The position numbers were made by a program, and so were the translations under genes. DNA of 64,000 bases from an uncultured Pirellulaceae bacterium (lineage in GTDB: Bacteria > Planctomycetota > Planctomycetia > Pirellulales > Pirellulaceae): assembly GCA_938083195.1 (NCBI GenBank), contig CALKCK010000019.1, forward strand, positions 62,001-126,000, read 5' to 3'. Under the pieces are notes generated by a model that saw only the letters and a list, made by a program, of their open reading frames with translations, did no database searches and was not told the origin of the DNA. Positions 1-64,000 of this stretch are shown here, piece by piece. Each line of letters starts with the position of its first letter. Position 1 is the stretch's first letter.

Positions 1-282
1 AGGTGAAAGGAGCGCCTTCATTGTTTGGGTTTTCATTAATTCAATGATTAATCCAACCTGGCTGGTTGGATCAAGCTCTGGCTTTTTCAATTGTTCCCGG
101 CAGTAGAATTCGGCGGTCTCAAATAACCGCCGTTGTCGAAGGCCTTCAACCAACGCTGAATTATCCTGACGTTCAATGGACGTGTCGTCATTTTGGCTAA
201 AACTGAAAGTGGGGATGATCAGGATCAGGATGATGCCCGCTAACCATTTTCCCATTTGGGATTTGTCGGTCACAGTATTCAT
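1..282 (-). CDS. Secreted TPR-type protein, N-terminal part (cut by window edge)
   Basis: The ATG at 282 overlaps the TGA of the upstream ExbD gene (ATGA overlap), so it is translationally coupled and is the last visible gene of the ExbB/ExbD cluster. The 94 visible residues start with a signal peptide or membrane anchor (hydrophobic run at about residues 14-28, then SFSQND). A helical stretch follows, with RRLFETAEFYCREQL and an ELMKTQTMKA segment. This resembles the first helices of planctomycete tetratricopeptide proteins that sit behind ExbD genes. The rest lies outside the window, so the TPR assignment is inference from context and from this short helical pattern. Confidence 0.75.
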   Translation of the reverse strand, partial: MNTVTDKSQMGKWLAGIILILIIPTFSFSQNDDTSIERQDNSALVEGLRQRRLFETAEFYCREQLKKPELDPTSQVGLIIELMKTQTMKALLSP

Positions 283-743
283 GGATTCCCCTGAGGGTTA
301 ACTGCAAACGAAACTTTTGAGAATCCAGACAGTTTGGCAGTGTCATAAGCACCAATGACAATTCCCAAAGGGACAATCGGATCGGGGTGAAGCACAACAA
401 TTGCGTCTGTTTGGATGTCAGCGATTGCACTTAATTGCGTTTTCACTTCTTCGATAGAACCGAATAGTTGGTCATTTATTTTCCAGGTAGGGGCTTGTCC
501 ATCCCAAGCGATCCGCACAATAACGTCATCGAAATCTTTTGGTTCCGGCGGTTCCACCTGGTTTACTGGATCTGATCCGGTGAGTTCTGACATATTACTG
601 GGAAGAATTTGTTCAATGATCTGAAAGCTTGCGGTCCAGACAAAAAACACCAGCAGCAAAAATACTACGTCGATCATCGGGGTCATGGCATCGTCAATAT
701 CGATGTCGCTTCCTCGGCGAATAAAAGGGCTGGAGCGCTTCAT
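279..743 (-). CDS. ExbD/TolR-family biopolymer transport protein (second copy)
   Basis: This is a 154-residue ExbD/TolR-type protein: a short cytoplasmic N-terminus, one membrane segment (about residues 22-42) and a periplasmic domain. The family forms the small subunit of proton-driven ExbB/ExbD or TolQ/TolR motors. The segment MTPMIDVVFLLLVFF carries the conserved membrane Asp (D25) needed for proton flow. It overlaps the preceding exbD by 4 bp and the following TPR gene by 4 bp, so the three are co-translated. The periplasmic part has the usual closing pattern (VVLHPDPIVPLGIVIG then AKLSGFSKVSFAV). Two adjacent ExbD genes behind one ExbB are common in planctomycetes; the substrate or energised partner is not known. 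Confidence 0.93.
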   Translation of the reverse strand: MKRSSPFIRRGSDIDIDDAMTPMIDVVFLLLVFFVWTASFQIIEQILPSNMSELTGSDPVNQVEPPEPKDFDDVIVRIAWDGQAPTWKINDQLFGSIEEVKTQLSAIADIQTDAIVVLHPDPIVPLGIVIGAYDTAKLSGFSKVSFAVNPQGNP

Positions 744-1165
744 TGGCTCTCCTCCCGGTAGACGGCGTAGGTGACTTTCCAGATCTTGGACGCAGTGCAG
801 GCAAGCATAATCGGTTCGACGGTGGAGTAGGGGGCTTCTCGACTTCCACGAATCCGGACCTCAATGTTTTCACCTTCTTTGTCGCGCGCCTCTGTAAATT
901 TTGCTTTGAGTTGTTCCTTTGAAATGGGCCTTCCGGCTAACCATAGTGAGCCATCAGATTTTACGTTGACGGTGAGTCGTGGCGTCTCCAAATCAATATC
1001 GTCTTGGCCTGAACTGGCTTGCGGCAGCGTAAGTTCCATTTGCGATTCTTGTCTCGCGAGATGGCTGCTGACGAGAAAGAAAATAATCAACAAGAAGACA
1101 ACGTCAATCATCGGTGTGATGTTGAAGCCATATTTGCGATTCGACTTGTGTTGTGGGATTTGCAT
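740..1165 (-). CDS. ExbD/TolR-family biopolymer transport protein (first copy)
   Basis: 141 residues. The N-terminus (residues 14-34) has FNITPMIDVVFLLIIFFL with the conserved proton-path Asp at residue 21. The periplasmic domain ends in a typical ExbD fold pattern (EVRIRGSREAPYSTVEPIML). It begins 52 bp after the ExbB-like gene and ends with a 4-bp overlap onto the second ExbD, so the order is exbB-exbD-exbD. Known for the family: the single-pass subunit plugs the ExbB pentamer and couples proton flow to periplasmic work. The two ExbD copies differ clearly in sequence, so they may form a heterodimer; that is inference. Confidence 0.93.
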   Translation of the reverse strand: MQIPQHKSNRKYGFNITPMIDVVFLLIIFFLVSSHLARQESQMELTLPQASSGQDDIDLETPRLTVNVKSDGSLWLAGRPISKEQLKAKFTEARDKEGENIEVRIRGSREAPYSTVEPIMLACTASKIWKVTYAVYREESQ

Positions 1166-1217
1166 AAATAAGCGAGAGGGTGATTGCGAGCGGATTCGAG
1201 CCGGCTAATGTGCGAGG

Positions 1218-1973
1218 CTATTTTTTGCTGGCTCGCCTTCGAAGTGGAGTGAAAACATGTTGAGCAATGTACGCCGCTTCGGCGACAAATTGATCAATGC
1301 GGTTTCGGAAAATGGCAAATGCTCCAATCGAAGGAATCGCCACAATCAAACCACCGACGGTTGTGACTAGTGCTTGATAAATCCCTTCGGCTAATTGTGG
1401 CGCGCTGGCCGTTCCCTGTGTGGTGGCAACATTCTGAAAAGCAATGATCATTCCGATCACGGTTCCGAGGAGTCCAACCATCGGTGCAATATTTCCAATT
1501 ACTGAGAGGTATTCAATTTTTCGAAAGAGTCTAGCTGATTGTTCTGCAAGCGCGTCTTCGATTGATTTCTCGACTGCGTTCCAACCAAAATCTAGTTCAG
1601 AGATGCCGTGCATTAAGACAAATGAGAGGAAGCTGGGGCGGTCATTGCAGGCAGCCTGTGCGCCCGATATGTCCCCGGAGAGGAGGCATTGGCGGACTTG
1701 TTCGCTCAACCCTTCTGGGATGAGGTCTTTCCGGCGGATTGTCATTAGATGATCAAAGATCAAATAGGCAGCCGTCATCGAAAGTGCGAGTAGAATCAGG
1801 ATCATGATCGCCCCGACAATCCCTCCGGAGAAAAGGATCGAGAGAAATCCAGAGGGCGCACCGGCCGAAGCACCTGCCTCGCCGGCATTTTGCGCGAGAA
1901 GTGTCTGGGTTGGAATAAAAATCAATAAATGACTCAGACCAACGGAAAACCATTGTCTCGGACTCAGTGACAT
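1218..1973 (-). CDS. MotA/TolQ/ExbB proton channel family protein
   Basis: This is the channel subunit paired with the two ExbD genes downstream. I start it at the ATG at 1973 (251 residues), because this places a signal peptide at the N-terminus (SHLLIFIPTQTLLAQNAGE) and an AGGA-like site lies just upstream; an in-frame ATG at 2045 would add 24 polar residues before it. The signal-peptide form of ExbB is common in planctomycetes. Membrane segments lie at about residues 50-73, and two more near the C-terminus. They contain the family signature (GNIAPMVGLLGTVIGMIIAF and VGGLIVAIPSIGAFAIF) with the Thr and Gly residues that line the proton path. Partner of the ExbD proteins in a pmf-driven motor. 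Confidence 0.92.
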   Translation of the reverse strand: MSLSPRQWFSVGLSHLLIFIPTQTLLAQNAGEAGASAGAPSGFLSILFSGGIVGAIMILILLALSMTAAYLIFDHLMTIRRKDLIPEGLSEQVRQCLLSGDISGAQAACNDRPSFLSFVLMHGISELDFGWNAVEKSIEDALAEQSARLFRKIEYLSVIGNIAPMVGLLGTVIGMIIAFQNVATTQGTASAPQLAEGIYQALVTTVGGLIVAIPSIGAFAIFRNRIDQFVAEAAYIAQHVFTPLRRRASKK

Positions 1974-2052
1974 GCTTCGTTCCTGTTCTGTGGTGAGTGT
2001 CTCACGCCGGCTGTCGTTAAAAGGAATGTATAATTGGATTGGCAAAATGAAA

Positions 2053-3021
2053 TTACTGGTTTATTTGCTTGGCCCATATCGTTTGCGGATAAAGAGTGAC
2101 CAACTCGTTCAAGATGGACTGAGCGAGATCCGACTTGCCTTGATTCTCCAGTAAATTACCCGCCCGATACAATGCCGCTGCGACCAGCGATTTTTGTTCG
2201 GGGAACAAAATGGGGATTCTCATCAAGTTGGCAATCGCAGGCTGCGTCTGCCCAACTCGCGATTGTGCTTCGGCCAAAACGAGATATGGGCCCGCACGAA
2301 ATTCGCGGGGCAAACCCAGAATGGTCTTTTCCCATGGTTTTACTTGTTTGTCGGTGACATTAAGTCGCGTTCGCCAGAGTTGGACGATCGCGATGTTTTT
2401 TATACGGGGGTCAATATCTTCGGAGAGCGTTTGCAAAATTTCAATACCAGCATTTCGTTGTCGGTTGGCAAGCATCCAACTGGCGCCAATTAATTGAAGG
2501 AATGAATCTCGGGAATTCCCTAATCTACTCGTGATGTCAGCCATGACTGTCCCGGAACTGGTCCAGCAAATGGGAGCCAAGGGAAGAAAGCGAGTCTGTG
2601 GGTCCTCACGGAGGATTGTTTGAAAGTGACGAATTGCATCGGCGTATTTTTCAATTGACTGATAGGCTTCGATGAGGTGTGCGCGAATAATGAGTTTCGC
2701 CCAAGGCCGTGTTTCATTGGTGAGCGCTTCTTCGAATTGAACAATGGCAAAACTGGGATTGCCAGAATTTAATTCCTGCATTCCCAGTTTGTAATTATCC
2801 CCCCACTCTGTCTCAATTTTAATAATGGAGTCATTGTCAATTTTCCGCTCAACCCCGTTTGAGTTGATGGTTAGCGAGTCGCCTATCCATTGGGTAATCG
2901 TCCCCTTTCGATTGACGGTGGGCGCGCCGTCTTTGCGTCGCGTCACGACAGTATCGGTTTGTCCGATTGCCGATGCCGGTAAATTTAAGCCAAGGAATAA
3001 GATTGCAATAATCAGTCGCAT
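2053..3021 (-). CDS. Secreted tetratricopeptide-repeat protein
   Basis: 322 residues with a clear signal peptide (residues 1-20, LFLGLNLPASAIGQ). After it comes a small beta-rich segment of about 50 residues (KGTITQWIGDSLTI, VERKIDNDSIIKIET) that looks like a short RNA-binding-like or SH3-like fold, followed by helical repeats. TPR-like units are visible at about residues 78-140 (AIVQFEEALTNETRPWAK, AYQSIEKYADAIRHFQTIL) and again at 235-320 (QSRVGQTQPAIANLMRIPILF, LLENQGKSDLAQSILNELV). It lies 88 bp after the VWA gene and 79 bp before the ExbB start. It probably acts in the periplasm with the ExbB/D motor; a role like that of YbgF/CpoB with Tol-Pal is a guess. Confidence 0.85.
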   Translation of the reverse strand: MRLIIAILFLGLNLPASAIGQTDTVVTRRKDGAPTVNRKGTITQWIGDSLTINSNGVERKIDNDSIIKIETEWGDNYKLGMQELNSGNPSFAIVQFEEALTNETRPWAKLIIRAHLIEAYQSIEKYADAIRHFQTILREDPQTRFLPLAPICWTSSGTVMADITSRLGNSRDSFLQLIGASWMLANRQRNAGIEILQTLSEDIDPRIKNIAIVQLWRTRLNVTDKQVKPWEKTILGLPREFRAGPYLVLAEAQSRVGQTQPAIANLMRIPILFPEQKSLVAAALYRAGNLLENQGKSDLAQSILNELVTLYPQTIWAKQINQ

Positions 3022-3108
3022 TTGTAGTCCGATAATGGATTCGCTCGTTGGTCTGACAACCCTGCTTTTTTAATGACTTCGGTTCGAAGCGTCTATGCTA
3101 AGCGGCTT

Positions 3109-4104
3109 TTATTCCACTTGCAGTGTATTGATGTTTTTAAAAATGTATTTTCCGCCGCTGTTTCTAGCGATCGCTTCGAGCGAGCGATCATTAGATCGCC
3201 GTTCTCCAAATTCAATGGTGTTAATAATTGCCCGTGAATAATTCCGACGACTGATTTCAAAGATTTCATCCGCGGTAAAACCCCCTTCGGCATCCGAGAG
3301 AAAGAAAATGACGTCAGGGCTGAGTTTTAAAGCTGTTTTTAATGCAGCGAGATGGTCCGTGCCTCCAGCGGGTCGGATGTTTTCAATGAATTGTTTCGCC
3401 GCCTCTTTGTTGGCTTCACTGGCTGAATGGAGGCTCAGTTTTCGGCGAAAGATGTCGACTTCGTTATTGTAAAAAAGAATTTGGAATTGATTCGAGTCGT
3501 TGAGAGAATTAATGCTTTTCCAAAGTTCCTGCCTCGCAGCAAGCATTGGTCGAAAGTTATACCCCTCCATGCTTTTCGAACGATCGATGAGGTAAACGAA
3601 CCGTGATCCTGTTCCTGGAATACCAAAGACTTCCACGGTCATTTTTCCACCAATCTTCCCTTTGACTGCAGGCCCGACAATTAATGAGTCTGCACTCGGT
3701 AGCTTATTGGCCAGCAGATCGGCAGCGCCAGGTGATTCGTCAGTGCTGGATTCTAACCCTGGTAATTCTGGTCGGTTTTCAAGATCGACTGATGGAGTTG
3801 AGTTGTCGGGTGCTGGCGCGGGGTTGCTGCTTTGAGCAATGTCGCCTTCACTTAGATATTCAGTTGTTTCCGTCTGGAGGTCGACAAGAACGATGCCACC
3901 AGTTCGATTTTCTGCTTCGCCGGACCCGTTTGGTATCTGCGTTAGAAAGAAAATCAAACCCGCCATCAAGCTCAAGTGCAACAGTAGTGACAGCAGCCAA
4001 GCGGGCAGCGATTTCTTGACCTGTTCCGAAGAACGCGGTTGAAATCCGAACGGTTTCGACGGGGGCGGGAGCATGGCGAGGGAACTTTTTTGGGGATGAG
4101 TCAT
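3109..4104 (-). CDS. Membrane-anchored von Willebrand factor A domain protein
   Basis: 331 residues. One membrane helix at about 35-54 is preceded by a basic cytoplasmic tail, then comes a Pro/Ser-rich linker (85-145) and a VWA domain (about 165-325). The metal-binding MIDAS site is complete: D174-R-S-K-S178, a Thr in GGTDHL, and an Asp in FLSDAEG. VWA domains of this kind bind protein ligands through a divalent metal. A GGAA just upstream of the ATG at 4104 and a promoter at 4140-4168 support this start. First gene of the minus-strand cluster with TPR, ExbB and ExbD. Its topology (TM then periplasmic domain) resembles TonB, so it could be the element the motor acts on; that is inference. Confidence 0.9.
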   Translation of the reverse strand: MTHPQKSSLAMLPPPSKPFGFQPRSSEQVKKSLPAWLLSLLLHLSLMAGLIFFLTQIPNGSGEAENRTGGIVLVDLQTETTEYLSEGDIAQSSNPAPAPDNSTPSVDLENRPELPGLESSTDESPGAADLLANKLPSADSLIVGPAVKGKIGGKMTVEVFGIPGTGSRFVYLIDRSKSMEGYNFRPMLAARQELWKSINSLNDSNQFQILFYNNEVDIFRRKLSLHSASEANKEAAKQFIENIRPAGGTDHLAALKTALKLSPDVIFFLSDAEGGFTADEIFEISRRNYSRAIINTIEFGERRSNDRSLEAIARNSGGKYIFKNINTLQVE

Positions 4105-4485
4105 TCGATTCCATTTCTGCCGATTCGCCTGAATGCTTCATTTTAAAGATGCGACGAAATTGAGTCAATGTTAAGCCTCTGCGTGGATTGTCCGAATTGC
4201 CTGTTCCCTCGGGTGGTATTTCACTAAATACGAAGGCGTTCGGCCTGGCGTCGCTGGGTGACACGTTTGGTCCATCGGCGGTGACGGCGAGTTTAGAGGC
4301 GGCGAAATTGCTGCCGGCGAGCCAATTTTTTAGTAGTTAAAACTTTTTATAAGATTTATTTCAGGAACGACCAGAGGTGTCACTCGGTAACCCAATAGTT
4401 GTATTCAGACAAAGCGTTTTGTGATTTCAAACAACGGTGGTTTGAAACAAATACGATTGGAAACAACCTTAAGCGGGAGCTGAAC
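4105..4485. other. Intergenic region upstream of the VWA cluster
   Basis: About 380 bp between the divergent VWA gene and the small plus-strand gene at 4486. Apart from the minus-strand promoter at 4140-4168, I see no RNA gene or strong repeat. A minus-strand open frame crosses it but overlaps the VWA gene out of frame and has no recognisable domain. Confidence 0.5.
4140..4168 (-). promoter_or_regulatory. Sigma-70-type promoter for the VWA-ExbBD cluster
   Basis: On the minus strand TTGACT (4168-4163) is followed after exactly 17 bp by TAAAAT (4145-4140). Both boxes match the consensus at five of six positions. Transcription would begin near 4133, about 29 bp ahead of the ATG at 4104. No equally good promoter was seen inside the cluster. 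Confidence 0.55.
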
Positions 4486-4698
4486 ATGATCAAGCCACTT
4501 AACTCACCCCAACTTTCTGCTGCGAAGAATCGGACCGGTTTGCAGAGTATTTCAGATTTGCTTCCTCGGTTGATTCGCCAATATGAAATTCAGGCAGAAA
4601 TGTTGCGAAGTCGAGAGGAAGTGGTGCGACCTTGTTCTGCGGTAGCGATCGAAGGAAGCGTTGCGATTGAGCAAGGAAAGTTTGCTTGGTACGAATGA
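4486..4698 (+). CDS. Small conserved planctomycete-type protein, function unknown
   Basis: 70 residues from the ATG at 4486, which has a GGGAG ribosome-binding site about 6 bp upstream; an in-frame start 87 bp further upstream lacks one. The core is a helical segment (LPRLIRQYEIQAEMLRSR) followed by a short region with PCSAVAIEG and a closing KFAWYE. Small planctomycete proteins with a similar 'L-P-x-hydrophobic-x-R-Y' helix exist, but I cannot name a function. No signal peptide, no membrane segment, no metal-binding motif. It is convergent with the hydrolase gene that ends 31 bp downstream. Confidence 0.6.
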   Translation: MIKPLNSPQLSAAKNRTGLQSISDLLPRLIRQYEIQAEMLRSREEVVRPCSAVAIEGSVAIEQGKFAWYE

Positions 4699-4729
4699 AT
4701 TTTGACCGCAACATTATCTTGCGTTGCCA

Positions 4730-5533
4730 TCAACGATTCGAATTCAAAAATTCTAAAACTTGATAGTTGAATGAGTCAGGTTGCTCGAGAGGGGTGAGGT
4801 GCCCTGCTGTTTTGATTTCGACAAACTGAGCATTGCAAATTAACGCGGCGTTGCTGCTCATTTCTTGAGTTGTCGTGATCTCATCGTACTGCCCACCAAC
4901 GAACAGGGTTGGGCAATCAATCATGGGCAACCAAGCAGTTGCATCGGACCGGTTGGACATTGCAAGTTGTCCTGCGGCGATTGAATCCGGTGAAGTCGAT
5001 TCGATCATTTGTTCGACGCTGAGCTGAATTGTTTTTATTCGTTCTTGCGGGTTGCTATAGAGCAGGCGAGGTGCCATCTGTTGGGCAAGAATCTGTGTGC
5101 CGGTGTTGAAAATAGATTTAGCAGCAATTCTTCTACCACGAGCGACTTCGAGGCTGTCGCTGGCAGCACGGGTATTGCAGGCGATGATTTTACTGATTTT
5201 TTCTGGATACTGTTTCCAGAATTCCCAGCCGATGTAGCCCCCCATCGAGAGACCGCAAAAGACCACGCGCTCGCGGACATTTAATGCGTCCAAAATGTCA
5301 GATATGTCTTCTGCATGGCTGCGGAGGTCAAGGCGAGGTTCGCCACATTGGCTTAACCCAAAACCGGCGAGGTCTGGGCAGATAACACGGTGAGTTTTCG
5401 CAAATTCTAAAATCTGAAATTCCCACATTCGCTGATTTAGTGGAAAGCCATGGATCAATAACAAAGGGGGGCCTTGGCCCTCGTCGACCACGTGAAGCAG
5501 TGCATCTCGAACGGAGAGTGTTTTTTTAATCAT
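4730..5533 (-). CDS. Alpha/beta-fold hydrolase
   Basis: 267 residues, cytoplasmic. The catalytic triad is visible: nucleophile S96 in GLSMGG, D217 in GGQYDEIT and H245 in AGHLTP. The oxyanion region LLLIHGFPLN is at 25-33. The layout matches the 3-oxoadipate enol-lactonase/haloperoxidase-like branch of the superfamily (length 255-275), but the substrate cannot be told from sequence. It ends 16 bp before the end of the DUF2752 gene's territory, on the same strand, and could be co-transcribed with it. Confidence 0.88.
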   Translation of the reverse strand: MIKKTLSVRDALLHVVDEGQGPPLLLIHGFPLNQRMWEFQILEFAKTHRVICPDLAGFGLSQCGEPRLDLRSHAEDISDILDALNVRERVVFCGLSMGGYIGWEFWKQYPEKISKIIACNTRAASDSLEVARGRRIAAKSIFNTGTQILAQQMAPRLLYSNPQERIKTIQLSVEQMIESTSPDSIAAGQLAMSNRSDATAWLPMIDCPTLFVGGQYDEITTTQEMSSNAALICNAQFVEIKTAGHLTPLEQPDSFNYQVLEFLNSNR

Positions 5534-5549
5534 CTTTTCGATGCGTTGA

Positions 5550-6059
5550 TTATTGAAAGCGAGTCAGCGTCCAAATCCAATTGGTTAATAGGATTATCGC
5601 AACTGCCATGGGAATCCAATAAATGAAGGGCCAGTAAAGAGCAGCTTTTCCTTTTTGAATTCTCCAAATTTGAATTGCATGCCAGGGAAGCTGAATCGCG
5701 ACGAATAGGTAGATAATAAAACTTGCGTGATTAAATTTCCAGGCTTTGCTTAGCTGTCCATGGCTGATGCAGATAAATGCCCGCGTGAGTCCACAGCCGG
5801 GGCAATCCACTCCCAACATTCGTCGACTCGAGCAGGTGTCTGGAAGCGGGCTGCTGAATCCTGGCAGGAAAACAGCCTGTTTACCGTCTGTACTCATGAG
5901 AACCGAAAGTAGAATGATCAAGGACGCGAAAGATAAAAAAATCAGATGCCCAATGCGATCAGCGTTTTGGTGTTTGGTAAAGTTAACATGAGTTGCGAGC
6001 ACTACAGGGTCCACCCCGTTTCCCATTGCTGCGTCGGCGTTTTCGTTAGGATTGCTCAC
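5550..6059 (-). CDS. DUF2752 domain membrane protein
   Basis: 169 residues with three or four hydrophobic segments (about 37-55, 105-125, 140-165). The family hallmark CPGCGLTRA is at residues 86-94, preceded by an extra Cys in DTCSSRRMLG and followed by the usual FNHAS pattern in the next helix. DUF2752 proteins are small inner-membrane proteins of unknown biochemical role; the CxxC suggests metal binding or redox. It lies just upstream of the hydrolase on the minus strand and diverges from the cytochrome gene at 6215. Confidence 0.88.
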   Translation of the reverse strand: MSNPNENADAAMGNGVDPVVLATHVNFTKHQNADRIGHLIFLSFASLIILLSVLMSTDGKQAVFLPGFSSPLPDTCSSRRMLGVDCPGCGLTRAFICISHGQLSKAWKFNHASFIIYLFVAIQLPWHAIQIWRIQKGKAALYWPFIYWIPMAVAIILLTNWIWTLTRFQ

Positions 6060-6214
6060 GCGTTATTAAGGGGCCTATTTCGGTTGTTTGTGAATGACGA
6101 TCCGGCCATTGTACGAAAGAAAAGTAATAAGGTCGCAAATTGAAAACTGTTTAGGTACGATAATATTGGAAATAATTTACTGTTTCCGGATTCATTATTT
6201 AATAAAGAACTAAC

Positions 6215-9200
6215 ATGTTTTTGACCGTTTGTTTTTTGTCGCGACGATCAGTAATTAGGTTGATCGTTTTTTTTCTGACTGCGGTTGGGAGTGCTCCGGG
6301 GTTTGCGAAGCAGGAATCTGAATCTGATTTTTTCGAATCTCGAATTCGTCCTGTGTTGGTTGAACACTGCTACGAGTGCCACAATAGTTCAAACCAAGCG
6401 GAGGCCGAGCTAGCGCTTGACTGGCGACAGGGCATCCGAACCGAAACTGAGCATGGCAGGAGTGTGGTTCCTGGCAAGCCTGGCGAAAGCCTTTTATTGA
6501 AGGTAATCAAGCATCAAGTCGAAGGGCTTGAGATGCCCGAAGGGGGTGTCAAGTTGGAACCGGGAGTCATTGCCGATTTCGAAGAATGGATTAACCAAGG
6601 GGCGTATGACCCGCGGGAAGAGCCGCCTTCCTCGGAAGAGCTTGAAAAAGTGACGTCGTGGGACGCGACGCTGCAGGCTCGGAAGCAATGGTGGAGTTTT
6701 CAGCCAATTCTAAAACCAGAACTGCCGGAACCAAATGATTGGTCGAATCATCCTCTAGATCGTTTTGTTTATTCCCGCGCGCAGGCCAATCAGCTTGATG
6801 TTTCTCCGAAGGCAGAGGACGCTGTTTTAGCAAGGAGAATTACGTTTGCTCTGACCGGGTTGCCACCTGCTACCGCACAGTTGTCGGCGGTGACTTCCGG
6901 TGAACTATCCATCGAATCGTTAGTTGATCAGTGCCTTGAGTCCGAGCATTATGGTGAGCGATTCGCCCGGCATTGGATGGATCTCGTCCGATACGCTGAT
7001 TCGCACGGATCTGAGGGGGACCCCTCAATTCCCAACGCTTTTCAATATCGAGATTATTTAATTCGAGCGTTGAACCAGGACGTGCCGTATCGCGATTTAG
7101 TGAGAGAGCATATTGCGGGTGACTTGTTGGCAGAGCCTCGGATCAATAGTGAACTTGGGATTGATGAATCGGCGATTGGGCCGGCGCATTGGCGTTTGTG
7201 TTTTCATGGTTTTGCCCCGACGGATGCACTCGACGAAAAAGTCCGATTTACTGATGACCAGATTAATGTTTTTGGGAAGGCATTTTTAGGGCTGACGATA
7301 TCCTGCGCACGTTGTCACGATCATAAATTCGATGCCATCAGTCAGGCTGATTACTACGCCCTGTTTGGTGTCATTGGTTCGACAAGGCCAGCCATGCGAG
7401 ATGTGAGGGTTGATTCCCAGCGTGGGAACGCCCAGGCAAAGCTTATTGAGACGAAGGAAGAAATCAAATCGAACCTTGTGGTTGCTTGGCTGGAACGAGT
7501 GAAGCAGTTGCGGCGGGAGTTTCTTACTCAAGAGGAAGCGATGCAAAACGCTGCCAAGGGAGCGACGGAACCGAATCACGTGTTGTTTCTTTGGAATCAA
7601 ATGCAGGGCCATGAAGGTGATCCAGAAAGCTGGCAAGCGAATTGGAAGAAGTTAAAACGGCAGTGGTTGGAACAAAAAACGAATCGAGACAATGAACGCC
7701 GCACTGCCTCAGATCACTGGGATTTAGCCAAGTCAGATGATTTAAACGCGTGGTTTGGTGAAGGGTTTGATTTTTTTCAGTCGCGGCCACCGGGTCAAAT
7801 GAGAATTGCTCCCACGGGGCCTGATGTTGTATCCGCAATTTATCCAGGCGGTGTTTACTCTGGCCTGTTATCGGATCGTTTGCCTGGAGTGTTGGGTTCG
7901 CCACGATTTGAAGTGGATGAGAAATTGACAGCTTGGGTTCGTTGTGTTGGAGGTGGCCAGGCGACCGCAAGGTATGTCGTGCAAAACTATCCTCGTAACG
8001 GGACAGTTTATCCGATCAACGAGCTTAAAAACCAGAATTGGCATTGGCAGCGTTTCAATCTTGATTATTGGCAAGGTGATCAAGTGCATCTTGAGCTAGC
8101 AACGGCCAAGGATGCTCCGCTGCAAGTGCGTAATTCAGATCGTTCGTGGTTGGGGGTGCGAGACGTCGTCGTTCGAAAAACAGAAGCTGGCTCTCCCACA
8201 AATTATTCAATGGAACAATGGGAGATGATTCTGGGATCGGATCGACCGTCCATTCCGAAATCTCTGGCCGATCTGGGAGGGCGTTTATGCGATGAATACG
8301 AGTCGGCCATACGGGCGTGGGCGGCCAACGAGTTGAGTGATTCACAAGCGTTACTGCTCAACGCGCTGTTAAGAGATGGAATGATTCCTAATACGTCTCG
8401 AGAGTTACCTCCAGTCAGAGAGTTAGTGCTTCAATATCGAGAAATTGAAAAAGCGATGGCGTCGCCCTTTCGCGTACCTGGCGTTGTGGAGGCGGACTCG
8501 TATGACCAGCCATTGATGGAGCGAGGTGATCATCGACGGCTCAAGCAACCCATCCCGCGTCGTTTCCTTGAAGCTATTGATTCCACTCCTTATCAAACGG
8601 AATTGAGTGGCCGAATGGAGTTGGCAGATGACTTGTTCCGAGTTGATAATCCTCTTACTGCGCGTGTGATTGTCAATCGAATTTGGCTGTATTTGTTTGG
8701 CAAGGGTTTAGTGGTTACGCCAGACAATTTTGGTCGGCTCGGTGCTAAGCCAACCCATCCTGAGCTACTTGATTTTCTGGCGACTCGAATGGTCGATCAG
8801 GGATGGTCGATCAAGAAAATGGTTCGCTTTCTTGTTTTGTCAAAAACCTGGCAACAAACTTCTGAAGTATCGCCAGATTCAGCTCGCATTGATCCAGAGA
8901 ACCGTTGGGTCACTCATTACAACGCGAGGCGATTGGATGCAGAATCAATTCGAGATGCCATGGTGGCGACGACTGGGCAATTGGATCCAAAAATGTACGG
9001 CCCCAGTTTTTCACCCAATTCCAGCTCTAAGCGAAGAGCCGTTTATGTGAGATCCCAGCGAAACAATTTAGATAGATTTTTGGCGGTGTTTGATTCACCC
9101 GTTCCGTTTGCGACCACGGGTAAGCGAAACACGACGAATGTACCAGCCCAGTCGTTAACCATGATGAACTCACCGTTCGTAATGGAGTTGTCTAAAAACT

Positions 9201-10291
9201 GGGCCAATTCGGTAAAAACAGAATTCGCACAAGCATCGGATCAGAAGAAGATCGAATGGATGTTTGAAAAAGGTTTGGGAAGACCCATGAAGGCTCGTGA
9301 GTTAGAAATGTTTATGAGTTATCTCGAATCGACTCGAACGCTTGCTGAAAGCAAACAGCAACAATTCGACGTGTTGTCAAAGCGTCACGAACAACTCATG
9401 GTTCAATTAAGTTCAATTTTGGATCCTGCTCGAAAACAACTTCTCGCAGCGACCGGGACAAAATCGGTTACCTCAGATTCTTCTAGCGTTCTATATCGGT
9501 GGGATTTTTCAAAAGGTCCGAAGGACGTTCAGAGTGGCTCTCAATTAACGTTGAAATCGGGAGCGAAGATAGAGGATGGAGCCTTGGTCTTAGATGGCCA
9601 GAGTTTTGCATTAAGCTCGCCGATCGCAGAAAAAATTCATGAAAAAACGCTTGAGGCTTGGGTTCAGTTGGACGGCTTGGGGCAGAAGGGAGGGGGCGTT
9701 GTCACATTGCAAGATCTCGACGGCAATCAATTTGACTCGATTGTTTTTGCTGAGCTTGGTGAGCGGCAATGGCTTGCAGGATCTAATAATCATCGGCGAA
9801 CGTTATCTTTCGATGGATCGATGGAGGATTCTGGTAACGGAGAACCAACTCATCTTGCCATCACTTTTGCGGCAGACGGTACGATTGTTGGGTACCGGAA
9901 TGGAGTCCAATATGGGCATCCGATCAAAAAAACGGGGGCAATAGCCTTCGATGCGAATCGTTCCCGAATTGCGATTGGAATTCGACATGGAAATCAGACG
10001 TCCCAAGGACGCATGCTACGAGGGAGAGTGTTTGATGTCCGCTTGCATGATCGAGCACTTAGTGAAGATGAAATCGCAGCATCATTTGCGGGGCAACCGG
10101 TCGTTTCGCAAGCCGATGTCATGGCGCAATTATCTGATCAAAACAAAGGCCAAGTTTTACGTTTGAAAAATTTGATGGAACAAACGAGTGTCGAGCTTCA
10201 GGGGCTCAAAGAAACAAGGCCGTCTCTGGAGCCATTGGCTCGCGTCGCTCACGCTATTTTCAACTTGAAAGAGTTTATTTATGTTCGATAA
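6215..10291 (+). CDS. Planctomycete cytochrome C/DUF1549/LamG/DUF1553 protein
   Basis: 1358 residues, exported (signal peptide 1-32). Domains in order: a PSCyt1-type haem segment with CYECH near residue 53; DUF1549 from about 150 to 400, including the conserved [13 protein letters not shown] and [10 protein letters not shown]; a beta-rich middle part (about 500-680); DUF1553 from about 790 ([21 protein letters not shown]); and a LamG/concanavalin-like fold at about 1095-1292. The DUF1553 end ([12 protein letters not shown]) comes only after the LamG part, so LamG is inserted within DUF1553. The stop overlaps the DUF1501 gene by 11 bp, so both are co-translated. These pairs are thought to act on complex glycans or sulfated substrates outside the cytoplasm; no enzymatic activity is established. 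Confidence 0.95.
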
Positions 10292-11744
10292 AACCAAAAC
10301 GAGGGACGCGGTTACCCGTCGACAAATGTTGCGCCAGACCTCGACAGGGTTTGGTTTGCTGGCGCTTCAGGCGATGATGTCTCAAGGCAGTTATGCCATG
10401 CCGTTCAATTCATCGAAATTGCTAGGAGCGACTAATGACAAAGTCCCGGTTTCCCATCACGCGGCTAAGGCAAAGCATGTAATTTTCTGTTATATGTCCG
10501 GCGGAGTCTCCCATGTGGATTCCTTTGATCCTAAGCCGCGACTGCAGCGGGACAATGGTAAGCCGATGCCAATGAAGGTGGAACGCACGCAGTTTAATCA
10601 AAATGGTAATGTGATGGCGTCCCCGTTTAAATTTAAGAATTGGGGGGAATCCGGTCTGCCAATTAGTTCGATGTTTCCAAAAATTGGAGAGCTCGCAGAC
10701 GAGTTGGCGGTCGTCCGGTCAATGACGACTGCCGTCAACGAACACGCGCAAGGGAACTATGCGATGCATACGGGGTTTCCGTTTATTGGGCATCCGAGTG
10801 CGGGGGCATGGTGCAATTACGGATTGGGTACTGAAAATGAAAATTTACCTGGTTTTGTGGTATTACAAAGTGGCGGAGCAGTGGTGCCCCATGGAGGCGT
10901 GGGGTTGTTTAGTAATGGATTTTTGCCCGCGCAAAATCAGGGTTCAATTATTCAAGCCGATCGTAGCCCAGCGGTTGGTAATATTCGACCGAGTCTAGGT
11001 TTACGGGATCAACGCAATCATCTTGATCTTATTCAGCGGTTGGATCAGTCGTATCAGACGAGTGCAAATCATGCCGGTGTCGAAGCGGCAATTCGGAATT
11101 ATGAAACTGCTTTTGAGATGCAGACGGCAGTTCCAGAAATTTGTGATTTATCTAAAGAAACCGAGGCAACTCGGGAGATGTATGGTTTGAATTCCACGGA
11201 GACCGATAAGGCAGCCTACGGTCGCCAATGCCTGTTAGCGCGTCGGTTAGTCGAGTCGGGTGTTAGATTTATCGAATTGAGTTGTATCACCAAAGGGATC
11301 GGCGCTGGCGGGGCAGCTAACCCTTGGGATCAGCATGGCGCGTTGGCTAAAGGGCATGGCGCAATGGCAAACCAAGTTGATCAACCAATCGCAGCGCTGA
11401 TTGCTGATTTAAAACAACGAGGACTTTTGAAAGATACGTTGATAATTTGGGCGGGAGAATTTGGCCGGACCCCGTTTTCTCAAGGATCCAATGGACGAGA
11501 CCACAATCCTTTTGGTTTTAGTGTTTGGATGGCAGGAGGTGGTGTCAAAGGTGGAACTGCTTATGGTGCGACCGATGAATTCGGTTATCACGCAATTGAA
11601 AATCCTTGCAATGTTTATGATTTGTGGGCGACTGTGCTTTACCAGCTCGGGATTGACCACGAGCGATTGACGTATCGATACGCAGGTAGAGATGTCCGTT
11701 TAACGGACGTACATGGCAATGTGTTGCATGACATTCTTGCGTGA
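10281..11744 (+). CDS. DUF1501 domain protein (alkaline-phosphatase-like fold)
   Basis: 487 residues. The N-terminus has a Tat-like signal ([18 protein letters not shown]). Family motifs include [40 protein letters not shown] and a closing [11 protein letters not shown]1501 belongs to the alkaline phosphatase/sulfatase superfamily by fold, and the D, H and E residues in these motifs are likely metal ligands. It starts inside the end of the cytochrome/DUF1553 gene (11-bp overlap), the usual partner arrangement in planctomycetes. The reaction is unknown. Confidence 0.95.
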
Positions 11745-11821
11745 TGAATGAACGTCTAACCAATTAAAATGGGGTCCGTCCTGGAGGCATTCTAAGTGGA
11801 CTAGATATTTGTCGTCCAAGC

Positions 11822-13738
11822 TTATTGATCGTGCCAAAATCTTGGAGCGAAAAGAACGAGGATCGGAAACACTTCCAATCGGCCGAGCATCATTAGCCAG
11901 ATGAATAAGGATTTGGAAGGCACGCTGAAATTTGCGTAATTCTCAGTCGATCCAATAACGCCGAGTCCAGGCCCGATATTGTTGAGAGTTGAGGCGACAG
12001 CGCTTGCTGAATCGATCAGTTTGTTTTGTTGATTTGTCCCCCAGGTAAGGTCTGATTCAAACGCGATTACGAACAGGAAACCGAAGGCGAATAGAGCGAT
12101 GATCAGCCCAAAATAAACAAGGATCGAATGGCGAAGGGATTGGTCTTCGGTTGCCTTACCCCCTAGTTTCAATAGTCGTACCTCTTTGGGTTGAAAGGAG
12201 CCTTCGACCTCAATTCGCAAGATTTTGAAAAATAGGATATGGCGAATCACTTTCATTCCACCACCAGTGCTGCCAGCGCATCCACCGACAAACATCAGCA
12301 ACAGCAGTAGCCCCCGGCCAAATTGATTCCATTGATCAAAATCTGCGGTTCCGTAACCTGTCGTAGTGATAATTGAAACGACTTGAAACAGGCTATTTCG
12401 AAAAGCAGTTTCGAACGGTTGGAAATCGACGTTGCCGGAGCGCATTCCAAAAACAACAACAAAGATAGTTGCGAAAGCGATGATCGCGAGATAGGTGCGA
12501 AACTCGAGATCAAGAAATAGTTTTTTTGGCTTCCCTCTGAGGATGAGGAACAGCAATAAGAAATTTGCGCCCGCCAAGGTCATAAATAAGATGACGACAT
12601 ATTCAATCGCCCGTCCGTTAAGCCCTTGATTGAAGAAGTGGCCAAGACTGTCGTTGTAAGTGCTGAAGCCCCCCGTGGCCATCGTCGCAAAGGCATGGCA
12701 AATCGAATCAAATGGCGACATCCCGAGAAAAAATAGAATGACAGCAAGGATAATATTGAGCAGGAGGTACATGCCCGCAAAGCGCCATGCAGTGTGTTGC
12801 ATTCTGGCACGTGAGCTTTCCTGAGTGGGCCCGGGCATTTCGGTTCTCATCAATGCTTTGCCCGCAGATCCTTGACCAAGCAAAACCACAAATAAGACGA
12901 TGATTCCTAGACCACCAAGAAAATGTGTACTGGCTCTCCAAAAAAGAATACAGTGGGGGACGAGATGGGGATCCTCTAAATCGCAAATGACGGTCGCGCC
13001 GGTGGTACTAAAGCCCGATTGCGATTCGAACAGGGAGTCTACCAGTCCCATCTTGACCCATCTCAATCGATAGTGGGTTGTACGATCTGCCGGTGCAGCC
13101 GACTCCTCGCCAGGTCCGATTAGCCATTGATTCCACAGCGATTGCTTCTTCAGCCGAGTGAATACCGCGGGGGCATTGGCGAGCCCTGTGGCTTCGATGA
13201 ATTCCCGAGTCGACAGCCCTCGAGCTGTCGCATTGGCGAGTGTTTCAAGGACGATTAAATTCTCAGTGTTCGCCGGACTGGCGGAATCTTGGCCTGGGGG
13301 ATTGGTCTCTTTCCACTGGTCGGTTTCTCGCCAAGTCTCCCAAGCCCTCCAGCGAGACGAGGCGACGACGACTGTATCGGGTTCATGAAAGACTCGGATC
13401 GACGGGCCTCGACTTGTGCCGCTAAAAATGTAAGGCATGGCGCCCAGCACGCTGGCCAAGACCCAGCTCAAGCCGACGATCGCCATCGCTTCTTTACGGT
13501 AGATTTTTGCGTTTCCAGCGGAGCGGCCGTATTGAAACATCAGACCACCTAAAATCCAGCAAATGACGGCACTGTAAATCAGTCCCCAAATTCCGTCTTT
13601 TTCTGGCTGGGTTGCTCTTACTGCTGCGTCGGTATGAGATCCAATATTTGGATCAGCCCAAACCAAACTGAACAACATAAAGGTGCCGATCAGAATTGTG
13701 AGCACGCCAAGCAGTTTGGAAAGGATGCGAAAATTCAT
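11822..13738 (-). CDS. trkH: TrkH-family potassium uptake protein with an extracytoplasmic insertion
   Basis: 638 residues, larger than typical TrkH/KtrB (440-500). The four pore loops of the selectivity filter can be read in order: FSTTGAT (243-249), [14 protein letters not shown] and NNIGPG. The Gly in each third-position motif is kept. Trk/Ktr pores import K+ or Na+ with a cytoplasmic TrkA/KtrA regulator, which is not in this window. Between the end of the first pore-domain helix (about residue 107) and the first filter loop (from about 230) lies an insert of some 120 residues that other family members lack. The start has a good membrane helix (residues 8-28). Convergent with the DUF1501 gene. 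Confidence 0.93.
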
Positions 13739-13810
13739 GAGATCGGTCGGATGGTCGGAGGATTACTCTGAATCACGAAAGAGCCATCTACATTTGACAG
13801 CTCTACAAGT

Positions 13811-14284
13811 TTAATGCTCAGGAACAGTTTCGATCAATCGATTAGCTGAAATTTTAGCACCAATCAACAGACTCACTGGAAAGCAAAGCAAATACACAAG
13901 TGTCATCGTTTTCTTTTCGGGAGCGTCTTGGATGATTGTCTGCAAATGCATGACAAACATCAAAACAGCAACAAATACCGCATGGTTGAAGAAAGCGAAC
14001 GGTGCGGTTCGTACAATCAGCCATCCAATCCCGGCACATAACGCACAATTAAAAACGACAGCCAGGCAGAACATTGGAATAGGAATGACTGACCACGGAT
14101 CTGAAACCATAATATTTTCTTGCTCTTCCACCTTGAGGCTTAGAAAATTTACAAAACTGGGAAACATCAAATAACCCAGTAAGTAAAATGTTGAGAACAG
14201 CGACAACACTGTCATCACGTAACCGGAAGCAACGGTGAGGAAACTTCGCAGCAACAAGGCGGGCGGCAAGGATGGTTGAGACAT
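13811..14284 (-). CDS. Small integral membrane protein, function unknown
   Basis: 157 residues with four predicted membrane helices (about 15-42, 66-90, 95-115 and 126-145). Between helices 1 and 2 is a loop with LKVEEQENIMVSD. I do not recognise a named family. It precedes trkH on the same strand with a 72-bp gap, so it may be co-transcribed, but no functional link is visible. Confidence 0.72.
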   Translation of the reverse strand: MSQPSLPPALLLRSFLTVASGYVMTVLSLFSTFYLLGYLMFPSFVNFLSLKVEEQENIMVSDPWSVIPIPMFCLAVVFNCALCAGIGWLIVRTAPFAFFNHAVFVAVLMFVMHLQTIIQDAPEKKTMTLVYLLCFPVSLLIGAKISANRLIETVPEH

Positions 14285-14374
14285 GCGAAATTCTTATGCT
14301 TGTGAAAATCGCATTGTAGGCCAGTTGTCGCGAGGCTTGAACCCGAGTGATCCCGGTTGGCAAGCGTCAACGAA

Positions 14375-15034
14375 TTAACGTTTTTCGGTTTCCACATTCT
14401 GTTCTGCAACATTTAGCCCCGTTAATTGCTGCTTTTCAAACACGATCATCGCATCGCAATCTTGAAGGTCGGGGCCAAGGGTAACGGCGGTGACAAAACG
14501 ATTTCCATCGGCAAAAAACTTCAGAAAAGATTCCGTCTTAGCAATCGTACCGTTAGGGAGTGTTTCTGATGTCTCAATGACTAATCCATCAACTCGCGAT
14601 TCGAGAACTCGCCAGTTTCCCTGAGAACCGTCTCGCATCACTTGTCCATCCATCGAAACCATTTCTAAATCGTTTTCGAGTGTGCCGTCTGTTTTATACT
14701 CAACCGCCATGATCGTGGAGAGAAAACTGGTAGCTTTGGCAAGGACAAGTTCTTGTTGCTCAGGAGTCAGTGACGAAATTTTTTGTGTCAGTTTTGATTG
14801 ATCCAAGACTGCATTGCCAAGCCAAATCCCCGGCAAGTCATCCAAAGTGAGCTTGGCTTCAACCGGAGTCGTCGTTGGGATGGCGGTGGAAGCGATTTTG
14901 TTACCGGGATCCGTGGATTGACTCTTATCAGCGGTTGCCGATGTTGGTTCAGAGCAACCCAGCATCCCAGTCATGGAACCAGCGAATAAGAAGCTGATTA
15001 AAATGAGCATTCGTGAAGATCTAATTTTCAACAT
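14375..15034 (-). CDS. Secreted lipoprotein, lipocalin-like, function unknown
   Basis: 219 residues with a type II signal peptide and lipobox MLGC (lipidated Cys at residue 27). A Ser/Thr-rich linker follows (SEPTSATADKSQST), then a compact domain from about 60 to 205 with the pattern 'LPGIW ... DGTLEND ... GNWRVLE ... GLVIET ... NRFVTAV'. That alternation of W/G and beta strands is reminiscent of small lipocalin-like domains. The neighbouring lipoprotein at 15071 has a similar layout (GTW ... NGQLET ... GKIGTWKF), so the two may be distant paralogues. Function unknown. Confidence 0.75.
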   Translation of the reverse strand: MLKIRSSRMLILISFLFAGSMTGMLGCSEPTSATADKSQSTDPGNKIASTAIPTTTPVEAKLTLDDLPGIWLGNAVLDQSKLTQKISSLTPEQQELVLAKATSFLSTIMAVEYKTDGTLENDLEMVSMDGQVMRDGSQGNWRVLESRVDGLVIETSETLPNGTIAKTESFLKFFADGNRFVTAVTLGPDLQDCDAMIVFEKQQLTGLNVAEQNVETEKR

Positions 15035-15070
15035 GGTAAACTCCCTTTCACCACGAAATAAGCAATCGCT

Positions 15071-15520
15071 TTATGGCTGTTTGGTAAATGTGATTTTTGT
15101 GCGGGTGCCAGCCATGTTAGGCGGCACTAGTTTAATGGTTGTCGGATTGATGAAGGTAACTTCGTGTTCTGATTCTTGGCTTTGGATGTCACAGGAGACC
15201 ATCATTTTATCGGATGATTCGTCGTAGGAAATAAATTTCCAAGTTCCAATTTTTCCTTGATCAATCTCGCCCATTTTTGTTGACGTTTCTAACTGCCCAT
15301 TCCAACTGAAACGAATCAACATTTTTGGGGGCCCAGGATTGATTGAAAAATCATCTGGGTCGAGTCCTTCATCAGGGTCGTCTTCATTGATTCGCTCCAT
15401 CACGGTATCGGCTTGTTGGATCCCCCAAGTCCCAATGATTTTTGAACGATTAGCATCGCTGCATCCAATCAAAGTGCATGCAAGCACGCTGGCAAAAATT
15501 ACTTTTAGAAGAGACTGCAT
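15071..15520 (-). CDS. Secreted lipoprotein, lipocalin-like, function unknown
   Basis: 149 residues from the ATG at 15520, chosen because it opens a perfect lipoprotein signal (lipobox LIGC, Cys 20); a longer frame from 15652 would bury this signal. The mature domain shows KIIGTWG, NGQLETSTKM, GKIGTWKFISYD and EHEVTFINPTTIKLV, a small beta-barrel-like pattern shared with the adjacent gene at 14375. A conserved Asp/Glu-rich acidic loop (INEDDPDEGLDPDD) may bind Ca2+, which is a guess. It lies 36 bp upstream of the other lipoprotein gene and is divergent from the Cys-rich lipoprotein. Confidence 0.75.
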   Translation of the reverse strand: MQSLLKVIFASVLACTLIGCSDANRSKIIGTWGIQQADTVMERINEDDPDEGLDPDDFSINPGPPKMLIRFSWNGQLETSTKMGEIDQGKIGTWKFISYDESSDKMMVSCDIQSQESEHEVTFINPTTIKLVPPNMAGTRTKITFTKQP

Positions 15521-15666
15521 CGGAGTTGCTTTGAAAAAATAGATGGGGCGAAATGAAAGTTGCGAAAGTTTACCAATTGTATGGTTTTTTTTGATTGGCG
15601 AACAAATAACGGTCGATAAATCCGAAGCATGCACTTTGCATGTTAATTTCATTGGGGGATGAACGA

Positions 15667-16281
15667 ATGATTCGATTTTGCTTGATCTTAACAGGTTTGA
15701 CTATTTCAGCGATGTCAATTGGCTGCTGCGGCCCTATTGGTTGTGGTGTGGATATCTCAATGGGGCATGGCGGGTGTGGTGGTGTCGATTGCGTTGAGCC
15801 TGTTTATCGCCCCCTCGACGGTGTCCGACAGCTTCGCGGGCGATGGGCATGTGGAAGCGGTTGTGCTGAAACGTATTACGGTGAATGGAGAAGTACTCCG
15901 CCTGATGCACAAGATCCTTGTTGTGATCAGGGTTGTGTAGCGACTCGTGAGTTCTGTTGGAGCGGTTGTTGGCAACCCGGTTCATTGCTTCGCGGGCTCT
16001 ATGGCGTTCGTTACTGCGATGATTGTGGTTCCGACGCGGGATGCGATTGCGGCCATGATTCAACTCCCGAGTACATGGAAGAAGAGGCGATGCCAGAAGC
16101 AGCAGAGCCTACGGTTGCCATGATGACAAGTGAATGTGATTGTCCAAATTGCCGATCCAGTCAGGCAGCGAATATGGCTTCGTATCCTCAGGAAGTACAG
16201 CGACCACCAGCAGGTTATGTACCGTCTTCGAGGACCGTGTCGTACCGCAATGCAGTTCCTTCGCCCCAGAGAATGCGTTAG
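15667..16281 (+). CDS. Cysteine-rich lipoprotein of planctomycete type
   Basis: 204 residues from the ATG at 15667, which gives a lipoprotein signal with lipobox SIGC (Cys 20). An in-frame upstream ATG lacks this fit. It has 20 Cys in total, mostly as spaced pairs (CCGPIGC, ACGSGC, PCCDQGC, FCWSGC, YCDDCG, CDCG, CDCPNC). The region GCAETYYGEWRSTPPD is a recognisable planctomycete theme. The C-terminal 40 residues are Pro/Ser-rich without Cys and end in a basic tail. The protein is probably an extracytoplasmic disulfide-bonded structural or wall-associated protein. Planctomycete cell walls contain Cys-rich proteins, but a wall role here is inference. Confidence 0.78.
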   Translation: MIRFCLILTGLTISAMSIGCCGPIGCGVDISMGHGGCGGVDCVEPVYRPLDGVRQLRGRWACGSGCAETYYGEWRSTPPDAQDPCCDQGCVATREFCWSGCWQPGSLLRGLYGVRYCDDCGSDAGCDCGHDSTPEYMEEEAMPEAAEPTVAMMTSECDCPNCRSSQAANMASYPQEVQRPPAGYVPSSRTVSYRNAVPSPQRMR

Positions 16282-16336
16282 TCGTTGGGCGCGTAATGGT
16301 TGCGATCGTTCGGTATTTAATTGCTCGTCATTTTCC

Positions 16337-16368
16337 GTGCATCACGAATTCGGTGCGTCACGAATTCT
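16337..16368 (+). repeat. 16-bp tandem direct repeat
   Basis: Two adjacent copies of a 16-bp unit (16337-16352 and 16353-16368) share 14 of 16 positions; both contain TCACGAATTC. They lie between the convergent Cys-rich lipoprotein gene and the HIT gene and end next to a run of five T. Confidence 0.6.
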
Positions 16369-16370
16369 TT

Positions 16371-16724
16371 TTAACCGGGAGGCCATGTGAGTGGTCTGCC
16401 CGCGAGAATATGCAGGTGGAGGTGATCGACGGACTGTCCTCCATCTTTTCCACAGTTTGCCACGACGCGATAGCCAGAGTCTTCAATTCCCAGCAGACGT
16501 GCTACTTTTGGCACGGTTAGTAAAAGGTGCCCTGCCAAATCGCGGTGCTGGTCGTCAAGTGAATCGACGTTCTCAATTTCCTGCTTAGGAATCAGGAGCA
16601 CGTGAACGGGCGCTTGTGGGAAGGCATCGTGAAACGCGAGGCATAAATCATCCTGGAAGACAACGTTTGCGGGGATCTCCCCGTCAATTATCTTTTTGAA
16701 AATCGTTTTTTCTTCGCTCGTCAT
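16371..16724 (-). CDS. HIT-family purine nucleotide hydrolase (HinT-like)
   Basis: 117 residues, the usual length for HinT. The histidine triad is H101-x-H103-x-H105 in SVDHLHLHILAGR; the middle His is the nucleophile that hydrolyses nucleoside phosphoramidates. The N-terminus (FKKIIDGEIPANVVFQDD) and the central HVLLIPKQEI are family signatures. It ends in a short WPPG tail. Upstream on the same strand is the Trm112-like gene (32 bp away). Confidence 0.95.
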   Translation of the reverse strand: MTSEEKTIFKKIIDGEIPANVVFQDDLCLAFHDAFPQAPVHVLLIPKQEIENVDSLDDQHRDLAGHLLLTVPKVARLLGIEDSGYRVVANCGKDGGQSVDHLHLHILAGRPLTWPPG

Positions 16725-16756
16725 TTTACCAGTTTCGCATTTGGATGTTCTAAGGT

Positions 16757-17035
16757 TCAGACTGATTTTTGATTGGTGTCGGCCAAATCGATTGCCTGGT
16801 CTTCGATTAAAATAACGATGCCCCCGCGAATTGGAAGAAGCAGCGTTTGGCTCTCATTAATGTAGCCGTCTTCGAGAGGTGTCGCGATAGTTTGTCCGAT
16901 TCGATTCACAAGTTTTTTTTCCAGAATCTGTTCGTTGAGCGATGTGATCAGACTAGGATCGGCAGCTTTTAATGGTGATTTTGTAACGGGGCAGCGAATG
17001 ATTTTGGAAAATTCAAAGTCGGCATGCGAGGACAT
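16757..17035 (-). CDS. Trm112-like small protein
   Basis: 92 residues. The segment IIRCPVTKSPLKAADPSLI is the start of the Trm112/UPF0434 (YcaR) family, and the end (YINESQTLLLPIRGGIVILI) is its closing strand pair. Family members bind or activate methyltransferases or fold as small zinc-ribbon-like proteins. Only one Cys of the usual zinc ligands is left (C15), as in the non-zinc bacterial branch. It could be co-transcribed with the HIT gene. Confidence 0.82.
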   Translation of the reverse strand: MSSHADFEFSKIIRCPVTKSPLKAADPSLITSLNEQILEKKLVNRIGQTIATPLEDGYINESQTLLLPIRGGIVILIEDQAIDLADTNQKSV

Positions 17036-17189
17036 GGGTGGTTCACTTTCTCACCCTCAAGAGCAGGGTGCTGTCGGCCATTAGTTGCAAGGGCAGTTGA
17101 GGCTGCCGGATTGGAGTGGTCGCGATCCCTTTTGTCGTGCTGGAATTGAGATCGCAGGTTTGTGGTTTCAGAATAAATCTGTGTTTGGA

Positions 17190-17225
17190 ATCAATCGAAA
17201 TGAAATCAATCGAAATGAAATCAAT
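17190..17225 (+). repeat. 15-bp tandem repeat
   Basis: Two exact copies of ATCAATCGAAATGAA (17190-17204 and 17205-17219) and the first six bases of a third, in the gap between bioD and the Trm112-like gene. It may be a slippage product. Confidence 0.6.
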
Positions 17226-17237
17226 GCGAATAAGTTT

Positions 17238-17957
<720 letters not shown>

Positions 17958-18115
17958 TTAAGACTACCATTGAGGGAATTAACGTCCAGATAGGAAGTCG
18001 AAATATCGCGTCTTCTCCCTTTAAGATCAACATTAAAATCAGGCTGGGGAAGAGATCGGGGCAAAGAAAATTTGGACGTTCCGCTTTGATGGTTTCTATT
18101 CCCCGAGATAAAAAC

Positions 18116-18982
18116 ATGAATTCCACTCTCGATATCGCCGTAATCCAGACCACATGCACTTCGAACGGGGAGACGAATCTCGAAGTAACGGTTGGCCAAA
18201 TTGTGGACGCTGCTAAGTCTGGAGCAAAACTGATCTGCCTTCAGGAGTTGTTCGCGTCAGCTTATTTTTGCCAGTCGGAGAATCATGAGCATTTCAATTT
18301 AGCTCAGCCAATTCCCGGGGCGATCACAGATAGGCTGTCGGAACTTGCAAAGGAGTTGCAGGTTGTGATTATCGCGCCTGTATTTGAAAGACGGGCCGCT
18401 GGTTTGTTTCATAATTCTGCGGTGATCATTGAGTCCGATGGTTCGCTCTTGGGGACCTATCGAAAGATGCACATACCTGATGATCCTTATTTTTATGAAA
18501 AATTTTATTTCACTCCGGGAGACCTTGGTTTTCAGTGCTTTGAGACATCGGTTGGTAAGATAGGCGTTTGTATTTGTTGGGATCAGTGGTTTCCTGAAGC
18601 AGCTCGATTAACGGCACTTCGAGGCGCTGAAATTCTCGTCTACCCCACGGCAATTGGATGGCAGGCAGGCGAAAAAGTAGAATTTGGCGAAAGCCAATTG
18701 GACGCTTGGCGGACAATGATGAGATCTCATGCGATTGCCAACGGTGTGTTTGTCGTCGCCCCTAACCGGGTCGGGATTGAAGAAAATATTGAATTCTGGG
18801 GATCTTCATTTGTGGCAGACCCGTACGGTTCGGTACTCCAAACTGCTTCGGTAGAAAATTCGGAAACGATGGTTGTTTCCTGTGATTTGTCATTAGTCGA
18901 GACCGCTCGAACGCATTGGCCATTTTTCCGAGATCGTCGAATTGACGCCTACGATGATCTTTCTAAACGCTGGCTTAACTGA
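18116..18982 (+). CDS. aguB: N-carbamoylputrescine amidase
   Basis: 288 residues from the ATG at 18116, where the nitrilase fold starts (LDIAVIQTTCTSN); the longer frame from 17939 overlaps bioD and adds unrelated residues. The Glu-Lys-Cys triad is E44 (CLQELFAS), K117 (YRKMHIPDD) and C154 (CICWDQWFPEA). The motif CWDQWFPE is specific for the N-carbamoylputrescine branch. The enzyme converts N-carbamoylputrescine to putrescine, CO2 and ammonia. The agmatine deiminase gene follows after 43 bp and makes its substrate, so the pair forms the arginine-decarboxylase-to-putrescine route. Confidence 0.95.
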   Translation: MNSTLDIAVIQTTCTSNGETNLEVTVGQIVDAAKSGAKLICLQELFASAYFCQSENHEHFNLAQPIPGAITDRLSELAKELQVVIIAPVFERRAAGLFHNSAVIIESDGSLLGTYRKMHIPDDPYFYEKFYFTPGDLGFQCFETSVGKIGVCICWDQWFPEAARLTALRGAEILVYPTAIGWQAGEKVEFGESQLDAWRTMMRSHAIANGVFVVAPNRVGIEENIEFWGSSFVADPYGSVLQTASVENSETMVVSCDLSLVETARTHWPFFRDRRIDAYDDLSKRWLN

Positions 18983-19025
18983 CATTTTTTCTGGCTCCAA
19001 CTTTAAAATCGTCGCGGTGGTTTAA

Positions 19026-20057
19026 ATGATGCATTCTCTTCCATTGACTATGCCTGCTGAGTGGGAACGGCAGTCGGCAATTTGGCTGAGTTGGCCACAC
19101 AACCGAGAGACATGGCCTGATAATCTCGAAGCAGCACAGCGTGAATTTTTTGATTTGGTCCAAGCAATTGCGACGACCGAGCGTGTGATGGTAATGGTGG
19201 ATTTCACTCAGGGTGAACCGGCTGTTAAGACGATGCGCAGTTGGGAAAATGTAACCTGCGTCGATATTTCTACCAATGATGCCTGGGCACGAGATTATGC
19301 TCCCACTTTCGCGTTGGACTCTCGCGGAGCGCTGGTTGCTGTGGATTGGGAATACAACGCTTGGGGTGGAAAATATCCTCCTTACGATCTCGATCAGCAA
19401 GTCGCAAAACGGGTTGCTGGGTATTTAGGGATTGCCCATGCCTCGCCTTCATTTTGCTTCGAAGGTGGGGCCATCGAAGTTAACGATTGTGGGGTTCTGC
19501 TATGTACGCGTTCGTGTGCCTTGAATCCCAATCGAAATCCAGAGATGGATCTCCCCCAAGTCGAATCGATATTCAAGCAGTATCTAGGAGCCAAGATTTG
19601 TTTATGGTTGACTGGGAATGCAATCGAAGGCGATGACACGGATGGGCATATCGATCAAATCGCCCGATTTGTAAATTCAACCACCATCGTGGTGGCGGCC
19701 GACGGCGGGAATCAAGACCTTCAGTCCGAACGGCTCAAGCAGAATCATTGTGATTTGAGGCAACAACTTGAGTTCAATGGATTGGAGCACTATCAAGTGG
19801 TGTCGTTACCGTTACCGAGTCCGTTCCAATTCTGTGGTCGGACGATACCGGCCAGTTATTGTAATTTTTTGATTACCAACGAACGGGTAATTGTCCCTCA
19901 ATTTGGGGTGGGTGAGGACGAGCAAGCTCTGCAGATTTTGGCCCCTTTGTTCCCGAATAGGCAAATTATCGGGCTGGCCTCAAGGAATCTAGCGGTTGGC
20001 TTAGGCTCGTTTCATTGTCTTTCGCAGCAACAACCAGAGAATAAAAAAAAATTGTAA
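19026..20057 (+). CDS. aguA: Agmatine deiminase
   Basis: 343 residues. Family motifs: MPAEWERQSAIWLSWPHN at the start, NDAWARDYAPTF, CFEGGAIEVN, DDTDGHIDQIARF and GLGSFHCLSQQQP, whose Cys (C331) is the nucleophile. The enzyme deiminates agmatine to N-carbamoylputrescine and ammonia. It is the second gene of the aguB-aguA pair. An in-frame second Met follows the first at once. The Lys-rich end has no special meaning that I can see. Confidence 0.96.
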   Translation: MMHSLPLTMPAEWERQSAIWLSWPHNRETWPDNLEAAQREFFDLVQAIATTERVMVMVDFTQGEPAVKTMRSWENVTCVDISTNDAWARDYAPTFALDSRGALVAVDWEYNAWGGKYPPYDLDQQVAKRVAGYLGIAHASPSFCFEGGAIEVNDCGVLLCTRSCALNPNRNPEMDLPQVESIFKQYLGAKICLWLTGNAIEGDDTDGHIDQIARFVNSTTIVVAADGGNQDLQSERLKQNHCDLRQQLEFNGLEHYQVVSLPLPSPFQFCGRTIPASYCNFLITNERVIVPQFGVGEDEQALQILAPLFPNRQIIGLASRNLAVGLGSFHCLSQQQPENKKKL

Positions 20058-20219
20058 AAAATAGTGTCGCGAATGGGGTGGCTCTGCGTGTATTCTGATT
20101 CGGGATTCAGGCAGTTTTCCAACGATGGGTCATATTAAAATTCCTTATTGCCGAATCATCTTTTTGCAAACAATCATTGGTGTTTTGGCACCAAATTAAG
20201 AACTTTGTCGGAGAAATTA

Positions 20220-20972
20220 ATGAGATTTTCATTCAAATTATGTTTGCCGTGTACTGTTGTGGCACTCGCTTTTTTACTTAGTGCGACTGACGTTATGGCG
20301 CAGCCTGGTGGTGGTCGGCAGGGTGGTCGAGGCGGACGAGGTGGAGGTGAAGAAGGTTCATCACGACTGCTACGAAACGAGTCAGTTCAGAAGGACTTGG
20401 AATTATCTGGTGATCAAATTGAGCTCATTGAGGGGCTCTCGCAGGGGCGTGGTGGAGACCGTGAATCAATTATGGCCGAGCTCGATGGGCTTTCGGGTGA
20501 GGAGCGGATGGAGAAGATGCGAGAGATTCGCGATCGCCGGACAGAAGAGATGAAGAAAGAGCTAAATGATATTCTTCTGCCTCACCAAATTGAGCGTCTG
20601 GAGCAGATCGCTAATCAAGCATCTGCACAGGGAGGAGCAAGATCTTTGATCAGCGGTAGTCTTGCGGACAAACTGGGGATTACAGAAGATCAAAAAGAGA
20701 GGCTCCGCGAAAAAGCAGAGGAACTCCAAAAAGAAATGAACGAAAAAATTGCGAAACTGAGAGCGGAAATGCAAGATGAGCTGATGGCGGAGCTGACGGG
20801 TGATCAGCGGGCTCAGTACCAAGAAATGATGGGCGATGCATTTAAGTTTGAGCGGCCGACACGCGGCGGACAGGGTGGAGATCGTGGCGGACAGGGTGGA
20901 GATCGTGGTGGTCGTGGTGGAGATCGCGGCGGACAGGGTGGAGATCGTGGTGGTCGTGGCAGCGACTTCTAG
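20220..20972 (+). CDS. Secreted Gly-rich LTxxQ-like protein
   Basis: 250 residues from the ATG at 20220, which opens a good signal peptide (cleavage near VMA-QPG, residue 27); an earlier in-frame Met would extend it needlessly. A Gly/Arg-rich stretch (29-44) follows, then a helical core (50-215) with repeated 'L-x-x-x-Q-x-E-x-L' and 'LSGDQIELIEGL', 'ILLPHQIERLEQI', 'LGITEDQKERLREK', 'LTGDQRAQYQEMMG' elements. These recall the LTxxQ repeats of Spy/CpxP periplasmic proteins. The C-terminus is five 7-residue GGQGGDR-type repeats. Function unknown; a metal- or envelope-stress role like Spy is only inferred. A strong terminator follows at 21008. Confidence 0.8.
   Translation: MRFSFKLCLPCTVVALAFLLSATDVMAQPGGGRQGGRGGRGGGEEGSSRLLRNESVQKDLELSGDQIELIEGLSQGRGGDRESIMAELDGLSGEERMEKMREIRDRRTEEMKKELNDILLPHQIERLEQIANQASAQGGARSLISGSLADKLGITEDQKERLREKAEELQKEMNEKIAKLRAEMQDELMAELTGDQRAQYQEMMGDAFKFERPTRGGQGGDRGGQGGDRGGRGGDRGGQGGDRGGRGSDF
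20865..20966 (+). repeat. 21-bp repeats encoding GGQGGDR tail
   Basis: Five units of about 21 bp, coding GGQGGDR, GGQGGDR, GGRGGDR, GGQGGDR and a shortened GGRGSD. Units 1, 2 and 4 are identical in DNA, which points to recent duplication. Confidence 0.8.
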
Positions 20973-21007
20973 TCGAGTGTTGGCCGACCTTCTCTCTTCT
21001 TATTGCG

Positions 21008-21043
21008 AACGTTCCAGCGGTAGATTCCGTTGGAGCGTTTTTT
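21008..21043 (+). terminator. Rho-independent terminator
   Basis: A 13-bp stem (AACGTTCCAGCGG with CCGTTGGAGCGTT, all pairs matched if two G-U wobbles are counted), a 6-nt loop and a run of six T at 21038-21043. It lies 36 bp after the stop of the Gly-rich gene. Confidence 0.85.
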
Positions 21044-21116
21044 ATTACCATGAATTGATTGGCAAAAAATGGTTGTCAGGTTTTTGGGTCGCATGGAAAA
21101 ATGTGGCTAACGCACT

Positions 21117-21908
21117 TTAAAGAAAAAGATTCGTTTTTGGTTTTCCTGTCCGTCTTGCTTTAATGCGGATGTAGGGCGCAAGAAATTGACAACGATGAGC
21201 AAAACTATTGGATTCTGAATCGGGCTTAGCGTGCATAGGTTCGGTAATGTCCTCGATGATCAATCCTGCTCGACACATCTCCCCTAGCAACTGCTCCCAG
21301 CGATGAACGTATTCTAAAGTACCATCTTCACGGATTAGGTTGGGGTGAGGGCTCGGGGGCAGGGGAGCAGAGTCATAGTACGGGTGTTCAATGCGATATT
21401 TACCCTGTTCGGCGTCCAGTGATGCCTGCAGGCTGGTGGGTTGTTTATGCTGGCTAATATAAATGCCGTCCGCGCAAAGCACTCTCGCGACTTCTTGATA
21501 GACCGGCACGACATTCTGGACGTAGCAGGTGCTCACGGGGTGGATAACGATTTCAAACGAGTCGTTTTTGAGGGCTGCCAGGTTGTCCATGGAGGCTTCG
21601 ATAGTTTGCAGGTTCAATTGTCGTTGACCCGCGACCCGTCGATCGAGTTCAAGCATGGCTGGGCTGATATCTACAACTGTCACAATTGCCCCGGCGGCCG
21701 CGTAAATTGGTCCTTGCCGCCCCCCTCCGGCGGCCAGACAGAGGACTCGTTGTCCTCGAATGTCACCGCCGAGCCATCCGGGTCCGTCGACTGACTGCAA
21801 TGGGCTCTGGAAATCGACATCGCGGGCCGGTTTTGCCAGTCGATCTTGCTTTTTTGCCAACCGATCCCATGCTGTCCGGTTGTGCCAATGCTCTTCTGAC
21901 GGTTTCAT
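21117..21908 (-). CDS. Class I SAM-dependent methyltransferase
   Basis: 263 residues. The SAM-binding motif I is VLCLAAGGGRQGP (about 55-67), followed by VTVVDISPAMLELDRR (motif II) and later a hydrophobic PVSTCYVQNVVPVYQEVARVL for motifs IV-V. The N-terminus, with 'HWHNRTAWDRLAKKQDRLAKPA', resembles small-molecule methyltransferases acting on diffusible substrates. The substrate cannot be told from sequence. It is divergent from the thioesterase gene at 21977. Confidence 0.9.
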   Translation of the reverse strand: MKPSEEHWHNRTAWDRLAKKQDRLAKPARDVDFQSPLQSVDGPGWLGGDIRGQRVLCLAAGGGRQGPIYAAAGAIVTVVDISPAMLELDRRVAGQRQLNLQTIEASMDNLAALKNDSFEIVIHPVSTCYVQNVVPVYQEVARVLCADGIYISQHKQPTSLQASLDAEQGKYRIEHPYYDSAPLPPSPHPNLIREDGTLEYVHRWEQLLGEMCRAGLIIEDITEPMHAKPDSESNSFAHRCQFLAPYIRIKARRTGKPKTNLFL

Positions 21909-21976
21909 AGTGCTTACGATAATTCAAAATGATATGTTGGTGTTATTTGCAAATCCGAGTCCCGTAAAGAGATGCT

Positions 21977-22447
21977 GTGCCTGATTCATCCCCATTTATT
22001 GCCGAGTTTGAGTTGATCCGCGAAGTCCGATTGGTTGACACCGATTCGACGGGATTCGCGCATTTTGCTTCTTACGTGCGGATGATGGAGGAAACAGAGT
22101 ACGCGTTTCTTCGAAGTCGCGGACTGCGGGTTGTATTGTACGATGAGCGAGGCACGATGGGATTCCCCCGCCTTCATGTTAGCATCAATATTTTTGACCC
22201 TGTCTGCTTCGGAGAACAGGTTCTCGTTAAATTGAGATTGACCGAAATGGATGGAAAGCAAATTACTTACTGTTTTGAGATTTGTAGCGCAGACGATGAA
22301 ATACTCGTCAAAGGAAAATTTCGGGCGGCGTTTTGTCGTTTTCCCGACGATGATCCCCCGTTTGCTATTTTAATCCCGGATTTCGTAACCGCGGCTCTTA
22401 CTGAGTCGTCTGATTTTCGCACCGAAGCTCAGGTTGGATCCATTTAA
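21977..22447 (+). CDS. 4-hydroxybenzoyl-CoA-type (hotdog) thioesterase
   Basis: 156 residues with a GTG start at 21977. The active-site Asp of YbgC/4HBT enzymes is present (VRLVDTDSTGFAHFASYVRMMEE), and the following strand has the usual LHVSINIFDPVCFGEQVLV. The family hydrolyses acyl-CoA esters. It lies 27 bp before hemH on the same strand, so the two may be co-transcribed; the physiological acyl-CoA is unknown. Confidence 0.88.
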   Translation: MPDSSPFIAEFELIREVRLVDTDSTGFAHFASYVRMMEETEYAFLRSRGLRVVLYDERGTMGFPRLHVSINIFDPVCFGEQVLVKLRLTEMDGKQITYCFEICSADDEILVKGKFRAAFCRFPDDDPPFAILIPDFVTAALTESSDFRTEAQVGSI

Positions 22448-22474
22448 TTTTTCTTACCGTTTATTGATACACTT

Positions 22475-23524
22475 ATGACATCAGAACCTACCTTCGATGC
22501 GTTGTTTCTTGTTTCTTTTGGCGGCCCAGAAGGCCAAGACGAGGTGATGCCATTCCTTGAGAATGTCTTGCGTGGAAAGAACGTTCCGCGGGAGAGAATG
22601 TTAGAGGTCGCAGAGCACTATCGGCATTTCGATGGAGTCAGTCCGATCAACGCTCAGAACCGGGAGTTGATTGCCGCAATTGAGCAGGAATTGAAAGACC
22701 ATGATATCGACCTTCCGGTCTATTGGGGGAATCGAAATTGGCATCCGATGATTCCAGAGACTCTTGAGAAAATGAAGGCTGATGGAGTGAAAAATTCACT
22801 GGCGTTCTTTACGTCGATTTTCAGTTGCTATTCTGGTTGCCGTCAGTACCGAGAGAATATTGCTGAAGCCCAAACTGAGATTGGGGAAGGTGCGCCGTCG
22901 GTCAACAAAATTCGCATGGCTTTCAATCACCCGCTGTACATCGAAGCGTCGGTGGACCGGGTTCGTGATGCGATGAACCAAATAACCGAGTCGCGTCGAG
23001 ACTCAATTCGATTCGTTTTTACCGCCCACAGCATTCCGATGTCGATGGCGGAGGGGTGTAAGTACTCGACTCAGTTGACGGAGGCTTGTCGGTTAATCAT
23101 GGAAGGCATTGGAGATCAACCATGGGATCTCGTTTATCAAAGTCGTTCTGGCCCTCCTATGCAGCCTTGGCTGGATCCAGATGTTTGCGACCACTTGCGG
23201 ACGATCAAAGAGACTGACGATGTCAGCGAAGTCGTTATCATGCCGGTGGGTTTTGTTTCTGACCACATGGAGGTCCTCTTTGATCTTGATACTGAAGCAA
23301 AAGAGGTGTGCGACGAGTTAGGTATTGAGATGGCTCGAGCGAAATCCGTTGGGATTCACCCCAGTTTTATCAAGATGATTCGCGAACTAATCTTAGAGAG
23401 AACAACGGGCACAGAGAAACGTGCGATCGGCACAATGCCCGCGAACTGGGATGTTTGTCCAAAAGATTGCTGTACTTACGATCCGCCAAAACGGCCTGCA
23501 CGTCCCCGCCCTAGTCAAAGCTAA
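22475..23524 (+). CDS. hemH: Ferrochelatase (possibly coproporphyrin ferrochelatase)
   Basis: 349 residues. The catalytic His is in TAHSIPMSMAEG; later motifs are YQSRSGPPMQPWLDPDV and MPVGFVSDHMEVLFDLD, where the Glu ligand follows. The enzyme inserts Fe2+ into a porphyrin in haem synthesis. The central loop (CYSGCRQYREN, residues 116-126) and three Cys at the C-terminus (VCPKDCC, about residue 327-333) resemble the [2Fe-2S] ligand set of actinobacterial-type coproporphyrin ferrochelatases. This suggests the coproporphyrin-dependent branch, but the substrate needs a test. Confidence 0.95.
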   Translation: MTSEPTFDALFLVSFGGPEGQDEVMPFLENVLRGKNVPRERMLEVAEHYRHFDGVSPINAQNRELIAAIEQELKDHDIDLPVYWGNRNWHPMIPETLEKMKADGVKNSLAFFTSIFSCYSGCRQYRENIAEAQTEIGEGAPSVNKIRMAFNHPLYIEASVDRVRDAMNQITESRRDSIRFVFTAHSIPMSMAEGCKYSTQLTEACRLIMEGIGDQPWDLVYQSRSGPPMQPWLDPDVCDHLRTIKETDDVSEVVIMPVGFVSDHMEVLFDLDTEAKEVCDELGIEMARAKSVGIHPSFIKMIRELILERTTGTEKRAIGTMPANWDVCPKDCCTYDPPKRPARPRPSQS

Positions 23525-23551
23525 TTGAAATCTAACCTTTTGATCAACATC

Positions 23552-24091
23552 CTAGGTCAGTTTGAACTGCGTATCGGATTTGATGATCGAGCAGGTTTCC
23601 GGGAAGGTGTGAAAGGTTCGGACTTTTACATGCTTTCGGAACGCCTGGACGTTGATGTAGCTGATGGCGCCAAACGCGATTCTTCCATTGGATTCAAAAC
23701 GTTGTACCAAGCCTTCGCACTCAACCCTTTGATCGAGTTGTTGTTGGATGGAGACGAACATCTTTGCTGGTACGCACTCGAGTTGAACCTTCGAGGAAAA
23801 ACCAACTTGCTCACGATAAACTGCCTGGTCGATCGTGGTGCCTTCAATGGGGTGGGAGATGAGGACGTTACCGGTGGGTAACAAATGATGTGCTCCGGCA
23901 CTCACTTCCGTCAGGACAAGGGAGCCATGATGGAAACTAATTGCATGGCCATCGGTGGTGATTTGGAGTTTAAGTGCGTAATTTTCGCGTTCAATGAGTC
24001 GCGAGGCACAGACTTGAAACAACTCTGGATGAATGTTCCTCGCAAACAAGTGGAAATTTAAATCAGTAATTTTTGGACGAACGGATAACAC
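23552..24091 (-). CDS. DUF2617 family protein
   Basis: 179 residues. The start SVRPKITDLNFHLFARNIHPELF and the later HHLLPTGNVLISHPIEGTT match what I recall of the DUF2617 family. It is a cytoplasmic protein without membrane segment. Function is not known. It is convergent with hemH (27 bp between stops). Confidence 0.75.
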   Translation of the reverse strand: MLSVRPKITDLNFHLFARNIHPELFQVCASRLIERENYALKLQITTDGHAISFHHGSLVLTEVSAGAHHLLPTGNVLISHPIEGTTIDQAVYREQVGFSSKVQLECVPAKMFVSIQQQLDQRVECEGLVQRFESNGRIAFGAISYINVQAFRKHVKVRTFHTFPETCSIIKSDTQFKLT

Positions 24092-24350
24092 AGTAAACTT
24101 TCAAAGGGTCGCTGGTAAACAAGCGAGGCGAAGTGAATTAACTCCGAGTGCCTGCACAATCTATTGTAAAGTCGCAGCCCAATAAAATCTTCTTTTGAAT
24201 CTGATTTTTCGAACTGGAATTGAAAAAAACAGAAGTGAAATCTTAAACAAAAAAATGAAATAAAGTTGACATTTGACGAATCGTAAAAATGGTTCCTTCG
24301 TTTGAACGATTTGTGATTCGACCTTTGGTCTGTTTTTTTGCCGCGGATCT

Positions 24351-24429
24351 CCGTTGGTATTTTTGTCTCTGGTGAGATGCCGTGAGTCAATTTTGCGGCA
24401 ATCAATACGAGAGACAAAAATACGAACGG
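24351..24429. repeat. Long inverted repeat with inner stem
   Basis: The arms are 24351-24373 and 24407-24429, 23 bp each with 21 matching bases, including a perfect 13-bp core TATTTTTGTCTCT / AGAGACAAAAATA. Between them an inner stem TGCCG / CGGCA encloses a 13-nt loop. It could be a small folded RNA, a protein-binding palindrome or the relic of a short transposable element. Confidence 0.7.
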
Positions 24430-24530
24430 CGATTGGATAACGATTTCAATCAGCACTTTTGTCATCGGGTTGGATAGTAGCGATTTATTGAAAATGAACC
24501 AATGTTAAAATGATTTTCGTGTGTGAGTGC

Positions 24531-24597
24531 GACAGCAGATGCTGATTAATTTTCTTTGGCAGATGGCTTGCCGATGGAAGTCTTGTTGTCTGCTGTC
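24531..24597. repeat. 9-bp inverted repeat
   Basis: GACAGCAGA (24531-24539) is exactly complementary to TCTGCTGTC (24589-24597). The 49-nt loop contains GGC...GCC segments. T-runs follow 10-20 bp downstream but not directly, so a normal terminator is unlikely. Confidence 0.5.
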
Positions 24598-24712
24598 AGA
24601 GAAAGAGTTTTTTACTGAAGCCTGAGTTGGAAGTTAAAACAACTTGAACGATTTTCATTGATTCGCTATTTTTTGCAGTCTCTGCTCTTCAATGGGTTAA
24701 CATGTGGGCCAG

Positions 24713-24743
24713 TTAATTGCATCCAGGATTAATTGCATCCAGG
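24713..24743 (+). repeat. 16-bp tandem direct repeat
   Basis: TTAATTGCATCCAGG occurs at 24713 and again at 24729, exactly one 16-bp period apart, about 40 bp ahead of the small Cys-motif gene. Confidence 0.65.
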
Positions 24744-24767
24744 GGTTAATTTGTTATGAACGAATCG

Positions 24768-24773
24768 AAGGAG
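24768..24773 (+). promoter_or_regulatory. Ribosome-binding site deciding a TTG start
   Basis: AAGGAG lies 5 bp before the TTG at 24779, a textbook spacing, and is rare for its strength in this window. It fixes the start of the small Cys-motif protein. Confidence 0.7.
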
Positions 24774-24778
24774 ACGAA

Positions 24779-25018
24779 TTGAAAAATAAAAAGCTATTGT
24801 ATCTTTTTATCGTCACGCTTATCGCTGGGCTGTTTTGTTGGCCTATTTCGATTAACTGTGCGCAGTGCGGAGAGTCGGTTCGTTACGAACCTTTGATGGC
24901 GCGGATTGCCGGAAGGTGGGAGGCCAACTTTCTCTGTAACCTCGAGTGTACGAAAGCTTGGCTTGACGAGCATCCGATTGAGCGAGATGAAAAGGGAGCC
25001 GTCATCCCGCGTCGCTAG
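24779..25018 (+). CDS. Small membrane-anchored protein with paired Cys motifs
   Basis: 79 residues from the TTG at 24779, selected by a perfect AAGGAG 5 bp upstream and because it directly opens a membrane segment (about 4-22, LLYLFIVTLIAGLFCWPIS). A short domain follows with CAQCG (CxxC) and, after 25 residues, CNLECTKAW (CxxxC). This could bind zinc or a haem-free iron; it resembles short zinc-ribbon proteins but I cannot name a family. The C-terminus is charged (DEKGAVIPRR). Confidence 0.7.
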   Translation: MKNKKLLYLFIVTLIAGLFCWPISINCAQCGESVRYEPLMARIAGRWEANFLCNLECTKAWLDEHPIERDEKGAVIPRR

Positions 25019-25060
25019 CAGGATCGTTTGCGTCGACAGTGAATTGCTACTGAATCAAAT

Positions 25061-25750
25061 TTAAAGTTGCCAGTCGATGGCTTTGTTTCCACGTTGAGTC
25101 AACTCGCGGTTGATCTTGGAAAATGGGCGACTCCCAAAAAAACCTCGATACGCGGAAAGTGGAGAAGGGTGAGGCGCTGAAAGGACAATGTGTCGATCTT
25201 GGTTGATTAGGTTTGCTTTTTTTTCGGCTGGCTTGCCCCAGAGAACAAAAATGAGCGGACTGGAGTGCTCATTCAATTTCTTGATTACCTGATCAGTAAA
25301 ATGTTCCCACCCTCTGTTGCGGTGAGAGTTTGCTTCGCTCTTTTGAACGGTTAGCACCGTATTTAATAGAAAGACCCCTTGTTGGGCCCAGGGCGTCAGA
25401 TTTCCGGCAATCGGTGCTGGAATGTCTAAGTCAGCTGATAGCTCTTTGAAAATATTTTTGAGTGAAGGAGGCAGCTTATTTCCCTCCTCGACAGAAAAAC
25501 TTAGCCCATGCGCCTGGCTAGGACCGTGATAGGGATCTTGTCCGAGGATGACGACTTTGGTTTGGGTGTAGGGAGTTAGGCGAAACGCATTAAAAACATT
25601 TTGTTCGGGTGGGTAAATCGTTTGCGACAGTCGCGTCTTTTTGATGAATTGAAACAGTTCTAAAAAGTCTGGACTGGCAAGTGCAGTTTCAAGCACTGCG
25701 GTCCAGTCGCTTTCAATTGGCCAGCCGGGAGGGAAGTGGTGGCGGCTCAT
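25061..25750 (-). CDS. ung: Uracil-DNA glycosylase
   Basis: 229 residues. The water-activating Asp is D72 in VVILGQDPYHG, the Leu-insertion loop is HPSPLSAYRGFFGS with catalytic H194, and FVLWGKPAE is a third family motif. The enzyme removes uracil from DNA. Its first codons overlap the end of recJ by 4 bp, so the two DNA-repair genes are co-translated (recJ then ung). Confidence 0.97.
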   Translation of the reverse strand: MSRHHFPPGWPIESDWTAVLETALASPDFLELFQFIKKTRLSQTIYPPEQNVFNAFRLTPYTQTKVVILGQDPYHGPSQAHGLSFSVEEGNKLPPSLKNIFKELSADLDIPAPIAGNLTPWAQQGVFLLNTVLTVQKSEANSHRNRGWEHFTDQVIKKLNEHSSPLIFVLWGKPAEKKANLINQDRHIVLSAPHPSPLSAYRGFFGSRPFSKINRELTQRGNKAIDWQL

Positions 25751-27507
25751 GCGGTTGCAACCGGAGACTGACTCGGTCGAAAGTCAATCAGTTGGACTTC
25801 GACATTGCGGCGACCTCGAAATTCGTTAATCACGGGGCGAAAGGCAAAATCAAAAAACGCATCGGTATCGCTCAGTTCGGCAGCCCATTCGCCTTTGCCA
25901 AAAGCAACTCCGCGGATCGTCGAATCGTGCTGTTTTAATTGCAGGGAAAGGTGTCGGCCGTCTGCTCCCATCGTTTTTGCCGGTGCAGCTAATTGAACTT
26001 GGGAGGCACACAGAACAGGCCTGGGGTTGTCTTGTCCAAAGGGAGCGAGTTTTTCAAGTTCGTTCATCATGCCAATTGTGAGATGCCCAATAAAGGCCTC
26101 GGCATCAATTTCTAAATCGGGGATGAGTTCATTGACGCTTACCTGATCGATGACCTGTTCACAAAAATCTTCGCGGAATGCGTCAATGTTTTTTGGATCG
26201 ATACTTATCCCGGCGGCTGCTTTGTGGCCGCCAAACTTAATTAAATGTTGTTGGCAGCCCTGAAGTGCTTTGTAGAGGTCGACTCCACAGGAAGTTCGAC
26301 AGGAACCGACACCCGGGCGATTATTGAGGGGGTCCGTTGAGATCACGATCGTCGGCCGGTGATAGGTAGATGCGATTCTCCCCGCTGCGATTCCAATCAC
26401 ACCAAGGTGCCAGTCTGGTTCGGTCAAAACCAAAGCGGGTTCTTGCTCCGGGTCGTGATTTTCCTTAATCATTTTATTTGCGCCACGAATGATCTTACGC
26501 TCTAACGTGTCGCGATTTTTGTTAAGTTCGTCGATGTAGATTGCGAGTGCTTCGGCACGTTCTTCAGAATCGCAAGTGAGTAGCTCGACGCCTAATTGGG
26601 CTTGTCCCAGACGCCCGGCAGCATTCAGCCTCGGGCCGATCGAAAATCCAATGTCCTCCGAGCTAAGCTTTGGTTTATTTTCGCATTTTGCTAATCGCAT
26701 CAGGTGTTTCAAGCCTTGGCTAGAGTACTGTCTCATGCAATTGAGTCCGTGATGCACGATGATTCGGTTTTCATCAAGCAACGGGACCACGTCGCAGACA
26801 GTACCAATGGCTGCCAATGAAATCGCGCTAAACAAAAAGTTGCGATACTTTTCGGGAAGTTTGGCTGAGCCGCAGTGGTGTTGGCACAGTGCCCAAGCGA
26901 GTTTGAATGCCACACCAGCGCCACAGAGTCCAGTGAATGGGTAGTTAGTTCCTGGAATGGCGGGGTGAACAAGAGCGTTGGCTGGTGGAAGGGAAGGCCC
27001 TAGGTGATGGTGGTCGGTGACGACAATTTCCATCCCTTCGTCACGGGCGAATTGCACTTCTTCGACGCTGGCAATTCCACAATCCACCGAAATAATTAAT
27101 TCGGCTCCGCGACTCTTTAACTTTCCGAGGTTTTCGATACTCAGTCCGTATCCATCGTTGAGTCGGTTAGGCACAAAGTACGACACCTCGGCGTCGAGCA
27201 GTTGAAGGCAGCGAAACAGGATTGCAGTGGAAGTCATTCCATCTGCATCGTAATCACCGTAGATAAAAATTTTCTTTTGGTTTTTGACTGCGTTGTAAAT
27301 CACGTCGACCGCTTGGCTGACACCGGGTAGCTCTTGTGGCGGTCGCAGGCCTGTCATTTTTAAATCTAAAAATGAAGTGATCTGGTCGTTGTTAGTCAGT
27401 CCACGGAGGGCCAGGATTTGAGCGACGACCGGAGACACATTGGTAGTTCGTTCAATTGCTTGAATTATTTGGGAATCGTGTGCGCGAATCGACCATTGCA
27501 TTGCCAT
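25747..27507 (-). CDS. recJ: Single-stranded-DNA exonuclease RecJ
   Basis: 586 residues from the ATG at 27507; the AAAAGGAG at 27520-27513 precedes it by 5 bp. An earlier in-frame start exists but overlaps that site. DHH-phosphoesterase motifs are in order: IYGDYDADGMTS, VDCGI, TDHHHLG, and the DHHA1 part has FGGHKAAAGISI. An OB-fold region follows. RecJ is a Mn2+-dependent 5'-3' exonuclease for repair and recombination. The ung gene overlaps its end by 4 bp. Confidence 0.97.
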   Translation of the reverse strand: MAMQWSIRAHDSQIIQAIERTTNVSPVVAQILALRGLTNNDQITSFLDLKMTGLRPPQELPGVSQAVDVIYNAVKNQKKIFIYGDYDADGMTSTAILFRCLQLLDAEVSYFVPNRLNDGYGLSIENLGKLKSRGAELIISVDCGIASVEEVQFARDEGMEIVVTDHHHLGPSLPPANALVHPAIPGTNYPFTGLCGAGVAFKLAWALCQHHCGSAKLPEKYRNFLFSAISLAAIGTVCDVVPLLDENRIIVHHGLNCMRQYSSQGLKHLMRLAKCENKPKLSSEDIGFSIGPRLNAAGRLGQAQLGVELLTCDSEERAEALAIYIDELNKNRDTLERKIIRGANKMIKENHDPEQEPALVLTEPDWHLGVIGIAAGRIASTYHRPTIVISTDPLNNRPGVGSCRTSCGVDLYKALQGCQQHLIKFGGHKAAAGISIDPKNIDAFREDFCEQVIDQVSVNELIPDLEIDAEAFIGHLTIGMMNELEKLAPFGQDNPRPVLCASQVQLAAPAKTMGADGRHLSLQLKQHDSTIRGVAFGKGEWAAELSDTDAFFDFAFRPVINEFRGRRNVEVQLIDFRPSQSPVATA

Positions 27508-27512
27508 GTGCT

Positions 27513-27520
27513 CTCCTTTT
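27513..27520 (-). promoter_or_regulatory. Ribosome-binding site of recJ
   Basis: AAAAGGAG on the minus strand, 5 bp ahead of the ATG at 27507. It decides between that ATG and the upstream in-frame Met. Confidence 0.7.
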
Positions 27521-27663
27521 CTCACTTAATTAGCCGAGGCTATCGTAAAGAAAACAGTTTATAGCGGCAAGCAAGTGGCGGGGATTCTGGGGGAAGAGAT
27601 CGCATCGGCGAGCCGGTTTGCTCAATCAGCAACGGGTTGAACTGAATTTCAAAGACGGCGCGC

Positions 27664-27693
27664 AAAAAACGACCACGCGAAAAATGCGTGGTC
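27664..27693 (-). terminator. Rho-independent terminator of rpmG
   Basis: Read on the minus strand, GACCACGC (27693-27686), a 7-nt loop and GCGTGGTC (27678-27671) form a perfect 8-bp stem. After one G comes TTTTTT (27669-27664). It lies 36 bp after the rpmG stop. Confidence 0.9.
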
Positions 27694-27729
27694 ATTGCGT
27701 ATTCAGACAGCCAACCGTGAACGGATGGA

Positions 27730-27897
27730 CTATTTTTTCTTTTCGACGTGAACCGTGTGTTTACGAAGGCGTGGAGAAAACTTTTTCAGTTTAAGCTTCT
27801 CACCACCACCTTTTTTACGAATGGTGTAGTTGTAATCACCTGTTTCTTCGCAAACGAGATGGACGATTTCCAGTTTTTTCTTGCTTTTGCCTGCCAT
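27730..27897 (-). CDS. rpmG: 50S ribosomal protein L33
   Basis: 55 residues from the ATG at 27897, which gives the standard L33 start ([18 protein letters not shown]) and has GAGG about 8 bp upstream. Typical features: TIRKKGG and [18 protein letters not shown], all basic. It is the zinc-free type; only one Cys is present. It is a single gene between a promoter and a terminator. Confidence 0.96.
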
Positions 27898-27943
27898 GGG
27901 TAACCTCAAGGTCCCTGAATTTCCGAACAAATTAGAGTCGCGG

Positions 27944-27972
27944 AGTATATCAACTATTGTCGAGTTGAGTAA
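27944..27972 (-). promoter_or_regulatory. Extended -10 promoter of rpmG
   Basis: TGATATACT (27952-27944) has the TGn of extended -10 promoters plus a five-of-six match TATACT; a weak TTACTC lies 17 bp upstream. Transcription would start about 40 bp before the L33 ATG. Confidence 0.45.
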
Positions 27973-28124
27973 GGTACAAATTTAATAAAATCGGGGCATT
28001 GGGCGGTTTGCTGGGAAATTTCCCGAGTTCAGGGAGTATGGGAACTCCAAAACTGGATTAAATCTGAGAAAGTAAGCTATCGGCTCTGCTTCTGCAAAGC
28101 CTTGTGAGCCTTGGGAGTCCCCCG

Positions 28125-29336
28125 TTAATCTTTCCGAGTGAAGATTGCGCTAGACTCAGTGTCTTGGTAATCACGAATCAAATCATCCGGTTTTTTCTCG
28201 ATTTCAAGATCGTATTTCGAGATTGGAGCCGGTCTGCCGTAATAATATCCCTGGCCTAGTTGGAATCCCATCTGGACCAGAATGTCGTGGCACTCTCGCG
28301 TCTCCACTCCCTCGGCGAGTGTTTGAATCCCGAGGTTGTTGACAAGCGTTGCAAACAAGGCGACTAATTCTTGACGCTTGATCGAGGCGTGTTCGATGTT
28401 GTTCGTCAGTTTCATGTCAAATTTGAGGAAGTCAGGCCGTACTTCTCCAAGTTCCACCAAGCGAGCTTTTCCAACGCCAAAATCGTCAAAGGCCAGCATG
28501 ATATTCAAGTCTTTGAGAACTGAGCAAAGCTCCCCCATCATGTTCATGTTCGTCGCAGCCGCTTCATGAATTTCGAGCGTAATTTTTTGCTCGGGTGCCG
28601 CTTCGCGAACTTCTCTTAAGGAATCATAGAGCGCTGAATTATCAAGTTCTTTGGGGTGTGTATTAACGAAGAGGTTTGAATCCGAGCCGAACGATGTACC
28701 GATTTCAACTCCACGTAGCCGGAATGCTTCACTCAATTGGGCTTCCATATTTAATTGTGATGCGGCATGAAACATTTCCTGTGGCGTTTGCAAGCCAAAC
28801 AGTCGGCTGCGCCCGAGAACTTCGTAACCTATGAATGCCTGATCTTCGAGTCGAACGATGGGTTGGAAGTGTGGGTAGAGTCCGCCTTCACTGATCAGTT
28901 TTTCGAATTGGATCATTGCAAGTGCCTGATCACAAACGTCTTCATGAATGGTGTTATAAGAAGTAGCACTTTCCAGTTTCACACCCACGCGAAATACTAG
29001 AGCTGCAAAATGAATTAAATCGTTTTCCTGAATCTCTATTTCACCGGAGATTTGTTCACCGTTAACGAACGTTCCATTGGTACTTCCAGATTCCCGAAGC
29101 ATCAATCGTCCATCGTCCGATGCGACAATTTCAGCATGGTTTTTTGAGATGCATCCGTCGGGAAGGTGCAGCGATGAATCCGATCGTCTGCCGATTGAAA
29201 ACGGAGTCGAATGGATTGGGAATTGGCGATTAGGCTGTTCCGGGTCGATTTGACCTGTCAAAAACCAACGACATTTGCTCGACGTTTCTCCCGTTTGCTG
29301 CGGGAGGTTTGAGCTGATTGCATTCAGGTCGATCAT
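28125..29336 (-). CDS. FHA-EAL domain protein (phosphothreonine reader with c-di-GMP phosphodiesterase fold)
   Basis: 403 residues from the ATG at 29336; a TTG at 29387 would add 17 residues but neither has a clear Shine-Dalgarno site. The FHA domain (about 40-120) has the phosphopeptide-binding residues G49-R50, S64-x-x-H67 and STNGT (85-89). The EAL domain (about 145-385) keeps all catalytic residues: EVLGR (E172), FVNTHP, LEIHE, FDDFG, LKFD and AEGVET, then GQGYYYGRP. It is probably active as a c-di-GMP phosphodiesterase, regulated by binding to a phosphorylated partner. The neighbouring kinase could supply that phosphothreonine. Cytoplasmic. It is divergent from the AAA+ ATPase gene. Confidence 0.9.
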   Translation of the reverse strand: MIDLNAISSNLPQQTGETSSKCRWFLTGQIDPEQPNRQFPIHSTPFSIGRRSDSSLHLPDGCISKNHAEIVASDDGRLMLRESGSTNGTFVNGEQISGEIEIQENDLIHFAALVFRVGVKLESATSYNTIHEDVCDQALAMIQFEKLISEGGLYPHFQPIVRLEDQAFIGYEVLGRSRLFGLQTPQEMFHAASQLNMEAQLSEAFRLRGVEIGTSFGSDSNLFVNTHPKELDNSALYDSLREVREAAPEQKITLEIHEAAATNMNMMGELCSVLKDLNIMLAFDDFGVGKARLVELGEVRPDFLKFDMKLTNNIEHASIKRQELVALFATLVNNLGIQTLAEGVETRECHDILVQMGFQLGQGYYYGRPAPISKYDLEIEKKPDDLIRDYQDTESSAIFTRKD

Positions 29337-29788
29337 AAGTGGATTGGGTGTGAATCGTAAATGGTTTATTCGGGTGCCATCAACCAAGCGAGGTGATTCG
29401 CTTCAATACTTGAAACAAACAGGGCCACGTTTATTGGTCGTTTCGCCTGGAAAATTTGTAAGGATGTGAATTCTCCGTAAGGTCTTTTAGCTTTCAAACA
29501 AACGTCAGGTCGAAACAAAACAGACAAAATACCTAAGGTTGAGAAATGATCTGCATAGCCTTCCCCAGTCCACTAGAAACATGTTCTAGGCGTCGACAAT
29601 TGTCGCGTTAGAAAAAGGGTTTGTAGGGGTCGTGTCAGTTAGTTGGGGTTTTACATCCCCTTCGGCCGAGGCGGAATCGCTTAAATCCATCCAGGTCGTT
29701 CCTTTGAGATTCGCCATGAGAATTGGACCGGAGGCGACGATAGTCCTTTAGAATGGAAGATCAACTAGTCCCTATTTGAGATATCGCC
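29337..29788. other. Divergent intergenic region with paired palindromes
   Basis: About 450 bp between the FHA-EAL gene and the AAA+ ATPase gene. It holds an imperfect palindrome at 29573-29589 (CTAGAA-5-TTCTAG) and a perfect one at 29594-29605 (CGACAATTGTCG), 4 bp apart. I see no RNA gene. No sharp promoter box pair was found. Confidence 0.5.
29573..29605. promoter_or_regulatory. Candidate operator: two adjacent palindromes
   Basis: CTAGAA and TTCTAG form 6-bp arms with a 5-bp centre (29573-29589), followed by the perfect 12-bp palindrome CGACAATTGTCG (29594-29605). Position between two divergent genes fits a transcription-factor site; no regulator is identified. Confidence 0.35.
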
Positions 29789-31117
29789 ATGTTTACTCAA
29801 ACAACGCCAAGCTTGGGATCTGGATTGCTCGCGACGATTTTGGCCGACGAGTCATTTCGTCCCTCCGAGCCCAATTCGCTTCCAGAAACAAGTTTGCCAA
29901 ACTCTCTTATCGAGAGCTTGTTGATCAAACGGCTGGCGGTTGTTGGAATGAGTAGCGGACGTCAACTTTCGAATGATCTGTGTTTGCCTTTTAGTGTGTT
30001 GCAAAAGTTGTTTGGACAACTGCGATCGAGGCAGGTTATCGTTCACAATGGCTCGGCACCACTCAATGACTATAGTTACACTTTGACCGAAAGTGGTCGT
30101 GAGCGAGCGGCGATTGCAAATCAGCAGTGTTCTTATGGTGGTCCGGCTCCTGTTCCTCTGATCGACTATGTGCTTAGCGCGGAGGCACAGACGATTCGGG
30201 CTGAGTCACCAAAGCGGAAGCAACTTCGAAGTGCCTTTGGCGATATTTCGATTAACGAGGCGCTTTTCGAAAACTTGGGGCCGGCAATTAATTCTGGTGC
30301 TGGATTGTTTTTGTATGGAGAGCCAGGAAACGGTAAATCGACGCTGGCTCATCGAATAACCCGGTGTTTTGGTAATGAAATCTGGGTGCCGCATGCGATT
30401 TATGAAGATGGTCATATCATCAAGTTTTTCGATGCCGCTTATCACAAGCCTGCACAAGATGATTCTAACTCCCTGATCCATGATGCCGCCTACGACAAAC
30501 GCTGGGTGAAAATTCGCAGGCCGACCGTGGTTGTTGGTGGTGAATTAACGATGGATTCGCTTGAGATTCGATACAACGCGAATAGCAATGTCAGCGAAGC
30601 TTCGCTGCAAATGAAAAGTAATTGCGGCTGCCTCTTAATCGATGATTTTGGGCGCCAGCGAATCGAACCGCAGGAATTATTGAATCGCTGGATCGTCCCA
30701 CTGGAGAGTCGTGTTGACTTTCTTAAATTAGCAACTGGCAAGAAAATTATGGTGCCGTTTGAACAGCTAATAATTTTTTCAACCAACCTCGAGCCGAGCG
30801 ATTTGGTAGATGAAGCGTTTCTCCGCCGGATCCCCTACAAAATTGAAATTAGTGATCCTTCTACCAAAGAATTTCATGTTCTATTTGAAATTTACTGCGA
30901 CAAGTTAGGGTTTGAATATGACGTTGAAGTGGTTGATTATTTAATCGAAACTCATTTCACCTCGGCCTCGCGTCGGCTCAGGCGGTGTCATCCGAGAGAC
31001 CTTTTGACGCAGATTAGAAATTTCTGTGCCTACAACGAACTGCCAATTGAAATTCGTCCCGAGTATTTTGATCGAGTTGTCAAAAGTTACTTTACGGACG
31101 TACTAAGCAAGGCTTGA
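29789..31117 (+). CDS. AAA+ ATPase with N-terminal winged-helix domain
   Basis: 442 residues. An N-terminal winged-helix-like part lies at about 38-110 (LPFSVLQKLFGQLRSRQVIV, YTLTESGRERA). The ATPase core has Walker A GEPGNGKST (177-185), Walker B CLLIDD (281-286), sensor I IIFSTN (328-333) and an arginine-finger-like FLRRIPY (344-350); the helical lid runs to the end. It is cytoplasmic, with no membrane segment. Family-level function is unknown; such ATPases remodel proteins or DNA. The next gene on the same strand, 321 bp on, is the kinase-tubulin fusion, which suggests a shared process. The FHA-EAL gene is divergent upstream. Confidence 0.88.
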   Translation: MFTQTTPSLGSGLLATILADESFRPSEPNSLPETSLPNSLIESLLIKRLAVVGMSSGRQLSNDLCLPFSVLQKLFGQLRSRQVIVHNGSAPLNDYSYTLTESGRERAAIANQQCSYGGPAPVPLIDYVLSAEAQTIRAESPKRKQLRSAFGDISINEALFENLGPAINSGAGLFLYGEPGNGKSTLAHRITRCFGNEIWVPHAIYEDGHIIKFFDAAYHKPAQDDSNSLIHDAAYDKRWVKIRRPTVVVGGELTMDSLEIRYNANSNVSEASLQMKSNCGCLLIDDFGRQRIEPQELLNRWIVPLESRVDFLKLATGKKIMVPFEQLIIFSTNLEPSDLVDEAFLRRIPYKIEISDPSTKEFHVLFEIYCDKLGFEYDVEVVDYLIETHFTSASRRLRRCHPRDLLTQIRNFCAYNELPIEIRPEYFDRVVKSYFTDVLSKA

Positions 31118-31285
31118 GCGACGATTTCTCTTGTACGGCACGAATCGCTGATTCTCTCAACCGTGCCTCACGAGGGATACGATCTTAAGACCCTTCCCTG
31201 CGATGAAGTTTTGGGAAATCTCTCGCTTCTACCGCTGTGCGCTTCCCCATGTGTCCGTCAGTCGTAGCAGATGTTCCAGTTCTTT

Positions 31286-31294
31286 GGGGGGGGG
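31286..31294 (+). repeat. Poly-G tract (nine G)
   Basis: A homopolymer of nine G about 145 bp ahead of the kinase-tubulin start. Such tracts change length easily during replication and could alter leader or promoter spacing. Confidence 0.8.
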
Positions 31295-31427
31295 AGCTGT
31301 TTTTCAGCGGAATCTTTAGCCGTTTTCGCTTCAATTTCTAACAGGAAGCTACCTTTCCGAGACACTTCGCTCGCTTAAAAGCGATGTTGAGCTAACTAAC
31401 CCTGCCTAAACCCGGCGAAATTTCGGT

Positions 31428-31433
31428 AAAGGA
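31428..31433 (+). promoter_or_regulatory. Ribosome-binding site for the TTG start of the kinase-tubulin gene
   Basis: AAAGGA, 5 bp before the TTG at 31439. No ATG in frame nearby gives a kinase domain start of normal length. Confidence 0.7.
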
Positions 31434-31438
31434 ATCCT

Positions 31439-34400
31439 TTGAAATCTGAACGACTAGAATCTCAGCGCGACATTCTTGGCTACACGCTTCAGGATCGGAT
31501 TGGTACTGGCGGGTTTGGTGAGGTTTGGTCAGCCATTGCCCCGGGCGGGCTCTCGAAAGCGTTAAAGATCATCTATGGATTCCATGATGAGAAACGTGCG
31601 CAGTCGGAACTGAAGGCGCTCGATCGAGTCAAAGCACTAAGGCACCCGTTTCTGCTTTCATTAGAACGAATTGAAGTTTTCGAAGGCCAGTTAGTCGTGG
31701 TCTCGGAATTAGCTGACAAGAGCCTTGCTGAAGCATTCAACGAATATACCGCTAAGGGGCAGCTGGGAATTCCCAGAGAATTGGTGCTTCGTTATCTCCG
31801 TGGGGTCGCGGAAGCACTCGATTACATGCGGGAGGAGCATACGCTCCAGCATCTCGATATTAAACCGGAAAACTTACTTCTAGTCGGAGATCACGTTAAG
31901 GTCGCCGATTTTGGACTAATCAAAGATATTGACGCCGGTTCCCATTCGCTGATGTCCGGGATGACACCAGCGTACGCAGCCCCGGAGTTATTTGATGGTT
32001 GTCCAGGAATGCATAGTGATCAGTATTCTTTGGCAATTGTTTACCAAGAAATGCTAACGGGCACCCGTCCTTTTCCAGGAAATACACCTGCCCAACTCGC
32101 CGCGCAGCATCTCCATGGAAAGCCTAACCTAAGGCAGTTGCCTAAAGGTGATCAGCCGATAGTCGCCAAGGCGCTCTCCAAAGACGCAAGTCTTCGTTAC
32201 GCCAATTGCCGAAAATTCATTAACGAACTAGTTAATAAAAAAAGAGCCGTTAAAAAGTCGATTCGCCGATCGGACATTTACCTCGATGTCGAATCTAATA
32301 CGATGACCTTGCCTGGTTCTAACAATAGTCAGCAGGTCACACCGACGCTTTCAGGGATGGGATTGCCGTACAAGGGAACTGAACTGAAATCGTTAGGCCC
32401 GCCTGACTGCAACCCTCAACAAGCCAAGCTTCGGCCGACCTTGGTAGTCACGATCGGCGCGACTGCTAATCGCATTGCTCACAAATTAAAAAAGCAAATT
32501 GGTTGTCGGCATGGAGATCTCGCAGATTTACCTTCGACTCAAATACTCGCGATCGACACCGACCGTCAGGCGTTAAATGAATTATGTGCCATTGGCGTTA
32601 ACGGCGCTTTGGGCGTGAGCGAGGTCATCGACATTCCGCTGCGAAAGCCAGAAGTTTATCGCGACCGCTCGCACTCGTTGCTCTCATGGTTGGGACGACG
32701 ATGGATTTATAATGTGCCAAGGTCACTGCAAACGGAGGGGTTGCGTCCCCTTGGAAGACTGGCTTTTGCCGATCATTTTGACATGATTTGCAATCGAATT
32801 CAGGAGAGTCTTCGAAAGATCATGACGGTTGAAAACCTGGCAAAGTCAGCAGATAAATTAAACATTGACCCTGGAGAATTGTCGCCCCGCGTATTTTTGG
32901 TGACCTCAATTAGTGGCGGGGTTGGGAGCGGAATGGCTTTAGATCTTGCCTACACGCTCAAACTGTTGATGAACGAGAACAATATCGATTCCAGTACGCT
33001 TTCTGGGATTCTGTTGCATTCGACGTGTAAGCAGAAGCGAGATCCGACTCTCTCGACTGCTAATGCTATCTCGTTTTTAACGGAGATGCGACATTTTGTT
33101 GAGCGTGGATTTACGGGAGATCCAACGATCGGGTTACCTGATTTCGAAAATGAGCCACCGTTTGATTTTACTTACTTTAATGATTTAGGTCATGATCTGC
33201 GGTCGAGTGAATTTGATCACAATCTTGATCAAATCGCGGAGTACATTTACTTGTCGAGCACCTCGCGTTGCGCTGAGTTTTTGGACAAGTGTCGAGATAT
33301 CGAGTCCGAATTTGATCATTTTTCCCTGCGAACGTTTGGGATGAGTTCTACCGGACCAGGGAATTTGAAAACTGGACAAGACGCAGTTAGCCGTGTGGCG
33401 AGCGGACTGGTTTATCGCTGGTTAGGCGGTGACCGTGGAATTCAGTTTAACGCCAATGAATTTGTTGACCGACAAATGGAGATGGCAGGCTTGGAAGAGT
33501 CTCAGTTAGTTCAGAGAATATCGGTTGCAGCTGAGAATGTATTTGAAGGCAAAATTGGAACCATCGTATCCGACGCTAAAGAGATAGTTTTAGCCAGTTT
33601 GGTTGATTCGAGAAGTACGATCCAGGAGTTTCTCGATGGTGTATTTGGCACTCCTGACGTTAGCGAAACCGTAAGCGTCGATTTAGAAGTTTGCCATGAG
33701 ATGCAAGACCTTACCCAGCAGATGGCCAACAGAGATGCAGAGCTTTTGCGGGCTGAGATATTAAAAATGGTGAGTAACCAAGAACTAAATATTTTTAAGG
33801 CTCAGCGATCAATCGATTGTCTACTCGGAAGACTCGATGGCCTGCAGGTTAAGGTGAAGCAGGCTATTCGCAATCATCGCGCTGATTTGGGAACCAAGCT
33901 GAATGATTTACGTCCGTTTTCTGACGAGCGGGCAAGGTCGAGTCGAGAGTTTGAAGAGCGATTTAATCGAGCGGTCAATGCTTACTGCGATGCCAGGTGC
34001 ACTGAGTTTTACAGACGTTTTACTACGGCTTATTACCGGACAGTGACTCGTAAATTGGAATCAACGCGCGAGATGGTCAATAAGTTCAAAATTAAACTTG
34101 AAAAAATACAGGTTGATTTTGAATCATTCGAGGAAGTCGAGGAGGTAGAGACGACTGACGAATTCGATATGAATCAGATTTTCAGCGAGAGTATCAATCG
34201 TGATCTAGACCAACAAATCTTGAAGACGGAACTGCAAGTTTACCAATCACTGATTCGAGATTGGGGCGATTATGTCAGCGTGTTCAATGATGCATCGCTC
34301 ATGAGGAGTCAGCTGCCGCAGCAAATTAGAACGTCAGCTCAGCGAGTGCTAACCAATGCTTATAAAAAAGTTTCATTGGATGATGTGGTGCAAAAAGAGA

Positions 34401-34741
34401 ATATCGGTCCTGAACAATTGGTGAAGTGGGCGAAAGATCGCGTGCGTGAGGCGAGGCCCAAAGTCGACGATTGTGGCGGCACCTGCCGTTTGATGGTCGG
34501 GATGCCGGCTTACTCGGGTGAATCAATGCTGCCGAGGATTTTAGAAAGTAAATTCAAATTAAAGAATTGTGCGGTGCATGGCACTCAAGGCAACTTCGTG
34601 CTTTGTTTTGAAGGGGAGGACGTGCCGCTGGCCAATGTTGCGTTTCGTTTACTGGAGAGCCAGCCTAACGCTCCAGAATTAGTAAGGCGAATTAATACGC
34701 GAAATGATATTGATTGGTCGACGCTCGACGAATTACTGTAG
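31439..34741 (+). CDS. Ser/Thr protein kinase fused to an FtsZ/tubulin-like GTPase domain
   Basis: 1100 residues from a TTG start with AAAGGA 5 bp upstream. Residues 15-270 form a full Hanks-type kinase: Gly loop IGTGGFGEV (21-29), Lys43, HLDIKPEN (138-145, so Arg of HRD is Leu), DFG (157-159) and APE (181-183). After a linker (280-330), residues 333-510 show FtsZ/tubulin features: VVTIGATANRI in place of the first Gly-rich loop, ILAIDTDRQAL like FtsZ's NTDAQAL, and SISGGVGSGMALDLA (490-504) for the GGGTGTG signature. This fits the Tubulin_2 (tubulin-like) family. The last 500 residues are mostly helical and may oligomerise. No membrane segment, so cytoplasmic. Substrates and polymerisation are unknown. 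Confidence 0.9.
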   Translation: MKSERLESQRDILGYTLQDRIGTGGFGEVWSAIAPGGLSKALKIIYGFHDEKRAQSELKALDRVKALRHPFLLSLERIEVFEGQLVVVSELADKSLAEAFNEYTAKGQLGIPRELVLRYLRGVAEALDYMREEHTLQHLDIKPENLLLVGDHVKVADFGLIKDIDAGSHSLMSGMTPAYAAPELFDGCPGMHSDQYSLAIVYQEMLTGTRPFPGNTPAQLAAQHLHGKPNLRQLPKGDQPIVAKALSKDASLRYANCRKFINELVNKKRAVKKSIRRSDIYLDVESNTMTLPGSNNSQQVTPTLSGMGLPYKGTELKSLGPPDCNPQQAKLRPTLVVTIGATANRIAHKLKKQIGCRHGDLADLPSTQILAIDTDRQALNELCAIGVNGALGVSEVIDIPLRKPEVYRDRSHSLLSWLGRRWIYNVPRSLQTEGLRPLGRLAFADHFDMICNRIQESLRKIMTVENLAKSADKLNIDPGELSPRVFLVTSISGGVGSGMALDLAYTLKLLMNENNIDSSTLSGILLHSTCKQKRDPTLSTANAISFLTEMRHFVERGFTGDPTIGLPDFENEPPFDFTYFNDLGHDLRSSEFDHNLDQIAEYIYLSSTSRCAEFLDKCRDIESEFDHFSLRTFGMSSTGPGNLKTGQDAVSRVASGLVYRWLGGDRGIQFNANEFVDRQMEMAGLEESQLVQRISVAAENVFEGKIGTIVSDAKEIVLASLVDSRSTIQEFLDGVFGTPDVSETVSVDLEVCHEMQDLTQQMANRDAELLRAEILKMVSNQELNIFKAQRSIDCLLGRLDGLQVKVKQAIRNHRADLGTKLNDLRPFSDERARSSREFEERFNRAVNAYCDARCTEFYRRFTTAYYRTVTRKLESTREMVNKFKIKLEKIQVDFESFEEVEEVETTDEFDMNQIFSESINRDLDQQILKTELQVYQSLIRDWGDYVSVFNDASLMRSQLPQQIRTSAQRVLTNAYKKVSLDDVVQKENIGPEQLVKWAKDRVREARPKVDDCGGTCRLMVGMPAYSGESMLPRILESKFKLKNCAVHGTQGNFVLCFEGEDVPLANVAFRLLESQPNAPELVRRINTRNDIDWSTLDELL

Positions 34742-34781
34742 TCGCCACTTCACTTGAGCCGCTGCAGTAGGGGAACGATCA

Positions 34782-35753
34782 TCATTTCCCCAAAACGTAT
34801 GCAAAAATTAACGGCGCGACGATCGATGCATCGGAGTTAATCATAAATCGAGGTGTCTCGGCAGCTAATTTGCTCCAAGTGATTTTTTCATTGGGTACGG
34901 CGCCTGAGTAAGAACCATAGGAAGTGGTTGAGTCCGAGATTTGAGCGAAGTACTGCCAGAGTCGGATGTCTTTTTTCAAATCTTGAATGATCGTGGGAAC
35001 CGCGCAGATTGCGAAGTCTCCGGCAATCCCACCGGCAATTTGAAAGAATCCAATCGGAGCGTGAGCATCCGTTTCTAAATACCAGTTGACAAGATGTTCC
35101 ATTTGCTCAGTCCCTGAGCGCAGAGCATGGTGCGATTGGATTTTCTTTTCAATGCAACGCGCAGCAAATATATTTCCGAGAGTGGAATCTTCGAACCCCG
35201 GTGAGTAAACCGGTATCTTTTTTTCAAAAGCTGCCAATAGCCATGAGTGGGACGGATCGATCTGAAAGTGAGGTTCCAGTACACCAGTTTCAAAGAGCTT
35301 GTAGAAAACCTCATAGGGGAACAGGCTTATTCCGTTGTCGGCATTCTCTGCACAGACGGACATGAAATTTCCTTCGATATGTCGCATCACGGTTTCAGGA
35401 ATACACGTATCGGTGACGCGATTGAATCCTTCTTCGAGGAGTGCGGTCTCGTCAGTCGGCGAGAGGTCTCGATAGTTTGGGACCACTCGATATTCATTGT
35501 GGGCAACCAGATTGAAGACATCTTCTTCCAAATTAGCACCCGTGCAGGAGATGGCGTGGACTTTGTCCGTGCGGATCATTTCAGCCAGTGAAATTCCGAG
35601 TTCAGCGGTGCTCATCGCTCCGGCTAAGCTGACCAGCATTTTACCCCCGCCTTCGAGATGCTGTTTATAGGATCGTGCCGCGGCGACAGTTTCTCTAGCG
35701 TTGAAGTGTAAGAAATTCTGGTCCAGAAAATCAGAAATTGGGGAATTCGACAT
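34782..35753 (-). CDS. Deoxyhypusine-synthase-family protein (possible homospermidine synthase)
   Basis: 323 residues. The fold signature of deoxyhypusine synthase is there: LVSLAGAMSTAELG (NAD site), SCTGANLEEDVFN and SGAVPNEKITWSK, where K295 aligns with the catalytic Lys that takes up the aminobutyl group. Bacteria lack eIF5A, so bacterial members are thought to act on polyamines, for example making homospermidine from putrescine. The agmatine-to-putrescine genes lie 15 kb upstream, which fits. It is divergent from the gene at 36032. The exact acceptor is not known. Confidence 0.9.
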   Translation of the reverse strand: MSNSPISDFLDQNFLHFNARETVAAARSYKQHLEGGGKMLVSLAGAMSTAELGISLAEMIRTDKVHAISCTGANLEEDVFNLVAHNEYRVVPNYRDLSPTDETALLEEGFNRVTDTCIPETVMRHIEGNFMSVCAENADNGISLFPYEVFYKLFETGVLEPHFQIDPSHSWLLAAFEKKIPVYSPGFEDSTLGNIFAARCIEKKIQSHHALRSGTEQMEHLVNWYLETDAHAPIGFFQIAGGIAGDFAICAVPTIIQDLKKDIRLWQYFAQISDSTTSYGSYSGAVPNEKITWSKLAAETPRFMINSDASIVAPLIFAYVLGK

Positions 35754-35884
35754 GGCAGTGACTTTTATCAGGGGGGGATTTTTGTGTTTAGATTGAGGGT
35801 TGGAGCCATCCAGTGCAAGCCCGGTAAATGCTAACTGGCGGATTGATCAAACGTGCTTAGCGGTACCAAAAATTGAGTAATGGG

Positions 35885-35940
35885 GGATGCACAAATGAAA
35901 CAACAGGTTGCATCCTATCGACACGATGCAAAAAAGCATC
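35885..35940. promoter_or_regulatory. Cluster of inverted (G)GATGC elements
   Basis: GGATGC (35885-35890) and GCATCC (35910-35915) form one inverted pair, GATGC (35925-35929) and GCATC (35936-35940) another. They lie in the 278-bp gap between two divergent genes, so they may be operator half-sites. Confidence 0.3.
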
Positions 35941-36031
35941 AGTGGCAGATTAGTGAAATGTGATTAAAACCCCGCGTTTTTGAAGATTTAAGTGAGGATT
36001 TGGCTTCGGCACCAAGTTTGCAAAAGGAGCA

Positions 36032-36910
36032 ATGGAAGACTCAATCATTATCCCTGTAAATTTTTCGAAGAAACAAACAATGCACGCCAGTCAACTCGCA
36101 GAACTTGGAAGTTGGATCGCACTTCATGCTGGTAATTTCATTTACGGCGAAAATCATCAGCCTTCACTTGCAGCTACCAACTATTGGACGGCTTCTAAAG
36201 TACGGCTTCAGCGGTGGGTCGCTGCATTGAAGATGTTTGAGCAAGATTTTGCCAATTGCGACCCTGGCCATGACCCATGGCCAGCATTTGAAATTGTTGT
36301 GCAGGAAATTTTATTATCGGAATTATTGACGCGGGTTTGGTCGGCGACGGTCATTACCCATGATTGGTATCATCAACAAGATGAAATGCACGGAGTCGCT
36401 CATTCTGTTCATGTCGCCCATATCGAAGCCAAGAACCGGGCAATCCGAATTCTGCTTCACGCCCGACCAGAAAATGAGATCGTATTTGATCGGCTGAATC
36501 GACTGCGGCGTCGAGTGGAACGTTGGACAGATATGTTTTTGGGGCAACTTCCCAATGGCGAAAAAGCTTCGATTTTTGGTTTCGACCGTAATCGTGTTCT
36601 TGATTTCAATCGTGAGCAAGACGATGCGTTGGAATCTGAAATTGTGATGCGGCAACGCGTGATTGCTGCTTCATTCTCAGTCGACGTGATCCGAGATCAA
36701 ACGCCTTATTCCGCCAATCCAGATCTCAATCGAGAATTGGCAGCTGGAATTTTAGACTTTTTCACTGCAGATCGATTTGATTCAAATAGCATGCCCAAAT
36801 CAACTCGAATGATCTGGATGGAAAAAGCTCAAATCGATACTCAATTGTTACTTGACGAACTCGTCGACTTTGAGAACGAGGCAGAACAGCCTCGGTTTTC
36901 TCTCAAGTAA
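36032..36910 (+). CDS. Hypothetical cytoplasmic protein with a His-rich segment
   Basis: 292 residues, no signal peptide or membrane helix, mostly helical. A conspicuous segment at about 110-136 has HDWYHQQDEMHGVAHSVHVAH, with six His and several acidic residues in 21 positions, which could bind a divalent metal. The C-terminal half has RLNRLRRRVERWTDMFLG and is basic. I do not recognise a family. It is divergent from the DHS-family gene and convergent with the O-methyltransferase gene. Confidence 0.65.
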   Translation: MEDSIIIPVNFSKKQTMHASQLAELGSWIALHAGNFIYGENHQPSLAATNYWTASKVRLQRWVAALKMFEQDFANCDPGHDPWPAFEIVVQEILLSELLTRVWSATVITHDWYHQQDEMHGVAHSVHVAHIEAKNRAIRILLHARPENEIVFDRLNRLRRRVERWTDMFLGQLPNGEKASIFGFDRNRVLDFNREQDDALESEIVMRQRVIAASFSVDVIRDQTPYSANPDLNRELAAGILDFFTADRFDSNSMPKSTRMIWMEKAQIDTQLLLDELVDFENEAEQPRFSLK

Positions 36911-36932
36911 AATGAGAACGTCGTCCCTGAGG

Positions 36933-37931
36933 TCACGCACGCTGGGCGAGAATCAGGCCCCAGTAGTAAGGCGTCGCTGGTAGGTGCGCGAATTGAACTT
37001 GGGCAAATCCACTCGACCGAAGTTCACTTTCAAGAACCAGTGGGTCGTGCAACCGTCCCTGCGAAGATCGCAAGCTTAATTCGAGGTTGAAAATGGCAAG
37101 GTTTTTGTCGCCGTTCTCTTGACCTGGAAAGATGTCGACGATGGCAAATTCACGATCCGGCTTGACAAGTTTGTGAACTTGGCTGAAAAGTCTTTGGCAG
37201 GAACCTAAAGTCATTCGGTGAATTTGGCCGGCGATTAATACCAAATCAAAGGAATCGTTTTGAATCTCTTGAATGGAATCAAGGTCGAGAATGTTTTCTG
37301 CTTCAACGTAAGTGACTTCGTGTTCAGAACCGACACTGTCAATCGTTCTCCGCGCCCTCTGGATTCCAATTGGGCTGTCTAGGAGAGTGATTTGTGCTCC
37401 TGGATCTGAATGCGTCAGGGTTGCGGAGAAGATTGCTGAGCCGCATCCAATTTCGAGAATTCGCAGAGCTTTTCTGGAGTTACCAATATCGAGTGCTTGG
37501 GCAGCAACCATCGCAGTTGGCGTGAGCGTCCATTCTTCGCTAGTTTTGTTAGCAATGTAATCAATGTCCTCTAACGGGACTTCGTCGCAAACAGGAAGCG
37601 GGGCACCGGTCTTGGCGTGGAGTACAAGGTGTTTCCAGTATTCGTCCCCAAAATCGTAAAATCGATCAGGGATCAACCTCGCAATCGAGGAGAGTGCGTA
37701 ATCTTCGCCGTATTTTTCTACAAGCTCCGTTTCCGCTACGACATCCAATAGTCGGGAAAGTGCTTCCGGGTGAGCGCCCAGTTCTTCAGCGAGTTGAGCG
37801 GCGGTGCGTTGACCATTACGAAGTGCATTTATAACGCCGAGGTCGACTGCAGCACGAATTGCATGAGAAAGTGCATTACGATGCTGGAGAGAAATAAAAT
37901 CTTCGAGTGTTTTCTGTTGTGAACTGGACAT
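36933..37931 (-). CDS. O-methyltransferase-like protein with N-terminal dimerisation/winged-helix domain
   Basis: 332 residues. The N-terminal part (about 10-95) is the winged-helix dimerisation domain of plant-type O-methyltransferases (HAIRAAVDLGVINALRNG, TAAQLAEELGAHPEALSRLLD). The C-terminal part is a class I SAM domain with ILEIGCGSAIFSATL and ITLLDSPIGIQRARR. A Cys-less acceptor site cannot be read. Such proteins methylate small hydroxylated metabolites; substrate unknown. It is divergent from the haem-protein gene (52-bp gap). Confidence 0.9.
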   Translation of the reverse strand: MSSSQQKTLEDFISLQHRNALSHAIRAAVDLGVINALRNGQRTAAQLAEELGAHPEALSRLLDVVAETELVEKYGEDYALSSIARLIPDRFYDFGDEYWKHLVLHAKTGAPLPVCDEVPLEDIDYIANKTSEEWTLTPTAMVAAQALDIGNSRKALRILEIGCGSAIFSATLTHSDPGAQITLLDSPIGIQRARRTIDSVGSEHEVTYVEAENILDLDSIQEIQNDSFDLVLIAGQIHRMTLGSCQRLFSQVHKLVKPDREFAIVDIFPGQENGDKNLAIFNLELSLRSSQGRLHDPLVLESELRSSGFAQVQFAHLPATPYYWGLILAQRA

Positions 37932-37983
37932 TGTTTCCTTTCTGTTTCAAACTATATTGCACACGTTCGAGGAGACTTAATCA

Positions 37984-40551
37984 ATGCCACTCAGGTTAAT
38001 ATCTATGATTATTCGATTTGCACCGGCCAAATTCTTGTTGGTTCGATGCCAAAATAGCGTTTTTATTGCAATGCTGCTAATCCTTTCTTTGGTCTGTCTT
38101 GACGCTGGGGGTGTCCAAGCCCAGACGACCACAGCGGAGGATTTGAAATTGCCACCCGGTTTTCAAGCAGAGTTATTATATAACGTGCCCAGTGAGCAAG
38201 GCTCGTGGGTTTCGATGACGCCTGATCCGCAAGGGCGATTGATCGCGTCAGATCAATACGGAAAACTTTACCGGATCACTCCTGGAGATGGCGATTCTTC
38301 TAAGGTAGAAGAAATCGACTTGAGTATTGGATTTGCGCAAGGGTTGTTGTGTGCGTTTGACAGTTTGTACGTCGTCTCTTATGGAATCAGCCCCCCCAAA
38401 GCTAAGAAGGGGAGTAAGCCAGCCAAGAAGATAGAATCAAAGCCTGCGGGGTTGTATCGCGTGCGGGACACGAATCAGGATGACCAATATGACAGCGTCG
38501 AGCTGCTGCGTGAGTTTGTTGGAAAGTCGGAGCATGGTCCTCATGCCGTGATTCTTAGTCCGGACAAGAAGTCACTTTATATTTGTGCTGGTAACGCCAC
38601 CAAGATTCCTGATCCAGAGACCACACGCGTCCCAAGATTATGGAAAGAAGATCAAGTGCTAAATCGGCTGCCGGATGCCCGCGGGCATGCTGCTGGTCGT
38701 CTCGCGCCTGGTGGTTGGATTTGCAAAACCGATCCCGACGGAAAGTCGTTTGAATTAGTGGCGATGGGATTTCGAAATGAATACGACATCGCCTTTGATC
38801 CCAATGGTGAATTGTTTACATACGATGCGGATATGGAGTGGGATGTTGGGCTGCCTTGGTACAGACCAACGCGAGTCTGTCATGTTGTCAGCGGAGGTGA
38901 GTTTGGTTGGCGGCATGGATCAGGTAAGTGGCCAGAATATTATCCGGATAGTGTTCCTCCAGTATTGAATATTGGGCCAGGAAGTCCGACGGGCATTGTG
39001 TTTGGAACGGGTGCGAAATTTCCAGCCGATTACCAAAATGCGTTATTCATCTCTGACTGGAGTTACGGCATGATTTATGCTGTACGAATGTCTTCTAAGG
39101 GCTCAAGCTACCAAGCGACCAAAGAGAAGTTTTGCTCCGCACCGGCATTACCTGTGACGGACCTCGTCATTAATCCTGTCGACGGTGCGATGTACTTTTT
39201 AGTTGGCGGTCGTCGTTCTCAATCGGCGCTTTACCGTGTGACCTACGTCGGTGATAAGTCTGTCGCGCCAGTCGCCTACCCTGGGCTTGAGAGCGCGGTA
39301 GCGGTAAGACGAAAACTAGAGTCATTTCATGTTCCAGATGCTGTCGTAGACTGGCCGATGGTTTGGGAGAAGTTGGCAGATCCTGATCGAATGATTCGCT
39401 ATGCTGCACGAACTGCATTGGAGTTACAAGCGTTTGATAAGTGGCAGGATCCGTTTTCCGCAACTCAACCACAGCGTGTGTTGGAGTTAATGACGGCGGT
39501 CGCGCGTTGTGGCGATGAACAAAGTCAGGCGAAGGTTATTAAGCAACTTGCGGCATTAGATTGGAATCAGCTTTCGAGGGACCAGAGACTCCACTTGATC
39601 CGAGTCTACGGTTTGACACTTTGTCGATTGGGTGAGCCGACCGAATCAACTCAAGCGTCTATTCGGCGTTTAGCCCAATATTTCCCAGTCAACGACGAAC
39701 AAGTAGATCGCGAACTGGCCAAGCTATTAGTTGCTGTGAAGGCGGAGGGAGCGACTTCGAAAATCGTCGATAAATTACTGACGCCCAGCGCCCAAGAGCC
39801 ACAAATTGCTTATGCGATGATTTTGAGTGACGCGCAAACTGGATGGAATCCTGCTTTGAGGGAAAAGTATTTCCGTTGGTTTGCGGAATCTGCAAAAACC
39901 AAGGGTGGTAATTCATTCGGTGGATATATCAGTAATATCAAAAAATACGCGGTCGAAAAATTATCGAACCAAGAAAAACAGGATTTGGCAGAAGTGCTGG
40001 CTTTGAAGCCAGAGGTTAGTGATCCGTATGCGGACCTAAAGGCGAGGCCGGTCGTCAAAAAGTGGGGGATGGGAGATTTTGTCGATGACGAAAACACTGT
40101 GTTTGCCAATCGAGATCTTGAAAATGGAAAGCAAATGTTTGCACTTGCCACGTGTTACAAATGCCATCGCATGGAAGGGCAGGGCGGGATTGTTGGTCCT
40201 GATCTAACACCGGCAGGCCATCGCTTTAGTACTCGCGATTTAATCGAGACAATCGTTGACCCGAATAAAGAGATTTCGGATCAATATGAGGCAACCATTT
40301 TTCAACTCGACGATGGAACAATGGTTACAGGGAGGGTCGCGAACCTGAACGGGAATCAATACATGGTTCAGGAGAACATGATCGATCCGGGGAGATTCAC
40401 AAACGTTCGAGTCGACCAAATCGAAGTGATGAAACCTTCTAAAGTCTCGATGATGCCAACGGGGTTGCTTGATACCTTAACGCGAGATGAAATTCTCGAT
40501 TTATTGGCTTACATGAAATCGGTGGGGAAGAAGGCTGCCGGAAAGAAATAG
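37984..40551 (+). CDS. Beta-propeller (PQQ/GDH-like) protein with C-terminal haem-binding domain
   Basis: 855 residues with a signal peptide (about 25-47). The N-terminal 420 residues form a glucose-dehydrogenase-like propeller (KLPPGFQAELLYNVP, TPDPQGRLIASDQYG, GFRNEYDIAFDPNGELFTYDADMEWD). A helical repeat region with HEAT-like units follows (about 440-690), then a c-type haem domain with CYKCH (about residue 723) and the planctomycete end motif VGPDLTPAGHRFSTRDLIETIVDPNKEI. It is a planctomycete 'putative heme-binding domain' protein, probably an extracytoplasmic sugar or alcohol oxidoreductase; its substrate is unknown. GAGGAG lies 9 bp before the ATG. Confidence 0.93.
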   Translation: MPLRLISMIIRFAPAKFLLVRCQNSVFIAMLLILSLVCLDAGGVQAQTTTAEDLKLPPGFQAELLYNVPSEQGSWVSMTPDPQGRLIASDQYGKLYRITPGDGDSSKVEEIDLSIGFAQGLLCAFDSLYVVSYGISPPKAKKGSKPAKKIESKPAGLYRVRDTNQDDQYDSVELLREFVGKSEHGPHAVILSPDKKSLYICAGNATKIPDPETTRVPRLWKEDQVLNRLPDARGHAAGRLAPGGWICKTDPDGKSFELVAMGFRNEYDIAFDPNGELFTYDADMEWDVGLPWYRPTRVCHVVSGGEFGWRHGSGKWPEYYPDSVPPVLNIGPGSPTGIVFGTGAKFPADYQNALFISDWSYGMIYAVRMSSKGSSYQATKEKFCSAPALPVTDLVINPVDGAMYFLVGGRRSQSALYRVTYVGDKSVAPVAYPGLESAVAVRRKLESFHVPDAVVDWPMVWEKLADPDRMIRYAARTALELQAFDKWQDPFSATQPQRVLELMTAVARCGDEQSQAKVIKQLAALDWNQLSRDQRLHLIRVYGLTLCRLGEPTESTQASIRRLAQYFPVNDEQVDRELAKLLVAVKAEGATSKIVDKLLTPSAQEPQIAYAMILSDAQTGWNPALREKYFRWFAESAKTKGGNSFGGYISNIKKYAVEKLSNQEKQDLAEVLALKPEVSDPYADLKARPVVKKWGMGDFVDDENTVFANRDLENGKQMFALATCYKCHRMEGQGGIVGPDLTPAGHRFSTRDLIETIVDPNKEISDQYEATIFQLDDGTMVTGRVANLNGNQYMVQENMIDPGRFTNVRVDQIEVMKPSKVSMMPTGLLDTLTRDEILDLLAYMKSVGKKAAGKK

Positions 40552-40578
40552 ACGTTCACTGCGGCGGGTGAGCGAGTC

Positions 40579-41199
40579 TTATTTCTGTGCAGAGCCGAGC
40601 GGTTTTAATTCAAACCGTTCGGTCGTTCTGGAATAGCCTCGTCCTCCCAAGCGCCCAATCGTATCTAATTTAGACGGATCGATTTTTTGATCGTCATCCA
40701 GAATGTTGTCCGCGATATTCATCAAGACGATTTTGCCGATGATAACATTGGCGGCGAGGGGTCCTTCTCCTACGGGAACGATTTGAATGACTTCGCATTC
40801 GAATTGAATTGGAGATTCCAAGACACCGGGGGGCTGAACCCTTTTGCTTGGAGTGGGTGTGAGTCCGACCTCGCTGAACTCACTCGTTTCGTACTGGAAA
40901 TCACCAGCGGTTTCAACCATCGGCTGGGCGATTGCAAATGGTACGACATTAACGACAAACTCCCCGTTGGAGCGGATGTTGACAAGGGTGTCTTTGGGAG
41001 ATCCATCCGGGCGGTTTACTGGCGAGAACATCAGCGCTGCGGGGGCGCTGCAAACTCCATTGAAATAGCTGAAGGGGGCGAGATTTGTTACCCCCGTTGG
41101 CGAAACGGTTGACACCCAGGCAATTGGCCTCGGTGTAATTGCCCGAATCATGGTTGAGTAAACAAGCGATGCCGATTCGGCTTCGGGGTCGATTAACAT
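40579..41199 (-). CDS. Flavin reductase family (FMN-binding) protein
   Basis: 206 residues from the ATG at 41199, which is where the domain begins (LVYSTMIRAITPRPIAWVSTVSPTG); an earlier TTG at 41265 overlaps the HmgA gene. Motifs: APFSYFNGVCSAPAALMFSPV, then DTLVNIRSNGEFVVNVV. The family reduces FMN with NAD(P)H, usually for a partner monooxygenase. It follows homogentisate dioxygenase on the same strand, so a role in aromatic-compound catabolism is possible. Confidence 0.9.
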   Translation of the reverse strand: MLIDPEAESASLVYSTMIRAITPRPIAWVSTVSPTGVTNLAPFSYFNGVCSAPAALMFSPVNRPDGSPKDTLVNIRSNGEFVVNVVPFAIAQPMVETAGDFQYETSEFSEVGLTPTPSKRVQPPGVLESPIQFECEVIQIVPVGEGPLAANVIIGKIVLMNIADNILDDDQKIDPSKLDTIGRLGGRGYSRTTERFELKPLGSAQK

Positions 41200-41255
41200 G
41201 ATTTCAGATTCACGAATTGAGTCGTTTTTTTGAGTCCACTGGGGAAGAGGTTGAC

Positions 41256-42425
41256 CTAAAGCCAACTCATGGGGTAACTAGGATCATCCATTTCCATTGC
41301 CTGCTGAGTGAGGAACAGAGGTCGGTCGGTGTCGTACATCACTGCCATTTCGTTAGTGAAGTCCATGCCCATACTTTTCATGATGGTTCCCGGATGGGGC
41401 CCGTGCGGAATCCCTCCTGGGTGAAGCGTCATGCTGCCTACATCGACTCCTTTGCGGGAACCGAATTCGCCTTCCACGTAGTACAACACTTCATCGGCTT
41501 CGACGTTACTGTGGACGTAAGGTACTTTGACTGCTTTTGGATGGTGGTCGAGGTGCCTTGGCGCGAACGTACAAATCACAAACCCTCTCATCTCAAAGGT
41601 TTGTTGATAAGGGGGTGGCAGGTGGAGTGTGCCGGTGAGTGGTTCAAAATCCCAAGCATTGAAAGTGTAGGGGTAGAGGAATCCGTCCCAGCCGACGACG
41701 TCGAATGGGTTGTTGGCCATAACGACACGTGTCAACTGGCTGCCGTTTTTGATCAGGATCGACGTTTCGACATCTTCGTCTTTTGAATCCAGTTCGAGCG
41801 GACTGTGAAAATCTCTTTCGCTGTAGGGTGAGCCGAGAAGCATCTGCCCGTCTTGATTGAGGTACTGTTGTGGAATCCGGACTGGTCCGTTGCTTTCGAT
41901 AATTAAATGGTCTTCTTGCGAAATGGATTCGCTAACGATGCGGTAATTGCACGTTCTTGGAATGACACAATAGTCACCACGGCGGTAGGGAAGACGCCCA
42001 TAGGTTGTCTCAATGTGCCCCTGCCCATGATGGATAAAGATGATTTCATCGGCAGCAGCATTTCGGTATATCTCAGCCTGTTGTCGGTCTGGGCGAACGC
42101 GGTACGCGGTAAGATCTTCGTTGAACATCATGGGGATGCGATCGGTGATGGGGTCACCGCCCCTCACAAGATCGCCAGATTTAATGTGGTGATGCCGCAG
42201 TTCCTGATCCGAGCAAGCATTAAGTTCGAGCTTGCCAACGGTCTCGGTTGAGACGACTCGTGTCGGGGGCCGACGATGGTAGAGGATACTGTAAACACGA
42301 TCGAATCCTTGTGTCGTTACAACGTGTTCATAGAACAGTCCCTCGTTCAAATAGCTTTCGCCCTTATTTTCAAATTGCATGTGGCGTTTAGGTGGAATTT
42401 CACCAAGGCGGCGGTAACTAGGCAT
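41256..42425 (-). CDS. hmgA: Homogentisate 1,2-dioxygenase
   Basis: 389 residues, the shorter bacterial form. The N-terminal jelly-roll part has LFYEHVVTTQGFDRVYSILYH; the iron site lies in PYVHSNVEADEVLYYVEGEFG and GGIPHGPHPGT with the His-Glu-His ligands. It opens the ring of homogentisate to maleylacetoacetate in tyrosine and phenylalanine degradation. The flavin reductase gene follows on the same strand. HPD or fumarylacetoacetase genes are not seen in the window. Confidence 0.94.
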   Translation of the reverse strand: MPSYRRLGEIPPKRHMQFENKGESYLNEGLFYEHVVTTQGFDRVYSILYHRRPPTRVVSTETVGKLELNACSDQELRHHHIKSGDLVRGGDPITDRIPMMFNEDLTAYRVRPDRQQAEIYRNAAADEIIFIHHGQGHIETTYGRLPYRRGDYCVIPRTCNYRIVSESISQEDHLIIESNGPVRIPQQYLNQDGQMLLGSPYSERDFHSPLELDSKDEDVETSILIKNGSQLTRVVMANNPFDVVGWDGFLYPYTFNAWDFEPLTGTLHLPPPYQQTFEMRGFVICTFAPRHLDHHPKAVKVPYVHSNVEADEVLYYVEGEFGSRKGVDVGSMTLHPGGIPHGPHPGTIMKSMGMDFTNEMAVMYDTDRPLFLTQQAMEMDDPSYPMSWL

Positions 42426-42656
42426 AACGACAAACCGTTAGATAAAATGGATTACGATGCAGGGATCGATTCACGATAGGTGAACCGAGTGCAAAAAACT
42501 TGGCCCCAACGTTTTGGGGTATTTTAATAATCGACCGAACCAAAACCCGGAATTTATCTTGGTTAGCGGGAATTGGCAACTTGTTTAATCGTCTGTAAGG
42601 TAACACAATCGTCCGTCGATCCGAATTTGAAGTTCCAATTATTGGACAGCTGGCCT

Positions 42657-43382
42657 ATGAATCTCGAACCAAATCACAATCCAGTCTGCCTGGTGACCGG
42701 CGGGAGCAGCGGAATTGGCTTAGCGACGGCGCTGCTTTTGGCTAAAAAAGGCTACGAGATTGTGATTTGTGGCAGGCGAGAATCGAATCTACTGGAAGCA
42801 AAGCGGGCGATCGACGCAGTTTTAGACGGCCGCAAATGTTTGACGATCGTGGCTGATTTGGCAGATACAGAGCGAGCTTTGGCGGTGGCCGAAGAGACGC
42901 TGAGCCATTTTGGGCGAATCGATTTGTTGGTCAATAATGCGGCGGCATCACCGCTTGCGATGTTTCATGATATTTCGCCGGAGACATTTGAGACTACGAT
43001 TAATACCAATGTCAGAAGCTTGTTTTATCTCACGCAGGCTATTTGGAAACAAATGAGAACTCAGCGGGCGGGCGTGATCGTTAATATTTCATCCCTTTCA
43101 GCGGTTGACCCGTTCGAAGGATTAGGTTTTTATGGAGCTTGCAAGGCTTGGATGGATCTGATGACACAGGCGCTTGCCAGCGAAGGGGCTGAATTAGGGC
43201 TTCGGGTTTGTTCGATCCGCCCGGGAGCGGTGGAGACACCAATGCTCCGGCGATTGTTCCCCGACTTCCCTTCAGAGCAATGCGTTCAACCTCGTAAGAT
43301 TGCTGAAGCGGTTTGGGGATGCGTTTCCCAACCAGAGAACTATCCAAGTGGCAAGGCATTTACGGTCACGGGCCAATCTTAG
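42657..43382 (+). CDS. Short-chain dehydrogenase/reductase
   Basis: 241 residues from the ATG at 42657, which starts directly before the coenzyme motif TGGSSGIG (14-21). The second motif is VNNAAASP and the catalytic Ser, Y159 and K163 lie in ISSLSAVDP and FYGACKAWM. The Arg in VICGRRES after the second strand suggests NADP. Substrate unknown. It is divergent from hmgA and is followed by the PTPS-like gene after 33 bp. Confidence 0.94.
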   Translation: MNLEPNHNPVCLVTGGSSGIGLATALLLAKKGYEIVICGRRESNLLEAKRAIDAVLDGRKCLTIVADLADTERALAVAEETLSHFGRIDLLVNNAAASPLAMFHDISPETFETTINTNVRSLFYLTQAIWKQMRTQRAGVIVNISSLSAVDPFEGLGFYGACKAWMDLMTQALASEGAELGLRVCSIRPGAVETPMLRRLFPDFPSEQCVQPRKIAEAVWGCVSQPENYPSGKAFTVTGQS

Positions 43383-43415
43383 TTTGTTTATAATCACGAA
43401 AATAATGCAAGTTGT

Positions 43416-44225
43416 ATGATGCGCCTTTCTCGAGAAATTCGATTTTCGCTTGTTTCCCCGGATAACATTGGCACGTCTCACGCAAAGAATTCATGGGCGG
43501 GTTGGCCATCGACCAATACAGTGGTTCCCTCGCTCGTCATGGGTTGCGTGATCGAGGGTGAGCCCGATTCGGAATCAGGCTATCTCTGCGACGTTTCACT
43601 CATCGATGAGCTGTTGAGGTCGATCGCGACAGAGGTTCTGATTTGTCATCCTCAGCGTTTTCCAACCGGTGAGTTGATGGCGCGTGGTATTTATCAGGAG
43701 TTTCTGAAGCGTTGGAATCATGCTGCGAGGCTAGTTTCAATTTCGTTGGCGACCAATCCGTATTTAGAGTTTTCAATCATTTCAGAGCAAGATATGAACC
43801 TAACTGCAGACGATGATGTGACCGTACAGTTGACACAACAGTTCGAATTCTCGGCGGCACATCGGTTGCACTGTAGCCAACTTTCGGATGAAAAAAATCG
43901 GCAATTATTTGGGAAGTGTAACAATCCGGCTGGGCACGGACATAACTATGTTCTCGATATTACGCTGTCGAATCAGGTCGAAAAGCAGACTGGATCTATT
44001 TTCTCGTTGGGTCAATTTGAGGAAACAGTTAAAGAGAAAGTGATTGATCGACTCGACCACAAACATTTGAACTACGATGTTGACTATTTTGCGGATTTGA
44101 ATCCAACAGTCGAGAACATTGCTGCGGCAGTTTTTAAGTGGCTTGATGGCCATTTTGGAGAGGCAACACTAGAGCGTGTTAGAGTGTACGAAACGCCCAA
44201 GACATGGGCCGAGTGCAACCGATGA
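43416..44225 (+). CDS. Tandem T-fold protein: 6-pyruvoyl-tetrahydropterin synthase/QueD-like
   Basis: 269 residues with two related T-fold domains. The N-terminal one (about 1-128) has RFSLVSP, WAGWPSTN and a LCDVSLIDELLRSIA segment but no zinc ligands. The C-terminal one (about 134-269) is complete: zinc His H149 and the pair H174/H176 in GHGHNY, catalytic C168 in GKCNNPAGHG, and LDHKHLN. This may make a pterin or queuosine precursor (6-carboxy-tetrahydropterin). The first domain probably serves as a structural partner. It lies 33 bp after the SDR gene on the same strand, so the two may be co-transcribed. Confidence 0.9.
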   Translation: MMRLSREIRFSLVSPDNIGTSHAKNSWAGWPSTNTVVPSLVMGCVIEGEPDSESGYLCDVSLIDELLRSIATEVLICHPQRFPTGELMARGIYQEFLKRWNHAARLVSISLATNPYLEFSIISEQDMNLTADDDVTVQLTQQFEFSAAHRLHCSQLSDEKNRQLFGKCNNPAGHGHNYVLDITLSNQVEKQTGSIFSLGQFEETVKEKVIDRLDHKHLNYDVDYFADLNPTVENIAAAVFKWLDGHFGEATLERVRVYETPKTWAECNR

Positions 44226-44369
44226 TTTAGCTTGGATGACTAACTCATTTGAGGCGAACAAGATTCGTAACTGTGATGAACTTTTCTTTGAGAATCGCCT
44301 GCAAACTCAGGGTTCATTGCTCGTGGGGAATTTTTTTGAAGAGATGCGAACACAAGAAAGTTCAACGCA

Positions 44370-44855
44370 TCAGGGTGTTAATTTTTTTCTTAAATCAGGA
44401 ATGATTTCGGACGGAACGAATCTCGCAAGTTGTTCGTCGGTTGCCAGCGGGGTGACCTGTTTAATCAGCGAACTTGAAACGTGGGCGTATTCGCCGTCTG
44501 CCATTAGAAATACGGTCTCGAGTTCATCGTTGAGTGCTCGGTTGGCCATCATCATCGTAAATTCGGCAGCAATGTCTGTCAGTGGCCGCACGCCGCGGAT
44601 CATCACTTTGGCGTCGCATTTCTTGACGAAGTTAACCGCTAGACCTTCGAAAGTTTCGACTTGGACATTGTCTAGATGGGCTGTCACTCGGTGGACTAAG
44701 TCCAGTCGCTCGTCCGACTTAAAAAGACCAGTTTTCTCAATATTGACACCGATTCCAATCACCAGGCGGTCAACCAAGCGACTGCTTCGTTCAATAACGT
44801 TAAGGTGTCCCAGCGTGATCGGATCGAACGAGCCGGTGTAAACGGCGGTCTTCAT
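44370..44855 (-). CDS. coaD: Phosphopantetheine adenylyltransferase
   Basis: 161 residues. The T/HxGH nucleotidyltransferase motif is TLGHLNV (residues 14-20), the second site is MIRGVRPLTDIAAEF, and YAHVSSSLIK is the 'ISST' end. The enzyme makes dephospho-CoA from 4'-phosphopantetheine and ATP. It is convergent with the PTPS gene. No other coenzyme A gene is near. Confidence 0.97.
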   Translation of the reverse strand: MKTAVYTGSFDPITLGHLNVIERSSRLVDRLVIGIGVNIEKTGLFKSDERLDLVHRVTAHLDNVQVETFEGLAVNFVKKCDAKVMIRGVRPLTDIAAEFTMMMANRALNDELETVFLMADGEYAHVSSSLIKQVTPLATDEQLARFVPSEIIPDLRKKLTP

Positions 44856-45389
44856 AGGGAAATTGTCCTGTTGGATGTTTTCGCAATGCAGTCCTAGGTG
44901 ACTTCATTTAACGCTAATAATTGTAACCAATACGAGTGATTAAAACGGAGTCCTGACGAGATATCGGCTGGTTGAAAATCAAAAAAGCCATTTTTCGACC
45001 ATACTGGGAAAGATTTTTTTTGGGAAAGAGGTTGGTTTGTTGGCGGTTCAATCCATATAATCAAGTCCACGATGGCGTTGAAACGGGGTTGTGACTGAAA
45101 ACCGGTCCGATGCTCATGCCGAAACACTGGAAAAAGTGCTACAAGCCCACCTTCTGTGGAAGGACTACGCGTGATAACCGGAATCGTCGATACTGGAAAG
45201 TAGGTTCATCGCATTCTCTTTGATATGCCATCGTGACACCACCCAAAGGCCAATTATACTAACGTAGAGTCTAATATTTAGTAACGGGCATCCTGGTTCG
45301 ATTTGAATTGGGCTGTTTATTTTTGGCGATGATCGGATAGCTGTCTTTGGCAAGTCCGACTCGCGAACGCAATTTTGAGGATAACTTCT
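44856..45389. other. Intergenic region between coaD and a small membrane protein
   Basis: About 530 bp. Short hairpins CACT-GGAAAA-AGTG (45125-45138) and CCTTC-TGTG-GAAGG (45150-45163) lie close together. I see no tRNA or convincing small protein. The start region of the next gene is at the end. Confidence 0.45.
45377..45381 (+). promoter_or_regulatory. Ribosome-binding site of the 45390 gene
   Basis: GAGGA, 8 bp before the GTG at 45390; it supports this start over an in-frame TTG 15 bp earlier. Confidence 0.5.
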
Positions 45390-45593
45390 GTGCAGAAGGG
45401 GCTTTGTATCGCCGCGCTAACGATCGCTATCATCGTTTTCGCTTTATTCCTTGCCGACTTAGTTCTGGGATTTTCCGGAATGCAACAGGTTGCGCCGTTT
45501 AAGTTCGCGAATATGTACATCGACATTGTGTTTGTCGTATGCTCGCTGCTCTTGGCTGTGATGAGTTGGTTCACGCTTCGCGAACAGGTTTAG
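45390..45593 (+). CDS. Small two-helix membrane protein of planctomycete type
   Basis: 67 residues from the GTG at 45390 (GAGGA 8 bp upstream). Two membrane helices lie at about 5-29 and 43-62, with KFANMYIDIVFVVCSLLLAV in the second and a final FTLREQV tail. Short planctomycete proteins of this shape (hairpin ending in a basic-acidic 'REQ') are widespread. Function unknown. It stands alone, about 300 bp before the oxidoreductase gene. Confidence 0.7.
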   Translation: MQKGLCIAALTIAIIVFALFLADLVLGFSGMQQVAPFKFANMYIDIVFVVCSLLLAVMSWFTLREQV

Positions 45594-45894
45594 TTGCCGA
45601 AACCGGTCAGAGACCGTTCTTCGCGATTACCCCTTCTTGTTGCTCGGAATTCGAGCGTTCTTTCTACGTGGCTCAACGACTCGGTTTGCGATGCTACGCA
45701 TTGACAACCTCATTGGGATGCCAAGGTCGGTTTGTTTTGTGACGCTCGCCATTGGTTTCGTGGAAATTACGAGAGTTCTGAAAGCCTAGAGAGTTAAGTG
45801 ATTTGATAATTGCTTTTCTTCTCACTGCGAACTGCGTTATCATAACGAACCTAGGATTGTTGTTTTCCACTATTCGTTTCGTTGAGACCTCTCC
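45594..45894. other. Intergenic region upstream of a Gfo/Idh/MocA gene
   Basis: About 300 bp. I see no gene, RNA or repeat and no convincing promoter pair. Confidence 0.4.
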
Positions 45895-47202
45895 ATGAGC
45901 CATCATTTATCCCGTCGAGAATTTACCAAAGCTGGTGCGGCGTCTGCGGTCGCGGTTTCACTGCCTTCGACGGCTGCTGTTGCCAGACGTACAGACAAAA
46001 TTCGAGTTGGATTTGTCGGTGTTGGTAATCGTGGTTCTCAGTTGATGAAAGCTTTTGCAACTCAGGAAGACTGTGAATTTGTAGGAGTTGCAGACGTCTA
46101 TCAACCCTATCGCGAAAGAGCCAGGCAGAATTTCGGGGCAAACCTGGTAGTTGTTGAGGACTATCGCAAGTTGTTGGATCGAAAAGATATCGATGCAATC
46201 GTTATTGCGACCCCGGATCACTGGCATGCGATTCAAGCGATTGCTGCCATGTCGGCTGGAAAAGATGTGTACGTTGAAAAACCGTTAAGCGTGACCATTC
46301 ATGAAGGTCGGCAAATGGTTGAGGCAGCAAAGCGATACAATCGAATTTCGCAGGTGGGTTTGCACCGCCGGTCGATGAAGCTGTATCGGAGTTTGTCCGA
46401 TTTTATGAAAACCGACCAGTTGGGGAAGATTACCGTATCGAGAGCCTATCGTTTGAACAACATGTTCCCTAACGGCATTGGCCAGATGTCCCATCAAAAC
46501 CCCCCTTCCGATTTGAATTGGGATCTTTGGCTTGGCCCGCGTCCTAAGCAAGCTTATCAAGAGAATATTGCCCCTTATAAATTTCGCTGGTGGCAACGAT
46601 TCTCTTCTCAGATGGGGAATTGGGGAGTTCACTATTTCGACACGATTCGGTGGATGCTTGGGGAAACAGCTCCGTCGTCAGTGGTAGCGATAGGTGGAAA
46701 TTTTGCGATTGATGACGATCGCACGATTCCCGATACCGCCGAGGCGGTGTTTGAAATGCGTGGAGGTTCGCTACTTACATTTGGACAATATGAAGCAACT
46801 AGCAATCCGGCGTTAGCATACGGTGAAATTGAGTTTCGTGGTACACAGGGTACGGCTTATTCTTCTTCAACGGGGTACAAGGTCCTCGCTGAGAAACCGG
46901 GGCAGTTTCAAGCAAAGGGGGCAAGGGGAAAGGACTCTGAGTTTATGCTTAACGAACCCAATGGCGTGGCAACCGCAAACCACGCGAGAAATTTTCTGGA
47001 TAGTATTAAGTCGCGAAAGCAAACCCATTGTCCCATGGAAGAGGGGCATCGTTCGACCACGTTCGCACACCTTGCAAATATCTCATTGGCAACCAAGTCA
47101 CGGCTTGAATGGGATGCGAGTAATGAGCGATTCATCGACAATAAGTCAGCCAATGAATTGTTGCACTATGAATACCGTAAAGGATTCGAATTGCCGACCT
47201 GA
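45895..47202 (+). CDS. Tat-exported Gfo/Idh/MocA-family oxidoreductase
   Basis: 435 residues with a twin-Arg-type leader (SRREFTKAGAASAVAVSLP). The Rossmann fold has VGFVGVGNRGSQLM, and KPL of the EKP motif lies in DVYVEKPLS. The later part has WWQRFSSQMGNWGVHYFDTIRWML and a GTQGTAYSS-like end region. The family oxidises or reduces sugars with bound NAD(P). It stands at the head of the sugar-catabolism neighbourhood, though a dehydratase gene on the other strand lies between it and the cytochrome gene. Confidence 0.93.
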   Translation: MSHHLSRREFTKAGAASAVAVSLPSTAAVARRTDKIRVGFVGVGNRGSQLMKAFATQEDCEFVGVADVYQPYRERARQNFGANLVVVEDYRKLLDRKDIDAIVIATPDHWHAIQAIAAMSAGKDVYVEKPLSVTIHEGRQMVEAAKRYNRISQVGLHRRSMKLYRSLSDFMKTDQLGKITVSRAYRLNNMFPNGIGQMSHQNPPSDLNWDLWLGPRPKQAYQENIAPYKFRWWQRFSSQMGNWGVHYFDTIRWMLGETAPSSVVAIGGNFAIDDDRTIPDTAEAVFEMRGGSLLTFGQYEATSNPALAYGEIEFRGTQGTAYSSSTGYKVLAEKPGQFQAKGARGKDSEFMLNEPNGVATANHARNFLDSIKSRKQTHCPMEEGHRSTTFAHLANISLATKSRLEWDASNERFIDNKSANELLHYEYRKGFELPT

Positions 47203-47252
47203 GAAGCGTTTGTCTAAATGAAAACGGTACGGTGAATTTCTTGCCCGTTTGT

Positions 47253-48236
47253 CTAAAGCAGTCCAATCATCTTGAGCGTTTCGGAGCTGACATTGCCTCC
47301 GCAAAGTAGGACCACCACGTTCTTGTCTTTAAACGAGTCGCAGGATTTTAAAAGTCCGGCAATTGCAACGGCGGCAGCTCCTTCGATTGGTTTTTTTTCG
47401 TTCTCCATAAATCGAATTAATTCAGATCTGATTTCTGTTTCTGAGACGGTGTAGCATTGGTCAACAATTTTTTGACACAAAGGGAAAGTAATGGAGCCAG
47501 GTTCAACACCGCCTGCGGTGCCATCAGAGAGAGTTTCGGTTGAGGGAAGGGGCAGCAGTTCCCCTGCTTCCAGCGACTTGATCAAAACGCAAGAGTTTTC
47601 AGGCGAGCATCCGATGATTTTGCAATTTGGAATCTCCGTCTTGAGAAATGCTCCGACTCCGGAAGCCAGTCCCCCGCCTCCCATGGATAAAAAAACTGCG
47701 TCGACGGAATCTAACTGATCTGAGATTTCGAGGCCAAGTGTGCCTTGGCCAGCAATGACGTCCGTATCGTTATAGGGCGCTACATAAGTCGCATTGTTTT
47801 TGATCGCATGCGCGACGGCAGTCAGTTCGGCGTCTACGCAATCCGAACCGGCAAAAATTATCTTTGCCCCCAATTCTGTAATCGCTGCAATTTTAAATGG
47901 ACTAGTTCCTGTGGGTGCATAAATCGTTGGTGTCATTCCTAGCGACTGAGCGGCAAAGGCAACGGCTTTCCCATGGTTGCCGGTCGAGGCAGTGACAATT
48001 CCATTGGCGAGAGCTTCTTTTGACATTCCGATTAGCTTTGCAGAGGCTCCGCGGATTTTGAACGAGCCCGTGGTTTGCAGGTTTTCGTATTTGAAAAAGA
48101 CGTTGGCTCCGGTCAGATTGCTGTAATATGCCGAATGAAGTAGGGGAGTCTTTTGAAGTAGTGATTTGATTTTAAGTGCGACTTCGGGAACTCGGTCATG
48201 AATCGATTGGACATCGGGATGAGGAGATAATGACAT
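47253..48236 (-). CDS. Threonine/serine dehydratase (PLP-dependent)
   Basis: 327 residues. PLP Lys K60 is in TGSFKIRGA, the Asn contact in STGNHGKAVAFAA, and the phosphate loop in SMGGGGLASGVG. It fits the short catabolic type without a regulatory ACT domain. It deaminates threonine or serine to a 2-oxo acid. Convergent with the oxidoreductase gene and divergent from the cytochrome gene at 48478. Confidence 0.9.
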   Translation of the reverse strand: MSLSPHPDVQSIHDRVPEVALKIKSLLQKTPLLHSAYYSNLTGANVFFKYENLQTTGSFKIRGASAKLIGMSKEALANGIVTASTGNHGKAVAFAAQSLGMTPTIYAPTGTSPFKIAAITELGAKIIFAGSDCVDAELTAVAHAIKNNATYVAPYNDTDVIAGQGTLGLEISDQLDSVDAVFLSMGGGGLASGVGAFLKTEIPNCKIIGCSPENSCVLIKSLEAGELLPLPSTETLSDGTAGGVEPGSITFPLCQKIVDQCYTVSETEIRSELIRFMENEKKPIEGAAAVAIAGLLKSCDSFKDKNVVVLLCGGNVSSETLKMIGLL

Positions 48237-48477
48237 GGAATCTGAAATCGATTTTCAGTTGATGGGAATGGAAAGAAGGTAGAGAAAGACGCCTTAGCGG
48301 TTGTCATGGAGCGGTGAGTTCGGTAACGAATAGGGTCGATTTTGGCACTTCGTGGCATGGTTTACAAACGGCGAGCCAATTTTATAGAGATAACTAAGTC
48401 TCTTGGGTTGATTCCACGGACGCGATTTATGATATCGGTTATCCTAATAGAGAATTGATAATAAATGTTGCGATTGA

Positions 48478-51456
48478 TTGATGATGACTAAATTTCGATT
48501 ACAAATTTTAATTGCCGTGGTTTTGTTGGGCAGCTGCGGAATAACCAACAGCTACGGTCTTGAAGACGATATTTTTCTTGATCGCGTCGTTCCGATATTT
48601 CAAACTCGGTGTCTTGAATGCCATCGCACTGGACTGGCCAAGGGAGATTTTTCTCTTCAGGATGCTTCTAGTTTTTTTCAAGACGGTTACGTCGAACGAG
48701 GTGATGCGGGCAACAGTCATCTTGTTGAATTGATTTTGTCTCAAGACAATCATCGCCCCGAGATGCCCAAGAATGGCTCGCCGCTTACTAATGATCAGAT
48801 TAGAACGATTCGTTCGTGGATTGACTTGGGAGCCCCTTGGCCGGAGGGCTACAAATTAACCTACGATGCGCAAGCGGCACGGTCGCTCGATTATGATTGG
48901 TGGTCTTTTCAAGAGATCGTGAAACCAGCGGTTCCAGTTTTGGTCGATTCTCCTAATCGCGATTGGGTTCGGAACCCCGTGGATGCGTTTGTTTTGGAAT
49001 CGCTTGAACGCAAAAACCTTGTTCCTTCAAAGGAGGCGGATCGGAGGACTCTTATTCGCAGGCTCAGTTATGATCTGACCGGACTTCCGCCAACGATTGA
49101 ACAGATTGAGGCGTTTGAGGGAGATAAATCTGAGGATGCGTACGAACGATTAGTTGAGCGGTTGCTTGCTTCCCCTCGCTATGGTGAGCGATGGGCGCGG
49201 CACTGGTTGGACGTCGTCAAATACGCCGACACTTGCGGTTACGATAAAGATAAACTGCGGCCTAATGCATGGCCATATCGTGACTATGTGATTCGATCCT
49301 TCAATGATGATAAGCCGTACCGGAGATTCGTGCAGGAACAGATTGCCGGCGACGTGCTCTTTCCCGGGACTGAGGATGGCATCTTGGGACTTGGGTTTAT
49401 TGCCGCTGGCCCTTGGGATTTTATTGGGCATGTTGAGGTGCCCGAATCTAAGTTGGACGGGCGGGTCGCTCGAAACCTCGATCGCGACGATATGGTGTCT
49501 AACACGTTCAATTCATTCTGCAGCTTGACCGTACAGTGTGCCCGCTGCCACGACCATAAATTTGATCCAATCACCCAAGACCATTACTACAGACTTCAAG
49601 CTATTTTTGCGGCGGTGGATCGGGCCGATCGTGTTTACGCGGTCGATCCAAAGATTGAGCTTCAACGCGATGCTCTCAAAGGTCAAATCGCAAAAGCAGA
49701 AAAATCACTCACTCAATTGAAGGAACAACTTGATCGATCTGGCGGCCAGGCATTAGTGAAACTGCGGGAAAGAGTTGGTGCGGTTAACGGTGGAACCAAA
49801 AGGCCAGAATTTGGATATCACAGTAAAGTTGAATTGCGGCAAGACGCTCCGAAGTGGGTTGGAATAGAATTCGACCAAGCCCAGACCGTCAAACAGATCG
49901 TGTTGCATGGGGCGCACGATGAATTCAATAATATTGGTGCTGGATTTGGTTTCCCTCTGCGGTTCCGAGTGGAAGTCAATGGGCGCACCATCTTTGATCG
50001 TGAGAATGCTGATTTTGCCAACCCTCAGCTAACGCCAATTGTCATTCCTGTTTCCGAACCCCTTAAGTCGGTTCGCCTCGTGGCGACAAAGCTCGCGAAG
50101 CGAAGTTCCGATTATCATTTGGCATTGGCTGAGATTGAATTGCTCAACTCGGGTGGAGAGAACGTTGCGGCCACTGGAAAAGTGATTGCTCTGGATTCCA
50201 TTGAAGCGCCTGTTCGATGGGGGAAGTCAAATTTGGTTGACGGAATTTGGTACTCACCCCTCGGTAAGACACGGAAGGAACTGCAAGCTGAGTTGGATGC
50301 GATGGTTTTGAGCCTCATTGGAAAATCCGGAGTTGACCGAAAGTCAAGTTTCGAAAATCAAATTTCTGAATCGCAAAAGAAATTATCCCAACTGCCGGTT
50401 GGGAAAAAGGTATACGCTGCAGCGACTGAATTTGAGTCTCAGGGAAATTTTAAAGCGACACGAGGGCAGCCGCGTCCAGTGTATTTCTTGCCGCGTGGTG
50501 AAGTTTCCAATCCCGGTCCGATGTTGAAACCTGGGATTATTCCTCTGGCCTCAGAGCGAACCTCTGGGATGGAGATCAAACCGGGGGAAAGCGAGTCTGT
50601 TGCCCGTTCCAAACTGGCACTTTGGCTGACTGACTCAAGTAACCCATTGTTGTGGCGAAGTGTTGTGAATCGGATTTGGCATTATCATTTTGGCCGCGGC
50701 ATTGTTGATACGCCTAATGACTTTGGTCGCATGGGTGGAGAGCGTTCTCATCCAGAACTTCTTGACTGGCTGGCTGCAACCTTTCGAGATGGCGGGGAAG
50801 CTGTTTCGGCAGAGTCCTTTAAAGACCTTCATCGTTTACTTGTGACCAGTTCGGTATATCGACAGTCCTCAAGCTATGCCGGGGAAGGCATGAAGGTAGA
50901 TTCGGGGAATCGCTATTTGTGGCGGATGAATCGGCGGCGATTGTCCGCCGAGGAGATACGCGACTCGATTTTGCATGCCAGTGGTTTGCTTAATTTGGAA
51001 ATGGGGGGAGCTGGTTATTTCTTGTTTCAGCTGGAAAAGACTGAGCATTCTCCCCATTACGAATACCATAAATTTGATCACACGGATCCCAAATCTTATC
51101 GGAGATCAATTTACCGATTTATTGTTCGCTCCCAACCAGATCCTTTTATGACCACGCTCGATTGCGCAGATTCCTCACAGAGTACGCCGGCTCGAAACGA
51201 AACACAAACACCGTTGCAATCGCTGACGATGCTCAACAGCGATTTTAGTCTGATGATGTCTGAAAAGTTTGCCGAACGCATTGAATTGGAATCCAATGAT
51301 CACTCTATAAGGATTCAAAAGATTGTCCGACAATCGTTAGGTCGAGATCCGACTCGATTGGAATTATCAAAGATGGATGATTTCGTTCAGCAGCATGGGT
51401 TGGTGAATTTGATCCGGATTGTTTTTAATTTGAGTGAATTTGTTTTTATTGATTGA
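48478..51456 (+). CDS. Planctomycete cytochrome C/DUF1549/DUF1553 protein
   Basis: 992 residues. Signal peptide 1-27 (ILIAVVLLGSCGITNSYG). The PSCyt1 haem segment has CLECH near residue 41 and ends with RSWIDLGAPWPEG. DUF1549 (about 135-390) has RHWLDVVKYADTCGY and [21 protein letters not shown] discoidin-like beta region follows at about 450-560 (KWVGIEFDQAQTVKQIVLHG). DUF1553 runs to the end (WRSVVNRIWHYHFG, QSLTMLNSDFS, IVFNLSEFVFID). Unlike the paralogue at 6215 it has no LamG insert. The DUF1501 gene follows after 82 bp. Confidence 0.95.
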   Translation: MMMTKFRLQILIAVVLLGSCGITNSYGLEDDIFLDRVVPIFQTRCLECHRTGLAKGDFSLQDASSFFQDGYVERGDAGNSHLVELILSQDNHRPEMPKNGSPLTNDQIRTIRSWIDLGAPWPEGYKLTYDAQAARSLDYDWWSFQEIVKPAVPVLVDSPNRDWVRNPVDAFVLESLERKNLVPSKEADRRTLIRRLSYDLTGLPPTIEQIEAFEGDKSEDAYERLVERLLASPRYGERWARHWLDVVKYADTCGYDKDKLRPNAWPYRDYVIRSFNDDKPYRRFVQEQIAGDVLFPGTEDGILGLGFIAAGPWDFIGHVEVPESKLDGRVARNLDRDDMVSNTFNSFCSLTVQCARCHDHKFDPITQDHYYRLQAIFAAVDRADRVYAVDPKIELQRDALKGQIAKAEKSLTQLKEQLDRSGGQALVKLRERVGAVNGGTKRPEFGYHSKVELRQDAPKWVGIEFDQAQTVKQIVLHGAHDEFNNIGAGFGFPLRFRVEVNGRTIFDRENADFANPQLTPIVIPVSEPLKSVRLVATKLAKRSSDYHLALAEIELLNSGGENVAATGKVIALDSIEAPVRWGKSNLVDGIWYSPLGKTRKELQAELDAMVLSLIGKSGVDRKSSFENQISESQKKLSQLPVGKKVYAAATEFESQGNFKATRGQPRPVYFLPRGEVSNPGPMLKPGIIPLASERTSGMEIKPGESESVARSKLALWLTDSSNPLLWRSVVNRIWHYHFGRGIVDTPNDFGRMGGERSHPELLDWLAATFRDGGEAVSAESFKDLHRLLVTSSVYRQSSSYAGEGMKVDSGNRYLWRMNRRRLSAEEIRDSILHASGLLNLEMGGAGYFLFQLEKTEHSPHYEYHKFDHTDPKSYRRSIYRFIVRSQPDPFMTTLDCADSSQSTPARNETQTPLQSLTMLNSDFSLMMSEKFAERIELESNDHSIRIQKIVRQSLGRDPTRLELSKMDDFVQQHGLVNLIRIVFNLSEFVFID

Positions 51457-51538
51457 TCGAATCAAGGTGAAATGACGAGCTCCAGTGGCGTATTTTTACC
51501 CGTGAGTCTGGATTGCGTTTTAGTTGCGAAGAGTAGTT

Positions 51539-53008
51539 ATGACCATTGATCTGTTACGGCGAAAATTTTTATTTGACAGCGCATGGGGATTTGGTTCTCT
51601 GGCATTGTTGGATTTGTTGAACTCAGAGAGTCGAATTGTAAAGAGCCAGCGTGACGGTCAGAAAGTGACGTCTGGTGTTTTGCATCACCCTCCGAAAGCC
51701 AAGAGAGTGGTCCAGCTTTTCATGGCGGGTGCTGCAAGTCATATCGATCTTTTTGATCACAAACCGGCGCTTGAAAAGCATCACGGAGAGCCTTCCGATT
51801 TTGGTGAAAAAGTAGAGGCGTTTCAAAATGGTCTCGGTCCCTGGATGAAATCTCCGTTTCAATTTCGGCCCTATGGGGCTTCGGGGAAAATGCTCAGTGA
51901 TGCAGTCGCCGATCTCGGCAGTTGCGTTGACGAGATGGCGTTCATTCACAACATGACAGGGAAAACGGGGGTGCATAGTCAAGCCACCTATTTGCAGGCA
52001 ACTGGCTTTCAGCGGCCTGGGTTCCCAGGAGTCGGTTCGTGGGTAAGTTATGCGTTAGGAAGCGAAAATGAGAATTTACCGGCATTTGTCGTGCTCCCAG
52101 ATCATCGCGGGTTTGCCAGTAACGGCCCGAAAAACTGGGGTTCAGCTTTTTTACCTACCAGTTCGCAAGGAACAACAATTTTTCCGCAGCGCGAGCGACC
52201 CATTCGTGATTTGTTTCCGAAAAGTGATTTGGTGACGCCGTCAAGCCATGCTCAGGGGCTCAAGTTGCTTGATCAATTGAATCGTGATTTCGCCAGGACC
52301 CGAGTGGGAGACGAGCGGTTAGAATCGAGACTGCGGACTTACGAACTAGCGGCCAAGATGCAGTTGAGTGCCCCGGAAGCTCTCGATTTGTCGTCCGAAC
52401 CAGCTCATATCATGAAAATGTATGGGCTAGATCGGATTGGGGCGGAATACCCGGAGGCCATTAATGTGCCGGAAGAAATCGAGTACTTTGGTAGAAAGTG
52501 TTTGATTGCAAGGCGTTTGCTGGAGCGCGGTGTGCGCTATGTCCAGATTTGGTCGGGAAATGATAACAGTTTTCCTCGCCGGAACTGGGATAGCCACGAA
52601 GACTTGAAGCGAGAGCACGGGCCATTGGCACGCGGGATGGCTAGAGGTGCATCTGCTCTTATTCAAGATTTGAAACAGCGAGGATTGTTGGATGATACGA
52701 TCGTGTTGTGGACTACAGAATTTGGGCGAATGCCATCGACGCAAGGTAGTACTGGGCGAGACCACAATCCTCATGTATTTACGAATTGGCTCTGCGGTGG
52801 AGGCGTTCGTGGTGGTGTTTCGCATGGTGAATCGGATCAGTGGGGGTTTAAGCCACTCGATCGAGACAACCCAACTCAGGTTTATGATATTCATGCGACG
52901 CTGCTTCATTTGCTTGGCCTAAATCATTTGAAGCTAACCGTCCGGCATAACGGAATCGATCGAAGATTGACTGATGTTCACGGGCACGTCATTCGTGAAA
53001 TTATTTAG
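51539..53008 (+). CDS. DUF1501 domain protein
   Basis: 489 residues from the ATG at 51539; the upstream in-frame Met adds five residues. The N-terminus has a Tat-like leader ([23 protein letters not shown]). Motifs: [44 protein letters not shown] and LTDVHGHVI. It is the partner of the cytochrome gene upstream. The conserved Asp, His and Glu are typical of the alkaline-phosphatase-like fold. The reaction is unknown. Confidence 0.94.
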
Positions 53009-53082
53009 CGAAGGTTGTGTGGCGAATAAAATAAGAGACCGAGATAAGACAATCAAGAGAATGGTAGAAGACTTAATTGAAA

Positions 53083-53088
53083 GAGGTG
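53083..53088 (+). promoter_or_regulatory. Ribosome-binding site of the DUF1080 gene
   Basis: GAGGTG, 5 bp before the GTG at 53094. It selects that start over an upstream in-frame ATG. Confidence 0.55.
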
Positions 53089-53093
53089 AACCG

Positions 53094-53831
53094 GTGATTT
53101 TAAGATGTTTCGTATTTTTGTTGTTGGGATTCACATGCTGTCTAGGTTCCACTTGGGGGCAAGAAAGTGCAGAGAAAAGTGAATTGGGTTTTCGCGATCT
53201 TTTTAATGGTAAAGATCTCACGGGCTGGATCGACGTTAACACGTCTCCGGAAACCTGGTCGGTCAAGGATGGATTATTGGTGTGCACCGGCAAGCCGATT
53301 GGCGTAATGCGCTCGGATCGGCAATACGAAAACTTCATTCTTGAAATTGAATGGCGTCACATGGAGCCAGGTGGGAATTCGGGTGTCTTTCTCTGGTGTG
53401 ATGCGATTCCTGATCCGCGGATTCGTTTGCCCAAAGGGATGGAAGTTCAAATGCTAGAATTGGACTGGGTCAATCAGCATAAGAGAAAAGATGGATCCTT
53501 GCCCCCGATCGCTTATGTTCAGGGTGAGTTGTTTGGTGCCGGGGGGATGACGGCGACTCCAGAAAACCCCCGCGGGAACCGCAGTAAATCAGTGGAACAC
53601 CGTTGCAAAGGTGTAGGCCAGTGGAACCGGTACGTGGTTGTCGCGGTCGACGGAAACGTGAAATTATCGATAAACGGGAAGTTCGTAAATGGAATTCGGG
53701 ACGCTTCGATAAAAAAGGGATACTTGTGTTTGGAGTCCGAGGGGCGGGAAATTCACTTTCGTACGATCAAGATCATGGAACTTCCGGGAGGAATGGCAAA
53801 TGAATCGAACACAGCGCCGGTGATTGAGTAG
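53094..53831 (+). CDS. DUF1080 family secreted hydrolase (3-keto-disaccharide hydrolase-like)
   Basis: 245 residues from the GTG at 53094, which directly opens the signal peptide ([21 protein letters not shown]) and has GAGGTG upstream. The domain matches DUF1080 (3-keto-disaccharide hydrolase-like): [16 protein letters not shown] at the start, [53 protein letters not shown] and a final [12 protein letters not shown]. Family members bind or split oxidised (3-keto) sugars. Its position between the DUF1501 and Gfo/Idh/MocA genes fits sugar breakdown. Confidence 0.93.
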
Positions 53832-53938
53832 AACAATGAGAGAAAGGGGCAATAGCTCCTGTTGGATGAAATCCAGCGTTCCCTCAGGTACAATCAGCTT
53901 TTAAAAGTTATTAATTATTAATCATCTCAGAGTACTAC

Positions 53939-55390
53939 ATGTCAAAAATTTCACGTCGTCAATTCGTCGCTGGTGGAGTAGGTGCGGGAGTAATGATGTC
54001 ATTGCCCGCAAGTTCTTTACGCGCTTCGCGCCACATGAGTGCGAACGATTCAATCAATGTCGGTTTCATTAGTTGCGGTAGTCGCGCCGGCCAACTTGCA
54101 AAACAGTTCTCTCAGGTAGATGGAGTGAATATCACCGGTTTGTGCGATCCGGACTCGAGTCGCGTGGATAAAATGAGCCGGGAGTATAACAAGGCAGAGG
54201 GTTGGGCTGACATGCGGGGCCTTTGTGACAGTGACAATGTTGATGTGGCTGTGGTGGCAACGTGTAACCATTGGCATTGCCTAGGTGCGATTAGAGCGAT
54301 GGAGTCCGGCAAAGATGTCTATGTCGAGAAACCACTTTCTCACAGTCAGTGGGAAGGTGAGCAGACCGTTGCGGCATCTCGCAAGTACGATCGGATCTGT
54401 CAAATTGGTACGCAGCAGCGTTCTGACCCGATGCAGAAACAGGTCAAGCAACTGCTCCATGAAGACAAAGCGATTGGAGCACTTAAGGCTTGTCGCGTGA
54501 ATCGATTTGGTGTTCGGGCTTCGATTGGAAAACGCGAAACGCCGCTGAGTGTCGATAAGAATATCGCCTATGATCTCTGGCTCGGACCTGCCCAAGATAA
54601 ACCAATATTTCGAAAGAGCTTGCATTACGATTGGCACTGGGACTGGAATACAGGTTCAGGAGAGATGGGTAATTGGGGAGTTCATGTCCTCGATGATGTT
54701 CGAAACAATGTTTTCTTAGATAAGGTAACTCTGCCTCAAAAGATATTTGGCGGCGGTGGTCGAGTGGTTTGGAATGACGCTGGTGAGACACCCAACGTGC
54801 ACTTTGTTTATTTTGATACCGGTGGGATTCCAGTAGTCATTGGGCTTTCTAATCTGCCATCCGCTCCCGGTGGGAAAAAAGCTGCTCCGCATCCGGGGCC
54901 TGGAAGTGGGTACATTGTTTACGGTGAAGGTGGTTACTATCACGGCCAGCGGGGCAGGGGAGCTGCTTACGATAATGATGGTAAGCTGATCAAGAAATTT
55001 AGTGGTAACAGCGGCAATGGCTTGCACCAAAAGAATTTTTTGGATGCGGTGAGAGATCGAGATCGCTCGCAACAGAATGCGGAAGTCGAAGTTGGGCATC
55101 ACAGCACAGGCTGGTGTAATCTTGCAAATATTGCTTTCCAATGTGGTGATCAGTTTTCTTCTGATCAAGCGAAGGAGATTGATATTGCCCAGTGGTCAAC
55201 TTTGATGAACGAAATGAAATCGCACACCCAAGTCCATGGTATCAAAATGGAAAGCGATCAAATTCGTTTAAGTCCGATGATGGAACTTAATCCTGAGGCG
55301 GGAAGGTTTGTTGGAGACGCGGCTAAGCGAGCAAACGGGTTCATTAAACGGGAATATCGAGCTGGCTATGAAGTGCCCGAATTAGTTTGA
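53939..55390 (+). CDS. Tat-exported Gfo/Idh/MocA-family oxidoreductase
   Basis: 483 residues. Twin-Arg leader SRRQFVAGGVGAGVMMSLPAS. NAD-binding start NVGFISCGSRAGQLAKQF, catalytic KP in DVYVEKPLS, substrate part with YDLWLGPAQDKP, WHWDWNTGSGEMGNWGVHVLDD and GEGGYYHG. Downstream of DUF1080 and upstream of the esterase on the same strand. Proposed family role: oxidation of sugars, which would create the keto intermediate for the DUF1080 protein. Confidence 0.93.
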   Translation: MSKISRRQFVAGGVGAGVMMSLPASSLRASRHMSANDSINVGFISCGSRAGQLAKQFSQVDGVNITGLCDPDSSRVDKMSREYNKAEGWADMRGLCDSDNVDVAVVATCNHWHCLGAIRAMESGKDVYVEKPLSHSQWEGEQTVAASRKYDRICQIGTQQRSDPMQKQVKQLLHEDKAIGALKACRVNRFGVRASIGKRETPLSVDKNIAYDLWLGPAQDKPIFRKSLHYDWHWDWNTGSGEMGNWGVHVLDDVRNNVFLDKVTLPQKIFGGGGRVVWNDAGETPNVHFVYFDTGGIPVVIGLSNLPSAPGGKKAAPHPGPGSGYIVYGEGGYYHGQRGRGAAYDNDGKLIKKFSGNSGNGLHQKNFLDAVRDRDRSQQNAEVEVGHHSTGWCNLANIAFQCGDQFSSDQAKEIDIAQWSTLMNEMKSHTQVHGIKMESDQIRLSPMMELNPEAGRFVGDAAKRANGFIKREYRAGYEVPELV

Positions 55391-55482
55391 GTGATCCTAA
55401 TTGCTGCCCATCACTGAGATGAGTGCAGTCCATGGTTTAATTATTTGACGGGGGTAACCCTTAGTTTTCGCGAGGGTGATGG

Positions 55483-56505
55483 ATGTTCGGATGCAATTTG
55501 CAGAAGTGTCGTTTGATTTTGCTAATTTTGCTGGTTGGCTTGTTGTTCGCTTTTTGGTGTGCGGAGGGAGTCATCGCGCAAGGTGGGGGTAAAGCGGGCG
55601 AATCTCAGAATTCTCAATCCTCGAAAAAACAGAAAGATGGTCGTGCGAAAAAGAAGCCAGCTCCGTTTCGCTGGGTGAATCCGCTTCAGCCATCGGGCGT
55701 TAAAACCCCGGGGCTGCGACACGCCACTTTCAAAAGTCCGAGTATGAATACTAAGGTGGGATACTGCATTTACCTCCCAGCAGAGTATGGTAAACCAGCA
55801 GGTTCCAAGAAGAGGTATCCGGTTGTTTACTATTTGCACGGCGGACGACCGGGAAATGAGCTGAAGTCGATCAAGTTAGCTGCTGAAATTGACCGCGCGA
55901 TCACTGCACAAAAAGTCGCACCAATGATCTACGTGTTCGTTAATGGAGGCCCGGTTAGTCATTACAATATGCCTGATGATCGCGGAGCTCAGGGGGCGGA
56001 TGTTTTTATCAATGAGCTGATTCCACATGTCGATTCGACCTACCGGACAATCGCAGATCGCGCTGGCAGAGGGATTGAAGGATTTTCACAAGGTGGTCGT
56101 GGAACTGCGCGGCTAATGTTTCGACATCCGGATTTATTTTGCAGTGCATCGCCTGGTGGCGGTGGGCATGCCACGGAAAAAAAGATATCGGAGAGTGCCG
56201 GACAAGAATCAGCTAATTTGACTTTTGCCAAAGGCGACAATACTTGGGATTTGGCTGCGGTCTACTTGGACCAATTAAAATCAGACGCCAGCCTCTCACC
56301 GCTTAGTATTTTGGTTCACGTAGGCGACAAGGGTTTTAATTATGAAAATAATTTGGCATGGATGGCTTATTTGAAATCATTGGGAATCAAGCATCAGAAA
56401 ATAATCGTACCTGATGTCGGGCATAGCGCAATGGAGATTTATAAAAATCGAGGCCTTGAGATTATGAGGTTTCACGAAAAAAACTTTGGAGTTCGGCGTC
56501 CTTGA
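55483..56505 (+). CDS. Secreted esterase of the alpha/beta-hydrolase (esterase D-like) type
   Basis: 340 residues with a signal peptide (residues 8-30, LILLILLVGLLFAFWCAEG). A Lys/Gly-rich linker follows, then the hydrolase fold: YPVVYYLHGGRPGNE (oxyanion), nucleophile Ser in IEGFSQGGRGTAR (near residue 200) and His in VPDVGHSAMEIY (near 311). Similar enzymes deacylate sugars (feruloyl or acetyl esterases). It closes the plus-strand sugar-related run. Confidence 0.9.
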   Translation: MFGCNLQKCRLILLILLVGLLFAFWCAEGVIAQGGGKAGESQNSQSSKKQKDGRAKKKPAPFRWVNPLQPSGVKTPGLRHATFKSPSMNTKVGYCIYLPAEYGKPAGSKKRYPVVYYLHGGRPGNELKSIKLAAEIDRAITAQKVAPMIYVFVNGGPVSHYNMPDDRGAQGADVFINELIPHVDSTYRTIADRAGRGIEGFSQGGRGTARLMFRHPDLFCSASPGGGGHATEKKISESAGQESANLTFAKGDNTWDLAAVYLDQLKSDASLSPLSILVHVGDKGFNYENNLAWMAYLKSLGIKHQKIIVPDVGHSAMEIYKNRGLEIMRFHEKNFGVRRP

Positions 56506-56521
56506 GAGAGGACGCGAAAGG

Positions 56522-57853
56522 CTATTTGATCTGCAGCGGTGGACTGTCAGAACGCTTAATATGGCGCTCCAAGAATTGATAGAATTTATCTCTCGACTCG
56601 TCCAATGCCAGTTTCGTAGCTGCGCCGTGGCGAACCGCTTTGTCGATCATGTCGCTTGAACCTATTCCCAGTCCGCGAGTGATGTCTAAGATGCCTTTGA
56701 TTTGTGGATCATCGTTAATTCTATCGACCTCGGCAGCATCGACATCCTTGTGAGATGCGCGGGACTCAATCTTGATAACCTCTTTCCATTGGCCTGGTTT
56801 GATGTAGGCAAAAAAGCATAGTTCAACTCGGGCTTCGTTGCCGCCTGTTGCATTGACTACGCGGGCAGTCAAGAAGCCATTGATCTTTTCAGACTCAGCA
56901 ATTTTCGCAGCACTTTGCCACCAGTCGGACTCTTGTTTTGAATTATTGTTTTTAAAGTTGTTACCAAGCCCCAATTCCTTAAGCAGCGGGTTGCCCGCCA
57001 AGAGACTATTCAAATCTGATTGCATGTTCGAATTCATTAACTGCTTCATCATGGTATTGAGGTCACCCGGCATTAAATTCGCCTGATCGGGTCCACTACG
57101 CACTAACATTGAACCGGTTCCTTGGAAATCGAGCGGTTGGCAGAGTTGGTATTCGATTAGCGCAATCCTTGCCCTCCATTGTTCTTCCGATTGTTCCTGT
57201 GAGATTGTTAGTTTGTCAGAAAGGTCGAAGTTCTCTTTTTTCCAGTCGATATTCTTAGAGTCAAGATCTCGTTGAATGGCTTTGATCGATCGCGTGGTGA
57301 CTCGGTCGATGTCGTGCTTCCATGCGATTCCTGCCATTTGGTGTCGATCGCGGGATTGTTGATACACTTTCCGCAACTCGGTTACTGGAAAGTTAAGCAG
57401 CGTGAAGGGTTGCAATTCGAGATTCTGATTTTTCTGTTTGGATTCGCGCTGTTTCTCAACGCGTTCCATTTCACGATCCACAAAAGTCACTAGCTCGGAA
57501 TTTTCTTTGCGGGACTTCCACCAAGCTTCCAAGCGAAAAAGATGATTTGTCATCGCTTGAATTTCTTTTTCAGATTCCTTAGCCAAATGGGTTTGGTAAA
57601 AATCCGGGTGGGTTTTTTCAAGCCAGTCGCGTCGAATCATGATCGTCAATCCATCACGATCGGAATTGCTTAGAATGATTCCGTAAAAGCGTTTGCCGTC
57701 AGTCGTGATGACTTCGTCGACGACGAGTGACTTTTTCGAGCTCGAGGGAAGTTGAGCTTGTAAAGATGAAGTCGAGTAAACCAAGACAATCAGGACGATG
57801 AATGGCGTCCAAAATTTTGAGCGGGCGGCAAGTGAGTGAGAAAAACTATTCAT
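56522..57853 (-). CDS. Hypothetical secreted protein
   Basis: 443 residues. Signal peptide about 15-34 (PFIVLIVLVYSTSSLQAQ). The first part has a short beta module (VVDEVITTDGKRFYGIIL, DGLTIMIRRDWL), then helical regions with many Glu/Lys (residues 80-160) and a final mixed domain (about 290-420: NGFLTARVVNATGGNEARVELCFFAYI). I do not recognise a family. It is convergent with the esterase gene (16 bp between stops). Confidence 0.72.
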   Translation of the reverse strand: MNSFSHSLAARSKFWTPFIVLIVLVYSTSSLQAQLPSSSKKSLVVDEVITTDGKRFYGIILSNSDRDGLTIMIRRDWLEKTHPDFYQTHLAKESEKEIQAMTNHLFRLEAWWKSRKENSELVTFVDREMERVEKQRESKQKNQNLELQPFTLLNFPVTELRKVYQQSRDRHQMAGIAWKHDIDRVTTRSIKAIQRDLDSKNIDWKKENFDLSDKLTISQEQSEEQWRARIALIEYQLCQPLDFQGTGSMLVRSGPDQANLMPGDLNTMMKQLMNSNMQSDLNSLLAGNPLLKELGLGNNFKNNNSKQESDWWQSAAKIAESEKINGFLTARVVNATGGNEARVELCFFAYIKPGQWKEVIKIESRASHKDVDAAEVDRINDDPQIKGILDITRGLGIGSSDMIDKAVRHGAATKLALDESRDKFYQFLERHIKRSDSPPLQIK

Positions 57854-58373
57854 CCCTAAATTATAGCTTTGTCGAGAAATGCCGACACTTATTCTGAAAA
57901 TTTAGAATGCTTTGATTCTTACAATTTTCGTTGGTTTGCCCTGAATACCAACAAAAACAGACGAATGACCCTTCGAAATTACTACATTCGGTAAAAGAAA
58001 ATTTCCCGACGCGCGCAAAAACAAACGTGACACTGCTGATAAGTCCGTTCGCAGGTCACGTTTGGTATGATGGTCAATTGAAAATAGTCAACGGGATGCC
58101 CGGAGGCGGATGGGATTAGAGCGTTTGGGGACTAACACCCGGTGACTGGTTCAAACTATTGCAATCTCTGTGCCAATTGAAAGTATTTTTGGTGAGTTGC
58201 GAAAACAGCGGGATTTTTCGGGCGATTTTGTTCTGGCGTCGTTTGAGGGAGTTGGAGAGTGTCTCGTTTTGAGATATTTGTTTCACAATGAGACGATTTC
58301 GGGGCTTGGATTTGCTTTTTTGATGATGAGTTGGCGGGGTGATATTGTTACTCCGATGTTTACAGGGAAAAGA
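57854..58373. other. Intergenic region with an inverted repeat
   Basis: About 520 bp before the enoyl-CoA hydratase gene. It holds a perfect 10-bp inverted repeat CAAACGTGAC / GTCACGTTTG (58022-58031 and 58055-58064). The plus-strand frame continuing upstream of 58374 has no crotonase sequence, so it is taken as non-coding. Confidence 0.5.
58022..58064. repeat. 10-bp inverted repeat
   Basis: CAAACGTGAC (58022-58031) and GTCACGTTTG (58055-58064) are exact complements with a 23-bp centre. Possibly an operator; no T-run follows. Confidence 0.6.
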
Positions 58374-59117
58374 ATGTTAACGGTAGAGAATAGCGAAGGT
58401 GTTTGTACGATTCGAATGAACGACGGAAAAGTTAATGCAATGGATTTAACGTTCTGCCGATTGTTGACCGATTCACTGAGGTCAATTGAACATTCCGATG
58501 CATCGGCAGTGTTGCTGACGGGCAACGACCGGGTTTTTTCCGCTGGTGTCGATTTGAAGAAGTTGTTGAACTTGAAGGATCACCAGCGAGATGAGTTCTT
58601 AAAGGCATTGATTGAGTGTTTTGAGACGGCATTTCGATTTCCTAAACCGATGGTTGCGGCGGTCAACGGCGCGGCGATCGCGGGAGGATGTGCCCTGGCG
58701 TTGGCCTGCGATGTTCGGTTGATTGCGAGGGATGTGAAAATCGGCATGCCAGAGCGAAGATTAGGAGTTCCGCTGCCTACTGTCGCTGTCGAAATCATGC
58801 GATTTTCTCTGGGAAATCGCGGGACTCAAGACGTGGTTTTTGCTGGGAAGACTTTTGTAAATGAGGAGGCGATCTCAGCTCGATTGGTTGACGGAATATG
58901 TACTTCGGAAAAACTAATCGAAGACTCGATGAAAGCGGTTCAATCGCTCGCAGAATTGCCTGAGGCAGTTTTTCGGATAACGAAACGCCAGTTGAGAGCA
59001 CCGGTAATTGACCAACTAGCGGTGCAATCTTCTCAGTTCGATCCAGAAGTTTTCAAGGTCTGGAATCAAGCTGAAACGGATGCGATGATTAAGCGATATA
59101 TTGAAGGTCGACTCTAG
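58374..59117 (+). CDS. Enoyl-CoA hydratase/isomerase family protein
   Basis: 247 residues from the ATG at 58374, where the crotonase fold begins (LTVENSEGVCTIRMNDG) and a GGGA lies upstream; a GTG at 58170 would add 68 unrelated residues. Oxyanion-hole motifs are FSAGVDLKKLL and NGAAIAGGCAL; GMPERRLGVPLP keeps the first catalytic Glu of the family. The enzyme acts on acyl-CoA (hydration or isomerisation); its substrate is not known. Convergent with the TVP38 gene. Confidence 0.9.
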   Translation: MLTVENSEGVCTIRMNDGKVNAMDLTFCRLLTDSLRSIEHSDASAVLLTGNDRVFSAGVDLKKLLNLKDHQRDEFLKALIECFETAFRFPKPMVAAVNGAAIAGGCALALACDVRLIARDVKIGMPERRLGVPLPTVAVEIMRFSLGNRGTQDVVFAGKTFVNEEAISARLVDGICTSEKLIEDSMKAVQSLAELPEAVFRITKRQLRAPVIDQLAVQSSQFDPEVFKVWNQAETDAMIKRYIEGRL

Positions 59118-59124
59118 TTATCCT

Positions 59125-59916
59125 TTAGTGGCTTTCTATATTTTCCTGAAGAGACCGTTGTCGTAAGAAGGAAATTATTTTTTTTGCCGCGATGGGAAAG
59201 GTCCCTAGCATTGCAAATGCAAGAGTTAGCTGAAGCAGTTGTGATCCCGAGAAGACGGATTTGATTCCTTCCTCTTGAAGTGTTGTGAGATCAGGAATAC
59301 GCGAACCAGCGTAGACATACAGGATTGTTCCGGCGAGCATTCCAATTTGACTGACCCACCAGAATGTAAAAATTCTAATTTTCGTCAATCCCATTGCTGC
59401 GTTAACGACAAAAAATGGAAAGATGGGAATGAGACGCATCATGAATAGGTATAAATTACCTTCCCGATCCATCGCTTCATTAATAGTGACGACGCGGTCA
59501 TGAAATCGTTTTTGAAACCAGTCACGAAAAAGATAACGGCTGATTAAAAACGCGATCGTGGCACCGGCGGTCGATGCAAAGCTAATTAGTATTAGGCCGG
59601 AAGCAAAATCGAAGAACCACGCATAGAGCAGGGATAGGGCTGTCGCTCCGGGAATCGAAAGTCCGGTAACAGCGACGTAGATCAAAAATGCGACCGCATA
59701 AACCAGCAGGGGATTAGACTGAAAGAATTCTTTTAATTGGGTTTCCTGTTGGGCTAAATAATCCAGGTTCAAATAGGAACGAGACAAATAGCTGAGTATC
59801 GCAAAAAGAAGCACAATGCCTGCAATGAACCATTTTTTGTTGTGTTTCTCTACTTTTGTCGGTTCTCCCATCACATGAGCTGCTTGACCCGAAGCTTGAT
59901 TTGAGTTTGAATTCAT
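59125..59916 (-). CDS. TVP38/TMEM64 family membrane protein
   Basis: 263 residues with about six membrane segments. The family core is GLSIPGATALSLLYAWFFDF, FASTAGATIAFLISRYLFRDW and MRLIPIFPFFVVNAAMGLT. Such proteins are now thought to act as lipid scramblases or transporters in the membrane. It diverges from the MsrB gene. The N-terminus is cytoplasmic and polar. Confidence 0.93.
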   Translation of the reverse strand: MNSNSNQASGQAAHVMGEPTKVEKHNKKWFIAGIVLLFAILSYLSRSYLNLDYLAQQETQLKEFFQSNPLLVYAVAFLIYVAVTGLSIPGATALSLLYAWFFDFASGLILISFASTAGATIAFLISRYLFRDWFQKRFHDRVVTINEAMDREGNLYLFMMRLIPIFPFFVVNAAMGLTKIRIFTFWWVSQIGMLAGTILYVYAGSRIPDLTTLQEEGIKSVFSGSQLLQLTLAFAMLGTFPIAAKKIISFLRQRSLQENIESH

Positions 59917-60010
59917 TGTTCCGCTTCGTGTCCAAAAGATGTTAAAAGCCGATGTGACAGTCGAGTGAACGACGGCACCGGTAGTTCCAGATTAAGATTG
60001 AGGGACCCAC

Positions 60011-60982
60011 GTGAATTTGTCAAATCGAACCGTTCGTTGCCAGTTTTTGAATTCTGGTTACGGTGCAGCCGCCATCCTCTTCAGTGCTTTGATTTTACCT
60101 CTAGCCGTGTCTCATTCTGCGATTGCCCAGTTGGTGCAAAAGGAGAATACCAAGAATGCCACTTTAACCGAAGCGGCAGGAAATCCCAATGTGCTGGCGG
60201 AAACGATGCCGCGACGCGTTTCCAAGTCAAAGAGGCAATGGAAATCTCAGCTCACAGAGCTTGAGTATGAAGTCACGCGAGAAAAAGGAACCGAGCGACC
60301 CTTTACTGGCGCGTACTGGAATCATCGAGAGCAAGGTGTTTATCTGTGTCGGTGTTGTGGGCAGGAGCTATTTGATTCGCGAGCAAAATTCAAGTCGGGG
60401 ACTGGGTGGCCAAGCTACTTTCAGCCACGTCAGCAGGAGGCGATTAAGGAAAAGGCAGATTACACGCTAGGTGCGGTACGGACTGAAGTTGTCTGCCGGC
60501 GATGTGATGCCCACCTCGGCCATGTGTTTGATGACGGCCCTCAGCCAACCGGACTCCGTTACTGCATTAACTCAGTTGCGTTGGATTTTTGGCGTGGGAG
60601 AGATGAACTGAGAGAAATGTCCAACAATCTCGACCAGGTAGAGAGTGGTTTTGAATCGGCCAAGGCGCTAATCGCTGGATTGGGTGTTGCATTGGAAAGT
60701 GAATCAAAGCTGAAAATTTTGAAGTGCACATGCTGGGAGCAACTCAACCCTGAAACCCGCTCCCGCCTCTTAATTTCAAAACGCCCTTTAGCTCCCAAAC
60801 AAGTGGAATCACTCGCCTTAGTGCCTCGCCAGATTAAATTGCCCGATTCTTTTGAATTTGGAATCAAGCATGCGGGAGACATTAAACTGGTTTACAAAGA
60901 TGGAGACGAGGCTGTCGTTTGGTCTTACGGAACGTACCAAGGTCGTTTTTATCTTGCCGTTCCGCAGCGGAAAGAGAATTAG
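60011..60982 (+). CDS. msrB: Secreted methionine sulfoxide reductase B with C-terminal extension
   Basis: 323 residues. Signal peptide about 18-39. The MsrB domain (about 80-197) has zinc ligands C113/C116 (YLCRCCG) and C162/C165 (VCRRCDAHLGH), catalytic C185 in RYCINS and the GTGWPSY segment. It reduces methionine-R-sulfoxide in proteins outside the cytoplasm. After the domain, about 120 extra residues follow (LREMSNNLDQVESGF to VWSYGTYQGRFYLAV), which contain an ALVPRQIKLPDSF stretch I do not recognise. A typical MsrB ends soon after the catalytic Cys. Convergent with the LptA-like gene. Confidence 0.92.
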   Translation: MNLSNRTVRCQFLNSGYGAAAILFSALILPLAVSHSAIAQLVQKENTKNATLTEAAGNPNVLAETMPRRVSKSKRQWKSQLTELEYEVTREKGTERPFTGAYWNHREQGVYLCRCCGQELFDSRAKFKSGTGWPSYFQPRQQEAIKEKADYTLGAVRTEVVCRRCDAHLGHVFDDGPQPTGLRYCINSVALDFWRGRDELREMSNNLDQVESGFESAKALIAGLGVALESESKLKILKCTCWEQLNPETRSRLLISKRPLAPKQVESLALVPRQIKLPDSFEFGIKHAGDIKLVYKDGDEAVVWSYGTYQGRFYLAVPQRKEN

Positions 60983-61031
60983 AAGCGAGAGTTAAGCTCT
61001 TTGTAATCGCCGTTTCTGTCAGCGAACGACG

Positions 61032-64000
61032 TCATTTGATATTGAGTTGTCTCATGCCGTCGGCACTCAGTGCTTTATCTTTGACGGAGTAACTAAAACT
61101 CCGTGCGTTAAGGCGATCCGGTTTTAAATCGCCAAGAAACTTGCGGTGCACCAGGTTTGCATCGTTTCTGATGTTTCCTTTAATCGTAATCTTATCGGTT
61201 GAGCCATTGTAGGCGATTCGGTCGGCGGTAATATCGAGTGCGTCGCTTGTAAAGGTGACATTTCCAGTAGCGAGCAGTTCCACGTTTTGTTTTTGATTGC
61301 GTGGTGCCCATTTGTCAATTTCAAGTTCGTCGCATTCAAGGGTTACACTTCCTGAATTCAGATTGGCTTGATTAGGCGGCATCCAGTTGGAAACTATGTC
61401 GTAAAAAATCTTAGCTCCGCTGTTCGTGTTTAAGCGGTCGCTCTCACTGTCAATTTTCATTCCACCCTCAAAGTCAATTTGAATGAAATTTAGCGGCCCT
61501 GGGTTTGGTTTCTGTTGCGGCTCGAAGGTCAGCATAGGTAAACCGATGTTTCCAGTATTCAATCGATGAATGGCAATTTTTCCCGGACCGGTCAGCTGAG
61601 TTACTCCAGATTCTACGTTGACGGTTGCGCGACCCATATGAGCCAATATTTTTTGGCTTTGCTCTCGTTTTGGATTGAAATTTTGCCTCAGGATTTTGAC
61701 GGGCTCCGGGTGAACTGGGTCGGGAAGCAATGTGAGGTTGTTTTTGAAGGCCCGGTCTGAATTGGGAATATGATCTCTAAATTCGAATTTACGAATCTTC
61801 GGAGAAGAGCTTTGGGGATTGTGAAAGGAAAATCGTTTGTCAAGTTCAACAAACAGGGCGTCGCTATGGGAATCGAGAGTGGCCATAGCGCCGTCGGGGG
61901 ACTGTTGTAGCGTTTTCGAATGCACTTCCTTTTGGAAGTAGATGGTCGATCCATCAAAGATCATTCCCTCGTTCCACTGAACATTTAACTGGGTCGAGTC
62001 TTGCTGCTGTGACAGCATGCCGGTGCTGTTGAATTTGACGGGTTTGGCTTGGGTCTGTTCGCTAGAATTTAAATGCAGCGTGCCAATGCCGCGAATTACC
62101 AGTTGGTTCAGTTTTTCGTTGATTTCGATTCGTTTTCCAGAAACGCTTAATTCACCTAATGCTAACTCTGCTCCTTGGGGCTGATCGCTGACGATCGTAA
62201 GTAGATGGAAATCGCTGTTGTCGATCTTTTCAAGCTCGACTTGGGAACTGTTTTTAATTTCAAAGGCTGAATTCTGTTGCTGGGTGATGACGTGGTTGGC
62301 ATGGATGGGTTTTCGCCCCCGCTTAATGGTGACACCGCCCTGGATCAGCATTTTTTTTACTTCGGTTTGGGATTGGTCGCTTTTGAGCAGGAGCGTCAGT
62401 TTCCGCCCGCCGAACTCCAGTTTGGGGGAAGTGGTTGATCGTAAGTTCAAATCAGAACGAGGCTTGGAGATGAACGTCCGAGAAGTCTGTGGGCTGCGGT
62501 TGCCAGTTGTATTGGAACTTTGAAGATTACGTTGGAGCAATGGTTGAGTTGAATCTAGAGCGGTTGCGGGAAGTGGTTGAGTATTTGGAAGGGAAGTCGA
62601 CTGGGTAGTAGAAGAGGCGGGTTTGATGAATCTAGATTGCGGGTTGTTTTGTGGAGGGAATTGTTTGGCTGGCCTTGGAGTAGTAGGGGCTCGTTTGGCA
62701 ACGCGAGCGTTATTAACCGTGGGAGCCTTTAGCCAAATGGCAACGAGTTCTTCCGTTTGCCCCTCGATTTCTGGTGACCTGAGATTGGTGGTTCCCATCG
62801 TTGAAAGTTGGACAGGGACGTAGTTCGGTTTGGCGGATGCGGTGGTTGAGTTTTTGAAAGTCGAGCTGCCGGACGTCCGTTCGCGGATATTTTGGTCATA
62901 AGTTTTACGAATTTGTAAACTGATTTGCTCGGCATTGATGCTTGTTTGAGCATCAGTCGAAATGACAGACTGACCGGAAAGCACCAATTCGAAAATGTCA
63001 GAATTTTGAGGGTTGGGGAGCGTTCTCAAATTTTTCTGCCACGATGCTGAGATCGCATCTTTGGTTGTTTTTCCTGCAAACTTTATCCATCCAGGACCAA
63101 CGATTTGTAAATCACCAAGTGAGCCATCTTGATTGGCCCGATAGCGTAATAAGTCAGCCTCCAATTGCATTTCGTCAGATTGGATTTGGACGGGCAGTCC
63201 AGCAGATGTTTGATATTTTTGTCCTGAAAATAAATTTGTTTCTGGATCAAATGTGAGGGTATTTGCTTTGATCGATGCCGATGGTGTTGTGATCGTCGCC
63301 GGCGCACCATTGGCAACTAATCGAGACAGTTCGGATATTTTTGTTTTTGAATAAGCACTTTTCAGAGGCGTTGATTGTGTTTTCGAGGGAGCGCCAAACA
63401 TTAGGAGGAGGTGGTCACACTCTATTTTATTTTGTTGGACGAGCTGGTTGGCGGTGACGGAATCGAAGAATTCAGCGTATCCAGTTTCAAAATTAAATTG
63501 GAAGGAGCCATTGCAGGTCACTTCGATCGGCCCGTCCTTACTTTCCATTTGGTTTTTCGACTGGGGCGTTAGGGTCGATGTTGTTTGGAAAGCGTTGGAG
63601 GGAGCTGAAGTGTGTTTGGACTCCGGTTCCAGCCGGATTTTGTCGATCTTTTCTAATTGCAGGCGGTGGATTCCCGTGATGTTTGAAAAATCAGCTAATG
63701 CGCTCGAGGGATGTGCAAGTTCGATTGACAGACCGCTGCCGATTCCCAGGCTTTCGCCAAACTTGAATTCGACTGATTCAGGCGTTGTAATTTTGTGTGC
63801 ATCAATGGTGACATCGCGAGTCGCGATGTAAATCAGCGATTCATCTTTTGTTTGATCAGAGAGGGAGTATATCTCGACCTCCCCTTGCAGTTTGCACAGT
63901 ACGGGTTTAATCCCGTCGAAATTCATTCCGTTAAACCGTTTGTTAAATTTGATATTCGCTCCCTCGGTGGAACGAACGATAAAGGGACGTTGGGCAGAAC
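61032..64000 (-). CDS. LptA/OstA-like large protein (start outside the window)
   Basis: The visible part is about 989 residues; the frame continues without stop to the right edge, so the start lies beyond it. The ATG at 63926 is internal. It has repeated beta-jellyroll-type units as in LptA/OstA: VTLECDELEIDKWAPRN, LLATGNVTFTSDALDITADR, IKGNIRNDANLVH at the end, and VTCNGSFQFNFETGYAEFFDSV, KIECDHLLLMFG in the middle. A long Ser/Thr/Asn/Pro-rich stretch (about residues 400-520 from the visible start) is low-complexity. Probably extracytoplasmic and linked to lipopolysaccharide transport; other LPS transport genes are not visible here. Confidence 0.82.
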   Translation of the reverse strand, partial: SAQRPFIVRSTEGANIKFNKRFNGMNFDGIKPVLCKLQGEVEIYSLSDQTKDESLIYIATRDVTIDAHKITTPESVEFKFGESLGIGSGLSIELAHPSSALADFSNITGIHRLQLEKIDKIRLEPESKHTSAPSNAFQTTSTLTPQSKNQMESKDGPIEVTCNGSFQFNFETGYAEFFDSVTANQLVQQNKIECDHLLLMFGAPSKTQSTPLKSAYSKTKISELSRLVANGAPATITTPSASIKANTLTFDPETNLFSGQKYQTSAGLPVQIQSDEMQLEADLLRYRANQDGSLGDLQIVGPGWIKFAGKTTKDAISASWQKNLRTLPNPQNSDIFELVLSGQSVISTDAQTSINAEQISLQIRKTYDQNIRERTSGSSTFKNSTTASAKPNYVPVQLSTMGTTNLRSPEIEGQTEELVAIWLKAPTVNNARVAKRAPTTPRPAKQFPPQNNPQSRFIKPASSTTQSTSLPNTQPLPATALDSTQPLLQRNLQSSNTTGNRSPQTSRTFISKPRSDLNLRSTTSPKLEFGGRKLTLLLKSDQSQTEVKKMLIQGGVTIKRGRKPIHANHVITQQQNSAFEIKNSSQVELEKIDNSDFHLLTIVSDQPQGAELALGELSVSGKRIEINEKLNQLVIRGIGTLHLNSSEQTQAKPVKFNSTGMLSQQQDSTQLNVQWNEGMIFDGSTIYFQKEVHSKTLQQSPDGAMATLDSHSDALFVELDKRFSFHNPQSSSPKIRKFEFRDHIPNSDRAFKNNLTLLPDPVHPEPVKILRQNFNPKREQSQKILAHMGRATVNVESGVTQLTGPGKIAIHRLNTGNIGLPMLTFEPQQKPNPGPLNFIQIDFEGGMKIDSESDRLNTNSGAKIFYDIVSNWMPPNQANLNSGSVTLECDELEIDKWAPRNQKQNVELLATGNVTFTSDALDITADRIAYNGSTDKITIKGNIRNDANLVHRKFLGDLKPDRLNARSFSYSVKDKALSADGMRQLNIK

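Follow-up and report, generated by a model that had tools for sequence, protein, structure and literature searches.

A kinase-fused tubulin-like protein and its conserved association with AAA ATPase and FHA-EAL genes in Pirellulales-type planctomycetes

Introduction

What does a protein kinase do when it is joined to a tubulin-like GTPase in bacteria in which FtsZ is not found? The question is raised by a gene in a 64,000-nucleotide stretch of DNA from an uncultured Pirellulaceae bacterium (hereafter the window), whose product we call PK-FtsZl1. The kinase-FtsZl1 fusion itself is not new: Makarova and Koonin described the FtsZl1 family in 2010 together with kinase-FtsZl1 fusions in four Planctomycetes (PMC2875224), and the planctomycete fusion was noted again in 2023 (PMC9871819). 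The 2010 paper reported a coiled-coil region and a helical C-terminal part in FtsZl1, with nothing past helix H5 that could be aligned, and one of its reviewers pointed out that an EAL gene adjoins the FtsZl1 copy of Pirellula staleyi (PMC2875224). Our literature searches returned no report of a characterised FtsZl1 function, and searches for FHA plus EAL in planctomycetes, or for an FtsZ-like protein with a kinase and c-di-GMP in a planctomycete, returned nothing. Here we report that PK-FtsZl1 of the Pirellulales-type clade belongs to a module, conserved although its gene order shifts, that also comprises an AAA ATPase and an FHA-EAL protein; this association is new. With these partners the planctomycete FtsZl1 branch gains its first concrete, testable wiring: grouped around a tubulin-like GTPase are a kinase, an enzyme of c-di-GMP metabolism, a reader of phosphothreonine and an AAA ATPase, in bacteria where FtsZ is not found.

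A Hanks-type kinase joined to a predicted tubulin fold

The 1100-residue reading frame proposed in the original prediction is real, with a TTG start and an AAAGGA-like ribosome site just 5' of it. The gene and the parts of its product are as follows.

31439-34741, + strand: PK-FtsZl1 gene, 1100 aa, TTG start (Pfam, AlphaFold, fold search, 74-sequence conservation)
31481..32245, + strand: kinase domain, aa 15-269 (Pfam Pkinase, conservation)
aa ~270-330: Thr-containing disordered linker
32438..33427, + strand: tubulin-like nucleotide-binding domain, aa 334-663 (Pfam, AlphaFold, fold search)
aa ~664-1010: predicted helical insertion (AlphaFold)
34481..34660, + strand: predicted C-terminal beta-alpha-beta-beta-alpha domain, aa 1015-1074 (AlphaFold, aligned range of the fold search)
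R1084/R1088/D1090/W1093: conserved end motif (74-sequence conservation)

Residues 15-269 match Pkinase (PF00069) at 7.3e-31, above the Pfam cut-off, and the kinase landmarks that had been read from the DNA are all in place (K43, H138-L139-D140, D157-F158-G159 and A181-P182-E183). K43, E57, D140, N145 and D157-F158-G159, the Hanks-type catalytic set, are retained in at least 73 of 74 homologues, and this complete set within a PF00069 domain is what the protein shares with PknB-like Ser/Thr kinases. However, it differs from them in having no PASTA or transmembrane part, in being fused to a GTPase and in carrying HLD instead of HRD family-wide. The original prediction had pointed to this Leu as a sign that regulation by activation-loop phosphorylation may differ. 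Leu139 is confirmed, and the Arg that marks RD-type kinases is missing, but 73/74 homologues share HLD, which makes the lack of this Arg a trait of the whole family and no quirk of the window protein.

The second half of the protein matches Tubulin_2 (PF13809) over residues 335-622 at 9.1e-26, with 91.4 bits against a curated cut-off of 27, and its match to the classical Tubulin/FtsZ family (PF00091) stays at 13.2 bits, below the cut-off of 33. DTDRQAL at 373-379 and SGGVGSG, a T4-type loop, at 492-498 are found where the original prediction placed them. Among the 74 homologues, the glycines of the GGxG(S/T)G loop are almost fully kept (G493 and G498 in 74, G494 in 73 and G496 in 68), D502, N542 and E549 are invariant, and so are R1088 and W1093 near the C-terminus. 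The T1 loop of the window protein varies from the family pattern, reading GATAN instead of GGTA. As judged from conservation, both halves of PK-FtsZl1 are functional.

AlphaFold modelled the full-length protein with a mean pLDDT of 85.7 and residues 322-1100 with a pLDDT of 89.7 and a pTM of 0.83 (adding 321 to the numbering of this model gives the protein position). Searched against solved structures, the 322-1100 model matched CetZ (3zid, Z 25.9 over 296 residues at 3.8 A) and tubulins (Z ~24 over ~340 residues), and Foldseek concurred on a tubulin/FtsZ fold with a best E of 1e-5; nearly all matches of the full-length model to a viral structure library were kinases. The fold anticipated from the motifs is therefore the one predicted. 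PK-FtsZl1 resembles CetZ, tubulin and FtsZ in this predicted fold (Z 24-26), in the T4-type glycine loop and in the DTD after the second strand, whereas identity in the structural alignments is 10-17%, the PF00091 cut-off is not reached, a kinase stands in front and an insertion of ~350 residues follows.

The claim that the protein ends in a 500-residue helical tail survives in part. AlphaFold does place helices after the GTPase domain, at 672-1005, but strands and helices come next at 1015-1074, and the structural alignment takes in the protein up to residue 1081 and CetZ up to its last part. From this aligned range we infer that 1015-1074 is a tubulin-type C-terminal domain with about 350 helical residues inserted ahead of it, so that the tail is probably an insertion of that length followed by the C-terminal domain that it has displaced; the exact topology given here for the tubulin part is likewise tentative. 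The window protein belongs to the FtsZl1/Tubulin_2 family, and a long helical region followed by a C-terminal domain is common to both. The elements past H5 were left unplaced in 2010, whereas here they would belong to a tubulin fold that is complete but interrupted by a helical insertion, which answers, as a prediction, the 2010 question of whether the C-terminal half is tubulin-related.

Across 68 sequences, no column between W661 and G1013 is 90% conserved. No T7 acidic motif is thus apparent at the presumed position of T7, and FtsZ-type hydrolysis between subunits may be absent or lost. This pattern, together with the large insertion behind the GTPase domain and the GATAN loop of the window protein, is consistent with a non-polymerising scaffold, in which the tubulin-like part would bind nucleotide only and hold the kinase beside the FHA-EAL and AAA proteins. 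However, a scaffold of this kind sits poorly with the complete predicted tubulin fold, its likely C-terminal domain included, and with the statement that every superfamily member characterised by 2010 polymerises (PMC2875224), and we consider it unlikely, although still a credible reading.

Distribution of PK-FtsZl1 in planctomycetes without FtsZ

The tubulin part of PK-FtsZl1 was found in 134/297 genomes of the class, with close relatives (GTPase region >90% identity) in Mariniblastus and other Pirellulaceae genomes. Outside the class, few genomes have Tubulin_2 proteins; these are more distant, and the two that can be read from their start (L003 and L004) have no kinase motif. The expectation that classical FtsZ is lacking was borne out, as no PF00091 FtsZ was detected in the window's own genome (92% complete) or in 197/198 class genomes, the lone match lying inside a PK-FtsZl1. 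The idea of a second tubulin-like GTPase fell away, since PK-FtsZl1 is the sole tubulin-superfamily protein found in that 92% complete genome.

The lack of FtsZ and the predicted tubulin fold both speak for PK-FtsZl1 as a replacement that forms the division or budding ring of these planctomycetes. A division ring, however, should not be so dispensable as a protein carried by 134 of 297 class genomes. PK-FtsZl1 is absent from near-complete genomes such as the single-contig G415, whose congeners G435, G506 and G559 have it, and FtsZl1 elsewhere mostly coexists with FtsZ (PMC2875224). Given that most class genomes, many near-complete ones among them, are without both proteins, it is improbable that PK-FtsZl1 serves as the division tubulin, and the replacement of FtsZ is the most improbable of the readings weighed here.

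A patchy distribution would also fit an anti-phage defence system in which a kinase and an AAA ATPase act with an FHA effector, and PADLOC returned generic kinase matches and weak IetA-like matches to the AAA protein. However, the kinase matches say no more than that a kinase fold is present, the IetA match spans ~50 residues, and the peptidase partner by which an IetAS-type system is recognised was not among the neighbours scanned. Further, the module is conserved over many families and a c-di-GMP phosphodiesterase would be an unusual defence effector. A role in defence is accordingly very doubtful.

The PK-FtsZl1 copies of groups f107, f108 and f110 form a separate clade, which we provisionally call Gemmata-like after planctomycetes that bear FtsZl1. 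At the 20 loci examined in this clade, no AAA or FHA-EAL gene lies nearby. Many Gemmata-like genomes hold two to four PK-FtsZl1 copies that fall into at least two sub-clades, and it is possible that these diverged paralogues are heteromeric tubulin-like subunits. In two f108 genomes (G300 and G303) there is also a copy of the module type. Gemmata massiliana has been listed with FtsZl1 (PMC4672568). One locus (L186) has a tandem PK-FtsZl1 pair at 7563-11021 and 11083-14625 with neither AAA nor FHA-EAL gene.

A conserved module with AAA ATPase and FHA-EAL genes

The interpretation given in the original prediction is partly supported, but it missed a conserved partnership with the two genes immediately upstream.

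29789..31117, + strand: AAA-type ATPase, 442 aa (P-loop GEPGNGKS, Walker B LLIDDFG, sensor-1 STN)
28125..29387, - strand: FHA-EAL protein, 420 aa (phosphothreonine-binding FHA and EAL with all eight catalytic positions; activity predicted)

In the Pirellulales-type clade, 81 loci had enough flank to be scored, and an AAA gene was present in 69, an FHA-EAL gene in 78 and neither in 3. These loci came from 40 other-genome loci and 80 contigs selected as best matches to the window protein, with a few genomes in both sets, so the counts are not fully independent. Cultured species that carry the module include Botrimarina hoheduenensis and Lacipirellula limnantheis. In the window both genes lie upstream of PK-FtsZl1, AAA on the same strand and FHA-EAL divergent, and at least four arrangements occur among the loci, with FHA-EAL upstream and divergent, upstream on the same strand or downstream; the association therefore survives rearrangement. 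Only three AAA relatives and a single FHA-EAL gene occur in the window's own genome, which puts chance proximity at <1% per locus and makes it negligible.

With 57-97% identity, the AAA ATPase is the best conserved of the module's proteins. Its nearest solved chains are of spastin, Cdc48 and Vps4 types, and as this similarity is confined to short P-loop and sensor stretches we assign no subfamily; a winged helix at its N-terminus was a guess without Pfam confirmation and was set aside. Two paralogues in the same genome (G000:C37:29888-31141 and G000:C21:178277-179527, represented as L089 and L090) are 50% and 40% identical, one of them beside a MoxR-type AAA gene. FHA-EAL proteins also occur in class genomes without PK-FtsZl1, such as G024, G087 and G387, which points to roles outside the module, and co-occurrence of FHA-EAL and PK-FtsZl1 at the level of whole genomes is for this reason uninformative.

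No other gene, vWA and OmpA included, was comparably conserved in the flanks of related loci. A GGDEF gene was rejected as a fixed fourth partner, being present in only 26/81 loci, chiefly where the EAL domain is eroded. These neighbourhoods bear on the membrane-remodelling proposal of Makarova and Koonin, by which FtsZl1 would form kinase-controlled, GTP-driven filaments on the inner membrane. PK-FtsZl1 does belong to the same family, and vWA, GTPase, kinase and OmpA-like genes lie in other FtsZl1 operons (PMC2875224). However, its conserved partners are signalling and AAA proteins, hydropathy shows no transmembrane segment in PK-FtsZl1, the AAA ATPase or the FHA-EAL protein, and the proposal itself drew on gene context and met with a reviewer's objection (PMC2875224). 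We regard membrane remodelling of this type as distinctly unlikely for the module.

Phosphothreonine reading and the fate of the c-di-GMP enzymes

In the FHA domain R67, S81, H84 and N104 are invariant (68/68), and the residues of a phosphothreonine reader are thus present. The EAL domain occurs in two forms. Form A (49 proteins, the window's included) keeps E189, N242, E272, D301, D302, K322, E362 and Q379 in 48-49/49, and so has all eight catalytic positions of EAL-type c-di-GMP phosphodiesterases; form B (19 proteins) has most of its EAL catalytic residues eroded. A divergent GGDEF-type gene lies near 20/21 form-B loci with enough flank. Three of these were scanned for domains (REC-GGDEF-CBS in two, only CBS recognised in the third), and the GG(D/E)EF motif is lost in all form-B GGDEF proteins (e.g. 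L049, L067, L078 and L122). At five form-A loci a GGDEF gene is present whose motif is intact. The pairing of an eroded EAL with a motif-less GGDEF indicates that two c-di-GMP enzymes decay together, and it sets the family apart from known EAL-type phosphodiesterases, as does its N-terminal FHA reader. Since the FHA residues are kept throughout, these data suggest that the central task is to read the mark set by the kinase, with c-di-GMP turnover as an output that depends on the lineage.

Common ligands of FHA domains are pThr-x-x-Leu/Ile and pThr-x-x-Asp. In linkers extracted by alignment from 65 module-clade representatives at 60% identity, T-x-x-[LI] was observed 58 times against 37.9 expected from composition shuffles, and in the partner-less clade it was not enriched (5 vs 5.5 expected). 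S-x-x-[LI] showed no enrichment in the linkers. The T-x-x-[LI] signal was weaker at 50% clustering (p 0.016) and had gone at 45% (n=12); it also comes from a trial of several patterns, so as a sign of FHA binding the enrichment is suggestive only.

A proposed signalling module around PK-FtsZl1

The domains, catalytic residues, predicted tubulin fold and conserved co-location, with a phosphothreonine writer and a reader in one module, lead us to propose that PK-FtsZl1 is a GTP-binding, tubulin-like switch linked to phosphorylation and c-di-GMP. In the reading that we tentatively prefer, while granting it somewhat less than an even chance, PK-FtsZl1 would stand at the heart of a signalling module of three genes. 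Its tubulin-like domain would bind GTP and through it switch self-association, to which the long helical insertion would contribute, and in the resulting clusters the kinase part could phosphorylate threonines of the kinase-GTPase linker. The FHA domain would then bind the linker phosphothreonine and recruit the EAL enzyme, so that c-di-GMP could be lowered or sensed locally where the PK-FtsZl1 assembly forms. The AAA ATPase would dismantle or remodel this assembly, and the cellular output might be membrane or surface organisation. A stronger version, which strikes us as somewhat unlikely, wires the tubulin-fold GTPase to two signalling currencies: its own kinase would write the marks that FHA-EAL reads, polymer assembly would set local c-di-GMP and the AAA protein would serve as the disassembly machine.

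Several observations count against the signalling module. The 19 modules that have lost EAL residues imply that c-di-GMP breakdown may not always be part of the function. FHA-EAL occurs away from the module, and both partners are missing from the neighbourhood in the Gemmata-like clade. Finally, no conserved acidic T7 motif is apparent after the GTPase domain, and FtsZ-style hydrolysis between subunits may be absent.

Two further genes lie downstream of PK-FtsZl1 in the window. A deoxyhypusine/homospermidine synthase-like gene (34782-35753, - strand) has relatives at some related loci only, and a 292-residue reading frame with no Pfam or NCBIfam match (36032-36910, + strand) has relatives beside the module in 17/80 loci.
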